From positions 1-53,057 of the forward strand of contig CAMDKK010000025.1 in NCBI GenBank assembly GCA_945901045.1: 53,057 nucleotides of DNA, read 5' to 3'. The translations under genes were made by a program, and so were the position numbers. Source of the DNA: Limnohabitans sp. Rim8. Its GTDB lineage: Bacteria; Pseudomonadota; Gammaproteobacteria; Burkholderiales; Burkholderiaceae_C. The stretch's first letter is position 1. Each line of letters begins with the position of its first letter. The notes under the pieces were generated by a model. That model was not told where the DNA came from. It saw only the letters and a program-made list of their open reading frames with translations, and ran no database searches. Positions 1 to 53,057 of this stretch are shown here, in pieces.

Positions 1-833
1 GCGGTGGGTCGCTGCGCCCAACGCGCCAACGTAAAGCGGCCCGCCAAACTGGCAATGGCGGCGGTTTCCAAGGCTTCCTCGATGGACATGGGGGGCAGCA
101 AACCGGCAAAGCGCTGGGCCAACATGGATTTGCCGGAGCCAGGGGGGCCGACCATCAACAGGCTGTGCCCTCCGGCGGCGGCGATTTCCAAAACCCGTTT
201 GGACGCGGCCTGGCCCTTCACGTCCGACAGGTCGGGGTAATTGGCTTGCGCAGGCAAGGTGGTGGGGTGCACGCGTGCCCAACCCTCGCCAGCGGGTTCA
301 GCAGGCTCATTGGAGGGAGGCAAAAATTGTTGCACCACATCCAACAAGTGCTTGGCCCTGTAAATGTGGGCATCAGGCACCAAGGCCGCTTCTTCGGCAC
401 TGCCAGGGGGAAGCACCAATTTGGTGCTGACTTGGAGCTGCCTTAAGGCCAAGCTCATGGCCAGTGCGCCTCGCACCGGTCGCAACTCGCCAGACAAGGA
501 CAACTCGCCCGCAAACTCAAAGTCTGTCAATCGAGAGGCTTCGACTTGACCGCTGGCTGCCAGAATGCCCATTGCAATGGGCAAATCAAAACGCCCCGAG
601 TCTTTGGGCAAGTCAGCAGGCGCCAGATTCACCGTGATGCGTTTGTTGTGCGGGAATTCCAGGCCGGCATTCTGCAAAGCACTGCGCACCCTTTCACGCG
701 CCTCTTTCACTTCGACATCGGCCAGACCGACCAAAGTGAAGCTGGGCAAACCGTTGGCCAAATGCACCTCAACGGTGACTGCAGGGGCCTGCAGGCCCAC
801 CAAAGCACGGCTTTGCACCAAAGACAAACTCAT
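1..833 (-). CDS. comM: Mg-chelatase-like AAA ATPase, YifB/ComM family (3' part outside window)
   Basis: Reading leftwards from the ATG at 833, the first 277 codons are present and the gene runs off the window edge. A good ribosome site (AGGTGAGGA) lies directly upstream. The N-terminal 160 or so residues match the YifB/ComM fold that begins MSLSLVQSRALVGL and contains NLAPADLPKDSGRFDLPIA. A linker follows, then the start of the AAA domain with the Walker A motif GPPGSGKS (about 120-150 in DNA coordinates). In Vibrio and other bacteria ComM is a hexameric helicase that promotes branch migration of incoming single-stranded DNA during natural transformation. That role is family knowledge; the sequence here shows only the family. 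It diverges from the torF operon. Confidence 0.9.
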   Translation of the reverse strand, partial: MSLSLVQSRALVGLQAPAVTVEVHLANGLPSFTLVGLADVEVKEARERVRSALQNAGLEFPHNKRITVNLAPADLPKDSGRFDLPIAMGILAASGQVEASRLTDFEFAGELSLSGELRPVRGALAMSLALRQLQVSTKLVLPPGSAEEAALVPDAHIYRAKHLLDVVQQFLPPSNEPAEPAGEGWARVHPTTLPAQANYPDLSDVKGQAASKRVLEIAAAGGHSLLMVGPPGSGKSMLAQRFAGLLPPMSIEEALETAAIASLAGRFTLARWAQRPT

Positions 834-845
834 TCCTCACCTTTC

Positions 846-889
846 AGCCCCGTATTGGTGCAATATGTGCGCTGCGCCGAATTGGTATT
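846..889 (+). promoter_or_regulatory. Two NtrC-like enhancer sites upstream of the torF sigma-54 promoter
   Basis: Positions 846-862 and 873-889 both resemble the NtrC dyad TGCACC-N4/5-GGTGCA. The first keeps a complete right half (TGGTGCA) and most of the left; the second keeps TGC.CC and TGGT. Their centres are 27 bp apart and lie about 140-165 bp before the predicted transcription start, which is normal for an enhancer. This was judged by eye against the remembered consensus. Confidence 0.5.
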
Positions 890-990
890 TGTTGCGCCTG
901 CGCATGTCCAAGGGGATTGGATCACGAAATGAAGCGTAAAGAACTCATCGTTAATGCGTATATGCAAAGGGTACCCCTGAGGGGCAGTGC

Positions 991-1008
991 TTGGCACGCT
1001 AAGTGCTT
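991..1008 (+). promoter_or_regulatory. Sigma-54 (RpoN) promoter of torF-glnK-amtB
   Basis: TTGGCACG-N4-GTGCTT matches the RpoN -24/-12 consensus (TTGGCACG-N4-TTGCTT) with one mismatch. The invariant GG and GC dinucleotides have the required 10-base gap. The predicted start is near 1019, giving a leader of about 30 nt before the torF ATG at 1050. With NtrC-like sites upstream and nitrogen genes downstream, nitrogen-limitation control is a strong inference. Confidence 0.8.
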
Positions 1009-1049
1009 AGCTTAAAAGTCGTCATTTCCTATTTCATTTGGAGTTCTTT

Positions 1050-1820
1050 ATGAAGAAAATCTCTTCCCCCATTTTGTTCGCATTGACCATGGGTGCCGCA
1101 GTCGGCGCGATGGCCCAAACAGCTGCGCCTGCAGCGCCAGAAAGCACCATGGCCTACAACGTGGGCGGTGTGTCTGACTACCGTTACCGCGGTATTTCAC
1201 AAACTCGCAAGCAAGCTACGTTGCAAGGCGGATTTGATTACAACGACAAGAGCGGTTTCTACGTGGGCGCTTGGGCTTCCGGCATCAAATGGATCCAGGA
1301 TGCGGGTGCCAAAGATGGCAACGTTGAAATCGATTTGTATGGCGGCTACAAAGGTGCGGCCGGTGATGTGGCTTATGACGTGGGCTTCCTGCGCTACCAG
1401 TACCAAGGCAACTCCTACGCCAAAAAGAACGGCGTATTCCCTGGCTATGTGGATGCCAACACCAACGAAGTTTACGCAGCTGCCACCTTCGGCTTGGTCA
1501 CAGCCAAATACTCTTATGCGACTACCAACCTGTTCGGCAACGCTAATAGCAAGGGTAGCTACTACCTTGATCTGAGCGCAACTTTGGATCTGGGCGGAGG
1601 TTACTCTTTGACTCCTCACTTGGGTTACCAGAACATTGCCAAGACACCTGATGGCACTTACACCGATTACGCCTTGACTTTGGGTAAAGACCTGGGCAAT
1701 GGGTTGAGCGCTTCAGCTGCGCTCATCGGCACCGATGCTAAAAAATCTTTTTACTACACCCCTTCAGGTAAACCTACGGGCGATGCGGGCCTGGTTGTTG
1801 GCCTGAAATACACCTTCTGA
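1050..1820 (+). CDS. TorF-family putative outer-membrane porin
   Basis: This 256-residue protein has a Sec signal peptide (MKKISSPILFALTMGAAVGAMA, cleaved near residue 22). The mature part is rich in aromatic residues and glycine and alternates like beta strands, ending in a C-terminal Phe (KYTF) typical of outer-membrane barrels. The opening YNVGGVSDYRYRGISQT is typical of the family of proteobacterial conserved proteins annotated as TorF-like porins. The ATG at 1050 has GGAG at 1040-1043; an upstream in-frame TTG at 1038 overlaps that ribosome site and is unlikely. It is followed 28 bp later by glnK in an apparent operon. The substrate is unknown; a role in passing nitrogen compounds across the outer membrane is inferred from position only. 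Confidence 0.8.
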   Translation: MKKISSPILFALTMGAAVGAMAQTAAPAAPESTMAYNVGGVSDYRYRGISQTRKQATLQGGFDYNDKSGFYVGAWASGIKWIQDAGAKDGNVEIDLYGGYKGAAGDVAYDVGFLRYQYQGNSYAKKNGVFPGYVDANTNEVYAAATFGLVTAKYSYATTNLFGNANSKGSYYLDLSATLDLGGGYSLTPHLGYQNIAKTPDGTYTDYALTLGKDLGNGLSASAALIGTDAKKSFYYTPSGKPTGDAGLVVGLKYTF

Positions 1821-1824
1821 TTGA

Positions 1825-2187
<363 letters not shown>

Positions 2188-2215
2188 AACCCATCCCCTA
2201 AAGAGAGTCAAAAAA

Positions 2216-3751
2216 ATGAAAAAGCTACTTGCCTCCTTGGCATTGGGTTTCAGCCTCTTGGCTGCCGCGCCCGCCTTCAGTGCCGATGCACCTGCAGCTG
2301 CAGCAACCGAAGCCAAAGCCGATGCGGCCCCTGCGCCTGCTGCTGGCGCACCCGCTGCTGCCATGCCTGCGGCTGCAGCCTCTGCTGAAGCACCCGCCGA
2401 GGCCGCACCCGTGCTCGTGCCCAACAAGGGCGACACCGCCTGGATGATGGTCTCCACCATCTTGGTCATCATGATGGTGGTGCCCGGCTTGGCCTTGTTC
2501 TATGGCGGTTTGGTCCGCAGCAAAAATATGCTGTCGGTGTTGATGCAGGTCATGGTCACCTTCTCCTTGATCACCGTCTTGTGGTTCATCTATGGCTACA
2601 GCCTGGCGTTTACGGAAGGCAATGCCTTCATCGGTGGCCTGGATCGCCTCTTCATGAAGGGCATCTGGGACAACGCTGCCGGAACGTTTGCCAATGCCGC
2701 CACGTTCAGCAAGGGCGTTGTTATTCCTGAGATCACATTCGCTGGATTCCAAGCCACGTTTGCTGGCATCACATGCGCCCTGATCGTGGGTGCGTTTGCC
2801 GAGCGTATCAAGTTCTCTGCTGTGCTCATGTTCATGGTTTTGTGGTTCACTTTCAGCTACTTGCCGATCGCCCACATGGTGTGGTTCTGGATGGGCCCTG
2901 ACGCTTACAGCGCTAAGGAAGTTGTGGACGAAATGAACGGTAAAGCCGGTCTGCTCTGGCAGTGGGGTGCACTGGACTTTGCTGGCGGTACTGTGGTGCA
3001 CATCAACGCCGCGATGGCCGGTTTGGTGGGTGCCTTCATGGTCGGCAAGCGGGTGGGTTATGGCCGTGAAGCCATGGCGCCGCACAGCTTGACATTGACC
3101 ATGGTCGGTGCCTCGCTCTTGTGGGTAGGTTGGTTCGGCTTTAATGCGGGCTCTGCTTTGGAAGCCAATGGCTTCGCGGCACTGGCCTTTGCCAACACCC
3201 TCCTCGCTACTTCTGCGGCTGTCCTGTCCTGGTGCATCGGTGAAGCCTTGATGCGTGGCAAAGCTTCCATGCTGGGTGCTGCCTCGGGTGCCGTGGCCGG
3301 TCTGGTGGCGATCACGCCTGCCGCTGGCAACGTGGGCATCGGTGGTGCTTTGATCATTGGTTTGATCGCTGGCTTTGCATGCTTGTGGGGCGTCAATGGC
3401 CTCAAGAAAATGCTCGGCGCTGACGATTCATTGGACGTCTTCGGTGTGCACGGGGTGGGTGGTATTGTTGGTGCTTTGCTCACCGGTGTGTTCAGCTCGC
3501 CCAATTTGGGTGGACCCAGCGCCATGGGCGATTGGGTCACAGCCACGATGATCACTTCGGCCGATTTTTCTATCGCTTCACAAGTGTGGATTCAGGCCAA
3601 AGCCGTCTTGGTGACAGTTGTCTGGTCGGGTGTCGTGTCCTTGATTGCCTTCAAGTTGGTGGATCTGACCATCGGTCTTCGTGTCACTGAAGAAGAAGAG
3701 CGCGAAGGTCTGGACATCAGCTCGCACGGTGAGACGGCGTACCACAGCTAA
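2216..3751 (+). CDS. amtB: Ammonium transporter
   Basis: This 511-residue protein transports ammonium across the inner membrane. It begins with a signal peptide (MKKLLASLALGFSLLAAAPA), followed by about 45 residues made almost entirely of Ala, Pro and Glu, then the Amt core from about residue 70 (NKGDTAWMMVSTILV). Pore histidines are visible in GGTVVHINA and DVFGVHGVGG, and the Asp of the ammonium recruitment region is in LDFAGGTVVH. The ATG at 2216 follows GAGAGTC; an upstream reading frame extends into glnK but is not the start. It ends before two hairpins, the second a clear terminator. GlnK is expected to regulate it directly. The Ala/Pro-rich periplasmic extension is longer than in E. 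coli AmtB. Confidence 0.95.
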   Translation: MKKLLASLALGFSLLAAAPAFSADAPAAAATEAKADAAPAPAAGAPAAAMPAAAASAEAPAEAAPVLVPNKGDTAWMMVSTILVIMMVVPGLALFYGGLVRSKNMLSVLMQVMVTFSLITVLWFIYGYSLAFTEGNAFIGGLDRLFMKGIWDNAAGTFANAATFSKGVVIPEITFAGFQATFAGITCALIVGAFAERIKFSAVLMFMVLWFTFSYLPIAHMVWFWMGPDAYSAKEVVDEMNGKAGLLWQWGALDFAGGTVVHINAAMAGLVGAFMVGKRVGYGREAMAPHSLTLTMVGASLLWVGWFGFNAGSALEANGFAALAFANTLLATSAAVLSWCIGEALMRGKASMLGAASGAVAGLVAITPAAGNVGIGGALIIGLIAGFACLWGVNGLKKMLGADDSLDVFGVHGVGGIVGALLTGVFSSPNLGGPSAMGDWVTATMITSADFSIASQVWIQAKAVLVTVVWSGVVSLIAFKLVDLTIGLRVTEEEEREGLDISSHGETAYHS

Positions 3752-3768
3752 CAGGATTAAATTGCCAG

Positions 3769-3828
3769 GGTGGTTTTCACAACCACCTCTCCTGACAGCC
3801 CGCCGCATGCAAGTGCGCGGGCTTTTTT
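3769..3828 (+). terminator. Terminator of the torF-glnK-amtB operon (tandem hairpins)
   Basis: A 7-bp perfect stem GGTGGTT/AACCACC (3769-3775 and 3781-3787) is followed by a second 7-bp stem AGCCCGC/GCGGGCT (3797-3803 and 3817-3823) and a run of six T. The second element is a standard rho-independent terminator. Confidence 0.85.
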
Positions 3829-3880
3829 AATGTCCGTACAGCATGTTAAAGTGGGCAGTTCAAGTTTGCTTCGATTGCCC

Positions 3881-4402
3881 ATGTCACATCCCAAAGATCA
3901 GGCTCCAGTCTCTGAATCCAGTTTTGCCGACGAGGACGAGAACCCCCGCATTTCCCTGAAAATCGAAGATTGGTTGACGGTCATCGTGATGGGCTTGCTT
4001 TCCCTCATCACCTTTGCCAACGTGCTGGTGCGGTATTTCACAGACCAATCCTTTGCCTGGACAGAAGAGTTCTCAGTGTTCCTTATGATTGTGTTGGCGC
4101 TGGTCGCAGGCTCTGCATCGGTGGCACGCAACAGGCAAATTCGAATCGAGTATTTTGCAGACAGCGGCTCTGAAAAAAGGCAACGTGCATTGGCCCGTTT
4201 TGGCGCCTTGATGGTTTTTCTTTTGTTTGCGCTGATTGCTGTTCTCAGCACCCGCGTCGTCTGGGATGATTACCGCTTCGGTGAAACCTCGCCGGGTATT
4301 GGGGTGCCGCAGTGGTGGTACACCATTTGGTTGCCGGTCATGTCGGTGGCCATTGCGGGCCGTGCCCTGGGACTCTTCGTGCGCCGAGGTCGTCAGCCAT
4401 GA
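3881..4402 (+). CDS. TRAP transporter small permease subunit (DctQ family)
   Basis: This is a 173-residue membrane protein with four predicted helices: WLTVIVMGLLSLITFANVLV, the FSVFLMIVLALVAGSASVA region, FGALMVFLLFALIAVLS, and a final helix near WWYTIWLPVMSVAIAGRAL. The RYF...SFAWTEEFSVFLM stretch is typical of DctQ. It pairs with the large subunit, whose ATG overlaps its stop (ATGA, 4399-4402), indicating translational coupling. The start at 3881 is chosen because upstream in-frame ATGs (3770, 3830) overlap or abut the amtB terminator; no strong ribosome site decides it. The N-terminal 30 residues are acidic and polar. Confidence 0.85.
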   Translation: MSHPKDQAPVSESSFADEDENPRISLKIEDWLTVIVMGLLSLITFANVLVRYFTDQSFAWTEEFSVFLMIVLALVAGSASVARNRQIRIEYFADSGSEKRQRALARFGALMVFLLFALIAVLSTRVVWDDYRFGETSPGIGVPQWWYTIWLPVMSVAIAGRALGLFVRRGRQP

Positions 4403-5697
4403 TCCCCACGCTCCTGTTTGTGGCATTTGTCACCATGATGTTGATGGGCGTGCCCATTGGCGCCGCGCTCGGCTTGGCTGGTGCTGCGTGCATTGCCTTG
4501 GCCAATTCGGATGCGCAATGGTTTGGCCTGTTGGCTGTACCGCAAAATTTTTATGCAGGCTTGGGCAAATATCCCCTGCTGGCGATACCCATGTTTGTTT
4601 TGGTCGGCTCCATCTTTGACCGCTCGGGTGTGGCGCTGCGCTTGGTCAACTTTGCTGTGGCCATTGTGGGGCGAGGCCCGGGCATGTTGCCGTTGGTGGC
4701 GATTGTGGTGGCCATGTTTTTGGGTGGCATTTCAGGCTCAGGACCCGCCAATGCGGCGGCTGTGGGCGCGGTCATGATCGCGGCCATGTCACGCGCCGGT
4801 TACCCGCCAGCTTTTTCTGCCAGCGTGGTCGGCGCGGCGGCGGCCACCGATATTTTGATTCCGCCTTCCGTGGCCTTCATCGTGTATTCGGTCTTGGTGC
4901 CTGGCGCCTCCGTGCCCGCCTTGTTTGCGGCCGGCATGATTCCTGGCATTTTGGCGGGCGTGGCCCTGATCGTGCCAGCCGTCTGGATGGCCCGCAAACA
5001 CAAAATGGGGGCACTCGAGGCCAGCTTGCCGCGCCCTGAATTGTGGAAAAGCTTTATCGAAGCGACCTGGGGTTTGGCTGCGCCGGTGTTGATTTTGGGA
5101 GGGATGCGTGCCGGTTGGTTCACGCCTACCGAGGCCGCGGTTGTGGCCGTGTTCTATGGCTTGTTTGTGGGCATGGTGATTTACCGCACCATCCATTTCC
5201 GCGATCTTTTTGTGATCTTGCGTGAGTCGGGCGAACTGTCTGCCATCATTTTGTTGGTAGTCTCTCTGGCAGGAATTTTTGCTTTTTCCCTGTCAACCTT
5301 GGGTGTGATTGACCCCGTTACCCGAGCCATCGTCAATTCGGGCTTGGGTGAACACGGTGTCTTGGCCCTGCTGATCCTCTTGTTGATCACGGTGGGCATG
5401 TTCCTCGATGGTGTTTCGATCTTTCTGATCTTCGTGCCCTTGCTGTGGCCTATTGTTCAGTTTTACAAGTGGGACCCTGTCTGGTTTGGTGTCATCCTCA
5501 CACTCAAGGTGGCGCTGGGACAGTTCACCCCGCCCATGGCCGTGAACCTGATGGTATCGTGTCGCATCGCGGGTGTGCGCATGGAAGAAACAGTGCCCTG
5601 GGTGGGCTGGATGTTGTTTTCGATGTTCTTGGTCATGATCGCAGTCATCGTCTGGCCTGAGCTTGCTTTGTGGTTACCCCGTTATTTGGGTTATTGA
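4399..5697 (+). CDS. TRAP transporter large permease subunit (DctM family)
   Basis: The product is 432 residues with about 12 hydrophobic segments across its length. Typical DctM segments are visible: MLMGVPIGAALGLAGA, MFVLVGSIFDRSGVA, FLGGISGSGPANAAAVGAVM and ATDILIPPSVAFIVYS. It forms the sodium-coupled translocation unit with the small subunit upstream and receives substrate from the binding protein encoded 27 bp downstream. The start at 4399 overlaps the stop of the small subunit. The substrate cannot be read from this subunit; the neighbouring lactonase suggests a sugar acid or related carboxylate. Confidence 0.92.
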   Translation: MIPTLLFVAFVTMMLMGVPIGAALGLAGAACIALANSDAQWFGLLAVPQNFYAGLGKYPLLAIPMFVLVGSIFDRSGVALRLVNFAVAIVGRGPGMLPLVAIVVAMFLGGISGSGPANAAAVGAVMIAAMSRAGYPPAFSASVVGAAAATDILIPPSVAFIVYSVLVPGASVPALFAAGMIPGILAGVALIVPAVWMARKHKMGALEASLPRPELWKSFIEATWGLAAPVLILGGMRAGWFTPTEAAVVAVFYGLFVGMVIYRTIHFRDLFVILRESGELSAIILLVVSLAGIFAFSLSTLGVIDPVTRAIVNSGLGEHGVLALLILLLITVGMFLDGVSIFLIFVPLLWPIVQFYKWDPVWFGVILTLKVALGQFTPPMAVNLMVSCRIAGVRMEETVPWVGWMLFSMFLVMIAVIVWPELALWLPRYLGY

Positions 5698-5724
5698 ATT
5701 GTTATTTTTCTAAAGGAGACTCTC

Positions 5725-6759
5725 ATGAAATTACGTCGTCATTTACTCAGCCTGCTGGCCCTTGCAGCGGGCTTGAGCGCCTTCACAGCGCCGGCCGTCG
5801 CGGCCGAATACAAAGCCGAATACCGCATGTCGCTGGTTCTTGGCCCACCGACACCTTGGGGCCAAGCGGGCAAGATGTGGGCCGATATGGTCAAAGAGCG
5901 TACACAAGGGCGCATCAACATCAAGCTCTACCCTGGCGTGTCCTTGATTCAGGGCGATCAAACACGCGAGTTCAGCGCTTTGCGCCAAGGTGTGATCGAC
6001 ATGGCCGTGGGCTCGACCATCAACTGGTCGCCGCAAGTCAAAGAGTTGAATTTGTTTTCTTTGCCTTTCTTGATGCCCGACTATGCCGCTATCGATGCAC
6101 TGACCCAAGGCAGCGTGGGCAAAAAAGTGTTCTCCACGCTGGACAAATCCGGTGTGGTGCCCTTGGCTTGGGGTGAAAACGGTTTCCGTGAGTTGACCAA
6201 CTCCAAGCGCGTGATCAAGTCACCTGCCGACCTCAAAGGCATGAAAATCCGCGTGGTGGGCTCGCCCATTTATTCGGACATGTTCAGTGCCTTGGGCGCC
6301 AACCCCACGCAAATGAGTTGGGCCGATGCACAACCCGCTTTGTCCAGTGGCGCGGTGGACGGACAAGAAAACCCCTTGTTCTTGTTCACGGTACTGAAAA
6401 TGCACAACGTGGGCCAGAAATTTGTAACGACTTGGGGCTATGTGGCCGACCCGTTGATTTTTGTCGTCAACAAAGAAATCTGGAGCTCATGGACACCGGT
6501 TGACCAAGAGATCGTGCGCCAAGCGGCCATCGATGCGGGTAAGGCTGAGATCACCATTGCCCGCAAAGGCCTGGTCGAGGCAGACAAACCGGTGCTCAAA
6601 GACATTGCCGCCATGGGCGTGACAGTGACGTCGTTGACACCTGAAGAGCGAGACGTTTTTGTGAAGGCGACACGCCCTGTGTATGAAAAATGGAAAAACA
6701 CAGTCGGTTTGGCCTTGGTCAAAGAAGCCGAAGAAGCGGTAGCTGCGCGCAAGAAGTGA
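5725..6759 (+). CDS. TRAP transporter substrate-binding protein (DctP family)
   Basis: This 344-residue periplasmic receptor starts at an ATG preceded by AAAGGAG and has a signal peptide ending near AVAAEYKAEY. The DctP fold is recognisable from GPPTPWGQAGKMWADMVKER, the LKGMKIRVVGSPIY segment with the conserved carboxylate-binding Arg, and the QPALSSGAVDGQENPLFLF segment. It is the third gene of the Q-M-P set and should determine specificity. Carboxylate ligands are the rule for this family; the exact ligand is unknown. A terminator-like hairpin follows. Confidence 0.92.
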   Translation: MKLRRHLLSLLALAAGLSAFTAPAVAAEYKAEYRMSLVLGPPTPWGQAGKMWADMVKERTQGRINIKLYPGVSLIQGDQTREFSALRQGVIDMAVGSTINWSPQVKELNLFSLPFLMPDYAAIDALTQGSVGKKVFSTLDKSGVVPLAWGENGFRELTNSKRVIKSPADLKGMKIRVVGSPIYSDMFSALGANPTQMSWADAQPALSSGAVDGQENPLFLFTVLKMHNVGQKFVTTWGYVADPLIFVVNKEIWSSWTPVDQEIVRQAAIDAGKAEITIARKGLVEADKPVLKDIAAMGVTVTSLTPEERDVFVKATRPVYEKWKNTVGLALVKEAEEAVAARKK

Positions 6760-6786
6760 CCCGCGCCGGCTCGCCGGCAACACCCC

Positions 6787-6818
6787 AGCCCGCAGAGTCT
6801 CGTGCCCTGCGGGCTGTT
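6787..6818 (+). terminator. Terminator-like hairpin after the TRAP genes
   Basis: A perfect 9-bp stem AGCCCGCAG/CTGCGGGCT (6787-6795 and 6807-6815) with an 11-nt loop is followed by only GTTTC. The short T run makes it a weak rho-independent terminator, possibly allowing read-through to the lactonase gene. Confidence 0.6.
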
Positions 6819-6882
6819 TCATGTGGGGTAGCCAAAACAGGGCGAGATGGCAAAACATTCCCTGACGGGGCACAATGCCCGC

Positions 6883-7812
6883 ATGAACCCTGAACACGTC
6901 TGGACCGCCATCACCACCGCACCCGATGGCTTGAGCGAGTCGCCCTTTTGGCACCCGCAAGAACACCGTTTGTACTGGGTAGACATTCCCGGACGCAGAT
7001 TGGCGCGTCTGTTAATTCAGGGACAAATGCAGGCGCAAGGCACCGTGGAATACTGGCCCATGGCCGAAGAGCCTGGCTGCATCGCCCCCGTGCAGGGTGG
7101 AGGTTTGATCGTCGCACTGCGCGATGGCATCTACCTGGGCACGGCGTGGGGCGGCCCGCTGCAACTGCTCGCTGCTGCGCCCTATGACACCACCAAAATG
7201 CGCTTTAACGATGGAAAGTGCGATGCGCACGGTCGCTTTTGGGCGGGCACTCTGTACGAGCCCAAAGACCAAGCCTTGGGCCAGCTCTACATGCTCGACG
7301 CCCAAGGCCTGCACGCCATGCAAGGCGGCGTGACCACCGCCAACGGCCTGGCTTGGGCGCCCGATGGCCGCGCCGCCTATTGGTCCGACACCGCTGCGCA
7401 CCGCGTGCGGGCGTTTGACGTGGACTTGGCGAGCGGCCAGTTTTCAGGCGAGCGCTTATTTCATCAAATGACGCCTAAGCCCGCAGCTTGGGCATGGGGC
7501 AGTGACGCGCCTTATGCTGGCCGGCCAGATGGCGCGGCCATGGACGCCGAAGGCTGCTACTGGTCTGCCCAATACGAAGGCCAGCGCCTGCTGCGCCTGT
7601 CGCCCACCGGCCAAATAATGACCGAAGTGACTACCCCCGTGCCGTGCCCGACCATGCCCTGCTTTGGTGGGCCAGACCTCCAGACCCTGTTCATCACCAC
7701 CTCACGCCAAGGCCGTAGCCCCCAAGAGCTGACGCAGTACCCGCAGGCGGGTTGCGTGTTTGCGATGCGGGTGGCGGTGCCGGGCTTGGGGGTGAACTTC
7801 TACCAAGCCTGA
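6883..7812 (+). CDS. SMP-30/gluconolactonase/LRE family lactonase
   Basis: This 309-residue six-bladed beta-propeller hydrolase belongs to a family whose members hydrolyse sugar lactones using a divalent metal bound by Glu, Asn and Asp. These ligands are seen as the Glu in GLSESPFWHP, the Asn in TTANGLAWAPDG and the Asp in GRPDGAAMDAEGCYW. The segment RFNDGKCDAHGRFWAGT is also diagnostic. The start at 6883 matches the usual short N-terminus; an in-frame ATG at 6847 would add 12 residues, and neither has a clear ribosome site. Its position between TRAP genes and glycolate oxidase subunits suggests catabolism of a sugar acid or lactone. The true substrate is unknown. Confidence 0.85.
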   Translation: MNPEHVWTAITTAPDGLSESPFWHPQEHRLYWVDIPGRRLARLLIQGQMQAQGTVEYWPMAEEPGCIAPVQGGGLIVALRDGIYLGTAWGGPLQLLAAAPYDTTKMRFNDGKCDAHGRFWAGTLYEPKDQALGQLYMLDAQGLHAMQGGVTTANGLAWAPDGRAAYWSDTAAHRVRAFDVDLASGQFSGERLFHQMTPKPAAWAWGSDAPYAGRPDGAAMDAEGCYWSAQYEGQRLLRLSPTGQIMTEVTTPVPCPTMPCFGGPDLQTLFITTSRQGRSPQELTQYPQAGCVFAMRVAVPGLGVNFYQA

Positions 7813-7894
7813 CGCCTTGCGGTCTTGTTGGACGAATTTATAACAAGCCTTTGCCTCAAAAAATTCACCAAGCCCTGAGAGCAAGGGCGTTAAC

Positions 7895-9061
7895 ATGCTG
7901 GTCATGGATGCTGAACTCAATGCCCTTATCGATGCCGTACGTGACGCCGCTGCCCTCGGGCGCACTGTCCGTTTGCGCGGCAGCGGCAGTAAAGACTTTT
8001 GGGGCCAAAGCCTGACGGGTGATGTGCTCGATACGCGCGCCTACTGCGGCATTGTCAGCTACGAGCCCAGCGAGCTGGTGGTCACGGCCCGGTGCGGCAC
8101 GCCATTGGCCGAGTTGGAAGAAGCGCTCGCAGAACAAGGCCAATGCCTTGCGTTTGAGCCGCCGCACTTCAGTCAAGGCTCACAACAAGGTGCCACCGTC
8201 GGCGGCATGGTGGCCGCAGGCCTGAGCGGCCCTGCCCGCGCCACTTCAGGCGCGGTGCGCGACTTTGTGTTGGGCGCCCGCTTCATCAATGGTCTGGGCG
8301 AGCACCTCACGTTTGGCGGGCAGGTCATGAAAAACGTGGCGGGCTATGATGTGAGCCGCCTCATGGCCGGCAGCTGGGGCACCTTGGGCTTGATCACCGA
8401 GGTGAGCCTCAAGGTGCTGCCTATTCCCCCGGCAGAAGCCACGCTGATGTGTGCGGGCCTGTCTCAAAAGACGGCACTGAACTTGTTGCACCGCTGGGGC
8501 GGACAGCCCTTGCCCCTGAATGCCAGCGCATGGGTGCGAGACGCCAGCGCCCAGCCGGAGGCTGACTATTTGTTTGTACGCCTGCGCGGAGCCGTGGCTG
8601 CAGTGCAATCGGCCTTGGGAAAGATGCATGACGATGCAGTGGCTTTAGGCGCACAAGTTCAGCAAATGGACAACACCGAGGCCGCGCAAGATTGGCGCGC
8701 CAGTGGCGAGCAGTGCTTGCAATTCTTTGACGCGCCAAGCACCGACCTGTGCCTGTGGCGACTGTCGTTGCCGCAAACAGCGCCCGTGCTTGACTTGCCT
8801 TATGCGCAATATGTGGAATGGCAAGGTGCCCAGCGCTGGTTGTGGGCGCCGGCGTCTGCTGCCGTGGCGCTGCGCGAGCTGGCGCAATCGGTGGGGGGGC
8901 ATGCCAGCTTGTTCCGTGCCAGCAGTGCCCATGCCGACGTCGACAAAGCCGCTGGTGTGAACACCCCGTTGGACTTAGTGCAACAACGCGTCCAGCGGCA
9001 ATTGCAAAAGCAGCTTGATCCGAAAGGCGTCTTCGCCACCGGTCGACTGCACCCTATCTGA
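7895..9061 (+). CDS. glcE: Glycolate oxidase subunit GlcE (FAD-binding)
   Basis: This 388-residue protein has the FAD-binding type 4 (PCMH) fold. Recognisable segments are RTVRLRGSGSKDFWG, GATVGGMVAAGLSGPARAT, GAVRDFVLGARFINGLGE and NVAGYDVSRLMAGSWGTLGL. In the E. coli type complex, GlcD, GlcE and GlcF together oxidise glycolate to glyoxylate at the membrane, with GlcE and GlcD both flavin-binding. Start 7895 is used; an ATG three codons in (7904) is possible. glcF follows after 11 bp. The usual upstream partner glcD is absent; an SMP-30 lactonase occupies its place. Confidence 0.92.
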   Translation: MLVMDAELNALIDAVRDAAALGRTVRLRGSGSKDFWGQSLTGDVLDTRAYCGIVSYEPSELVVTARCGTPLAELEEALAEQGQCLAFEPPHFSQGSQQGATVGGMVAAGLSGPARATSGAVRDFVLGARFINGLGEHLTFGGQVMKNVAGYDVSRLMAGSWGTLGLITEVSLKVLPIPPAEATLMCAGLSQKTALNLLHRWGGQPLPLNASAWVRDASAQPEADYLFVRLRGAVAAVQSALGKMHDDAVALGAQVQQMDNTEAAQDWRASGEQCLQFFDAPSTDLCLWRLSLPQTAPVLDLPYAQYVEWQGAQRWLWAPASAAVALRELAQSVGGHASLFRASSAHADVDKAAGVNTPLDLVQQRVQRQLQKQLDPKGVFATGRLHPI

Positions 9062-9072
9062 GGCGACTTTTC

Positions 9073-10323
9073 ATGCAAACCCACCTCGCCCCCGAATACC
9101 AAAACACCGCCGACGGCCTGGAGGCCGAAGCCATCCTGCGCAAGTGCGTTCATTGTGGCTTTTGCAACGCCACTTGCCCGACTTACCAATTGCTGGGCGA
9201 CGAGCTCGACGGACCTCGCGGCCGCATTTACCTGATCAAGCAGGTGCTCGAAGGCACTGAGCCCACCCGTAAAACCCAACTGCATTTGGACCGCTGCCTG
9301 ACCTGCCGCAATTGCGAAAGCACCTGCCCCAGCGGCGTGCAGTACGGCCACCTGGTGGACATCGGGCGCAAGCTGGTGGACGCCAAAGTCGAACGTCCTT
9401 TAGGTGAAAAGCTGGTGCGCTGGGCGCTCAAAGAAGGCCTGCCATCGCCCCTTTTTGCACCGGCCATGAAGATGGGTCAAATGGTGCGCGGCCTGCTGCC
9501 CGACAGCCTGCAAGCCAAAGTGCCTGCGCCGCAAAACGCAGGTCCATGGCCTACCGCGCAACACGACCGCAAGGTGTTGATGCTGTCCGGTTGCGTGCAG
9601 CCGAGCATGAGCCCCAACATCAACACCGCCACCGCCCGCGTGCTCGACGCCTGTGGCATCCAGACCGTGACGGCCTCCAAGGCCGGTTGCTGCGGCGCGC
9701 TCAAGTTCCACCTGAACGACCACGACGGCGGCAAGGACCACATGCGCATCAACATCGACGCCTGGTGGCCGTTGGTCGAAAGCGGCGAAGTCGAAGCCAT
9801 CGTGATGAACGCCTCGGGCTGCGGCGTGATGGTCAAAGACTACGGCCATGCCTTGAAAGACGATCCGGTCTATGCAGAGAAAGCCCAACGCATTGGCGCG
9901 CTGACCAAAGACCTGAGCGAGCTGCTGCCCGAGCTGGTGCCGCTGCTGCAACCGAAACTGACCCCTGAATCCCTGGAGGCTGCCGGCCTGCAGGCCTACC
10001 ACCCGCCTTGCACGCTGCAACACGGCCAGCAACTCCAAGGCGGTGTGGAACACCACCTGATCGAGTTGGGCTTTCAGATTGAGGTTGCGGCCAGCGAATC
10101 GCACCTGTGCTGCGGCTCGGCCGGAACTTACAGCGTGCTCAACCCCGCGCTGTCCCAACAACTGCGCGACCGCAAACTCGGTCACCTGACCGCTTTGCAT
10201 CCGCAAGGCGTGCTCAGTGCCAACATCGGCTGCATCACCCATTTACAAAGCGGCAGCGGCCTGCCCGTGCGGCATTGGGTGGAGTTGGTGGATGAGGCGT
10301 TGCAAAGTACCGGAATGACTTGA
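9073..10323 (+). CDS. glcF: Glycolate oxidase iron-sulfur subunit GlcF
   Basis: This 416-residue protein carries two 4Fe-4S motifs near the N-terminus (Cys 25, 28, 31, 35 in CVHCGFCNATCP, and Cys 75, 78, 81, 85 in CLTCRNCESTCP). It also has the paired cysteine-rich CCG-type segments of heterodisulfide-reductase-like proteins (SKAGCCGALKFH and ESHLCCGSAGTYS). It passes electrons from the flavin subunits to the quinone pool. It lies 11 bp after glcE and is clearly in the same operon. Length and motifs agree with GlcF; lactate-oxidation LutA/LutB proteins are shorter or differently arranged. Confidence 0.93.
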   Translation: MQTHLAPEYQNTADGLEAEAILRKCVHCGFCNATCPTYQLLGDELDGPRGRIYLIKQVLEGTEPTRKTQLHLDRCLTCRNCESTCPSGVQYGHLVDIGRKLVDAKVERPLGEKLVRWALKEGLPSPLFAPAMKMGQMVRGLLPDSLQAKVPAPQNAGPWPTAQHDRKVLMLSGCVQPSMSPNINTATARVLDACGIQTVTASKAGCCGALKFHLNDHDGGKDHMRINIDAWWPLVESGEVEAIVMNASGCGVMVKDYGHALKDDPVYAEKAQRIGALTKDLSELLPELVPLLQPKLTPESLEAAGLQAYHPPCTLQHGQQLQGGVEHHLIELGFQIEVAASESHLCCGSAGTYSVLNPALSQQLRDRKLGHLTALHPQGVLSANIGCITHLQSGSGLPVRHWVELVDEALQSTGMT

Positions 10324-10347
10324 CCCTCCTGTGCAAGGCGCCTGAGC

Positions 10348-10644
10348 ATGTTGTTTGTCGTTTTACTGACTGATAAACCCGACCATGCCCAAGTGCGGGC
10401 CGATCATTTGCAGGCGCACATCGATTGGCTGGAGCGGCACAAGGAAGTTATCTTGGTGGGTGGATCGCTGCGCCGTGAACCCTCGGAAACGCCCAAGGGC
10501 GGGTTGTGGATTGCACAGGCTGACGCCAAGCAGATCATTGACGAGTTGCTCCAGACCGATCCGTTTTATCTGGCCGGACTGCGTCAAAGCTATGAAATCC
10601 TGCATTGGTCCAAAGCCAACAGTGAGCGGCAGGTCCTGATCTGA
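10348..10644 (+). CDS. YciI-like small protein
   Basis: A 98-residue protein of the YciI/YCII (dimeric ferredoxin-like alpha-beta) type. The pattern MLFVVLLTDKPDHAQVRADHLQAHIDWL, then GGSLRREPSETPKGGLWI and DPFYLAGLRQSYEI, matches the family, including the conserved His of the RxxHLxxH region and an Asp-Pro-Phe segment. Family members are small enzymes or stress proteins of poorly known function. It follows glcF by 24 bp on the same strand, so it may be co-transcribed. Confidence 0.75.
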   Translation: MLFVVLLTDKPDHAQVRADHLQAHIDWLERHKEVILVGGSLRREPSETPKGGLWIAQADAKQIIDELLQTDPFYLAGLRQSYEILHWSKANSERQVLI

Positions 10645-10823
10645 ATGCCCGCACGGCGCTCTTCCTTCGCTGTGCCGCCTGTGGTCATCAAGTCTTGACT
10701 TTTCTGGCGTTCCGAAATGCCGGACTTCTGACGGGTCCGCGCCGATGGACTGTCAGTGAAATTGGTGCCCCTCGGTTGAACTGTTCTCAGCGCGGATGAG
10801 CCTTTTGTAAGGCGTGTCCACCG

Positions 10824-11996
10824 TCACGCCGAAGCGAGCACACCCATCAGCTCTACCAAGCCAATGGCTTGAGTGCCGAAGCGCATCGGAAAGCGTTCTG
10901 TCCCGGGGTAGACCACATAGCGTTGGGTGATGTTCAAGTCAGCGCAGGCGATATCAAAGCCTTTGCTCAGGGTGGGGGCTGTCGAGCGCTTGATTTCGAT
11001 GGCCATCTGGGGTTGCCCTGCTCGCTCGATCAGCAGATCGATTTCAGCCCCTGAATGGGTGCGGTAAAAGTAAGCATTGCAATATGGGCTGGCGACGGCC
11101 ATCAGGTTGTCGATGCAAAAGCCTTCATAGCTGGGGCCGCATACGGGGTGCCCGGCCAGATCATGCAAACTGCCCACGCCCAGCAAGGCATGCACCAGTC
11201 CACTGTCGCGTACATAGACCTTGGGGGCTTTGACCAGGCGCTTGCCCACGTTGCCGCTCCAGGGACGCAGGCGCCGCACCAGTTGCAAATCCACCAGCAA
11301 ATCGATGTAGCGCTCGACCGCTGGGCTGCTCAGGCCCAAGCCACTGGCCAGGCGGCTTTGCTGGAGCAAGGCGCCTTGTTGATGGGCCAGCATGGTCCAC
11401 AGGCGGCCTACGGTTTCGGCGGGCAAACGGGGTGCGAACATGGGCACATCGCGCTGCAAGTAGCTGCGCACAAAATCTTCGCGCCAGCGCAGGCTGGTCG
11501 CATCGCTGGCGGCCAACAGGCTGTCTGGAAAACCGCCCCGCAGCCACAGCGTGTCCAGATCGGTGGCAGTCCATTCCATCGCGTGTATGGGGCCAATCTC
11601 CAGATAGGCCACGCGCCCTGCCAGCGTTTCGCTGCTTTGTTGCATCAGGTCCAGCGAGGCCGAGCCGAGCAGTAAGAAATGGCCGAAACGTGGCCCTGCG
11701 CGGCGGCGTTCGTCGATGATGCCGCGCAACACTTCAAACAGACCCGGCATGCGGTGAATTTCGTCCAGGATGACCAACTTGATGCCTTGGGCGCGTAAAA
11801 ATGCGTCTGCGTCTTGCAGCCGCATTCGGTCGGCCGGTCGTTCCAGATCGAGGTAGGTTGAGCCTGCGGGCCAGCGCTCGGCCAGTGTCAGGGCTAAGGT
11901 GGTTTTGCCCACCTGGCGCGGTCCAAGCAGCACCACTGCCGGGGCTTCACGCAGGCGCTCAGACAAGACGGAAAGGGTTTGACGGTCTATCATCAT
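10824..11996 (-). CDS. AAA ATPase with C-terminal DUF4143 domain
   Basis: This 390-residue protein has an N-terminal P-loop ATPase domain (Walker A GPRQVGKTT at residues 25-33, Walker B LVILDEIHRM) and a C-terminal DUF4143 part. The latter includes the YEGFCIDNLM segment and a nuclease-like ending (GAEIDLLIERAGQPQMAIEIK). Family members are widespread, patchily distributed, often single genes, with no settled function; links to defence or toxin-antitoxin-like units have been suggested. The first ATG of an ATG-ATG pair at 11996 is chosen because it has no useful upstream alternative, and it lies inside a perfect 18-bp inverted repeat. Flanks hold unrelated metabolic genes, consistent with lateral acquisition. 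Confidence 0.85.
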   Translation of the reverse strand: MMIDRQTLSVLSERLREAPAVVLLGPRQVGKTTLALTLAERWPAGSTYLDLERPADRMRLQDADAFLRAQGIKLVILDEIHRMPGLFEVLRGIIDERRRAGPRFGHFLLLGSASLDLMQQSSETLAGRVAYLEIGPIHAMEWTATDLDTLWLRGGFPDSLLAASDATSLRWREDFVRSYLQRDVPMFAPRLPAETVGRLWTMLAHQQGALLQQSRLASGLGLSSPAVERYIDLLVDLQLVRRLRPWSGNVGKRLVKAPKVYVRDSGLVHALLGVGSLHDLAGHPVCGPSYEGFCIDNLMAVASPYCNAYFYRTHSGAEIDLLIERAGQPQMAIEIKRSTAPTLSKGFDIACADLNITQRYVVYPGTERFPMRFGTQAIGLVELMGVLASA

Positions 11997-12032
11997 TGAA
12001 ATTTTAACGTGTTCCGTTAAAATTTCAATGAT
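11992..12032. promoter_or_regulatory. Perfect 18-bp inverted repeat over the ATPase start codon
   Basis: Arms ATCATTGAAATTTTAACG (11992-12009) and its exact complement (12015-12032) flank a 5-nt centre TGTTC. The AT-rich dyad includes the ATG of the DUF4143 ATPase. It could be an autoregulatory operator, or an mRNA hairpin that hides the start codon. The symmetry is seen directly; the role is inferred. Confidence 0.7.
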
Positions 12033-12120
12033 TATTCCCAAGAAAAGCGTGCCATATCGTCTTCAGTGAAAAGTGGGGTCAGGCTGGATGCTGCGGGCAG
12101 CCTGCGCGGGATGAGGCGAC

Positions 12121-13122
12121 CTATTGCTGCTCAATTTTGGAACTGATTGCAATGCGTTTCCAGCGTTCGATTTCTTCGCGTTGAAATTTGCGCATGGCCT
12201 CTTGACCCGAGGGCAGTTGCTCGACGTTTTGCTTGGCATAAAACTCCGCCGCTTCAGGTGAGGCAAGAATGCGTGCAAACAGATCCGAGAGTTTGTCAAT
12301 GATGGGCTTGGGCACACCCGCTGGCGCCATGATGCCATTCCAAGGAGCTGGGGTGAAGTCAAGCAAGCCCTCTTCCCGCGCGGTGGGCACATCGGGCGTG
12401 CCCAGCAGTCGTTTGTCGGTGGCGCTTGCCAAGGCGCGCACTTTGGCAGACTGAACCAATGGCAGCGCCGACGTCACATCTGCCACGCCGATACTGACCT
12501 CGCCACCCAACACGGCTTTGACGGTATCGGGCGAACTCTTGTAAGGCACGGGCAGAAGATCAAGGCCCGCTTTTTCTGCGAGCATGGCGCCCATCATTTG
12601 GTAGCCGGCCGAACCGGAACCGATGGTGAGCTTGCCGGGCTCGCGCTTGGCGGCTGCGATAAATTCGCGCAGCGTGCGATAAGGTGAGTTAAGCGGCACG
12701 ATGAGCACAATCGGGGAGCGGATGAACAGCGAAATCGGTACCAAATCCGTCAAAGGGTCATAGGGCAGTTTTTTGAACAAAGCCACATTGGTCGCAATGG
12801 TGGAGTTGCTGCCCGCAAACAGCGTATAGCCATCCCGGGGTGCAGACAGAACCGCTTGGACACCAATAAACCCGTTACCGCCCCCCTTGGGTTCCACCAC
12901 AACCGGTTGCCCGGTCAGTTCGGATAATTTCTGACCCATAAAGCGAGCCGTTAACTCGGCGCCACTGCCTGGTGGGAAAGGCACAACAAAGCGAATGGTC
13001 TTTGAGGGGTAGGTGTCCTGTGCAAAGGCCTGCGGCAGCGGGCTGAAACCAAGGGCCGCAACCCACCCACTTAGCTTGCGTAATGCATGACGCCGATCGA
13101 TATCTATGTTGAAGAGAGACAT
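12121..13122 (-). CDS. Tripartite tricarboxylate transporter (Bug family) substrate-binding protein
   Basis: This 333-residue periplasmic receptor has an N-terminal twin-Arg-like signal (DRRHALRKLSGWVAALG, cleaved near QAFAQD). The hallmark Bug segments follow: YPSKTIRFVVPFPPGSGAEL, GQPVVVEPKGGGNGFIGVQA and DGYTLFAGSNSTIATN. The start at 13122 is used because it gives a proper signal peptide with AGGA upstream; the reading frame is open further but gives a non-signal leader. No TctA/TctB permease is nearby, as is common for the many orphan Bug receptors of Burkholderiales. It diverges from an NhaR-like LysR regulator, its likely controller. The ligand is a carboxylate of unknown identity. Confidence 0.9.
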   Translation of the reverse strand: MSLFNIDIDRRHALRKLSGWVAALGFSPLPQAFAQDTYPSKTIRFVVPFPPGSGAELTARFMGQKLSELTGQPVVVEPKGGGNGFIGVQAVLSAPRDGYTLFAGSNSTIATNVALFKKLPYDPLTDLVPISLFIRSPIVLIVPLNSPYRTLREFIAAAKREPGKLTIGSGSAGYQMMGAMLAEKAGLDLLPVPYKSSPDTVKAVLGGEVSIGVADVTSALPLVQSAKVRALASATDKRLLGTPDVPTAREEGLLDFTPAPWNGIMAPAGVPKPIIDKLSDLFARILASPEAAEFYAKQNVEQLPSGQEAMRKFQREEIERWKRIAISSKIEQQ

Positions 13123-13281
13123 AATGCAGTGATCCTGACTGTTTATTGAGTTGCGCTTTGACAGCACACGAATAAATTTATACATCAGTCGTCTAAAAGC
13201 TGCAACAGGGTCAAGACCCATTGGTTTGACCTTGCATCGACGGATGCACATTGCAGAACAATCTAAATGCGGGGGGAATTT

Positions 13282-14163
13282 GTGTCTGCATTGAATTATC
13301 GTCATTTGTATTATTTCTGGGTCGTTGCGAAAGAAGGTGGTTTTTCGCGCGCGGCAGATCGCCTGGACATGGCCATTCAGACCATCAGTGCGCAGGTTCG
13401 GGAACTTGAAAAATCGCTGGGTTATCAGTTGCTCAAACCCCTTGGTCGTGGCGTGACGATGACCGAGGCCGGTCAGGCGGCTTACGCGCGCGCCGAGGAA
13501 ATATTTCAAATTGGACAGCGCATTGCGCAAGAAGTCCAGCAAGCGGCCAGCGGTCAAGGCGTGCGTTTGGCCGTGGGTTTGTCAGATGGCATCTCTAAGT
13601 TGGCCGCGCATAAATTACTCGGGCCGGCGTTGGCGTGCCCGGAGCTTCAACTGCTGTGCCATGAGGGCGAATTTGACCATTTGATCTCCGAGTTGGCTTT
13701 GCACCATCTGGATTTGGTACTGGCCGGGCAGTCGGCACCGCACAATGCCAATTTGCGCTTGTCCAGCCAATTGCTTTCTTCTTCTGAGGTGTGCTGGTAT
13801 GGCCCTAGCACGCAAATCCACAAGGCCGATGTGGATCAGTTCCCTCAGAGCCTGAGCCGTTTGCCGGTGTTGCTGCCCACGCAGCACTCGCCTTTGCGGG
13901 CTTCGCTGGACCGTTGGTTTGATGGCTTGCAAATTCAGCCCCGTGTGGTGGGGGAGTTTGAAGACAGCGCCCTGATGTCGGTCTTTGGCGCACGAGGTTT
14001 GGGGGTCTTTCCCGTCAGCACCATGGGCGAGGAGGATTTGGCCTTGATGAAGGGGCTTAAGCTCCTCGGGAAAACCGAGGTCAAAGAAGACATTCACGCC
14101 ATTTTCACGCGCCGCAGTCGCCACCATCCGTTGGTGGAGATGGTGGTGAGGGCTGTCGACTGA
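13282..14163 (+). CDS. LysR-family regulator, NhaR-like
   Basis: This 293-residue protein has an N-terminal winged helix (ALNYRHLYYFWVVAKEGGFSR, then AADRLDMAIQTISAQVRELE) and a LysR effector domain. The wording of the helix-turn-helix and the ending (KEDIHAIFTRRSRHHPLVEMV) closely resemble NhaR-type activators, which respond to sodium/pH in enterics. The GTG at 13282 is preferred because GGGGGGAA lies just ahead; an ATG at 13267 overlaps that site. No sodium/proton antiporter is in the window, so the regulated genes may be the divergent Bug receptor or the convergent metal-efflux operon. That part is inference. Confidence 0.85.
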   Translation: MSALNYRHLYYFWVVAKEGGFSRAADRLDMAIQTISAQVRELEKSLGYQLLKPLGRGVTMTEAGQAAYARAEEIFQIGQRIAQEVQQAASGQGVRLAVGLSDGISKLAAHKLLGPALACPELQLLCHEGEFDHLISELALHHLDLVLAGQSAPHNANLRLSSQLLSSSEVCWYGPSTQIHKADVDQFPQSLSRLPVLLPTQHSPLRASLDRWFDGLQIQPRVVGEFEDSALMSVFGARGLGVFPVSTMGEEDLALMKGLKLLGKTEVKEDIHAIFTRRSRHHPLVEMVVRAVD

Positions 14164-14165
14164 AT

Positions 14166-14498
14166 TCAGTTCAGGGTTTGCCGGTCCCGGATTCGGTAGA
14201 TGTTTTCAATGTCGATCACCCACACCAGCCCATCGCCGACCTGTCCGGTGTGCGCGGCAGTGATGATGGCCTCCCTGATCGTCTCGACCATGTCGGCTTC
14301 GGCCAGCACACAGACCATCACTTTGTCGGTGAAGTCGGTTAGTTCATCTTTGACAGAGCGTTTGTCAACGGCTGCAGGCGCGGTAAAACCCTCGGCTTTG
14401 AAGAGCGTTACACCTGGAAAGTTGGGGATGGCCCGCAGCGCATCACGCAAGCGTTGCAAACGGCTGGGGCGGACAATGGCGCGAATTTCTTTCATCAT
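14166..14498 (-). CDS. PII-like protein linked to heavy-metal RND efflux (PII-NG type)
   Basis: This 110-residue protein has the PII fold pattern: MKEIRAIVRPSRLQRLRDAL, a T-loop region without the PII uridylylation tyrosine (FTAPAAVDKRSVKDELTDFT), then the conserved AHTGQVGDGLVWVIDIENIYR in place of the ATP-loop of GlnB/GlnK. A PII subgroup encoded beside CusA-type efflux genes is known from the literature (the PII-NG group), and this gene matches it in both sequence and position. The start at 14498 has AGGAACAGG just upstream, within the end of the pump gene, so it is the last gene of the efflux operon. It may sense metal or nucleotide and tune the pump; no experiment is implied by sequence. 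Confidence 0.85.
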   Translation of the reverse strand: MMKEIRAIVRPSRLQRLRDALRAIPNFPGVTLFKAEGFTAPAAVDKRSVKDELTDFTDKVMVCVLAEADMVETIREAIITAAHTGQVGDGLVWVIDIENIYRIRDRQTLN

Positions 14499-14518
14499 CT
14501 TCCTGTTCCTTTGAGTGA

Positions 14519-17500
14519 TCATGCTTCGCTGGTTGAATCGTCAAACCAGCGGTACAAGGTGGGTAAAACCACCAGCGTCAGCAGCGTGGACGAGATCAGG
14601 CCGCCGATGACCACGATGGCCAGGGGGCGCTGGACTTCAGAGCCAGGACCGCTGGCAAACAAGAAGGGCACCAGTCCCAGCAGGGCGACGGTGGCGGTCA
14701 TCATGACGGGACGAAAACGCTGCACACAGCCTTCGCGCACCGCGCGGGCAACTTCCATGCCGTCTTCACGCAAACGGCGGATATAGCTGACCAGCACCAC
14801 GCCGTTGAGCACGGCAATCCCCCACAGCGCAATGAAACCGACCGAAGCGGGGACGCTGACGTATTGACCCGTGACGAACAAACCGATCAAGCCACCAATG
14901 GAGGCGAAGGGCAGCACCAAAATGATCAAGCCTGCCAACTTGACAGAGTTGAACAGCACGAACAACAAAAAGAAGATCGCCACGATCGTGAGTGGCACGA
15001 TGATTGCCAGAGTCGCCATGGCGCGTTCCATGTTTTCAAACTGGCCGCCGTATTTAAAGTAATAACCCTCAGGCAGCTGAACCTCGTTGTCAATGCGTTG
15101 CTGCACTTCGGTCACAAAACCCGCCAAGTCGCGCCCCTCCACGTTAGCGCCCACCACCACGCGGCGTTTACCGCTTTCCCGGCTGATTTGCGCAGGGCCA
15201 TCGATCAAAGCAATGCTGGCCACGCTGCTCAGTGGCACTTGCGCTCCGCTGGGCGTGAGTAAAAAGGTGTTGCCAATGGCCTCTACAGATTGACGAACAT
15301 GGGCCGGAAAACGAACGGAGACGCTGTAGCGGCGCTCGCCTTCGTACAGGGTTGTCACGTCTTTTCCGCCAATGGCGGTTTCAATGATGTTTTGTACGTC
15401 GGCCACATTCAAGCCCTGTCTTGCAATGGCTTTGCGGTCAATGTCGATGGTCAAGGCTTGCTGGCCCGACAAGCGCTCGATGCGGATATCCCGGCTACCG
15501 GAAACGCTTTTTAAAATGCGTGCCACTTGTTCAGAAACAGTTTTGAGTGCGCTGAGTTCGTCACCAAAAATTTTGATGGCCAGCTGCGAGCGGACACCGG
15601 TCACCATCTCATCGACCCTTTCAGAGATGGGCTGTGAAAGTACGATTTGAACCCCCGGAATTGAGGACAAGCGTTGTCGAATGTCTTCGTCGATTTGGTC
15701 CTGGCTGCGTTTCGACTTGGGGTCCAGCAGGACGATCGGATCGGACTCATTGGGGCCTGTCGGATCGGCGGGTGACTCCCCGCGCCCGAGCTTGGAGACC
15801 ACCATGCGCACACCAGGAACGTCGGCTATGGTTTTCATTGCCGCCATTTCCATGCGAATCGACTCCTCCAGCGAAATGCTAGGAACGCGGTTGATTTGGG
15901 GCGTCAGTGCCCCTTCTTTCATGATGGGCATGAAAGATTTTCCCAGCAGCGGAAACAGCGCCAGCGAGCCAAGCAACAAGCCAACCGATACCGCCAAGGT
16001 CAAGCGGTTGTTGGCGGTGGCACCGTCCAGCAAGCGCAGATAGTGCTTTTTAAGGAAGGCGATCAAGCGGGTGTCATGGTCGGCCCCGCCTTTCAGAAAG
16101 TATGAGCACAATACCGGCGAGAGCACCAGCGAGACGATCAAGGAGACGCCCAAGGCCATGACAATCGTCAGCGCCAGGGGGGCAAACATTTTGCCTTCAA
16201 TGCCTTGCAAAGTCATCAAGGGCAAGAACACCAAAATGATGATGGCAATGCCAAAGATGGTCGGCGTGGCCACTTCGGCGGTGGCTGACAGCACGGTGCG
16301 CACCCGTTCGCCCACGCTTTTGCCAGCATGACCTAGACGGTGGTAAACGTTTTCTACCACCACCACGGTCGCATCCACCATCAACCCGATGGCGATGGCC
16401 AAGCCACCCAAGGACATCAGGTTGGCTGAGATGCCATAACGGTTCATCAAGATGAAAGTCGTCAATGGCGTGATGATCAGCGTCGCCACCACAATCAGGC
16501 TGGAGCGCACATCTCCTAAGAAGATGAACAAGACGACCACAACCAAAAAGATGCCTTCGACCAGCACTTTGCCCACAGTCCACAGCGCCGCATCCACCAG
16601 TTCTGTGCGATCGTAATAAGGCACGATTTTCAGGCCATCAGGCAGCATGCCTTTGCTGTTGATTTCAGTGACGCGCTCTTTTACGCGGGTCACGATTTCT
16701 TTGGCATTGCCGCCTCGGGTCATTAACACGATGCCCGACACCCCTTCGGTGTAACCGCCCTTGATGATCGCCCCCTGCCGGACTTCGCTGCCCACTTGCA
16801 CGGTACCGACATCGCGTACGAAGACAGGCACGCCGCTTTGCTCTTTGACCACGATGTTGCCAATGTCGTCCAGTGAACGAATCAGGCCTACGCCGCGGAT
16901 CAAAAATTGTTCCGTCGCTTGCGGCAAGATGCCGCCGCTGGCATTGGAGTTATTTGTGGCAATGGCTTGCACCAATTGTTGCACCGACAGGTTGTAGTGG
17001 CGCAGTCGACCGGGGTCCACCAGGACTTGGTACTGCTTGACGTAGCCGCCTTGGGAGTTGATTTCGGCTACCCCTGGGATCGACCGCAGCAGGGGCCTGG
17101 CGATCCAGTCTTGCACCGTACGGCGCTCGGCTAATTCAGCAGGCGTCAAGGCGCGTTGACCATCGCTTTCCTTTTCCAAGGTGTACTGATACACCTCGCC
17201 TAAACCGGTTGATACCGGGCCCAGCACTGGCGCAATGCCGGAGGGCATGCGCGGGGCCACTTCAATCAGGCGTTCGGTGACCAGTTGTCTAGCAAAGTAA
17301 ACGTCGGTTTTGTCAGTGAACACCAGTGTGATGATGGACAAACCGCTTTTGTTGAGGGAGCGCATTTCCACCAAGCCTGGCAAGCCGGTCATGGCGATTT
17401 CCAGCGGCACGGTGACAAAACGCTCTATTTCTTCAGGTGAGCGACCCGGTGCTTCGGTCGCCACTTGCACTTGCACGGTGGTCACGTCTGGGAAAGCATC

Positions 17501-17608
17501 GACCGACAGTCTGGTGGCTTCGCGCAAGCCGAATGCGCACAGCACCAGGGCCGCCACCACGACGATGAGGCGCTGACTGATCGCAGCGCGGATCATGGAG
17601 GTGATCAT
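14519..17608 (-). CDS. Heavy-metal efflux RND pump (CusA/CzcA family)
   Basis: This 1029-residue inner-membrane RND transporter opens MIRAAISQRLIVVVAALVL and VDAFPDVTTVQVQV. It has two large periplasmic loops and twelve expected transmembrane helices. The helix-4 motif reads LAIAIGLMVDATVVVVEN, with one Asp and the Glu retained, where zinc/cobalt pumps of the CzcA type have an additional Asp. Metal identity therefore remains open; divalent cations or monovalent copper/silver are both possible. It is proton driven and works with the adaptor and outer-membrane channel encoded just upstream. The start codon is 3 bp past the adaptor stop, and the PII-like gene overlaps its end region. Confidence 0.93.
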   Translation of the reverse strand: MITSMIRAAISQRLIVVVAALVLCAFGLREATRLSVDAFPDVTTVQVQVATEAPGRSPEEIERFVTVPLEIAMTGLPGLVEMRSLNKSGLSIITLVFTDKTDVYFARQLVTERLIEVAPRMPSGIAPVLGPVSTGLGEVYQYTLEKESDGQRALTPAELAERRTVQDWIARPLLRSIPGVAEINSQGGYVKQYQVLVDPGRLRHYNLSVQQLVQAIATNNSNASGGILPQATEQFLIRGVGLIRSLDDIGNIVVKEQSGVPVFVRDVGTVQVGSEVRQGAIIKGGYTEGVSGIVLMTRGGNAKEIVTRVKERVTEINSKGMLPDGLKIVPYYDRTELVDAALWTVGKVLVEGIFLVVVVLFIFLGDVRSSLIVVATLIITPLTTFILMNRYGISANLMSLGGLAIAIGLMVDATVVVVENVYHRLGHAGKSVGERVRTVLSATAEVATPTIFGIAIIILVFLPLMTLQGIEGKMFAPLALTIVMALGVSLIVSLVLSPVLCSYFLKGGADHDTRLIAFLKKHYLRLLDGATANNRLTLAVSVGLLLGSLALFPLLGKSFMPIMKEGALTPQINRVPSISLEESIRMEMAAMKTIADVPGVRMVVSKLGRGESPADPTGPNESDPIVLLDPKSKRSQDQIDEDIRQRLSSIPGVQIVLSQPISERVDEMVTGVRSQLAIKIFGDELSALKTVSEQVARILKSVSGSRDIRIERLSGQQALTIDIDRKAIARQGLNVADVQNIIETAIGGKDVTTLYEGERRYSVSVRFPAHVRQSVEAIGNTFLLTPSGAQVPLSSVASIALIDGPAQISRESGKRRVVVGANVEGRDLAGFVTEVQQRIDNEVQLPEGYYFKYGGQFENMERAMATLAIIVPLTIVAIFFLLFVLFNSVKLAGLIILVLPFASIGGLIGLFVTGQYVSVPASVGFIALWGIAVLNGVVLVSYIRRLREDGMEVARAVREGCVQRFRPVMMTATVALLGLVPFLFASGPGSEVQRPLAIVVIGGLISSTLLTLVVLPTLYRWFDDSTSEA

Positions 17609-17611
17609 GGC

Positions 17612-18781
17612 TTACTCCAGCTCAGCACGCTTGCGTTCATTGTTCAGATGGAATGCGCCGTCGGTGACGATTTCAGTGCCTTGTGGTAGGCCTTTTAGAA
17701 CAGGACGCCATGCGCCGCTGGCCATGCCCAGCTCAATCGGCGTGAGTCGGAAGTGCCGATCGCTCAGCTTGACATAAACATGGTCTTTGTCGTTCTCGCG
17801 CACCACCGCGAGTGAGGGCAGGGCCAAAGACTTTTGGGCGTTACCTCGGATGCGCATGGTCGCCAGCATTTGCGGTTTGAGATCGCGCTGACTGTTGTCC
17901 ACCTGGGTGCGGATTGTGACTGAGCGGGTTTCTGCCGAGACGGTGTCGCCGACATAAACGATCTTGCCCGAGATCTGGCGGTTGCCTAAGGCGGGGACTT
18001 CAATGTCGACACTTTGGCCGGTTTCCACGAGGCGTGCGGTTTGCTCAGGCAGTGCGCCCACCACCCAGACGTTGCCCAAGTCGGCTACGGTGAACAGAGG
18101 GTCACCGGGTTGGACGACTTGGCCGTGGCTGACTTTGCGCTCAATGACCACCCCTGCGAGGGTGGCGCTGACGGCAGCATGGGCGTGCAATGTGCCTTGC
18201 TCGCGCAGTTTGTCGATGGCCTCTTGGTACAAGCCCATCAGCTTCAATTGGTCACCGGCCGCGCGCAACTCGGCGCGTGCGATGGCCAGCTCCGATTCAC
18301 GCCGCTGCAGCTCTGCCGAGCCAATCACATCGGCTTGAATCAATTGGCGGGCTCTTTCAACCCCGCGTTCGGCTTGCGAGGCGGCGGAATGCGCCCGCAG
18401 GTAACCCAGTTGCGCAGTCGTTAATTCGCTGCTGGCCACGCGTGCCAGGGCCTGACCGGAGCGCACGCGATCCCCCACTTCTGCCAGGACCTCGGTGACC
18501 CTTCCCGTCACCGATGCGCCGATACGGGTCACCAAACGGTCATTGGCTTCAATGCGACCTGCGACTTCAATCCAAGGTGTTGTTTCTTGAACTTCCAGCT
18601 TCTCAACCTTGAATTGGTTGGCCATTTCAGGCTGCAGTGTCACGTCCATTGGGTTGGCCGTGGTCTTGACGGCCGTGTTCGGTGCTGTTTTTTTCTCACC
18701 GCAAGCGAGCAATACCAGTGACGACGAAGCAATCACAAGTGACAACAGCACAGGCTGCAAAGTAAGTGAGTAGGTTTTCAT
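17612..18781 (-). CDS. Efflux RND periplasmic adaptor (CusB/CzcB-like lipoprotein)
   Basis: This 389-residue membrane-fusion protein has a lipoprotein signal with lipobox LLAC, Cys27. It contains the barrel/lipoyl half-motifs WIEVAGRIEANDRLVTRIGA and HAAVSATLAGVVIERKVSHG, separated by an alpha-helical hairpin (about residues 115-200), and a C-terminal beta domain. It bridges the RND pump and the outer-membrane channel. It lies 3 bp before the pump gene and 15 bp after the channel gene, so the three form one transcript. It has no His-rich metal-binding N-terminal extension of the kind seen in some CzcB proteins. Confidence 0.92.
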   Translation of the reverse strand: MKTYSLTLQPVLLSLVIASSSLVLLACGEKKTAPNTAVKTTANPMDVTLQPEMANQFKVEKLEVQETTPWIEVAGRIEANDRLVTRIGASVTGRVTEVLAEVGDRVRSGQALARVASSELTTAQLGYLRAHSAASQAERGVERARQLIQADVIGSAELQRRESELAIARAELRAAGDQLKLMGLYQEAIDKLREQGTLHAHAAVSATLAGVVIERKVSHGQVVQPGDPLFTVADLGNVWVVGALPEQTARLVETGQSVDIEVPALGNRQISGKIVYVGDTVSAETRSVTIRTQVDNSQRDLKPQMLATMRIRGNAQKSLALPSLAVVRENDKDHVYVKLSDRHFRLTPIELGMASGAWRPVLKGLPQGTEIVTDGAFHLNNERKRAELE

Positions 18782-18796
18782 AGGTCTAATTGGGAT

Positions 18797-20167
18797 TCAA
18801 AGGGGCATGGAGTCGGCGTGCTGGCCCGTGAGCTGCTCTAAGGCGATGCGTGCGGCTTGAAGCTGGTAACGTGCATCAATCAGGTCCGTGCGGACGCTGC
18901 GCAGCACACGTTGGGCATCCAGTACATCCAAAATTCCACGTTCACCAAAACGGTAGGCGGCTTGTGCAACACGCAAAGCCGCTTCTGCTTCGCGCATGGA
19001 GCCTTGACCCAGTGCCTCGATCCGAAGGCGGGCCATTTCCAACGATTTCAAGATCACAAACATTTGCTGCTGGAGCTCCGCTTGGCGACCTTCAAGGCGA
19101 ACTTGTGCCCGTTGCAACTCGGCGCTGGCTTGCGCAATCGGTCCGCTGCGGTTGTCCATCAAAGGCATTTGCAGACCGACGCTGAGTTGCCCTTGGCGCA
19201 CTTCAGGGTCGCGCATTTGGCTGTAGCGCAACTCCAGCCCAGGCCAACGACTGCCTTGTGCAGCACGCAGTTGGGCTTGCATTTGCAGGACTTGGGCTTG
19301 CAATGCAGCCAACTCTGGATTGTTCTGGCGCACTTGTTGTTGAATTTCCATCAAGCTCGACATTTCCAAGCCCTCGCTAAGATCCCCCGACAGCGTCCAG
19401 CCGCTCGGCAGGTGGCCCGCGGCCATGCGGTTCAGTTCAAGCAAACTTTGCTCGGCAAGAAGTCGGGTTGTTTGCAGACGTTCACGGGCATTGATGATCT
19501 CTGCATCGGCTTTGATGATCTCGTATCGGCCTGCCTCGCCGCTTTCCACGCGAACACGTACACGCTCTCTGACCTGCTCCAGCAGTTGCACCGCATCTGC
19601 GGCGGCTGTGGACTGGGCCTGAAACAGCAGCCCTTGATAGGCTCGCAGACGGACCTGGGCGACCAATTCATTGCGCGTGATGCGCGCTTGCTGTGCGCTG
19701 TCTTTTTCAACGGCTTGCGCTGACTCGATGCGGGCGCTTCGAACGGCAGGATTTTCGATGAATTGAGATACCGCCCAAACTTGAACCTGTCCTGCACTGG
19801 CACTGGCCAGACGGGCCGAGTTGCTGCCTTGGCTCCACTCCAGACGGGGATTGATAAAGGCTTGGGCGCTGGTGATGCCTGAACGTGCAGCGTTCAGTGT
19901 GATCAGCGAGGCCCGTAGATCCGGGTTATTGGCCAGAATCAGGCCCGTGAGCTGCTCAATGCTCAACTTCGCGTTCGTGAGGTGGGTTGTTGCTACAGCG
20001 GGCTTGGCAGATTCCGTCATGGTAGGCAAGGTGGCCCAAGAACTGGACAGGCAACTTGCGCCCACGATCAACAAACCCCAGCGCAATGGCGTGCGGGGGG
20101 CCGCAAGCCAAGGTGTGGATCGACGGCGCGGCTCAAAGTGAGAAGGCGGTGGCGTCCATAGGTGCAT
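18797..20167 (-). CDS. Efflux outer-membrane channel (TolC/CusC/CzcC family)
   Basis: This is a TolC-superfamily protein of 456 residues with the two internally repeated OEP halves. The first includes LTGLILANNPDLRASLITLNAA and the second QVRQNNPELAALQAQVLQ. Long helical heptads and the LLEQVRERVRVRVESGEAGR segment are typical of CzcC. The ATG at 20167 has AAGAAAG upstream. An in-frame ATG at 20188 has no ribosome site and would sit only a few bases past the predicted -10 box, so it is less likely. It is the first gene of the operon with the adaptor, the pump and the PII-like gene. Confidence 0.9.
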   Translation of the reverse strand: MHLWTPPPSHFEPRRRSTPWLAAPRTPLRWGLLIVGASCLSSSWATLPTMTESAKPAVATTHLTNAKLSIEQLTGLILANNPDLRASLITLNAARSGITSAQAFINPRLEWSQGSNSARLASASAGQVQVWAVSQFIENPAVRSARIESAQAVEKDSAQQARITRNELVAQVRLRAYQGLLFQAQSTAAADAVQLLEQVRERVRVRVESGEAGRYEIIKADAEIINARERLQTTRLLAEQSLLELNRMAAGHLPSGWTLSGDLSEGLEMSSLMEIQQQVRQNNPELAALQAQVLQMQAQLRAAQGSRWPGLELRYSQMRDPEVRQGQLSVGLQMPLMDNRSGPIAQASAELQRAQVRLEGRQAELQQQMFVILKSLEMARLRIEALGQGSMREAEAALRVAQAAYRFGERGILDVLDAQRVLRSVRTDLIDARYQLQAARIALEQLTGQHADSMPL

Positions 20168-20197
20168 GTCTGAGCTTTCTTGAGTCATATCTGAGGC

Positions 20198-20227
20198 AAG
20201 ATAGTACCCAAAGAAAACCTATGTAAA
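20198..20227 (-). promoter_or_regulatory. Candidate sigma-70 promoter of the metal-efflux operon
   Basis: On the minus strand, TTTACA (-35, 20227-20222) is followed after 18 bases by TATCTT (-10, 20203-20198), just ahead of the outer-membrane channel gene in a very AT-rich stretch. A metal-responsive regulator site could not be identified by eye. Confidence 0.5.
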
Positions 20228-20299
20228 AACCAGCAAAAAAAAGATTTTAATTAAGGAAAAAACGAAATTAGATCTGTGTCCCTGAAGTTATGGAATTGC

Positions 20300-20791
20300 T
20301 CAAACAGAAGCCGCCAGTGCTTCCTCAATATCTTTGGCGATCTTTTCGGGCGTATCTTGCGGGGCATAACGCTTGATCACGCGGCCATCTCTGCCGACCA
20401 AAAATTTAGTGAAATTCCATTTGATGGCCTTGCTGCCCAAGAAGCCTGGGGCCTCTGCGGTCAGCCATTGGTAGAGCGGGTGGGCTTCGCTGCCATTGAC
20501 CTTGATTTTTTCCATCATGGTGAAGGTGACACCGTAATTGCGCTGGCAGAAACTGCCAATGTCTGGGTTAGAGCCTGGATCTTGGCTGCCAAATTGATTG
20601 CAGGGAAATCCGAGCAAGGTCAGGCCTTGGCTTGCGTAGCGCTGGTGCAGTTTTTCAAGCCCAGTGAACTGGGGTGTGAAGCCGCAGGCACTTGCGGTGT
20701 TAACGATCAACATGACCTTGCCCTTGAAGGCAGACAAAGCCATGGGCGTGCCGTCGATTGCCAGGGCTTGAAAATCAGCTATAGAACTCAT
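20300..20791 (-). CDS. Glutathione peroxidase family protein (Cys form)
   Basis: This 163-residue thiol peroxidase reduces hydroperoxides, usually with thioredoxin or glutathione. The catalytic Cys36 is in [12 protein letters not shown]; Gln66 is in [13 protein letters not shown]; Trp125-Asn126 is in [10 protein letters not shown], completing the tetrad. The start at 20791 has AAGGA 9 nt upstream; further in-frame codons extend upstream but without a signal. It is cytoplasmic with no signal peptide. It stands alone between the efflux operon and the DMT transporter, all on the minus strand, with 110-130 bp gaps on the efflux side. Confidence 0.93.
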
Positions 20792-20837
20792 ATGCAGCAT
20801 CCTTGAAGTGGGGTGACAAACAGCGCCTCCCGAAGTG

Positions 20838-21749
20838 TCAAGTGTGCCGTGAATTGGGCCAAATGGACAGAATGGCCGCACACACAATCAGGCTACCGCC
20901 CCAAAGTGTTTGGACGCTGAGTTGCGAATTGCCGAGCCACACCGAGGACAAACTGGCGAACAAGATTTCAGACAACATGACCAAGGCGGTGGTTTGCGCG
21001 CTCAGTTTGGCCGCGCCGTATTGAAGCGCTAAGTTGCCAATCAAAAATGCCATTGACAAGGCCAGCAGGTGCGGTGCCCAGGCAAGACTGACCTCAGGAA
21101 GCGGGGTAATTGTGCCCAAGCCCACCCCCGCCAGTCCGGTGCAAGTCGCCATCAAGGCGCCACCGCCGAACATGGCCAGCATTCTTGCCGGTTCAGGGGA
21201 GTCGTGCAGTTTGAGCAACAGTGCGTTGGTCAGCGCAAAGCAAAAGCCACCCATCAGGGCCAAGCCGTCAGCGGTGGATTCGGGTACGGGCCAAGGGATG
21301 TCTGGGCGCTTGAGGACAATTGCGACACCGGTCAAAGCCAAAATCAAGCGCAGACCTGCCATCCGGGTGGGCTTTTCGCCGAGCAGCCACCAGGCAATCA
21401 GGATCGACCAGGCGGGCATGAGATAAAAAAGCAAGACCACGCGGACCACATCGCCAATCGTCACGGCCCAGTTGAACCCCACGTTGGTCAAGCCTGATGA
21501 AAGCAACAACAGCCACAACCAAGGGTGTTGCTTCCAGCCTCTCAGCGCTTGGGGCCTGAGGGTGAAGACCACACACAGAGACAAGCCATAAATCAGCGCG
21601 GTGGCCCACAAAGGGTGCAGGCCTTGGCTTTCGAGAATTTTAAAGGGCCACCAAGAAACCCCCCAAACCAAGGCGTTGAGCAGCAAAGCTGCAACCGCGA
21701 GCCCGCCCCCCTTAACAGGGAACTTGGTCATGCCAGCGCATGTGATCAA
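20838..21749 (-). CDS. DMT superfamily transporter (EamA domains)
   Basis: This 303-residue inner-membrane protein has ten predicted helices arranged as two EamA repeats. The first begins [20 protein letters not shown] and the second [18 protein letters not shown]. Family members export amino acids, metabolites or drugs; the substrate here is unknown. Its ATG overlaps the stop codon of lplT (ATGA at 21746-21749), so the two are translationally coupled. A second ATG at 21731 is an alternative start. Confidence 0.85.
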
Positions 21750-23029
21750 CCATGCATGTTGTCGTTTTTAGCGACGTCCATGAGGTGGTCAACCTCCTCT
21801 TTGTGCGCCACCAGGTTGCGGGCATGCCATTTTTGAATCAGCCACATGAACCCTGCGACCAAAAGACCAAATCCAGTGATGGCGCCAAAGGCCGACAAGC
21901 CCAGTCCTGTCGAAAAAGTGTAAAAACCGCCCAAGGCCAGAATGCAGGCTTGTTCATTGAAGTTTTGCACAGCGATGGAGCGGCCCGCACCCATCAAGTT
22001 ATGGCCCCGGTGTTGCAGCAATGCATTCATGGGGACAACCAAGAAGCCGCCTATGGCGCCCAGAAAAATCAAAAACGGTGCGGCCACCCACACATTGGTG
22101 ATCAAGTTCATGGCCACAACCAAAAGGCCCATGGCAATGCCCAGGGGCATGACGCGTGTGGCCTGGTGCAGTTTCATACGCACCGATGCCACCACGGCGC
22201 CCACAGCCGTACCGATGGCCACCACGCCAACCAAGCTGGAAGCCTGTGTCGTGCTGTAGCCTAAAGCCGCGGCGCTCCATGCCAGTACGATGTAACGCAA
22301 GTTGCCCGATACGCCCCAAAAAAGGGTGGTTGTAGCCAAGGAAATTTGGCCCAACCGGTCGTTCCAGAGCTTTTTGTTGCAGCTCCAAAAATCAGGAATC
22401 AACGCCAGCAAGTTACGCGGTAAAGGGCGCAAGGGGGCCTCTGTGTTCGGGATGCGTATGTTGAACCAGGCCGCCAGGGCATACAGCAAAATCAGCAGGG
22501 CAATTGCAGCTTCGGGTGCAGTGTCAATGCCGGTTTCAAAGAAAGGCACATCGATTCCAAGCAGCATGTCGGCAGCATGAGGGCTGACCAACTGACCGCC
22601 TACCAAGACGCCCAAAATGATGGAGGCAATCGTCAGTCCTTCGATCCAGCCATTGGCCTTGACCAGTTGCGAAGCCGGCAACATCTCGGTCAAGATGCCA
22701 TATTTGGCGGGCGAATAAGCCGCAGCGCCCAAGCCCACAATCGCATAGGACAGCAAGGGGTGGGTGCCAAACAGCATCATCAGGCAACCCACCACCTTGA
22801 TGGCGTTGCTGATGAACATGACTTGACCTTTGGGGCGAGAGTCGGCAAAGGCACCGACAAAGGGTGCTAAAACCACATAAAACAATGCGAACATAGGCAC
22901 CAAAGCGGCGCGTTCCCATTCAGCACCACCGCTCATTCGGATCAACTCTACAGCCGCCACAAACAAAGCGTTGTCGGCCAGCGAGCTGAAAAATTGAGCC
23001 GCCATGACAGTAAAGAAACCGCGCTTCAT
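21746..23029 (-). CDS. lplT: Lysophospholipid transporter
   Basis: This 427-residue major-facilitator protein starts MKRGFFTVMAAQFFSSLADN, a pattern typical of LplT. It has the LAPFVGAFADSRPKGQVMF loop and twelve hydrophobic segments. LplT flips lysophospholipids back across the inner membrane for reacylation. In E. coli it is paired with the acyltransferase Aas; no acyltransferase is present here, and a DMT transporter is coupled downstream instead. It diverges from alr across 135 bp. The assignment rests on sequence resemblance recalled from the family. Confidence 0.88.
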   Translation of the reverse strand: MKRGFFTVMAAQFFSSLADNALFVAAVELIRMSGGAEWERAALVPMFALFYVVLAPFVGAFADSRPKGQVMFISNAIKVVGCLMMLFGTHPLLSYAIVGLGAAAYSPAKYGILTEMLPASQLVKANGWIEGLTIASIILGVLVGGQLVSPHAADMLLGIDVPFFETGIDTAPEAAIALLILLYALAAWFNIRIPNTEAPLRPLPRNLLALIPDFWSCNKKLWNDRLGQISLATTTLFWGVSGNLRYIVLAWSAAALGYSTTQASSLVGVVAIGTAVGAVVASVRMKLHQATRVMPLGIAMGLLVVAMNLITNVWVAAPFLIFLGAIGGFLVVPMNALLQHRGHNLMGAGRSIAVQNFNEQACILALGGFYTFSTGLGLSAFGAITGFGLLVAGFMWLIQKWHARNLVAHKEEVDHLMDVAKNDNMHG

Positions 23030-23164
23030 GAAATTCTCAGGTGAGGAAAAGTTTGTAAAGCCATGCCGAAGTCTTAAAGTGGAGTTCTTCTGATGGACTT
23101 GGTTATATCACGGCGCTGCAGTGCCACAATGGGGTGAATTCAGTTACTCACTACACTTTTTGCT

Positions 23165-24277
23165 ATGCCCAGACCGATACAGGCAACCATCCATCCCTGT
23201 GCATTACGCCATAACTTGGCACGCTTGCGAAGCATTGCGCGCGATGCGCACGTTTGGGCAGTCGTCAAAGCCAATGCGTATGGTCACGGCTTAGAAAATG
23301 TGTTTGAGGGTCTGCGCGGCGCCGATGGCTTTGCACTGCTGGATCTGTCCGAAGCGTCCCGTATTCGTGCGCTGGGTTGGCGCGGACCGATTCTGCTGCT
23401 GGAGGGTGTCTTTGAGCCGCGTGACTTGGAGCTTTGCTCTAGGCTGCACTTGTGGCATGTCGTCCATTGCGATGAGCAGATTGACATGCTGGCGCTTCAC
23501 AAGACGCATGAGCCGCATCGGGTTTTTCTCAAAATGAATTCTGGCATGAACCGCTTGGGTTTCACGCCACAGCGTTTCCGTTCCGCATGGACACGATTGA
23601 ACGCGCTGCCCCAAGTGGATGAAATCTCACTCGTCACCCACTTTGGCAATGCCGATGGTCCTTTGGGTATAGCCGAACAAATGGCACGTTTCGACGAAGC
23701 CACACGCGACCTGCCCGGCGAACGCAACGTCAGCAACAGTGCAGCCACCCTGCGGTATGCGCTCGATACCGCCGCGAAATCCGATTGGATCCGCCCGGGC
23801 ATTGCCTTGTATGGCAGTTCCCCGGACTTTCCCGAACATGGCTGTGTCGATTGGGACTTGCAAGCCGCCATGAGTTTGAACGCGAAGATCATCGCGGTGC
23901 AAGACGTGCCCATCGGCGGCAGTGTGGGTTACGGCGCCTTGTTTGTGGCCGAACAACCGACCCGTGTGGGCGTGGTGTCCTGCGGATATGCCGACGGCTA
24001 CCCCCGCATATGCCCGACAGGCACGCCCGTATTGGTGGACGGTGTCCGAACCCGCACCTTGGGCCGTGTGAGTATGGACATGTTGGCGGTGGACCTGAGC
24101 GAGATGCCAGAGGCAGGCATGGGCAGCACCGCGACCTTGTGGGGCAAGGCGTCCAATGGCGCTTTGCTGAGCATCGACGAAGTGGCCCAAGCTGCAGGCA
24201 CCGTGGGTTATGAACTCATGTGTGGCTTGTCCGTAAGAGTGCCTGTCGGGGTATCGCAAGACTTGCAGCCCGCGTGA
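23165..24277 (+). CDS. alr: Alanine racemase
   Basis: This 370-residue PLP enzyme interconverts L- and D-alanine for peptidoglycan. The PLP lysine is Lys35 in WAVVKANAYGHG. The MNSGMNRLGF, GSVGYGALFVAEQPTRVGV, SCGYADGYPR and TLGRVSMDMLAVDL segments cover the barrel and the C-terminal domain containing the second catalytic tyrosine region. The ATG at 23165 has no strong ribosome site, but the start matches other Alr proteins. The gene is divergent from lplT and followed by a DMT transporter. It could be either the biosynthetic Alr or the catabolic DadX; no dadA is nearby. Confidence 0.95.
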   Translation: MPRPIQATIHPCALRHNLARLRSIARDAHVWAVVKANAYGHGLENVFEGLRGADGFALLDLSEASRIRALGWRGPILLLEGVFEPRDLELCSRLHLWHVVHCDEQIDMLALHKTHEPHRVFLKMNSGMNRLGFTPQRFRSAWTRLNALPQVDEISLVTHFGNADGPLGIAEQMARFDEATRDLPGERNVSNSAATLRYALDTAAKSDWIRPGIALYGSSPDFPEHGCVDWDLQAAMSLNAKIIAVQDVPIGGSVGYGALFVAEQPTRVGVVSCGYADGYPRICPTGTPVLVDGVRTRTLGRVSMDMLAVDLSEMPEAGMGSTATLWGKASNGALLSIDEVAQAAGTVGYELMCGLSVRVPVGVSQDLQPA

Positions 24278-24311
24278 CAGGCCCAACACGCATGTCCAAG
24301 CACAATAGGAC

Positions 24312-25238
24312 ATGCCTCACCGTTCGCTCCCGCACCCCCATGACCAACTTAGTTTGATTGTTGCCTTGGGGCTGATCGTCATTTGGGGCGGCAACTTCAC
24401 ACTGCAAAAGTACCTATTCGACATCATTTCCCCGGCGGGATTTTTGTTGGCCCGCTACACACTCATGCCCTTGTGTGCTTTGATGTTGATGCGCTGGCGT
24501 TTCGGGCAATGGCTACCGCCTATTTCCCGTCAAGACGCTTGGCAGATGGCCCGACTCGGCTTTGTCGGGCATTCCTTGCATGTGGGATTGGTCAGCTACG
24601 GCGTCCACTGGTCCACGGCTTTTTCCAGCGCTGTCATCATGTCATGCGGGCCTATTTTCACCTTGCTGATCTTGCGATACAAAGGTTTTGAGCGCCTGAC
24701 CATGGCGCAGATCTGTGGCGTTGCGCTGGCCTTGGGTGGGGTATTGATGTTCTTGTCGGACAAGTTGCTGGGTGGCCATTGGCGGGCCGGTGGGGGTGAC
24801 TTGGTTTTACTGACCTCTTCCAGCTTATTTTCTTATTACACCGTGGCCGCCAAACCGATGATGGAGCGGCATGGCCCCGTGATGGTGATGGGCTACGCCA
24901 CCTTGTGGGGCGGCTTGCCTCTGCTGTTCATAGCCGTCCCTTTGGGTATCGAAGCGCCTTGGGACTTGTTGACTGTGTGGGATTGGTTGGGTGTGTTGTG
25001 GGCCGTTCTGGTGTCTGCTTTTTTGGGTTGGCTTGCCTGGGGGTGGATCAACACGGTGCGGGGTGTGGCCCGAACCGCACCCTTGATGTATTTGATGCCG
25101 CCCATGGCGGGATTGTTCGCCTGGGCTTTGTCTGGTGAGCATTACACGGGTATCAAAATAGCGGGTGCAGGGGTAACGCTGTTAGGCGTGGCATTGGCGC
25201 AATACGCGGGCCACTTCACGCGCAAGTTCAAAGTTTGA
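24312..25238 (+). CDS. DMT superfamily transporter (EamA domains)
   Basis: This 308-residue protein with ten hydrophobic helices has two EamA repeats (first: LIVIWGGNFTLQKYLFD; second: LVLLTSSSLFSYYTVAAK). Substrate is unknown. It lies 34 bp after alr on the same strand, so it may share its transcript. Its 3' end overlaps the convergent TauE/SafE gene by 11 bp. It is not a close copy of the DMT gene at 20.8-21.7 kb. Confidence 0.85.
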   Translation: MPHRSLPHPHDQLSLIVALGLIVIWGGNFTLQKYLFDIISPAGFLLARYTLMPLCALMLMRWRFGQWLPPISRQDAWQMARLGFVGHSLHVGLVSYGVHWSTAFSSAVIMSCGPIFTLLILRYKGFERLTMAQICGVALALGGVLMFLSDKLLGGHWRAGGGDLVLLTSSSLFSYYTVAAKPMMERHGPVMVMGYATLWGGLPLLFIAVPLGIEAPWDLLTVWDWLGVLWAVLVSAFLGWLAWGWINTVRGVARTAPLMYLMPPMAGLFAWALSGEHYTGIKIAGAGVTLLGVALAQYAGHFTRKFKV

Positions 25239-25989
25239 ACCAGGTGTCGTAACTCGTTTTCAAAATCAGCGCGCCCACCACGCAAATGAAAACGATGCGC
25301 ACAAACCCTGCGCCATGCTTGAGCGCCAGTCGGGTGCCGATCAAACTGCCCACCACATTGGCCAGCGCCATGGCCAGCGCCAAATGCCACCAGACCTGAC
25401 CTTGAATTGCAAATAAAACCAGTGCCGAAAAATTGGTTGCTGTATTGACCAATTTAGCCGAGGCTGAGGCATTCAAGAAGTCATAGCCCATGATCTTGAC
25501 AAAAGCAAAGACCAGAAAACTGCCTGCTCCGGGGCCAAAAAACCCATCGTAAAAGCCCATCACCAGGCCAATACACACCGCAGCCCATGCCGCTTGCCGG
25601 CCATCAAAACGAGGGGCGTGATGACGCCCCAGTTCTTTTTTGGCCAAGGTGTAGCCCAGTAAAAGTAACAGCAAAAAAGGCAAGGCTTTGCGAAACATCG
25701 AAGGATCGATCAGTTGTACCGCCCAGGCCCCACCTAACGAGCCGATGGCGCCTGCCATGGCCGCGGGTAGCAAGGCACGCCATTGCAACTGTACTTTTCG
25801 GCTGTACTGGATGGCGGAGAAGGCGGTGCCCCAGACAGAGGCGCTTTTATTGGTCCCCAACAAAGTCACCGGTGCAGCGGTTGGAAAGGTGGCAAACAAA
25901 GCGGGAACCAGGATCAGACCGCCGCCGCCCACAATCGCATCTACCAAACCGGCCAGAAGCGAGGCCAACGAAACAACCAGTAATTCCAT
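25228..25989 (-). CDS. TSUP family (TauE/SafE) membrane transporter
   Basis: This is a 253-residue membrane protein with about eight helices. The typical glycine-rich start is LAGLVDAIVGGGGLILVPAL, with GTNKSASVWGTAFSAIQYSR and FYDGFFGPGAGSFLVFAFV further on. Family members export sulfite, sulfoacetate or related anions across the inner membrane. It converges with the DMT gene, overlapping its last 11 bp. No sulfur gene is adjacent, so the substrate is not assigned. Confidence 0.88.
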   Translation of the reverse strand: MELLVVSLASLLAGLVDAIVGGGGLILVPALFATFPTAAPVTLLGTNKSASVWGTAFSAIQYSRKVQLQWRALLPAAMAGAIGSLGGAWAVQLIDPSMFRKALPFLLLLLLGYTLAKKELGRHHAPRFDGRQAAWAAVCIGLVMGFYDGFFGPGAGSFLVFAFVKIMGYDFLNASASAKLVNTATNFSALVLFAIQGQVWWHLALAMALANVVGSLIGTRLALKHGAGFVRIVFICVVGALILKTSYDTWFKL

Positions 25990-26306
25990 GTGCCGATTGT
26001 CTCACTCTCGAACGAAGACAAAGCCAATGTTGTCTGGCAAAGGGGCGGGTCTGTGAAGTCAAAAAAAACGCCGCATGAAGCGGCGTTTTTTTAAAGTCTG
26101 CATCGTTTGTCGATGTCTTGACCTGTCTCGAGCTCTCGTGTGTCTCCTCGGTCCCTCGTGGTGACATGACCGCAGTCTGTCATCGAGTGAGTGGAATGTA
26201 ATGCCCCTGGATGGTGCAATAGATAAGGGATTTCCCGCGACTCGGGTAAATCCTGATTAAATTGATCATCAACTGACTTCTAACTGACTGTGAAAGGATG
26301 TTTCTG
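25990..26306. other. Intergenic region with no supported gene
   Basis: This 317-bp stretch lies between two minus-strand genes. It holds the strong bidirectional terminator at 26062-26092, an imperfect hairpin GGATTTCCCG/CGGGTAAATCC (26228-26253) and a short dyad TTGAT-C-ATCAA near 26260. No open frame with a ribosome site is convincing. A small minus-strand RNA ending at the terminator is possible. Confidence 0.5.
26062..26092. terminator. Bidirectional rho-independent terminator
   Basis: A GC-rich stem CGCCGC/GCGGCG with loop ATGAA is flanked by eight A on one side and seven T on the other, so it works on either strand. It most likely ends minus-strand transcription coming from the GMC oxidoreductase gene, about 215 bp away, or from an unseen small RNA. 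Confidence 0.9.
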
Positions 26307-28019
26307 TCAAGAACGTTCGGCGTCCATGGCGATCCAATGCGCTGCTTTTTCGGCCATCATCAGCGTGGGGCTGTTGGTGTTGCCGCTGGTGATGGTCGGC
26401 ATCACCCCCGCATCGACCACCCGCAGGCCGGCAATGCCGCGAACTTGCAGTCGGCTGTTCACCACGGCCATCGGGTCATCTGCCCGTCCCATGCGGGTGG
26501 TTCCAACAGGGTGAAAGATGGTGCTGGCTATGTCGCCTGCCAGTTTGGCGAGGTCTGCGTCGCTTTGGTATTGCACCCCGGGTTTGAACTCTTCGGGTTG
26601 GAAGGATTTCATCGCCGATTGCGCCATGATATGGCGCGTCACCCGTAAGCTGTCGGCCGCGACTTTGCGGTCTTCGTCAGTCGACAGGTAGTTGGGGGCA
26701 ATGGCCGGCGCGTCTTCAAACCGGTTGGTTTTGATGTTCACCGAGCCCCGGCTGCTGGGGTTCAGGTTACACACGCTGGCCGTGATGGCCGGAAAACTGT
26801 GCAGTGGCTCGCCGAAGGCGTCCAGGCTCAGCGGCTGCACGTGGTACTGAATGTTGGCCCATGGCTGTGACGGGTCGCTTTTGGTGAAGGCGCCTAATTG
26901 GCTGGGGGCCATGCTCATGGGCCCGGTGCGTTTGAGCGCGTATTCCAATCCAATCATTGCTTTGCCCCACAAACTGTTGGCCATGGTGTTCAGGGTTTTG
27001 GTGCCCTTGACCTTGTAGACCGAACGAATTTGCAAATGGTCTTGCAGGTTGGCGCCCACACCGGGCAGTTCATGCGCGACTTCGACGTTTTTGTTCTTGA
27101 GCAAGTCAGAAGGCCCAATCCCTGACAGCTGCAGAATTTGCGCCGAGCCGATGCTCCCAGCGCTTAAGATGACTTCACGGGTGGCTTGGACGGTCACCAT
27201 TTCAGTGCCTGTCCAGACTTGAGCCCCCGTGCAACGTTTGCTGCCATCGGCCTGCACTTCAATGATGAGTTTGGCCACCTGGGCTTTGTTCCACAGCTCA
27301 AAGTTGGGGCGGGCGTAGCAGGTAGGGCGTAAGAAAGCTTTGGCGGTATTCCATCGCCATCCGGCTTTTTGATTGACCTCGAAGTAACTCACGCCTTCGT
27401 TGTTGCCGCGGTTGAAGTCGTCGGTGGCGGGAATACCCGCTTCTTGCGCGGCTTGCGCAAAAGCGTCAAGCACATCCCACTGCAGGCGCTGCTTTTCGAT
27501 GCGCCATTCACCACCCGCCAACCGACCTTTCAGGGTATGGATGTAACTGCCCGACGGGGCATCGACCGCCATCAAGCTGGGCCGAGTGCCTTTGGCGCCG
27601 TGAAAAGCATTGGGGCCTTTGTAATGGTCTTCGTGCAGCTGAAAGTAAGGCAAGGATTGGTCCCAGCGCCAAGCGTCGTCGCCTGTGATCTTTGCCCATT
27701 GGTCGTAGTCCCGCGACTGGCCGCGCATATAGATCATGCCGTTGATGCTGGAGCACCCTCCGAGCACTTTGCCGCGCGGGTAACGCAGTGTGCGGCCATT
27801 CAAGCCCGCCGTAGGCTCGGTCTCATAAAGCCAGTCGGTGCGCGGATTGCCAATGCAATACAGATAACCCACGGGGATATGGATCCAGTGGTAATCGTCC
27901 TTTTTGCCCGCTTCAATCAGCAGCACACGTTTGCTGGCATCGGCACTCAGACGGTTGGCGAGAAGGCTTCCGGCCGTGCCGCCGCCGACGATGATGTAGT
28001 CAAAGCTGTTGTCGTTCAT
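26307..28019 (-). CDS. GMC family FAD oxidoreductase (choline dehydrogenase-like)
   Basis: This 570-residue flavoenzyme carries the FAD-binding start FDYIIVGGGTAGSLLANRLS, the GMC signature around YPRGKVLGGCSSINGMIYMRG, and the C-terminal active-site region (IFHPVGTTRMG, then VVDAGVMPTITSGNTNSPT). It oxidises alcohol groups and passes electrons to the respiratory chain. The substrate could be an aliphatic or polyethylene-glycol-type alcohol, or choline; the usual choline-pathway partners betB and betI are missing. It lies 128 bp after mmsA on the same strand, so a common operon for alcohol-to-acyl conversion is plausible. Confidence 0.9.
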   Translation of the reverse strand: MNDNSFDYIIVGGGTAGSLLANRLSADASKRVLLIEAGKKDDYHWIHIPVGYLYCIGNPRTDWLYETEPTAGLNGRTLRYPRGKVLGGCSSINGMIYMRGQSRDYDQWAKITGDDAWRWDQSLPYFQLHEDHYKGPNAFHGAKGTRPSLMAVDAPSGSYIHTLKGRLAGGEWRIEKQRLQWDVLDAFAQAAQEAGIPATDDFNRGNNEGVSYFEVNQKAGWRWNTAKAFLRPTCYARPNFELWNKAQVAKLIIEVQADGSKRCTGAQVWTGTEMVTVQATREVILSAGSIGSAQILQLSGIGPSDLLKNKNVEVAHELPGVGANLQDHLQIRSVYKVKGTKTLNTMANSLWGKAMIGLEYALKRTGPMSMAPSQLGAFTKSDPSQPWANIQYHVQPLSLDAFGEPLHSFPAITASVCNLNPSSRGSVNIKTNRFEDAPAIAPNYLSTDEDRKVAADSLRVTRHIMAQSAMKSFQPEEFKPGVQYQSDADLAKLAGDIASTIFHPVGTTRMGRADDPMAVVNSRLQVRGIAGLRVVDAGVMPTITSGNTNSPTLMMAEKAAHWIAMDAERS

Positions 28020-28147
28020 GGTTTTGCTCTCCTGCTTTGGATTGTGACCGCTTCGACCATCTTCAAGTCACTCAGGCTCAGCGTCCGTGACTCGGAACAG
28101 CCCGCAGTGTGGATGCGGCACCAACGCTGTCCCACCACCGAGCGCGC

Positions 28148-29659
28148 TTACTTGGCCGTCGGCATCACAAACTCAGCACCTTTGCCAATGCTCTCGGGCC
28201 AGCGCTGCATGATGGATTTTTGCTTGGTGTAGAAACGCACGCCCTCTTCGCCATAGGCGTGCATGTCGCCAAAGAGAGAACGCTTCCAGCCGCCAAAGCC
28301 GTGCCAGGCCATGGGCACCGGAATCGGCACGTTGATGCCGACCATGCCCACCTGAATACGACGCGAAAACTCGCGCGCTACGTTGCCGTCACGGGTGAAG
28401 CAGCTCACACCGTTGCCAAACTCGTGGTCGTTGATGATCTGCACCGCCGTACCAAAGTCGGGGACACGCACGCACGACAATACCGGGCCAAAGATTTCTT
28501 CTTTGTAGATCTTCATGTCGGTGGTTACGTGGTCAAACAGCGTGCCGCCCAGCCAGAAGCCGTTTTCGCAACCGGCACCGGCTTTGGCGCCGTCAAACTC
28601 GCGACCATCGACCAGCAGCTTCGCGCCTTCAGCTACGCCTGCGTCGATGTAGCCCTTGATGCGCTGACGTGCCGCGTCGGTCACGATGGGGCCCATTTCG
28701 GCGGCCAGGTTTTCACCGTTGAGCACTTGCAGCGCCTGGGTGCGCTCTACAAGCAAGGGCAAGATCTTGTCTGCCACATCGCCCACCAACACCGCCACCG
28801 AGATCGCCATGCAGCGCTCACCCGCTGAGCCATAGCCTGCGCCAATCAGCGCGTCCACGGTCTGGTCGATGTCGGCATCGGGCATCACGACCAAGTGGTT
28901 TTTCGCACCGCCCAGAGCCTGCACGCGCTTGCCGTGGTGCGCGCCGGTTTCGTAGATGTAGTTGGCAATCGGTGTGGAGCCTACGAAGCTGATGGCTTTC
29001 ACATCAGGGTGCTCCAACAGTGCGTCAACGGCTTCTTTGTCGCCTTGTACGACGTTGAACACCCCGTCCGGCAGGCCGGCTTTTTTCAGCAATTCGGCCA
29101 TGAACAAGGACGCAGTGGGGTCGGTTGGACTGGGTTTGAGGATGAAGGTGTTGCCCGCCGCAATCGCCACCGGGAACATCCACATGGGCACCATCACGGG
29201 AAAGTTGAAGGGGGTGATGCCCGCCACCACGCCCAGCGGCTGGCGCATCGTCCAGTTGTCGATGCCTGTCGAGACCTGTTCGGTGTAGTCGCCTTTGAGC
29301 AATTGAGGAATGCCGGTGGCGAATTCAACAATGTCGATGCCACGTGAGACTTCGCCTTGCGCGTCGGTGAACACTTTGCCGTGTTCGGCGGTGATGATGT
29401 GAGCGAGCGCGTCCTTGTGCGCGTTCAGCAACTCGAGGAACTTGAACATCACACGGGCACGGCGCAGCGGTGGCGTATCGGCCCAGGCGGGAAAAGCCGC
29501 TTGCGCGGCGGCCACGGCTTGGGCTACTTCGGCGCTGTTGGCCAGGGCCACTTGGCCGGTGACAGCACCGTTGGCCGGATTGGTCACGCTCTGGCTGCGG
29601 CCCGAGGTGCCTGCGGCTGTTTGGCCGCCGATGTAGTGACCGATGTGTGTGATGACCAT
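28148..29659 (-). CDS. mmsA: CoA-acylating methylmalonate-semialdehyde dehydrogenase
   Basis: This 503-residue aldehyde dehydrogenase has the family marks of MmsA/Iol[21 protein letters not shown], the [14 protein letters not shown] segment, and catalytic Cys283 in [11 protein letters not shown]. It lacks the usual catalytic Glu found in simple aldehyde dehydrogenases and converts methylmalonate (or malonate) semialdehyde to propionyl-CoA (or acetyl-CoA). The start at 29659 lies 152 bp from the divergent LysR gene. With the downstream GMC enzyme it may degrade valine, inositol-like or beta-alanine-type carbon; mmsB is not present. Confidence 0.92.
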
Positions 29660-29783
29660 GTGTGTCTCCGTGTGGCTGACGCCGAAAGGGTTGAAAGGAT
29701 CGTGCTCTTGCGCGCTGAATGACTTGTGCTCAATGGAGTGTAGGCATCACAGCATCCCTTCGCAAGTCCGTAAACCTGAATTG

Positions 29784-29805
29784 ATTGTTCAAAATAGTGA
29801 ACAAT
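29784..29805. promoter_or_regulatory. Dyad operator between mmsA and the LysR gene
   Basis: The arms ATTGTTC (29784-29790) and GAACAAT (29799-29805) are exact complements separated by AAAATAGT. It contains T-N11-A type symmetry expected of a LysR box and ends 6 bp before the regulator's ATG, so self-repression plus control of mmsA is likely. Confidence 0.65.
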
Positions 29806-29811
29806 AGGGCA

Positions 29812-30750
29812 ATGAAAGATAAAAAAATCAACACACTCTGGACGCATCTTCATTGGTTGAGTGTGCTTGCCCAGCAGGGCAGTTATACGGCAGCCGCGGC
29901 CAGTTTGGGTGTCAGCAAGGCGGCCATGAGCCAACGCATTGCGGAGTTGGAACGTGCTGCCAAAGTCACCCTCGTTCAACGGACCACCCGGAGCCTGCGC
30001 CTGACTGAAGCGGGTCAGCGCTTGGTGGACGATACCCGTGCCTCGTTTGAGCAAATCGAGCACAGCTTTTCTCAGGTGCGCGACCTGGCCGACCAGCCCA
30101 GCGGTCTGGTGCGCGTGACGACCCCCGTGGCACTGGCGCGGCAGCAACTGGTGCCGCTGTTTGTCGACTTTCTCAAGAACCACCCAGACGTCCGCATGGA
30201 GCTGGACATGTCTGACCGCCTGAGCGCACTGGCCACGGAGGGCTTTGATCTGGCGATAAGACACACACCCAGCCCACCCGACACCCATGTGGCATGGGCT
30301 TTATGCCAAACAGAGACGGTGCTGGTCGCCACGCGGGCCTATTTACGGCGCAAAGGCATGCCGCAATCCCCGTGGGATCTTCAAGCCCACAACTGCTTGC
30401 ATTACCCCCGGACTCATGACACACCCGCGTGGACGTTTGAGGCCCGTGACGACACAAAAGGCACAGAACGCATGACCGTTCCTGTGGCGGGTAACTTCGC
30501 TGCCAACAACAGCGAGGCTTTGCGAGAAGCGGCGCTTTCTGGCGCAGGCATTGCGTTGATGCCTGATTTCAGCGCGCAGGCGGCGCTGCGCAAAGGCCAA
30601 CTTGTGACCGTTTTGTCTGAGTGGAAGCAACTCGGGGGCTATGCAGACACCATTTATGCGATTCGCCCCTACACAGCCCATGTACCCAGGGCTGTGGCAG
30701 CCTTGGTGGACCTTTTACGCAAGGGCTTGGCGAAGGGCTTTGGCGTGTAA
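29812..30750 (+). CDS. LysR-family transcriptional regulator
   Basis: This 312-residue regulator carries an N-terminal winged helix (LSVLAQQGSYTAAAASLGVS, KAAMSQRIAELERAAKVTLV) and a periplasmic-binding-like effector domain (SGLVRVTTPVALARQQLVPL). It is of the CrgA-type subgroup often linked to aldehyde and alcohol metabolism. The start at 29812 is chosen because the frame upstream is inside the operator dyad. It diverges from mmsA, which it most probably controls together with the GMC enzyme. It is followed by the riboswitch-controlled TerC gene on the same strand but with its own promoter. Confidence 0.88.
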   Translation: MKDKKINTLWTHLHWLSVLAQQGSYTAAAASLGVSKAAMSQRIAELERAAKVTLVQRTTRSLRLTEAGQRLVDDTRASFEQIEHSFSQVRDLADQPSGLVRVTTPVALARQQLVPLFVDFLKNHPDVRMELDMSDRLSALATEGFDLAIRHTPSPPDTHVAWALCQTETVLVATRAYLRRKGMPQSPWDLQAHNCLHYPRTHDTPAWTFEARDDTKGTERMTVPVAGNFAANNSEALREAALSGAGIALMPDFSAQAALRKGQLVTVLSEWKQLGGYADTIYAIRPYTAHVPRAVAALVDLLRKGLAKGFGV

Positions 30751-30794
30751 ATCCCTCAATCCCCTAAAAAATTTGGGTGTTAAAACATCTGAAG

Positions 30795-30823
30795 TTGGCA
30801 AACTGTGCAAGTTCATTTCTAAT
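30795..30823 (+). promoter_or_regulatory. Sigma-70 promoter of the terC leader
   Basis: TTGGCA (30795-30800), a 17-base spacer and TCTAAT (30818-30823) precede the riboswitch. The predicted start, about 30830, falls just at the 5' edge of the conserved leader. Confidence 0.65.
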
Positions 30824-30829
30824 GAGTTC

Positions 30830-30945
30830 ATCGTTGGGGAGTAGCTCAACTTCTTCGTGTTCAGTTCAAACCATCCGGTTGCACAAAGAAGTCAACACAT
30901 CGTCATTACGGAGTTTTAACTCCCGGTTTGTTGGGCACATAACTG
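30830..30945 (+). ncRNA. yybP-ykoY (manganese) riboswitch
   Basis: The leader contains GGGGAGTAGC (30836-30845) near its 5' end and GTCAACACATCGTCATTACGG (in part) towards its 3' side, the two conserved faces of the Mn2+-sensing yybP-ykoY motif. It closes with a GGAG/CTCC stem within 30910-30925. It lies upstream of a TerC/YjbE-type gene, the classic target. The boundary is approximate; about 95 nt remain to the start codon, where expression control would act. Confidence 0.85.
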
Positions 30946-31039
30946 ATTCATTACAAGCAAAGCAAGACCTTCGATCACACGTGCTACCGCATGTTTACAC
31001 ACATGGCGTGGCTAGTTTTGATCGTTTTTGAGGTCTTCC

Positions 31040-31747
31040 ATGGAATTATTTTCCTTGCCATGGTGGTCTGCTTTGCTGACCATCGTTCTGATTGATTTAG
31101 TGTTAGCTGGCGATAACGCCATTGTCATTGCGCTTGCAGCGCGAGGCCTTCCTCCTGAACACCAAAACAAGGCCATCATTTGGGGCACTGTGGGCGCCAT
31201 TGTGATGCGCTCCCTGATGACCGTTGGCGTTGTTTGGTTGCTTAAAATCCCTGGCCTCATGTTGCTTGGTGGCCTCGGGCTGTTATGGATCGCATACAAG
31301 CTGATTGCAGATACTTCGCAAGACGAGCACCAAGCCTCCACCACCACGACCTTTTGGGGCGCGATGAAGACCATCGTCGTCGCGGACGCCTTGATGGGTA
31401 TCGACAACGTTTTGGGCGTGGCGGGTGCCGCTAACGGTTCTTTTGACTTGGTAGTACTGGGTTTGCTGATCAGTATTCCCATTGTGGTCATGGGCAGCAA
31501 ATTGGTGCTGCGTTTGGTTGAAAGATGGCCACTGATTATTCATGTGGGTGCGGCCGTCCTGGCCTTCACAGCCGCCCAGATGATTGTCAGCGAAAAACTT
31601 TTGGCATTCATTTTCAGCACGGGCGAATCGATAGATTCCATGGTCCGTATTGCAACCTATGTGATCGCCATTTCGGGTGTTTTGGGATCGGGCTGGTTGG
31701 CCTCCAGGCAGGCGTCTGAAAATGACTCCGAAACCCAATCGGTCTAG
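31040..31747 (+). CDS. TerC/YjbE-family integral membrane protein
   Basis: This 235-residue protein has seven or so helices with the conserved acidic motifs LIDLVLAGDNAIVIALAARG and VADALMGIDNVLGVAGAANG. Both Asp-containing helices are expected to bind metal. TerC/Alx-type proteins of this group export manganese or load manganese onto exported enzymes, which fits the manganese riboswitch in the leader. The ATG at 31040 follows GAGG; an in-frame TTG at 31028 is less likely. A small unknown gene follows after 26 bp. Confidence 0.9.
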   Translation: MELFSLPWWSALLTIVLIDLVLAGDNAIVIALAARGLPPEHQNKAIIWGTVGAIVMRSLMTVGVVWLLKIPGLMLLGGLGLLWIAYKLIADTSQDEHQASTTTTFWGAMKTIVVADALMGIDNVLGVAGAANGSFDLVVLGLLISIPIVVMGSKLVLRLVERWPLIIHVGAAVLAFTAAQMIVSEKLLAFIFSTGESIDSMVRIATYVIAISGVLGSGWLASRQASENDSETQSV

Positions 31748-31773
31748 CATTTTTCAACCACAGGAGAAAAAAA

Positions 31774-32229
31774 ATGGAAACATTCATTGTTTACATAGAC
31801 GACAAGCAATATGCACTCCAACAGCTTGTACCCATGTTGCCCGAGAAAGAGGCGCTGAGTTCTCCGGCAAACTGGATCTTGGTTGGATGCCCGCCGCGAT
31901 TGAATCGGCACACAGGCCGTTGGTTGACGCAAGCTGCACAGAAGAAATGGCGTCATGAATGGACGCGCGATACGACAGCCGAAATAATCGACTTGCTAGA
32001 AAAAACCGGCAACATCGTTTCTACTCAAGTAGCGCAAGGCGCATTGGTGCTGCTGACCCAACAAATCAAGCGCAAAGTGGGTGCAGCCAGGGTGATAGAC
32101 GCCCGCCGACCCAAGTTGGCCGTGAACATGGATCCGGTGACACACGAGCAACCCCAAGAAAAATCATCATGGGTTGTGCCTGGTGGCGTGATGGCCATTG
32201 GCGCTGCCATTGTGCTGGCCAGCGAGTAA
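31774..32229 (+). CDS. Unrecognised 151-residue protein with C-terminal hydrophobic segment
   Basis: Not a family I can name. The ATG is preceded by CAGGAG at a good distance, and the gene is 26 bp downstream of the TerC gene, so it is very likely co-transcribed and under the same riboswitch. The sequence opens METFIVYIDDKQYALQQLVP, with WILVGCPPRLNRHTGRWLTQ in the middle, a polar helical stretch, and a final hydrophobic tail (WVVPGGVMAIGAAIVLASE) that looks like a membrane anchor with almost no residues beyond it. A manganese or cell-envelope role is a guess based on position only. Confidence 0.7.
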   Translation: METFIVYIDDKQYALQQLVPMLPEKEALSSPANWILVGCPPRLNRHTGRWLTQAAQKKWRHEWTRDTTAEIIDLLEKTGNIVSTQVAQGALVLLTQQIKRKVGAARVIDARRPKLAVNMDPVTHEQPQEKSSWVVPGGVMAIGAAIVLASE

Positions 32230-32250
32230 AGCGCCCCAGTGAGAAGATCG

Positions 32251-32280
32251 CCAGAAGCCGATGTTCTTTTCGGCTTCTGG
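32251..32280 (+). other. Perfect 11-bp hairpin downstream of the terC operon
   Basis: Arms CCAGAAGCCGA (32251-32261) and TCGGCTTCTGG (32270-32280) flank an 8-nt loop. No T run follows, so termination would need another factor; it may protect the 3' end of the transcript. Confidence 0.6.
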
Positions 32281-32391
32281 TCTGTGGGATGTCCTCACAG
32301 CGCTTGTCCAGGTTGTGGTCTGGCGAATCTTGAAGTTGCTTTTTGTGACTCGGCTGATTGTGGCGACTGTTAGTATTGGGCGCAGTTAATT

Positions 32392-33111
32392 ATGACGCAT
32401 TCAATTTGCAGCCAAATCATGCAATTTAGCCAACTGATCAAAGCCCGTAAAAGCATTCGCGGCTATCTTCAAAAACCTGTCCCTCGCGATGTCATCGATG
32501 CCATCATCGAGGTCGCCAAGTGGGCCCCTTCCTCCATGAACACGCAGCCCTGGCATGTGCATGTGGTGACCGGTGCTCCGCTGGACCGGATTCGCAAAGG
32601 CAACACCGACAATATGGTGGCGGGCATCCCCCCCAAGCGGGACTTTCCGATGAAAGAATCCTATGAAGGCTTGCATCGCCGTCGTCAAATTGACGTGGCG
32701 GTGCAACTTTTTGACGCCATGGAAATTGCCCGCGATGACAAAGCACGACGCACCGATTGGGTCATGCGCGGATTCCGTCAATTTGACGCACCCGTCTCGC
32801 TGGTGCTGACCTATGACAAGTACCTGGAGCCAGCGGCCATCAGCCAGTTTGACTTGGGCGCTTTGTCACATGCCATTGTGTTGGCAGCTTGGGAGCAAGG
32901 TCTGGGCTGTGTCATCAACGGACAGGGCATCATGCAGTCGCATGTGGTGCGCGAGCATGCTGGCATTCCCGATGACCAGAACATCATGATCTGCATTGCC
33001 ATGGGCTACCCCGATGACTCGTTTATCGCCAACACTGTCAAATCGGTGCGCGAAGACAACAGCAGTTTTGTGCGTTACGTTGGCTTCGACGAACTGGAGA
33101 TTTCAAAATGA
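32392..33111 (+). CDS. Nitroreductase-family flavoprotein
   Basis: This protein of 239 residues (230 if it starts at the ATG at 32419) uses FMN and NAD(P)H to reduce nitro groups, quinones or related substrates. Diagnostic segments are FSQLIKARKSIRGYLQKPVP, AKWAPSSMNTQPWHVHVVTG and AAWEQGLGCVINGQG. Neither candidate start has a strong ribosome site; the upstream one is kept. Its last bases overlap the start of a Bug receptor (ATGA at 33108-33111), a tight coupling that is unusual for this enzyme class and may indicate uptake and reduction of the same compound. Confidence 0.87.
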   Translation: MTHSICSQIMQFSQLIKARKSIRGYLQKPVPRDVIDAIIEVAKWAPSSMNTQPWHVHVVTGAPLDRIRKGNTDNMVAGIPPKRDFPMKESYEGLHRRRQIDVAVQLFDAMEIARDDKARRTDWVMRGFRQFDAPVSLVLTYDKYLEPAAISQFDLGALSHAIVLAAWEQGLGCVINGQGIMQSHVVREHAGIPDDQNIMICIAMGYPDDSFIANTVKSVREDNSSFVRYVGFDELEISK

Positions 33112-34094
33112 AGACATTGAAAAATAACCTCATCCGCATGGGAGTGGCCCTGGCGGTGATGGGTTTGACGGCCGTAACATCCACGGCGCAAACCTATCCC
33201 ATTAAGGCTTTGAAGCTGGTGGTGCCCTATGCCGCAGGAGGCTCGACCGACCAATTGGCCCGCGCCATTGCCGAGCCCTTGGGGCGCGCCTTGGGGCAGC
33301 CCGTGGTGGTAGAAAACAAACCCGGCGGCAACACCATCATTGGTGCAGACGCAGTGGCCAAATCCACACCAGATGGCTACACCTTGTTCATGGGGAGTTC
33401 AGCCAGTTTGGCTGTGAATCCCTTGCTTTACAGCAAGCTGCCTTATGACCCGAGCGCTGACTTTGCGGGCGTCAGCATGTTGGCCGCCTCGCCTTTGGTG
33501 ATGGTGGTGCCCGCCAGCTTGCCGGTGACCAATGTGAAAGAGTTTGTCGATCTGGCCAAGCGCCGTCCCGATGCGCTCAACTTCGCCTCCGTGGGCAATG
33601 GAAACCCACTGCATCTGGCGGGTGAATTATTCAAAGTGGCCACGGGCATCGAGATGACGCATGTGCCCTACAACGGCAGCGCGCCGGCACTCACGGCCTT
33701 GTTGGGCAACCAGGTGCAGGTCATGTTCGATGTGGTCTTGACGTCGAACCCGCACATTCAGTCGGGCAAATTGCGTGCACTGGCTTTGACCGGAACCGAA
33801 CGCTTGGCCTTGTTGCCCAATGTGCCGACCATTGCAGGATCGGGTTATCCGGGTTACGAGGCGGGTATTTGGTTTGCCATGGTGGTACCGAAGGCCACGC
33901 CTGCCGCCATCGTGGCGCGTTTGAACGCCGAAGTGACCAAAATTTTGGCGCAACCCGATATGAAAGCGCGCTTCGATGGACTGGCGCTCGAACTCATTCC
34001 CGGGCCTTCTGAAGAAGTGGCCAAATACGCGCAGCGTGAGCAAGCGCGCTGGGGACGCCTGATTCGGGACAAAGGCATCCGGCTAGAGCTTTGA
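33108..34094 (+). CDS. Bug family solute receptor, coupled to the nitroreductase
   Basis: This 328-residue periplasmic receptor has a signal peptide (residues 1-27, ending TSTAQ). Classic segments of the family are present: YPIKALKLVVPYAAGGSTDQ, GQPVVVENKPGGNTIIGADA, TPDGYTLFMGSSASLAVN and LPNVPTIAGSGYPGYEAGIW. Its start overlaps the nitroreductase stop. TctA/TctB permease genes are not near. The ligand is probably an organic acid; an aromatic acid would fit the coupled enzyme but is inferred. Confidence 0.9.
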   Translation: MKTLKNNLIRMGVALAVMGLTAVTSTAQTYPIKALKLVVPYAAGGSTDQLARAIAEPLGRALGQPVVVENKPGGNTIIGADAVAKSTPDGYTLFMGSSASLAVNPLLYSKLPYDPSADFAGVSMLAASPLVMVVPASLPVTNVKEFVDLAKRRPDALNFASVGNGNPLHLAGELFKVATGIEMTHVPYNGSAPALTALLGNQVQVMFDVVLTSNPHIQSGKLRALALTGTERLALLPNVPTIAGSGYPGYEAGIWFAMVVPKATPAAIVARLNAEVTKILAQPDMKARFDGLALELIPGPSEEVAKYAQREQARWGRLIRDKGIRLEL

Positions 34095-34107
34095 CGGCTT
34101 TAACGCA

Positions 34108-35607
34108 TCAGGGCGGGCTCAGTTTTGAAAAATCCCGGTCTAAGTCATTCATCGCTTTGTCGATGAAATTCTTTTTGCTTGAAATCCAGCGTGATTGCGC
34201 TTGTATGGTCTGCTGGGCAAGTGACAACATGCGTTGCATTTCAATGGCTTGCGGGCCGCCCACGGTTTTTCGATTTTGAACGATGGTCTCGGGTTTCAGG
34301 GTGGCCTTGAACTCTGCTTCACCCATCGGTAATTCGGGGTTGGCAAGCTCATCTTTCACTGACATCTTGAAAATACGTTGCGCCTCTGAGTAAGGAAAAT
34401 CAAGGGGCTTGATGTTGTTCAGTTTCGCGTAGTCCACCACCTCTGAAGCAAAGTGATGGCCGGCCCGGAAGGGAATTTTGTATTTGTGCATCAACACATC
34501 GGCCAGTTCTTGTGAGGCGGTCCAATCGCTGTTGAGTTCTTCCAGTGCCCGTTCAGGATGAATGACCAGCCCCTTCATGATTTTGTCAAAGCCTTGCAAA
34601 AAGACGATGGCGCTTTTGACCATGTCGGTATGGGTCTTGGTATCCTTGGCGTCAGCCATGCCGGGCGTGATGTTGTGTGCGCGAATGACGGGGCCCATCG
34701 CCAATGCGATGGACGTCGATGCATCGCGGCGGGTGTCGTTGAGCAAACCAGGGTTGCGTTTTTGTGGCATGGCACTGGACACATAAGTGTTGCCCCCACC
34801 TTCTTGCAACAAGATCCATGGACGTGGCTGGGCATACTGTGTCATTACGTCTTCGATGAAGCTGCCCACATGCAGGGCCATGGCGGTGACCAATGCGGCC
34901 ACTTCAACAGGGTGTTCGCTCGAAGAAATTTGAGCTGCGTCGTAAGCGTTGTCAACGAGGGCCGCAAAACCGAGGTAGTTGGCCATGCGCAAGCGATTCA
35001 AAGGCCAGCTTGATCCATTCAGAACGGTCGTGCCCATGGCTGAGCGGTCGATGCGTGCATAGGCCTCACGCAAGCGTTGGGCATCACGTTCCAAGCCGGC
35101 GGCATGCCCCAAAAGGTAGTGGCCATAACTGTTGGGCTGGGCCGCAACACCGTTGGTGTAGTTGGGAACAATGGTTTTGCTGTGTCGTTCGGCCAAGTTC
35201 ACCAGGGTGGCTGAGCTTAGATTCAGTTGCTCAGCCAGAGCCAACAAGTCATCTTTCAAAATGGCGGCACGGTAGGTGGCGTGCATGTCTTGGCTGGAAC
35301 GCCCCGCGTGCAGTAAGGTCACGTCTTGGCCCGCGGCACGAATCAATAAGGGCTCAAACGTAATCACAGTGGAAGGCCTGCGGCCACCAGGCAACGCGCC
35401 GTCTTGCAAAACTTTGACAATCCCGGCCGCAATGCGGGGCACCTTGGCGGGATCCAGCAAACCCTCTTCGCTGTTGATGACCGTGGTGGCCTTGTTCATT
35501 TGACCAAGCCAATAGAACTCGTCTCTGGGCGCGGGCTTTTGTGCCCATGCAGAACTGGCCCCTACACACAGTGTGATGGCCGCAGCGATGTGCTTGAGTT
35601 TCAACAA
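34108..35607 (-). CDS. Exported argininosuccinate-lyase-like enzyme (fumarase/aspartase superfamily)
   Basis: This 499-residue protein aligns by eye with argininosuccinate lyase and the related EDDS lyase. LHAGRSSQDMHAT (residues 99-111) matches the LHTGRS segment, GTTVLNGSSWPLNR (192-205) the GTTYPIDR segment, and SSAMPQKRNP (277-286) the superfamily signature with catalytic Ser. Two points are unusual. Residues 1-22 form a clear Sec signal peptide (hydrophobic core AAAITLCVGASSA, cleavage AWA/Q), although this superfamily is normally cytoplasmic. The catalytic His of the YTHLQ segment in argininosuccinate lyase is Asn152 here (YTNGVAAQP). It ends the operon that starts with ttuC. A periplasmic lyase releasing fumarate or a similar C4 acid from an adduct is inferred. 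Confidence 0.85.
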   Translation of the reverse strand: MLKLKHIAAAITLCVGASSAWAQKPAPRDEFYWLGQMNKATTVINSEEGLLDPAKVPRIAAGIVKVLQDGALPGGRRPSTVITFEPLLIRAAGQDVTLLHAGRSSQDMHATYRAAILKDDLLALAEQLNLSSATLVNLAERHSKTIVPNYTNGVAAQPNSYGHYLLGHAAGLERDAQRLREAYARIDRSAMGTTVLNGSSWPLNRLRMANYLGFAALVDNAYDAAQISSSEHPVEVAALVTAMALHVGSFIEDVMTQYAQPRPWILLQEGGGNTYVSSAMPQKRNPGLLNDTRRDASTSIALAMGPVIRAHNITPGMADAKDTKTHTDMVKSAIVFLQGFDKIMKGLVIHPERALEELNSDWTASQELADVLMHKYKIPFRAGHHFASEVVDYAKLNNIKPLDFPYSEAQRIFKMSVKDELANPELPMGEAEFKATLKPETIVQNRKTVGGPQAIEMQRMLSLAQQTIQAQSRWISSKKNFIDKAMNDLDRDFSKLSPP

Positions 35608-35637
35608 GGTATGTCCTCAGATTCAAATCAAATGGAT

Positions 35638-36804
35638 TCAACTGGCCAGCAGTTTCATCTCGGTATACAGGTCGGCTTTGCCTTCAAAGCCGATGCCGGG
35701 TAACTCGGGCAGGTCGACATAACCGTTGTCGACCTTGACCCCGTCAGGAAAGCCGCCATAAGGCTGGAACAGATCGGGGTAGCTCTCGTTGCCGCCCAGC
35801 CCCAAGCCGGCCGCAATCGCCAATGACATCTGGTGCCCTCCGTGCGGGATGCAGCGGCTGGGCGACCAGCCGTTTTCTTTCAGCATGTCCAGTGTGCGCA
35901 GGTACTCCACCAGACCGTAGCTCAGGGCGCAATCGAATTGCAGCCAATCGCGGTCGGGGCGCATACCGCCGTAGCGGATCAAGTTGCGTGCATCTTGCAT
36001 GGAGAACAGGTTTTCGCCGGTGGCCATGGGCGGTGCGTAGTGCGGTGCCAGGGCAGCCTGCAGTTCATAGTCGAGCGGGTCGCCGGCTTCTTCGTACCAA
36101 AACAAGTTGTAGCCGGCCAAGGCTTTGGCGTAGGCCATGGCGGTGGGCAAGTCAAACCGGCCATTCGCATCGACCGCCAAGCGTTGGCCCGGGGCCAGCA
36201 TTTTCAGCACGGCTTCAATGCGCTGGCAGTCTTCGCTCAGGCTGGCGCCGCCGATTTTCATTTTCACCACCGAGTAACCGCGGTCCAAATAGCTTTGCAT
36301 TTCGTCCGTCAGGCCGGCCAGCCCCTTGCCTGGCCAGTAGTAGCCACCGGCGGCATAAACAAACACTTTGCGATTAGCTTGGCCGTTGCCATAGCGCTCA
36401 GCCAGCAATTGGTAAAGCGGCTTGCCTGCGATCTTGGCCACCGCATCCCAAATCGCCATGTCCATGGTCCCCACCGCCACCGAGCGCTCGCCATGGCCGC
36501 CGGGCTTTTCGTTGGTCATCATGGTGGCCCAGATTTTGTGCGGGTCCAGGTTGTCACTGGCGTCGTCCAGCAGGCTGTCAGCGGGCGCTTCCAAGATGCG
36601 CGGAATGAAGCGCTCGCGCATCAAGTGGCCTTGGCCGTAGCGGCCATTGGAGTTGAACCCATAGCCAACCACGGGCCGGCCGTCGCGGATCACGTCAGTC
36701 ACCACAGCCACCAGGCTGAGGTTCATTTTCGAAAAGTCGATGTAAGCGTTGCGAATATTGCTCTGGATGGAGCGGGTCGATTCGCGAATTTCAGTGATTC
36801 TCAA
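35638..36804 (-). CDS. tarD: D-tartrate dehydratase (enolase superfamily)
   Basis: This 388-residue enzyme dehydrates D-tartrate to oxaloacetate. From memory it is very close to the characterised Bradyrhizobium TarD, with the same key residues shifted by one: the KxK base at 181/183, the magnesium ligands Asp212, Glu238 and Glu264 (VDANGRF, WYEEAGDPLD, GENLFSMQD), and the catalytic His321 (PHGGHQMSLAIAAGLGLGG). The start is at 36804, 11 bp after the Bug receptor. It belongs to a four-gene tartrate operon. An alternative substrate would need a change of the very same residues, so the assignment is firm. Confidence 0.93.
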   Translation of the reverse strand: MRITEIRESTRSIQSNIRNAYIDFSKMNLSLVAVVTDVIRDGRPVVGYGFNSNGRYGQGHLMRERFIPRILEAPADSLLDDASDNLDPHKIWATMMTNEKPGGHGERSVAVGTMDMAIWDAVAKIAGKPLYQLLAERYGNGQANRKVFVYAAGGYYWPGKGLAGLTDEMQSYLDRGYSVVKMKIGGASLSEDCQRIEAVLKMLAPGQRLAVDANGRFDLPTAMAYAKALAGYNLFWYEEAGDPLDYELQAALAPHYAPPMATGENLFSMQDARNLIRYGGMRPDRDWLQFDCALSYGLVEYLRTLDMLKENGWSPSRCIPHGGHQMSLAIAAGLGLGGNESYPDLFQPYGGFPDGVKVDNGYVDLPELPGIGFEGKADLYTEMKLLAS

Positions 36805-36815
36805 AACACATTTCC

Positions 36816-37793
36816 TTATTTTTTACCCAGACCCAATCGTTTGGCGCCTTCGATGTACAGCGCGGTGCGCTCTTTCATGAAAGCGTCCATTTGATCGGTG
36901 CCAATATTGACCAACTCGAAGCCGCTTTTAGCAGCCAGCTCTTTCATTTCAGGGTCATTGTTCAGAGTGGCCCACATGTCAGAGATTTTTTTGCGGGCTT
37001 CGGGCGAAGTTGATTTGGGCGCACCGATACCGCGGTAAGCACCATCGATCCAGTCCACGCCCAGCTCACGGAATGTGGGCACATTGGGCATGAGGGGGTG
37101 GCGTTTTTCCATGGCCACCGCCAAGGGGCGCACTTTGCCTTTGTTGGCAATCGCAAACGGCGTGTAGGTCACGGCCCCGTCAATCTGCGCGCCCACCACG
37201 GCCATCGACATGTCGCCTGTGCCTTTGTAGGGCACATAGGTGCTTTTGATGCCAAAGGCCGCATTCAGCCGCTCATGCGCGGCGTGGTTGGCCGAGTTCA
37301 GACCCGAGCCGCCCAGGTTCATTTTGCCAGGCGACGCTTTGGCCGCGGCAATGAATTCAGCAAAGCTTTTGATGGGGCTGTTCTCGGGGACCACCAGCAC
37401 GTCCGGCGTGTAGTGGAACCAGTACACCGGCGTGATGTCGGCGGTTTTGTATTGAACCTCGCCCTCGATCGGCTGGAACACAATGTGTGGCAGGTTGATG
37501 CCCACCACGTTCAGGCCGTCACCGGGCAGGTTGTTCATCTGACTCCACATCAGGCCGCCGCCCGCACCTGCCTTGTATTGGATGATGGTGTCGATGGCAG
37601 CGCACTTTTTCTTGAGGACCACCTGTTGGTGGCGCGCAGACAAATCTGATTCGCCCCCCGGCGGAAAGGCTTGCCAATACAGCAGGTTCTTTTCGGGGCA
37701 ACCACCGGGGATGCCTTGGGCCATGGCCACAGGGGTCAGGCAGGCCAGTGTCAGGCACAAGAGGCCTAGCCAGCGGGTGAGGGTTGTGTTCAT
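36816..37793 (-). CDS. Bug family solute receptor of the tartrate operon
   Basis: This is a 325-residue periplasmic receptor of the tripartite tricarboxylate transporter type. The ATG at 37793 follows AAGGAG at good spacing, and a signal peptide ends near VAMAQG. Family segments are seen in YWQAFPPGGESDLSARHQQV, IIQYKAGAGGGLMWSQMNN and MPNVPTFRELGVDWIDGAYR. It sits between ttuC and tarD, so a tartrate-like dicarboxylate is its likely ligand. Permease partners are elsewhere, as is usual. It diverges in sequence from the other two Bug receptors in the window, including a CPEKNLLYWQ opening after the signal. Confidence 0.88.
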   Translation of the reverse strand: MNTTLTRWLGLLCLTLACLTPVAMAQGIPGGCPEKNLLYWQAFPPGGESDLSARHQQVVLKKKCAAIDTIIQYKAGAGGGLMWSQMNNLPGDGLNVVGINLPHIVFQPIEGEVQYKTADITPVYWFHYTPDVLVVPENSPIKSFAEFIAAAKASPGKMNLGGSGLNSANHAAHERLNAAFGIKSTYVPYKGTGDMSMAVVGAQIDGAVTYTPFAIANKGKVRPLAVAMEKRHPLMPNVPTFRELGVDWIDGAYRGIGAPKSTSPEARKKISDMWATLNNDPEMKELAAKSGFELVNIGTDQMDAFMKERTALYIEGAKRLGLGKK

Positions 37794-37816
37794 GCGTGTC
37801 TCCTTCAGTGTGTAAG

Positions 37817-38887
37817 TTATTTGTTGTGCAACTGTTGGCACACGGCCTCGGTCACTTGGGCCGTTCCGGCTGGCCCACCCAGGTCGCGTGTGTGCAGTTG
37901 CGGATCGGTCGTCACCGCTTCAATGGCTTGCATCAATTGCTTGGCAGGGGCAGTCAAACCGATGTGTTCGAGCAGCATGACGCAGCTCCAAAACGTGCCG
38001 ATCGGGTTGGCCAGACCTTGGCCCATGATGTCAAACGCTGAGCCGTGGATGGGCTCGAACATCGAGGGGTAGCGTCGCTCTGGGTCGATGTTGCCCGTGG
38101 GGGCAATGCCCAGACTGCCGGCCAAGGCAGCCGCCAGATCGCTCAAAATATCGGCATGCAAGTTGGTGGCCACCACAGTGTCCAGCGAGGCGGGGCGGTT
38201 GACCATGCGCGCGGTGCAGGCATCGACCAGCTCTTTGTCCCAATGCACATCAGGGAACTCAGCGCTAATTTCTTTGGCAATTTCGTCCCACATCACCATG
38301 GCATGGCGCTGGGCGTTTGACTTGGTTACCACCGTCAGCAGTTTGCGGGGCCGCGATTGCGCCAACTTGAAGGCATAGCGCATGATGCGCTGAACGCCCA
38401 CGCGGGTCATCATGGACACATCGGTGGCCACTTCGATGGGGTGCCCTTGGTGGGCGCGACCCCCCACACCGGCGTATTCGCCTTCGGAGTTTTCGCGCAC
38501 GATCACCCAGTCCAGTTGCGCGGGCGTACAGCGCTTGAGAGGGGCATCGATGCCGGGCAAGATGCGTGTGGGCCGCACATTGGCGTATTGGTCAAAGCCC
38601 TGGCAAATCTTCAGGCGCAGTCCCCACAGCGTGATGTGATCGGGAATGTCCGGGTCGCCGGCCGAGCCGAACAAGATGGCGTCCATCGGGCGCAACGCGT
38701 CAAGGCCGTCAGCCGGCATCATCACGCCATGGCGGCGGTAATAGTCACCGCCCCAATCGAAGGAGTGAAAGTCAAAGCGAAAATCTGTGGACTTCGCGGC
38801 CAAAGCCGCCAGAACGGTTTGTCCTGCAGGAATGACTTCCTGGCCAATCCCGTCTCCGGGGATGCAAGCGATATTGTAGGTTTTCAT
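37817..38887 (-). CDS. ttuC: Tartrate dehydrogenase/decarboxylase (TtuC family)
   Basis: This 356-residue beta-decarboxylating dehydrogenase (isocitrate/isopropylmalate superfamily) opens IACIPGDGIGQEVIPAG. The substrate loop DHITLWGLRLKICQGFDQYA is typical of tartrate/D-malate dehydrogenases rather than LeuB. NLHADILSDLAAALAGSLG and EPIHGSAFDIMGQG contain the metal and cofactor sites. TtuC acts on L- and meso-tartrate and D-malate using NAD. It is the first gene of the operon; the start at 38887 is 73 bp from marC. D-malate dehydrogenase (DmlA) is the closest alternative name. Confidence 0.9.
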   Translation of the reverse strand: MKTYNIACIPGDGIGQEVIPAGQTVLAALAAKSTDFRFDFHSFDWGGDYYRRHGVMMPADGLDALRPMDAILFGSAGDPDIPDHITLWGLRLKICQGFDQYANVRPTRILPGIDAPLKRCTPAQLDWVIVRENSEGEYAGVGGRAHQGHPIEVATDVSMMTRVGVQRIMRYAFKLAQSRPRKLLTVVTKSNAQRHAMVMWDEIAKEISAEFPDVHWDKELVDACTARMVNRPASLDTVVATNLHADILSDLAAALAGSLGIAPTGNIDPERRYPSMFEPIHGSAFDIMGQGLANPIGTFWSCVMLLEHIGLTAPAKQLMQAIEAVTTDPQLHTRDLGGPAGTAQVTEAVCQQLHNK

Positions 38888-38960
38888 AAACGATTAAACG
38901 AAGGAACAGGATACTGTAGCGAATTCCGCAAGCCATCGCTCACATCTGTGTGACTTCTCG

Positions 38961-39605
38961 TCATGTCCTCGCAAGTATGGGAAAAAGCTTTTGCAGTCCG
39001 TCAGACATCACCTCGACCGCTAGCGCAGCCAGTATCAGCCCCATTAATCTGGTCATCACGTTGATACCGGTTTTGCCCAGCACGCGGGCAATCGGTGTGG
39101 CCAGTGCAAAACACAATGCCGTGGCCAGCGCGATCACCACGCCATAACCCACCAAGGTGCCTAATTGCGAAAAGCTTTTGGCTTTTTCGGCATAGATCAC
39201 CACAGTCGACATGGTGGCTGGCCCCGTCAACAGCGGAATGGTCAATGGGACCACAGCGATACTGGCACCCATGGCGGCCTTGGTTTCGGCGTCCTGCACT
39301 TCTTGCGCATTGACGCGAGCTTCAGCAGGCTGGGCGTTGAGCATCGACATGGCCGCAGTGAGCAGCAACAGGCCGCCGCCCACTTGAAAACTGGCCAGTG
39401 AGATGCCAAAAAACGCCAGAATTTGAAGGCCCAACAAGGCGCTGGCGGCGATCACAATGAAGGCGGTCAGCGAAGATACGAAAATTGTGCGCTGGCGCTG
39501 CGCACGGCTAAAACCTTGGGTGTAGTGAATGAAAAAGGGCACGCAGGCCAGCGGGTTGACAATGGCCAGTAAGGTAATGAGCGGTTTGAAGTCCATGCCG
39601 TGCAT
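38961..39605 (-). CDS. MarC/UPF0056 family membrane protein
   Basis: A 214-residue protein with six hydrophobic helices. The patterns LITLLAIVNPLACVPFFIHY, LASFQVGGGLLLLTAAMSML and VVPLTIPLLTGPATMSTVV are characteristic of MarC-like inner-membrane proteins, whose function is unknown. The start at 39605 is followed by a second ATG at 39596. It lies 73 bp upstream of ttuC on the same strand, probably as a separate unit, and diverges from sppA. Confidence 0.85.
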   Translation of the reverse strand: MHGMDFKPLITLLAIVNPLACVPFFIHYTQGFSRAQRQRTIFVSSLTAFIVIAASALLGLQILAFFGISLASFQVGGGLLLLTAAMSMLNAQPAEARVNAQEVQDAETKAAMGASIAVVPLTIPLLTGPATMSTVVIYAEKAKSFSQLGTLVGYGVVIALATALCFALATPIARVLGKTGINVMTRLMGLILAALAVEVMSDGLQKLFPILART

Positions 39606-39683
39606 TGTGCCGCGAGTTCACTGGATTGACGCCCCTCAGACCGGCTGTAAAATTGACCGCTACTCCTTGCAAAGGCTTTTCAC

Positions 39684-41579
39684 GTGTTTTCATCTGTACG
39701 CACCTTTTTTCAAACGCTGCATCGAACGACTTTGAAGGTCTCCGATTGGCTCACCCAGGGTTTTCGCATTGGCCTGGTGTTGGCAGTCTTGGCCTACGGT
39801 GTGGGCATGGTCTGGTTCATTTATTTTGCAGACCGAGTCGCCATCACAGACCACACGGTGTTGGTGCTGGACCTCAAAGGCGCCTTGGTGGAAGAATCAC
39901 CGGGCGGATTGCGCGACAAGGTTCTGGGCGAGTTGCAGGGTGAGTCGACAGATTCGGTGCGTTTGCGTGATCTGCAAATGGCACTCGCATTGGCGGAGAA
40001 AGACAAACGCATTGACCAGGTGCTGTTGAAGCTCGATGATTTCAAGGGCGCGGGTTTGGCTTCTTTGCGTGAAGCTGCAGGCGCCATTGAAAAGTTCAAG
40101 ACTTCTGGCAAGCCTGTTTTGGCGTGGTCTGCGGGGTATGACCAACGCCAGTACTACCTGGCAGCGCATGCCAGTCAGGTGGCCGTGCATCCCATGGGGA
40201 CGGTTTTCATAGAGGGTTTTGGACGCCAACGCAATTACTACAAAGAGGCCCTTGACAAGTTGGGTATACAGGCGAACCTGATCCGTGTGGGGCAATACAA
40301 GTCTGCGGGCGAACCGTTCATCCTCAGCCAACCTTCTGCGCAGGCCTTGAAGGCTGAGGCGCATGTGTATGACGCTTTGTGGAAACTGTACACAGATGGC
40401 ATTGAGCAAGCGCGCAAGCTGCCGCCCGGCAGTGTGGCGCAACATATCGACAGCTTGCCGGGTGCGTTGCAGGCTGTGCAAGGGGACGCGGGCCAGTTGG
40501 TCAAGGACTGGAAGTGGGTAGACCAGTTGCAGACTTTGGAGTCTTTGCGTCAAACGCTGATGGACACGGTGGGCAAAGATGAGGGCGGTAAGACTTTTCG
40601 GCAAGTCGGTTTCAAGGACTATCTGCAAGCGCAATTCAAACCGGTCAAAGGCGAGCACATCGCTGTCATCGTAGCCCAGGGCGAGATTGGCGATGGCCGT
40701 GCGCCCGCGGGCAAGATTGGCGGGCTGTCAACGTCAGATCTGATTCGAACAGCGACCGAGGATGAGGATGTCAAGGCCATCGTTTTGCGCGTCAACTCAC
40801 CCGGCGGCAGCGCCTTTGGCTCTGAATTGATTCGCGACCAGTTGCGCATTGCGCGTGACAAGGGCAAGCCAGTGGTCGTGTCCATGGGCGATGTGGCCGC
40901 CTCAGGCGGTTATTGGATCGCCATGGCGGCGGACCAGGTGTGGGCCGATGCGGCCACCATCACCGGGTCCATTGGTGTGTTTGCCATGTTGCCCACGGGC
41001 GAGGGCTTGATGCGCAAACTGGGTGTGAACACGGGTGGCTACCGCACCACATGGCTGGCCGGCGCCTACGACCCGCGCACGGCATTGAACCCCCGGCTCC
41101 AGGCTTTAGTGCAGTCAGGGGTTGAGCATATCTATGCCGATTTCATTGGCAAAGCGGCGCAAGCGCGCAAGCTGGAGGTGGCCCAAGTGGACGAACTGGC
41201 GCAGGGTCGGATTTGGACTGGCGCACAGGCGCAAGGGCATCGTTTGGTGGACCAGGTTGGCAGCTTCAATGATACGGTGCAGGCCGCGCGTCAACTCGCT
41301 GGTAAATCGGCTGGCAAGTCGGCTGGCACGGAGGTGCCTTTGCCCATTCGGTATTGGGGCCCCAAAATCTCCAAAGTGCAAGGCTGGGTTCAGCGGTATT
41401 TGATGCAGGGTGCTGCGCAGATTGGCTGGGGTGTGGGGTCGTCCGAACTCACACCGTTCACCGGCTTGCCTGGTGTGAACACTGTGCTGGCGGAAGATTT
41501 CATTTGGCTCAAAGGGCTCTTGGATCAGGCACAAGCTTATACGGCTGTCACGCATTGCCTGTGCCAAATCACGCCTTGA
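39684..41579 (+). CDS. sppA: Signal peptide peptidase SppA (67K type)
   Basis: This 631-residue inner-membrane serine protease degrades cleaved signal peptides. An N-terminal anchor (FRIGLVLAVLAYGVGMVWFI) leads to two protease halves. The catalytic dyad is Lys206 in VGQYKSAGEPF and Ser407 in VAASGGYWIAMAADQVWAD. It starts with GTG at 39684, with AAGG upstream. Near residues 530-545 there is a short Lys/Ser/Gly repeat (AGKSAGKSAGTE) not known to matter. It diverges from marC and stands alone. Confidence 0.93.
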   Translation: MFSSVRTFFQTLHRTTLKVSDWLTQGFRIGLVLAVLAYGVGMVWFIYFADRVAITDHTVLVLDLKGALVEESPGGLRDKVLGELQGESTDSVRLRDLQMALALAEKDKRIDQVLLKLDDFKGAGLASLREAAGAIEKFKTSGKPVLAWSAGYDQRQYYLAAHASQVAVHPMGTVFIEGFGRQRNYYKEALDKLGIQANLIRVGQYKSAGEPFILSQPSAQALKAEAHVYDALWKLYTDGIEQARKLPPGSVAQHIDSLPGALQAVQGDAGQLVKDWKWVDQLQTLESLRQTLMDTVGKDEGGKTFRQVGFKDYLQAQFKPVKGEHIAVIVAQGEIGDGRAPAGKIGGLSTSDLIRTATEDEDVKAIVLRVNSPGGSAFGSELIRDQLRIARDKGKPVVVSMGDVAASGGYWIAMAADQVWADAATITGSIGVFAMLPTGEGLMRKLGVNTGGYRTTWLAGAYDPRTALNPRLQALVQSGVEHIYADFIGKAAQARKLEVAQVDELAQGRIWTGAQAQGHRLVDQVGSFNDTVQAARQLAGKSAGKSAGTEVPLPIRYWGPKISKVQGWVQRYLMQGAAQIGWGVGSSELTPFTGLPGVNTVLAEDFIWLKGLLDQAQAYTAVTHCLCQITP

Positions 41580-41591
41580 AGTTCGCTGGTT

Positions 41592-42056
41592 TCAGTCGCT
41601 TGCAGGATGCCTGCGGCGGAACATGCCCCAGCCTTCCATGTGCAGGACTTTGTCGCCGTGTTGGTTGAACATTTCCCAGTTCGTGCGCACCAAACCCACG
41701 TCGGGTTTGCTGCGCATGGGCCGCGTTTCGGTGATGAGGTGCTGAAGATGGAGGGTATCGCCAGGCAAGACCGGCTTCATCCATTTCACATTTTCCAAAC
41801 CTGGCGAGCCCAGGCTGGCCGCTTCGTGCAGAAAATTTGTCACCATCAGCCGCATGGCCATGGCGCAGGTGTGCCAACCGCTGGCACACAGGCTGCCAAA
41901 AACGGAAGCTTTGGCGGCTTCCTCATCGAGGTGGAAAGCTTGGGGGTCAAATTGGCTGGCAAAAGCCAAGATCTCTTCTTTTGTGGGGGTGATCGTGCCC
42001 AGGTCACGCACCTGGCCTGGTTGCAGGTCTTCCCAATAGTACTGAATGTGGGCCAT
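41592..42056 (-). CDS. MaoC-like (hydratase) protein
   Basis: A 154-residue hotdog-fold protein beginning IQYYWEDLQPGQVRDLGTIT, with the MaoC hydratase segment FASQFDPQAFHLDEEAAKAS (Asp and His catalytic pair) and LCASGWHTCAMAMRL. It hydrates or dehydrates enoyl-CoA type substrates or a related acid. Its ATG overlaps the stop of the short-chain dehydrogenase (TGATG at 42054-42058), so the two form a coupled pair acting perhaps in one short fatty-acid or polyketide-type pathway. Confidence 0.85.
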   Translation of the reverse strand: MAHIQYYWEDLQPGQVRDLGTITPTKEEILAFASQFDPQAFHLDEEAAKASVFGSLCASGWHTCAMAMRLMVTNFLHEAASLGSPGLENVKWMKPVLPGDTLHLQHLITETRPMRSKPDVGLVRTNWEMFNQHGDKVLHMEGWGMFRRRHPASD

Positions 42057-42802
42057 CAGCGGCCTCCTGACACATCGAGAAAGCTCATCGTCGTGTAACT
42101 GGCGTCTTCTGATAACAGCCAGACAATGGCTTGGGCCACTTCTTCAGCGCTGCCGCCGCGCTGGATTGGGACTTGGTGCGCCAGGTCGCGCACGCGGTTG
42201 GGGAGTCCGCCTGAGGCGTGAATTTCTGTCTCAATGAGGCCCGGGCGAACAGCGTTGACCCGTATGCCTTCGGCGGCAACTTCTTTGGCCAATCCCAGCG
42301 TCATGCTGTCAATGGCACCCTTGGATGCTGCGTAGTCCAGGTACTGACCCGGCGCTCCCAAGCGCGAAGCCGCGCTGGACATGTTCACGATGCTGCCACC
42401 CGAGCCGCCATGTTTTGTGCTCATGCGCCTCACAGCTTCGCGGGCACACAGCAGTGAGCCGATCACGTTGATGTCGAACATGCGCTTCCAGCGCGCCACA
42501 CTCATCTCATCGAGACGAGCGGTCACGTCCACGATGCCTGCATTGTTCACCAAACCGGTGAGCTGACCCAGTTTGGCGGTGACTTTGTCGAACATCGCTA
42601 ACACTTGGGCCTCATCTGCGACGTCGGCTTGAACTGCCATGGCGCTGCCACCTGCGGCGCGAATAGCGCGGACCACCTCGTCAGCGGCCAAAGAATTGGC
42701 GGTGTAGTTGACGGCCACAGCCCACCCTTTTTGGGCAGCCAGGCGGGCGGTGGCCGCGCCGATGCCTCGGCTACCCCCTGTCACCAAAAGAACTTGACGC
42801 AT
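42056..42802 (-). CDS. Short-chain dehydrogenase/reductase
   Basis: This 248-residue NAD(P)-dependent enzyme shows the nucleotide motif TGGSRGIGAATARLAAQ, the NNAG motif (GLVNNAGIVD), and the YxxxK active site (YLDYAASKGAID) preceded by the catalytic Ser region MSSAASRLG. The start at 42802 is used because AGGA precedes it and the family begins MRQVLLVTGG. It is coupled to the MaoC-like gene. FabG-like oxidoreductases look similar, so the substrate is not assigned. Confidence 0.9.
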   Translation of the reverse strand: MRQVLLVTGGSRGIGAATARLAAQKGWAVAVNYTANSLAADEVVRAIRAAGGSAMAVQADVADEAQVLAMFDKVTAKLGQLTGLVNNAGIVDVTARLDEMSVARWKRMFDINVIGSLLCAREAVRRMSTKHGGSGGSIVNMSSAASRLGAPGQYLDYAASKGAIDSMTLGLAKEVAAEGIRVNAVRPGLIETEIHASGGLPNRVRDLAHQVPIQRGGSAEEVAQAIVWLLSEDASYTTMSFLDVSGGR

Positions 42803-42892
42803 AACCTGATTCCTGCAAAAAAGTAGCCAACAGAGTACAACTGCGGCTGGTGTCATTTCATGGCATTACATTACAACAGTCAGGAGACCCCC

Positions 42893-43501
42893 ATGCGTCG
42901 CACAGTGGACTATTATTTTGCCCCACAAAGCCCCTGGGCTTACTTGGGACACCAGCGCTTGGCCAATATGCTCAAGGCCACGGGCAGCGCTGTGCGTGTC
43001 ATGCCGGTGGATTTGGGCGGCAAGGTGTTCCCAATCTCCGGCGGTTTGCCCATTGGCCAGCGTGCGCCCCAGCGCCAAGCCTACCGATTGGTGGAGCTCA
43101 AGCGCTTTGGCGAGTTTGTGAAGGTGCCTCTGGTGCTCAAGCCGAAATATTTTCCCGTGGGCGGTGACGACGCCTCACGCTTGATTATCGCTGTGGATTT
43201 GCACCATGGCCCCGATGCCGCCATGGCCATCACGGGGGCCATTTTGTCGGCGGTGTGGGCGCAAGAGCGTAACATTGCCGATGAAAAAGTGCTGGCCACT
43301 TTGATGGATGAACAAGGCCTGAGCGCCAAGTGCTTGGAGCAGGCTTACAGCCAGGCCACGCAAGTGCGTTATGAGCACTACACGCAAGCGGCGATTGATG
43401 CGGGCGTGTTTGGCGCACCCAGCTATGTGATCGATGGGGAGTTATTCTGGGGCCAGGATCGACTTGATTTTGTCGAGCGTGCCTTGCACGTAAACAACTG
43501 A
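42893..43501 (+). CDS. DsbA-fold isomerase (2-hydroxychromene-2-carboxylate isomerase-like)
   Basis: This 202-residue protein has a thioredoxin-like fold, without CXXC: Ser13 in FAPQSPWAYLG replaces the catalytic cysteine. The C-terminal DAGVFGAPSYVIDGELFWGQ and DRLDFVERAL segments are typical of glutathione-dependent HCCA isomerases of aromatic degradation, though many homologues have no known substrate. The ATG at 42893 has AGGAGA. A dienelactone hydrolase gene follows 28 bp later, which fits an aromatic-breakdown role. Confidence 0.85.
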   Translation: MRRTVDYYFAPQSPWAYLGHQRLANMLKATGSAVRVMPVDLGGKVFPISGGLPIGQRAPQRQAYRLVELKRFGEFVKVPLVLKPKYFPVGGDDASRLIIAVDLHHGPDAAMAITGAILSAVWAQERNIADEKVLATLMDEQGLSAKCLEQAYSQATQVRYEHYTQAAIDAGVFGAPSYVIDGELFWGQDRLDFVERALHVNN

Positions 43502-43529
43502 TTTTTCATTCAACCAAAGGAATCAAAAA

Positions 43530-44219
43530 ATGGGTCATTTTATTCAATTGAGTGCGGCAGATGGCAAATCCATACCCGCGTATGTGGCGCACCCCACGGG
43601 CGCTGTCAAAGGCGCTGTGGTGGTCATCCAGGAAATTTTTGGGGTCAACTCGCACATCCGTAACGTGGTCGATGGCTATGCACAGTCGGGTTACCTGGCC
43701 ATCGCACCTGCGGCTTTTGAGCGGGTCAAATCGGGCGTGGAGTTGGGCTACGCCGAGGCTGACATGGGAGAAGGGTTTGGCCACAAGACAGCCGTAGAGG
43801 CTTTGCCCGCGCCGGGAGTGTTGCAAGACATTCAAGCCGCAATCGATTACGCAGCCAAATCCAGTGGTCACAAGGTGGGCATAGTTGGTTATTGCTGGGG
43901 CGGTTTGCTAACTTGGCGTGCCGCGTGCATGCTCTCAGGTTTGTCTGCGGCTGCGCCTTATTATGGTGGCGGAATGACCACAGACGCCGAGATCGCGCGT
44001 CTGCCCCAAGTGCCGGTCATGGCGCATTTTTCGAACCAAGACAAATACATTCCCATGCCTTCGGTGGAGGCTTTTGGCAAGGCGCACCCACATGTTCAGG
44101 TCTTTGTCTACGATGCGCACCACGGTTTTAACTGTGACCAGCGCGGTTCTTGGGATGCGCCTTCAGCTGCATTGGCGCAGGAGCGTACCTTGGCGTTTTT
44201 TGCCCAGCACCTGGCCTGA
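43530..44219 (+). CDS. Dienelactone hydrolase family protein
   Basis: This 229-residue alpha/beta hydrolase carries the classic DLH residues: Glu35 (VIQEIFGVN), the nucleophile Cys122 (GIVGYCWGGLL), Asp171 (SNQDKYIP) and His198 (DAHHGFNCD). DLH opens dienelactone in chlorocatechol degradation; close homologues without that pathway are common. The ribosome site AAAGGAATC is upstream. It follows the HCCA-isomerase-like gene and converges on hemB. Confidence 0.9.
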   Translation: MGHFIQLSAADGKSIPAYVAHPTGAVKGAVVVIQEIFGVNSHIRNVVDGYAQSGYLAIAPAAFERVKSGVELGYAEADMGEGFGHKTAVEALPAPGVLQDIQAAIDYAAKSSGHKVGIVGYCWGGLLTWRAACMLSGLSAAAPYYGGGMTTDAEIARLPQVPVMAHFSNQDKYIPMPSVEAFGKAHPHVQVFVYDAHHGFNCDQRGSWDAPSAALAQERTLAFFAQHLA

Positions 44220-44251
44220 CTCAGGCCGCAGAGCTGACTTGAACCGTGCCT

Positions 44252-45282
<1,031 letters not shown>

Positions 45283-45387
45283 TCAATTTGATATTCGAGC
45301 CCTTTTGAGTTGAATTATGCTCGCCAACGAGTCGCCCTTGGCCGTGTCTTTTTTATCAAATAATTGGCAAATAAATTAATTTATTAC

Positions 45388-45416
45388 TTGAAATCATTTT
45401 TGTTATTTGTTAAATT
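45388..45416 (+). promoter_or_regulatory. Sigma-70 promoter of the candidate small RNA
   Basis: TTGAAA (45388-45393), 17 bases, TAAATT (45411-45416) in an AT-rich context. Predicted start about 45424. It lies just before a structured GC-rich stretch that ends in a terminator. Confidence 0.75.
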
Positions 45417-45423
45417 GAGAGTG

Positions 45424-45525
45424 GGCGGTTGTTAACCGTTCCCCGCTTTACCTCCCTGAGCGGGGCCTTGATGTGTCACAACAAAGAGGCTTGCAACCCT
45501 CGGCCCATGGTCGAGGGTTTTTTTT
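45424..45525 (+). ncRNA. Candidate small RNA with a C-rich anti-Shine-Dalgarno loop
   Basis: From the predicted start the roughly 100-nt transcript holds a 5-bp stem CGGTT-GTT-AACCG, then a hairpin CCCCGC/GCGGGG whose 13-nt loop reads TTTACCTCCCTGA. That loop carries CCTCCC, complementary to ribosome binding sites. A terminator closes it. The design resembles, from memory, the betaproteobacterial toxic small RNA family described in Burkholderia; this cannot be verified here. No reading frame inside has a ribosome site. Targets and condition of expression are unknown. Confidence 0.75.
45495..45525 (+). terminator. Rho-independent terminator of the small RNA
   Basis: Stem AACCCTCG/CGAGGGTT (45495-45502 and 45512-45519) with a 9-nt loop, followed by six T. 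It ends about 50 bp before the hemJ start. Confidence 0.9.
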
Positions 45526-45574
45526 AGAGCCGCCGCTACTTTGCATCACAAGGGAGGAGGGCTACACTGGCAAC

Positions 45575-46003
45575 ATGCTCTGGATAAAAGCTTTTCACAT
45601 CGTCATGGTGGCCAGTTGGTTTGCCGGTCTTTTTTATTTGCCGCGGATCTTTGTCAATTTGGCCATGGTGCCGCAAGACTCTGTCGCCGAATTTGACCGC
45701 TTACTTTTAATGGCACGGAAATTACTTCGATTCACCACCTTGCTGGCGGTTCCCGCTTTGGCCTTGGGTTTGGTGCTGTGGTTGTATTACGGCATTGGCT
45801 TGGGCGCAGACAATGGCTGGATGCATGCCAAATTGGGTTTGGTTGCCTTGACCATGGCCTATCACTGGCAATGCGCTGTGCTGTTGCGCCAGTTTGCGGG
45901 CCAAACCAATACCCGCAGCCATGTTTGGTACCGTTGGTTCAATGAGACGCCGGTGATGTTGATGTTGATCATCGTGGTGCTGGTGGTCGTGAAGCCCTTT
46001 TGA
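45575..46003 (+). CDS. hemJ: Protoporphyrinogen IX oxidase HemJ
   Basis: This 142-residue four-helix membrane protein closely follows HemJ: MLWIKAFHIVMVASWFAGLF with the conserved His, the MHAKLGLVALTMAYH segment, and the ending YRWFNETPVMLMLIIVVLVV. HemJ oxidises protoporphyrinogen in many proteobacteria lacking HemG/HemY. The only in-frame start near the N-terminus is the ATG at 45575, with GGAGGAGG about 13 nt upstream, rather far. It is divergent from hemB, a second heme gene, which strengthens the call. The broader label CopD-family/UPF0093 is less specific. Confidence 0.87.
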   Translation: MLWIKAFHIVMVASWFAGLFYLPRIFVNLAMVPQDSVAEFDRLLLMARKLLRFTTLLAVPALALGLVLWLYYGIGLGADNGWMHAKLGLVALTMAYHWQCAVLLRQFAGQTNTRSHVWYRWFNETPVMLMLIIVVLVVVKPF

Positions 46004-46012
46004 AGGCGGCGA

Positions 46013-47110
46013 ATGCAAAAAACATCCGCCTGGCCGTTAGCGTGGGTCTATGCCGCGCTGGTTGTTTATGCCAGTCTTTATCCCTTTGATGGTTGGCGTG
46101 TTCAGGGCATAGCACCCTGGGTTTTTTTGTGGGCCCCTTGGCCTCAGTATTGGACAATATTTGACGTCATTTCTAATGTGTTGGGCTATGCCCCATTGGG
46201 TTTCTTTTTCACTTTGTCCTTTCGCAGAACAAGGCCCACGCTGCCGGCCTTGACGGTTGCGACGCTCATGGCCGCTTCGCTGTCTTGGATGATGGAGTCG
46301 CTGCAATTCTTTCTGCCCTTAAGGGTGCCTTCCAACGTGGACTGGCTGCTCAATGTGGCGGGCGCTTGGCTTGGCGGTGCGGTTGCCATTGTTTTGAATT
46401 GGGCGGGCGTATTGGCGCGCTGGAGTCGATTTCGGGCCAAATGGTTCATTGCAGATGCACGGGGAGCATTGGTGTTGCTGGCGTTGTGGCCTGTGGGTTT
46501 GTTGTTTCCTGCACCCGTGGCTTTCGGTTTGGGACAAGTCTACGAGCGCTTAGAAGAGGCCGCAGCGGGCTGGTTGCAGGGCACGCCCTGGTTAGAGTGG
46601 CTGCCTTTGAGGGAGGTCGAGTTGCAGCCGATGTTGCAAGGTGCCGAAGTGTTGTGCGTTCTTTTGGGTCTGCTTTTGCCGTGTCTGCTGGCTTTCAGTG
46701 TGGTCCAGACCCTCCAGCAGCGGTGGGTCGCCCTGCTGGTTTTCTTGACGATGGGGCTTTTTGCCAGCGTTTTGTCGGCTGCGCTCACCTATGGACCCGT
46801 GCATGCGTGGGATTGGACAAGCAGCGAGGTCCGTGCGGGCCTGGTGGGCGCTATTTTCACCTCGGCCGCTGCGGTATTTTTGAGCCGAAGAGCCTGTCTG
46901 GTGATTGCCTTGGTGTGCCTGGTTCTGCAACTGGCGCTATTGAACACTGCTGCTACGGACGCTTATTTTGCTGTGACTTTGCAAACTTGGGAGCAAGGCC
47001 GATTCATTCGTTTTCATGGCTTGATTCAGTGGATTGGTTGGCTCTGGCCCTACGTTGCATTGTCGTATTTGATGCAACGCTTGTCGACTTTATCCCCACG
47101 TGATATTTGA
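46013..47110 (+). CDS. VanZ-family membrane protein with extended C-terminus
   Basis: This is a 365-residue protein. The N-terminal part (about 1-130) is VanZ-like: ALVVYASLYPFDGWR, then DVISNVLGYAPLGFFFTLSF and DWLLNVAGAWLGGAVA. The rest adds about six hydrophobic segments unlike the 120-160 residue VanZ proteins. VanZ gives low-level teicoplanin resistance in enterococci, but the role of bacterial homologues is unknown. It lies 9 bp after hemJ and 27 bp before a ferredoxin-like gene, in an apparent operon. Confidence 0.8.
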   Translation: MQKTSAWPLAWVYAALVVYASLYPFDGWRVQGIAPWVFLWAPWPQYWTIFDVISNVLGYAPLGFFFTLSFRRTRPTLPALTVATLMAASLSWMMESLQFFLPLRVPSNVDWLLNVAGAWLGGAVAIVLNWAGVLARWSRFRAKWFIADARGALVLLALWPVGLLFPAPVAFGLGQVYERLEEAAAGWLQGTPWLEWLPLREVELQPMLQGAEVLCVLLGLLLPCLLAFSVVQTLQQRWVALLVFLTMGLFASVLSAALTYGPVHAWDWTSSEVRAGLVGAIFTSAAAVFLSRRACLVIALVCLVLQLALLNTAATDAYFAVTLQTWEQGRFIRFHGLIQWIGWLWPYVALSYLMQRLSTLSPRDI

Positions 47111-47137
47111 ACATGGGCGTGTATCTAAAATACGTCT

Positions 47138-47479
47138 ATGACCTCAAACTCCCCACACTACTATCAGCGGCACATTTTCTTTTGCCTGAATGATCGAAAG
47201 AACGGTGAAAACGCTTGCATTCACCACAATGCCCAGTCGGGCTTTGACCATTGCAAATCGCGCATTAAAGAACTGGGCTTGTCCGGTCCTGGCCAGGTGC
47301 GCGTCAACAAGGCTGGCTGCCTTGACCGCTGCGCCGCGGGACCTGTTGCGGTGGTCTACCCGGAAGGCGTTTGGTACACCTATGTGGACCCATCCGATAT
47401 CGATGAGATTGTTGACAGCCATTTGAAAGACGGGCAAGTGGTTGAGCGTTTGCTTGTACCGGCGCATCTGGGGCGCTGA
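47138..47479 (+). CDS. Thioredoxin-like 2Fe-2S ferredoxin
   Basis: This 113-residue protein has the (2Fe-2S) thioredoxin-like ferredoxin arrangement. Cysteines in RHIFFCLNDRK and NACIHHNAQ are followed by a cluster in NKAGCLDRCAAGPVAVVYPE. It carries electrons in an unknown reaction. The stop overlaps the next gene's start by one base (47479), so it is coupled to the alpha/beta hydrolase. Motif order and length match this small family well. Confidence 0.88.
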   Translation: MTSNSPHYYQRHIFFCLNDRKNGENACIHHNAQSGFDHCKSRIKELGLSGPGQVRVNKAGCLDRCAAGPVAVVYPEGVWYTYVDPSDIDEIVDSHLKDGQVVERLLVPAHLGR

Positions 47480-48117
47480 TGAATGCTTCGACCCAATTAC
47501 TCAGCCTGCAAGGCGAGTCGGGCGTGATTGAGGCTTTGCTGGACAAACCTCTCGAGATTCCTGCCTCGCAAATCCGGGGGACCGCAGTGATTGCTCATCC
47601 TCACCCCTTGTATGGCGGCAGCATGCAAAACAAGGTGGTGCAAACACTGGCCCGGGCCTTTGTGCAATGTGGCTGGCGGGCGGTACGGTTCAATTTCCGT
47701 GGCGTTGGCGCCAGTGACGGGGCCTACGATGATGGCCGCGGAGAGCTGTTGGACATGGTCTCCGTCATTGAGCAAACAGCCCTTCCAGGCCAAGCCTTGG
47801 CTTTGGCTGGGTTTTCTTTTGGCGCTTATGTGACCAGCCATGCACTTGCCCGAACATGGGGCACTCGCACAATAGACAAAGTGGTTCTGGTGGGCGTCGC
47901 CGCTTCCCGTTTTCAGGTGGCAGCGCTTCCTCATGACGCGCATGACGCGACATTGGTCCTGCACGGAGAACAAGACGACACGGTTGAGTTGCTCAGTGTG
48001 ATGGACTGGGCCAGGCCTCAATCTTTGCCGGTGATGGTGATCCCAGGCGTCGAGCACTTCTTTCATGGACAATTGCCCCTTTTGAAATCTTTGGTGATGC
48101 GCCATTTGCGGGCCTGA
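47479..48117 (+). CDS. Alpha/beta hydrolase (dienelactone/KANL3-Tex30-like)
   Basis: This 212-residue hydrolase shows the pattern AVIAHPHPLYGGSMQNKVVQ, GWRAVRFNFRGVGASDGAYDD, nucleophile elbow LAGFSFGAYVTSHA (Ser in GFSFG), and the terminal His in VIPGVEHFFHGQ. It fits the small proteobacterial hydrolases of unknown substrate. It is coupled to the ferredoxin-like gene (TGATG) and followed 21 bp later by the carboxypeptidase gene. Confidence 0.87.
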   Translation: MNASTQLLSLQGESGVIEALLDKPLEIPASQIRGTAVIAHPHPLYGGSMQNKVVQTLARAFVQCGWRAVRFNFRGVGASDGAYDDGRGELLDMVSVIEQTALPGQALALAGFSFGAYVTSHALARTWGTRTIDKVVLVGVAASRFQVAALPHDAHDATLVLHGEQDDTVELLSVMDWARPQSLPVMVIPGVEHFFHGQLPLLKSLVMRHLRA

Positions 48118-48138
48118 TCCCTCCTGTTTGTATTTTTT

Positions 48139-49308
48139 GTGAAATTCCTGATGAAACATGTTTTGAAAACTTGGCTGCTGATTTGCTGGGTCTGCGTGTG
48201 CGCGAATGCTTGGGCCCAAATGCCTCAGCCGCCCGAGGTGGCCGCGAGAGCTTATTTGTTGCTGGATATCACGGCCAATCAAATTTTGGCGGCCAAGGAC
48301 ATCGACATGGCCGTCGAGCCGGCTTCTTTGACCAAGTTGATGTCGGCCTACCTGGTTTTTGATGCCCTTAAGACCCGAAAAATCGATTTGAAACAAAGTT
48401 TTCCTGTCAGCGAGCGCGCATGGAAGATGCCCGGCTCCCGGATGTTCATTGATCCGAAAATGAAGGTGCCGGTCGAAGACTTGGTCAAAGGCATGATCGT
48501 GCAGTCCGGTAATGATGCGACCATGGCCTTGGCAGAAGGCGTTGGCGGCTCGGTTGAGAATTTTGTCGTGATGATGAACGCACAGGCCAAAATCCTGGGC
48601 TTGAAAAACACCGCCTACAAGAACCCCGAAGGACTCACCGAGCCCGGCCACACCACCACAGCCCGAGATTTGAGCATTTTGGCGTCGCGCTTGATGCATG
48701 ACTTCCCGCAATATGTGGGCTTTTACGCCCTAAAGAAGTACCGTTATGAGGGAACCCCTGCGGCCAATGACAGCAACCGCAATCTGTTGTTATTCCGTGA
48801 TCCTACGGTTGACGGCCTGAAAACAGGCCATACCGATGCGGCCGGTTACTGTTTGGTGGCGACTGCCAAGCGCGACTTTCCCAATGTGGGCTCGCGTCGG
48901 TTGATGACGATTGTGCTGGGCACAGCCAATGAAAACGCACGGGCAAACGAATCTCAAAAGCTGCTCAATTGGGGATACACCGCATTTGAGGCGGTCAAAT
49001 TGTTTGACGCTGGGCAGCCAGTGGTGACGCCGGCTGTCTGGAAGGGCCAAAGTTCTGGGCTTAAGCTGGGCCAGCCCTATGCCATCGTGGTGGCTGTTCC
49101 CGCAGGCAGCGCAGCACAACTGAAGACACAAGTGGTACGCCCTGACCCCTTGGTTGCGCCTTTTGCCAAAGGGCAAGCCGTCGGGACGCTGCGAGTTACC
49201 CGTGCCGACCAGCCGATGGTGGATGTGCCGCTCGTGGTTTTGGAGGCCGTAGAGCAGTCCGGGGTTGTAGGCCGCGCTTGGGATGCGGTTCGACTCTGGA
49301 TCAAGTAA
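48139..49308 (+). CDS. dacC: D-alanyl-D-alanine carboxypeptidase (PBP5/6 family)
   Basis: This 389-residue penicillin-binding protein trims pentapeptides of peptidoglycan in the periplasm. The signal peptide ends near ANAWAQ. The active site has SxxK at Ser63-Lys66 (PASLTKLMSAY), SGN at 123-125 (IVQSGNDATMALAEG) and KTG at 228-230 (VDGLKTGHTDAAGY). A PBP5-type C-terminal beta domain and an amphipathic anchor helix (GRAWDAVRLWIK) follow. GTG at 48139 is the start; ATG four codons in is also possible. dacC/dacA naming cannot be settled. Confidence 0.93.
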   Translation: MKFLMKHVLKTWLLICWVCVCANAWAQMPQPPEVAARAYLLLDITANQILAAKDIDMAVEPASLTKLMSAYLVFDALKTRKIDLKQSFPVSERAWKMPGSRMFIDPKMKVPVEDLVKGMIVQSGNDATMALAEGVGGSVENFVVMMNAQAKILGLKNTAYKNPEGLTEPGHTTTARDLSILASRLMHDFPQYVGFYALKKYRYEGTPAANDSNRNLLLFRDPTVDGLKTGHTDAAGYCLVATAKRDFPNVGSRRLMTIVLGTANENARANESQKLLNWGYTAFEAVKLFDAGQPVVTPAVWKGQSSGLKLGQPYAIVVAVPAGSAAQLKTQVVRPDPLVAPFAKGQAVGTLRVTRADQPMVDVPLVVLEAVEQSGVVGRAWDAVRLWIK

Positions 49309-49321
49309 ATTGTCCCCTTAT

Positions 49322-49350
49322 TTGCCCATCAGGGGTAACCGGTATATACT
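49322..49350 (+). promoter_or_regulatory. Promoter of the str operon (rpsL)
   Basis: TTGCCC (49322-49327), 17 bases, TATACT (49345-49350), followed by a GC hairpin (CCCGCATTTGGAGCGGG) in the leader. The predicted start is near 49357, about 65 nt before rpsL. Confidence 0.75.
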
Positions 49351-49422
49351 GAAAAGCTTTCCCGCATTTGGAGCGGGGGAGATTCTTTTGTCAAATCTTA
49401 ACGTTTAGGGACGTTTTAAACA

Positions 49423-49800
49423 ATGCCAACCATCAATCAATTGGTGCGTCAGGGGCGCGAGGTCGAAACGACCAAGTCAAAAAGCCCCGCGATGCAAAAC
49501 TCGCCGCAACGCCGCGGCGTCTGCACCCGCGTCTACACCACGACGCCTAAAAAACCAAACTCTGCGCTGCGTAAAGTGGCCAAAGTTCGCTTGACCAATG
49601 GTTTCGAAGTTATTTCGTACATCGGCGGTGAAGGCCACAACCTGCAAGAACACTCGGTGGTTCTGGTGCGCGGTGGTCGTGTCAAGGATTTGCCAGGTGT
49701 GCGTTACCACATCGTGCGCGGTTCGCTTGATTTGCAAGGCGTGAAAGACCGCAAGCAGTCGCGTTCCAAGTACGGCGCTAAAAAGCCAAAAGCCAAGTAA
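49423..49800 (+). CDS. rpsL: 30S ribosomal protein S12
   Basis: This 125-residue decoding-site protein starts [15 protein letters not shown] and has [17 protein letters not shown] with Lys43, and Lys88-Asp89 ([12 protein letters not shown]). Both Lys residues are the streptomycin-sensitive form. Asp89 is the usual site of methylthiolation. It opens the str operon and is followed by rpsG after 163 bp. Confidence 0.98.
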
Positions 49801-49963
49801 GCCCTGTCGGTTTGAATTTTTCGGTGCTGTTTCCCGCGTGGCGCGGTGATTCAGCGAAGTGATCCGAAGCCCGGAATCGTCCAGGTGGGTCGAGTAAGTG
49901 AGTGTTTTGAATAGCGCTCGCGGTGTCTGAAAAGATACCAACTGAAGCAATATGAGGTGAAAT

Positions 49964-50434
49964 ATGCCACGTCGTCGTGAAGTCCCTAAACGTGAAATCC
50001 TGCCGGATCCCAAGTTCGGCAATGTCGAGCTCTCCAAGTTCATGAACGTGATCATGGAAGGCGGCAAAAAAGCTGTTGCCGAGCGCATCATTTACGGTGC
50101 CCTCGAAAACATGGAAAAGAAAACAGGCAAAGACCCTGTGGAACTCTTCTCCATCGCTATCAACAACGTCAAGCCCATGGTGGAAGTCAAATCCCGCCGA
50201 GTGGGTGGTGCGAACTACCAGGTGCCTGTTGAAGTGCGCCCCGTTCGTCGCTTGGCCCTGTCCATGCGCTGGATCAAAGAAGCCGCGCGCAAGCGTGGTG
50301 AGAAGTCCATGGCTCTGCGTTTGGCTAACGAACTGCTCGAAGCCAACGAAGGCCGTGGCGGTGCCATGAAAAAGCGTGACGAAGTTCACCGCATGGCCGA
50401 AGCCAACAAAGCGTTCTCGCACTTCCGCTTCTGA
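49964..50434 (+). CDS. rpsG: 30S ribosomal protein S7
   Basis: This 156-residue protein organises the 3' domain of 16S rRNA. It begins [20 protein letters not shown] and has [20 protein letters not shown] and the [20 protein letters not shown] helix. GAGGTG ends 6 nt upstream of the ATG. Length and sequence are standard. It lies between rpsL and fusA; the 163-bp gap before it holds no gene. Confidence 0.98.
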
Positions 50435-50532
50435 TTCACACGGGCTTCACACAGAGGCCCGATACTGTCAGAAGCTAGCCCGCTGGCCCTTCAAGGGTGG
50501 CGGGCTTCAGCACATCATATTTGGAGAATTTT

Positions 50533-52635
50533 ATGGCTCGCATTACCCCTATCGAGCGCTATCGCAACATCGGTATTTCGGCGCACATTGACGCTGGCAA
50601 GACCACGACGACAGAGCGTATTCTTTTTTACACTGGCGTGAACCACAAAATTGGTGAAGTTCACGACGGCGCTGCCACCATGGACTGGATGGAGCAAGAG
50701 CAAGAGCGCGGCATCACAATCACTTCGGCTGCCACCACCTGCTTCTGGAAAGGCATGGATGGCTCGTTTGAAGACCACCGCATCAACATCATTGACACCC
50801 CTGGCCACGTTGACTTCACGATTGAAGTTGAGCGCTCCATGCGTGTTTTGGATGGTGCTTGCATGGTTTACTGTGCTGTCGGCGGGGTTCAGCCCCAATC
50901 CGAAACCGTGTGGCGTCAAGCCAACAAGTACAAAGTGCCGCGCTTGGCCTTTGTGAACAAGATGGACCGTACCGGTGCCAACTTCTTCAAAGTTGTGGAG
51001 CAGATGAAGTTGCGCCTGAAAGCCAATCCTGTGCCGATCGTGATCCCGATTGGCGCCGAAGAAAACTTCACGGGTGTGGTCGATCTGCGCAAGATGAAAG
51101 CCATCATCTGGGACGAAGCCTCCCAGGGCATGAAGTTCAATTTTGAAGAAATCCCTGCCGAGCTGTTTGAGCTCGCCAAAGAGTGGCGCGAGAAAATGGT
51201 GGAAGCTGCCGCTGAAGCCACTGAAGAGTTGATGAACAAGTACCTTGAAGAGGGTGACTTGACCGAAGAAGAAATCACACACGGTCTGCGTGTGCGCACC
51301 ATCAACAGCGAAATTCAGCCCATGTTGTGCGGGACCGCTTTCAAGAACAAAGGTGTTCAGCGCATGCTGGATGCGGTTCTTGAATTGATGCCTTCTCCTT
51401 TGGACGTGAAAGCCATCAAGGGCTTTGACGAAGACGAAAAGGAAATCACGCGCAAAGCTGACGACAGCGAAAAATTTGCCGCCTTGGCTTTTAAATTGAT
51501 GACCGATCCGTTTGTGGGTCAGTTGACCTTCGTGCGTGTTTATTCTGGCGTTCTGAAAAAGGGCGATACCGTCTACAACGCGGTGCGTGGCAAAAAAGAG
51601 CGTATTGGCCGTATCGTGCAGATGCACGCCAACAACCGCCAAGAAGTAGATGAGATCCGTGCCGGCGACATCGCCGCCTGCGTGGGCTTGAAAGACGTGA
51701 CTACCGGTGAAACCTTGTGCGATCCCAACGCCGTGATCACTTTGGAGCGGATGGTGTTCCCGGATTCCGTGATTCGCCAGGCTGTTGAACCGAAGACCAA
51801 GGCTGACCAAGAAAAAATGGGCATGGCGCTGGCCCGTTTGGCCGCAGAAGATCCTTCTTTCCGTGTGCAAACCGATGAAGAATCTGGTCAGACCATCATT
51901 GGTGGTCAAGGTGAATTGCACTTGGAAATTATCGTCGACCGCATGAGGCGTGAATTCGGTGTGGAAGCCAACGTCGGCAAACCACAAGTGGCTTACCGCG
52001 AAACCATCCGCAAGACCGTCGAAGAAGCCGAAGGCAAATTCGTGCGTCAATCCGGTGGTAAGGGTCAATACGGTCACGTGGTACTCAAAGTTGAACCTCA
52101 AGAACCAGGCAAAGGCTTCGAATTCGTTGACGCCATCAAGGGCGGTGTGGTTCCTCGTGAATACATTCCTGCCGTTGAAAAAGGCGTGATCGAAGCTTTG
52201 AGTCAAGGCGTGTTGGCGGGTTACCCTGTTGTGGACGTCAAAGTAACGCTGCACTTTGGCTCGTACCATGATGTGGACTCGAACGAAATGGCCTTCAAAA
52301 TGGCCGCCATCTTTGGTTTCAAAGACGGTTGCCGTAAAGCCCAGCCCGTGATTCTGGAGCCTATGATGGCTGTGGAAGTCGAGACACCTGAAGACTACGC
52401 CGGTAACGTGATGGGCGATTTGTCTTCACGCCGCGGTATGGTGCAAGGCATGGACGACATGGTCGGTGGCGGTAAAGCCATCAAGGCCGAAGTCCCATTG
52501 TCTGAAATGTTCGGCTATTCGACAACCCTGCGCTCGATGTCGCAAGGCCGTGCCACTTACACGATGGAATTCAAGCATTATGCGGAAGCCCCGCGTAATG
52601 TGGCTGAAGCCATTGTGGCTTCAAGGGCAAAATAA
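50533..52635 (+). CDS. fusA: Elongation factor G
   Basis: This 700-residue translocase GTPase shows G1 [11 protein letters not shown]2 in [12 protein letters not shown]3 DTPGHVD, G4 NKMD, and the domain IV segment [16 protein letters not shown]. The ATG at 50533 has TTGGAGAA at good distance; an upstream in-frame ATG (50497) is not needed. It moves the ribosome along mRNA. No internal stop or break is seen. The downstream gap to tuf carries a duplicated hairpin. Confidence 0.98.
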
Positions 52636-52637
52636 TG

Positions 52638-52671
52638 ACAAGCGTGCCGGACCAAATTCGCCTGCGAATTT
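52638..52671 (+). repeat. Duplicated hairpin unit, copy 1 (fusA-tuf gap)
   Basis: 34-bp unit from ACAAGCGTGCCGGA to CGAATTT, with an inner stem AAATTCGC/GCGAATTT and an outer pairing of GTGCC with GGCAC just beyond. It begins 2 bp after the fusA stop. Confidence 0.8.
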
Positions 52672-52692
52672 TCTCGGGCACCTCTGATTGGA

Positions 52693-52726
52693 ACAAGCGT
52701 GCCGGAGCAAATTTGCCTGCGAATTT
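52693..52726 (+). repeat. Duplicated hairpin unit, copy 2 (fusA-tuf gap)
   Basis: Second copy of the 34-bp unit, 32 of 34 bases identical, 55 bp after the first. The inner stem is AAATTTGC/GCGAATTT (one G-T pair) and the outer pairing is CCGGA/TCCGG. A third small stem CTGGCT/AGCCAG follows near 52740. Confidence 0.8.
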
Positions 52727-52881
52727 GATCCGGAGCCACTGGCTAGAAGCCAGCGATAGTCAGATCTGAAAGTTCAAAACCTGTCTGCGATCAAGTGCCA
52801 CTCTGTGCCCGTGCGGAGTGAATCAGCAATTTGATGCAAACATAAAACCAACACACGGGCATTGTTCTTTGGAGAATTGAA

Positions 52882-53057
52882 ATGGGAAAAGAGAAATTTG
52901 AACGGACCAAGCCGCACGTGAACGTGGGCACCATTGGTCACGTTGACCACGGTAAGACCACGCTGACTGCGGCCATCACGACCGTGTTGGCAGCCAAGTT
53001 TGGCGGTTCTGCTAAAGCGTACGACCAGATCGACGCGGCGCCCGAAGAAAAGGCGCG
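52882..53057 (+). CDS. tuf: Elongation factor Tu (5' part only)
   Basis: The first 58 codons are present before the window ends. It starts [20 protein letters not shown] and has the P-loop GHVDHGKT at residues 19-26. The ATG follows TTTGGAGAATTGAA. It delivers aminoacyl-tRNA to the ribosome and is the last visible gene of the str operon. Confidence 0.97.

Follow-up and report, generated by a model that had tools for sequence, protein, structure and literature searches.

The last gene of a four-gene run in a contig of Limnohabitans sp. Rim8 (the window, that is, the whole stretch of 53,057 nucleotides analysed) encodes a member of the aspartase/fumarase superfamily, from a distinct clade within its argininosuccinate-lyase branch, that probably acts as a lyase in the periplasm and frees a C4 acid. 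The features on which we base this reading were all derived from sequence, namely an export signal, the predicted fold, an invariant Ser loop, an apparent loss of the catalytic His-Glu pair at the origin of the clade, a depletion of cysteine and a small number of lineages in which the signal has apparently been lost. The first-pass annotation of this DNA, which had proposed an exported enzyme without the usual catalytic His acting within a tartrate operon, is partly supported as a whole. The coordinates of the features are given in Table 1.

Table 1. Features of the lyase gene and of the adjoining genes in the window
Feature	Positions	Strand	Details
Exported argininosuccinate-lyase-like enzyme, 499 aa	34108..35607	minus	TTG start at 35607, TGA stop 34110-34108
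Predicted Sec signal peptide, residues 1-22, MLKLKHIAAAITLCVGASSAWA	35542..35607	minus	Cleavage AWA/Q; from sequence
Shine-Dalgarno-like GAGGA	35614..35618	minus	6 nt before the lyase TTG, overlapping the in-frame TGA at 35617-35619
GRSSQD, residues 102-107	35287..35304	minus	Replaces GRSRND of ArgH
Asn152	35152..35154	minus	Equivalent of catalytic His162 of delta-2 crystallin, by alignment
Mobile catalytic loop TYVSSAMPQKRNP, residues 274-286	34750..34788	minus	Ser277, Lys283 and Asn285 invariant
Asn290	34738..34740	minus	Equivalent of Glu296, partner of the lost His, by alignment
Enolase-superfamily enzyme	35638..36804	minus	30 nt gap to the lyase; MR_MLE_C; Bll6730 (2dw7, 1tzz) 668 bits
Bug-type (TctC) periplasmic solute receptor	36816..37841	minus	
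Tartrate dehydrogenase, first of the four-gene run	37817..38887	minus	TIGR02089 541 vs 470.4 bits; 3flk 333 bits

Reading back from the TTG, the upstream codons of the lyase gene are ACC, CAT and GGA, followed by an in-frame TGA (four codons). Codon 2 is a second TTG that could also serve as a start, and beyond it the next ATG, GTG or TTG in frame is that of Met37, within the conserved domain, so that translation can hardly begin beyond residue 22; Phe31 and Trp33, both located before Met37, were invariant in 81 of 81 sequences. Since the in-frame TGA forces the TTG start and a Shine-Dalgarno-like element is present, the signal peptide does not stem from a misplaced start. In the AlphaFold monomer model, residues 4-18 are helical, residues 16-23 have a pLDDT below 50 and the first helix of the domain begins at residue 30. 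The first-pass annotation had reasoned that export would be in doubt if close homologues had no signal peptide, and we found that they likewise carry one.

The protein scored above the Pfam cut-offs for both Lyase_1 (82.8 bits) and ASL_C2 (33.9 bits), and the Lyase_1 fold together with the conserved SSxMPxKxNP loop and its catalytic Ser place it in the aspartase/fumarase superfamily, whose members are generally homotetramers with composite active sites. The export signal and the argininosuccinate-lyase-like domain described at first pass are thus real, to which our analysis adds the forced TTG start, the two Pfam domains and the location on the minus strand. The profile search that had been suggested then recovered the superfamily domains, while the score for the ArgH model TIGR00838 (175.1 bits) fell short of its cut-off (279.5 bits); the same genome holds a separate ArgH-like gene, 27% identical to the lyase. 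Scores for the NCBIfam models XcbC (163 bits) and PRK06705 (171 bits) were comparable to the ArgH score but far below their cut-offs of 575 and 883 bits, respectively. The XcbC family was considered and rejected, as no match above the cut-off was obtained in 299 genomes and the loci retrieved by the XcbC search carry ArgH motifs. Structural matches included CMLE and Tad1; CMLE, PurB and other members of the superfamily ranked lower, an order that carries no evidence on membership.

A tree of 65 rows, in which the three trait columns were masked, separated 50 family rows from 15 ArgH, ArgH-like and EDDS lyase rows with a support of 100/100, and forcing the ArgH-like row of the same genome into the family cost 61 log units (p-AU 0.0037), placing the lyase outside the cytoplasmic argininosuccinate lyases, the outcome on which the first-pass reading depended. 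EDDS lyase adjoins the family weakly (95/77) and on a long branch. The sister group, supported at 100/99 for 14 rows, is a cytoplasmic, His-bearing clade with the motif GRSRQD (L203-L213, L089, L090 and L218), which has Gln106, Gly153, Val154, His311 and Asn312 in common with the lyase but, unlike it, keeps the His152-Glu290 pair and Arg105, contains cysteines and has no signal by our rule. Also observed were a further divergent His-bearing relative (29%) with the motifs GRSRID and SSIFPQK on the megaplasmid of Cupriavidus metallidurans CH34 (L162), and, in L145 (G054), two ArgH-like lyases pointing apart within 5 kb, of which the one tested scored above the ArgH cut-off.

The residues of the active site were aligned with those of duck delta-2 crystallin. 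The fold, the Lyase_1 and ASL_C2 domains, the Ser283 loop, Thr161, Lys289 and Asn291 are shared by the lyase and the ArgH/delta-crystallin group, corresponding to Thr151, Ser277, Lys283 and Asn285 of the lyase, whereas His162, Glu296, Arg115 and Asn116 are replaced by Asn152, Asn290, Ser105 and Gln106, of which only Asn152 had been noted at first pass, in addition to the ArgH score below cut-off, the export signal and the cysteine-free mature protein. The AlphaFold model has a pLDDT below 50 at loop residues 274-283. Asn152, which the first reading had already placed at the position of the catalytic His, is borne out by this alignment and by its invariance in 81/81 sequences (this protein and 80 loci kept from 243 relatives) and in 107/107 deduplicated core sequences, so that it is not a chance substitution. 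For the wider survey we used 190 deduplicated rows, comprising 107 core, nine early-branching Asn, 15 His-bearing and 59 ArgH-like rows. Across these rows no change was seen in the catalytic Ser, Lys and Asn, in the Thr, or in the region 1 His and Ser, and the Glu at the 296 site was present in all 74 His rows and missing from all 116 Asn rows. In argininosuccinate lyase, His162 and Glu296 form a charge relay.

The amine side of EDDS lyase is lined by Asp290 and Tyr320. This enzyme of Chelativorans sp. BNC1 (6g3d, 6g3e, 6g3i and 6rx8), the closest fold to the lyase at 22-23% identity, also lacks the His; it has Gln at that site and, in a difference from the lyase, keeps RND and Glu296, while the Asp290 and Tyr320 named in the title of 6rx8 align with Gly287 and Met317, the latter less surely because the alignment is gapped near 317. 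EDDS lyase is a working enzyme, as described in PMC9486952, so some substrates can be handled without the His. The His whose absence was pointed out at first pass is indeed missing, but its loss is not unique to this protein, and the Glu that pairs with it has gone as well.

Export was scored with a simple, home-made rule (a positive n-region, a hydrophobic core and an AxA-type site). A strict first version passed 76/107 core rows and was relaxed once, with the ArgH-like control remaining at 0/59; the relaxed rule detected a signal in 97/107 core and 8/9 early-branching Asn rows, and in 0/15 His relatives and 0/59 ArgH-like rows. With respect to residue 152 this amounts to 105 of 116 Asn rows and none of 74 His rows, an association whose Fisher p ignores kinship. 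The ten core rows failing the rule are L191, L139 and eight that seem truly signal-less. L191 has a clear signal just beyond the search range of the rule and was treated as exported in the cysteine count only, and L139, with an atypical signal and no cysteine, was classed as signal-less.

In the lyase domain (residues 30-480), 98 of the 106 exported rows had no cysteine and the other eight had one or two. The mean was 3.6 in the nine core rows without a detected signal, 3.0 in the His relatives and 4.0 in the ArgH-like rows; the single early-branching row without a signal had six, the seven signal-less rows located beside a DcuC gene had three to six, and the second copies in L026 and L055 had one each. 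The mature lyase of Limnohabitans sp. Rim8 has none. The near absence of cysteine in the exported members may be taken as independent support for their location.

The tree implies a single change of residue 152 and five changes of the signal state. The simplest history would be a gain of export and a loss of the His-Glu pair on the same branch, followed by four losses of export; a loss and subsequent regain of export within one family of small genomes is equally plausible. Because one branch is one observation (one independent pair), cause and effect are inseparable for the loss of the His and the gain of export.

Three of the four lineages counted as having lost the signal lie beside a carrier gene. 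The signal-less Asn rows L146, L197, L198, L214, L215, L216 and L219 each adjoin the gene of a DcuC-type C4-dicarboxylate carrier, which has the same orientation and lies 2-82 nt off between called genes, and both carriers tested scored above the cut-offs of Pfam DcuC and NF037994. No DcuC gene was found near any of the 106 exported loci or any of the eight His loci. All three independent signal-less/DcuC pairs agree (p 0.25). The exceptions are two alphaproteobacterial MAGs with a tandem pair of the lyase (L026, 7992-10963; L055, 1952-4925), in each of which the first copy carries the signal and the signal-less second copy has no DcuC gene beside it. The DcuC linkage is the best clue that the substrate or product may be a C4-dicarboxylate. 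We consider the chances about even that the clade is a cysteine-poor extracytoplasmic lineage that gave up the His-Glu pair on its first export, releases fumarate or a similar C4 acid from conjugates outside the inner membrane, and in most of its re-internalised lineages joined with DcuC.

Other neighbouring genes were counted as well. Five of the eight His loci have Bug genes within 2 kb (seven genes, vs two further out); together with the DcuC genes of the signal-less members, this suggests that the enzyme is usually accompanied by an importer gene when it is cytoplasmic and not when it is exported. Bug as a conserved partner of the exported members was rejected, its density being 2.7 per 100 kb at both 0-2 and 2-8 kb. 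Two of the cytoplasmic His relatives, L151 (1306-9597) and L227, lie by Bug, CoA-transferase III, an HpcH/HpaI-type protein and a molybdopterin oxidase (Pfam on L151). DctA was not enriched beside exported members, and the Limnohabitans sp. Rim8 genome (94% complete) gave no SDF/DctA match. DctM was enriched (six loci within 2 kb, two genes at 2-8 kb), five of the six loci representing one alphaproteobacterial arrangement; the genome of Limnohabitans sp. Rim8 gave 25 DctM matches, some of them pieces of one gene, and a TRAP DctM gene at 4417-5664 of the window is a possible C4-dicarboxylate importer. Porin genes occurred within 2 kb in 5/106 exported loci and at 2-8 kb in none, with the two porin queries coming from two of these five loci, and a porin gene stood directly upstream of the lyase in G057, G579 and G671 (Pfam on that of G057).

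For the neighbourhood comparison, 80 loci were kept from 243 relatives in genome contigs, and genes in high-GC contigs were called by codon usage. Across these loci the lyase lies mostly among differing genes, in agreement with seven annotated plasmid records; an eighth such record has no annotation. Several recurrent neighbours were nonetheless seen. In G003, G006, G020 and L004, near relatives of the Limnohabitans sp. Rim8 genome, the genes after the lyase resemble those of G020, which match DUF4886 and DUF3047; genes of these two types were noted in L156 (1125-2738), L154 (5579-7144), L155 (2776-4365) and L004 (4252-5640), and both products look exported or lipoprotein-like (Pfam on L156 only). 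Two Achromobacter genomes (L048, 6117-7784; L082, 6172-7773) have an aromatic-amino-acid-lyase family protein just upstream that seems to have its own signal peptide, which would make it a second exported lyase (Pfam Lyase_aromatic, L048 only). In L017, L045, L047 and L070, of which L045 and L047 are apparently the same strain, the lyase is preceded at 47-110 nt by a co-oriented large gene of the tannase/feruloyl esterase type (Pfam only on that of L047), and in Aureimonas (L080, 5399-7804) a penicillin-amidase family protein is encoded upstream.

In the mechanism that we propose, a substituted succinate in the periplasm would lose its beta proton to Ser277. Cleavage of a C-N, C-O or different bond would proceed without the His-Glu pair as protein acid, because the leaving group would depart already protonated or as a stable anion; it might be an amine, like that released by EDDS lyase, or a group such as a carboxylate. 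The resulting C4 acid, probably fumarate, would then be imported by general C4-dicarboxylate importers such as TRAP DctM. We infer fumarate as the product, helped by the DcuC linkage. Since the gene has become part of a tartrate catabolic operon in Limnohabitans sp. Rim8, an adduct that gives tartrate and fumarate is a possibility at this locus only.

The enzyme could instead be exported and active with a product other than fumarate, acting on a small di- or tricarboxylate by another elimination, by isomerisation or by decarboxylation, like CMLE or trans-aconitate decarboxylase, which have the same fold. We regard this as unlikely, although region 1 reads SSQD where ArgH and EDDS lyase have RND, CMLE and Tad1 are among the structural matches, and the CoA-transferase III and HpcH/HpaI genes by the cytoplasmic His relative L151 would suit a branched dicarboxylate. 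The strongest sequence and fold matches are to argininosuccinate and EDDS lyases, and the DcuC linkage points to a C4-dicarboxylate, both of which argue against it.

Some delta-crystallins are catalytically dead, and a periplasmic protein with a binding or structural role in place of catalysis is improbable but conceivable here. Besides the absence of the His-Glu pair, the title of PDB entry 1dcn describes the H162N mutant of delta-2 crystallin, with the exact residue of this lyase, as inactive, so the same residue could mean a loss of activity. Against this reading, Ser277, Lys283, Asn285, Thr151 and the SSAMPQK loop are invariant in 81 close sequences, EDDS lyase works with Gln at the His site, its activity being described in PMC9486952, and the gene of a C4 carrier stands next to seven of the signal-less members.

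We give equally little credence to an enzyme dedicated to a tartrate operon that splits a tartrate- or malate-linked adduct, both halves being used by the operon. The local context described at first pass was confirmed, since the tartrate dehydrogenase scored above the TIGR02089 cut-off, the receptor is of the TctC type and the enolase-superfamily enzyme is very close to Bll6730, a D-tartrate dehydratase; the lyase is the last of these four tightly spaced genes. A tartrate dehydrogenase of at least 50% identity also lies near the lyase in L148 (about 2.1 kb away, on the opposite strand) and in L080 (about 2.6 kb). The check proposed at first pass, whether exported homologues keep this context, came out negative, however: the enolase partner was beside the lyase in 0 of the 128 other loci compared (some of them only 1.5 kb wide), tartrate dehydrogenase was near it only in L080 and L148, and most homologues lie among differing genes. 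Tartrate context as a family trait was therefore rejected, the enolase partner adjoining the lyase only at the Limnohabitans sp. Rim8 locus, and because the tartrate operon was seen only there the link is not general.

That the protein is just an isozyme of argininosuccinate lyase whose N-terminus is spurious is hardly tenable: among 14 plasmid records that contain a close relative, 'argininosuccinate lyase' is the name given in six (four have 'lyase family protein' and four have no listed feature) and the ASL_C2 score exceeds its cut-off, but the missed ArgH cut-off, the separate ArgH-like gene and the forced start already contradict it, as do the cysteine-free mature protein, the lost His-Glu pair and the rejection of a clade with its own ArgH.

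The lyase is a patchy accessory gene. Relatives of at least 64% identity were found in 4/36 genomes of the genus, with a 72-residue fragment in a fifth; 33/300 genomes of the order had relatives at E 1e-42 (His relatives included), as did 5/398 genomes of the phylum at E 1e-45 and 1/249 genomes of the order of G169. The A. xylosoxidans genome searched, from a strain other than that in the literature, has one family member, without a twin arginine, and one ArgH-like gene, so the three proteins at issue there are unlikely all to be this one. No description of an exported member was recognised in the open-access literature searched. According to PMC5373536, a putative argininosuccinate lyase of Advenella, perhaps a member of the exported family, is up 6.4-fold on mercaptosuccinate.

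The name argininosuccinate lyase can pull exported relatives without the His-Glu pair into models of the arginine pathway. If our preferred reading of a periplasmic lyase that releases a C4 acid is true, it would open a new route of fumarate supply in Burkholderiales and other Proteobacteria. The clade would also offer a natural test of the chemistry of the superfamily without the protein acid of that pair, which may be useful for C-N lyase engineering.
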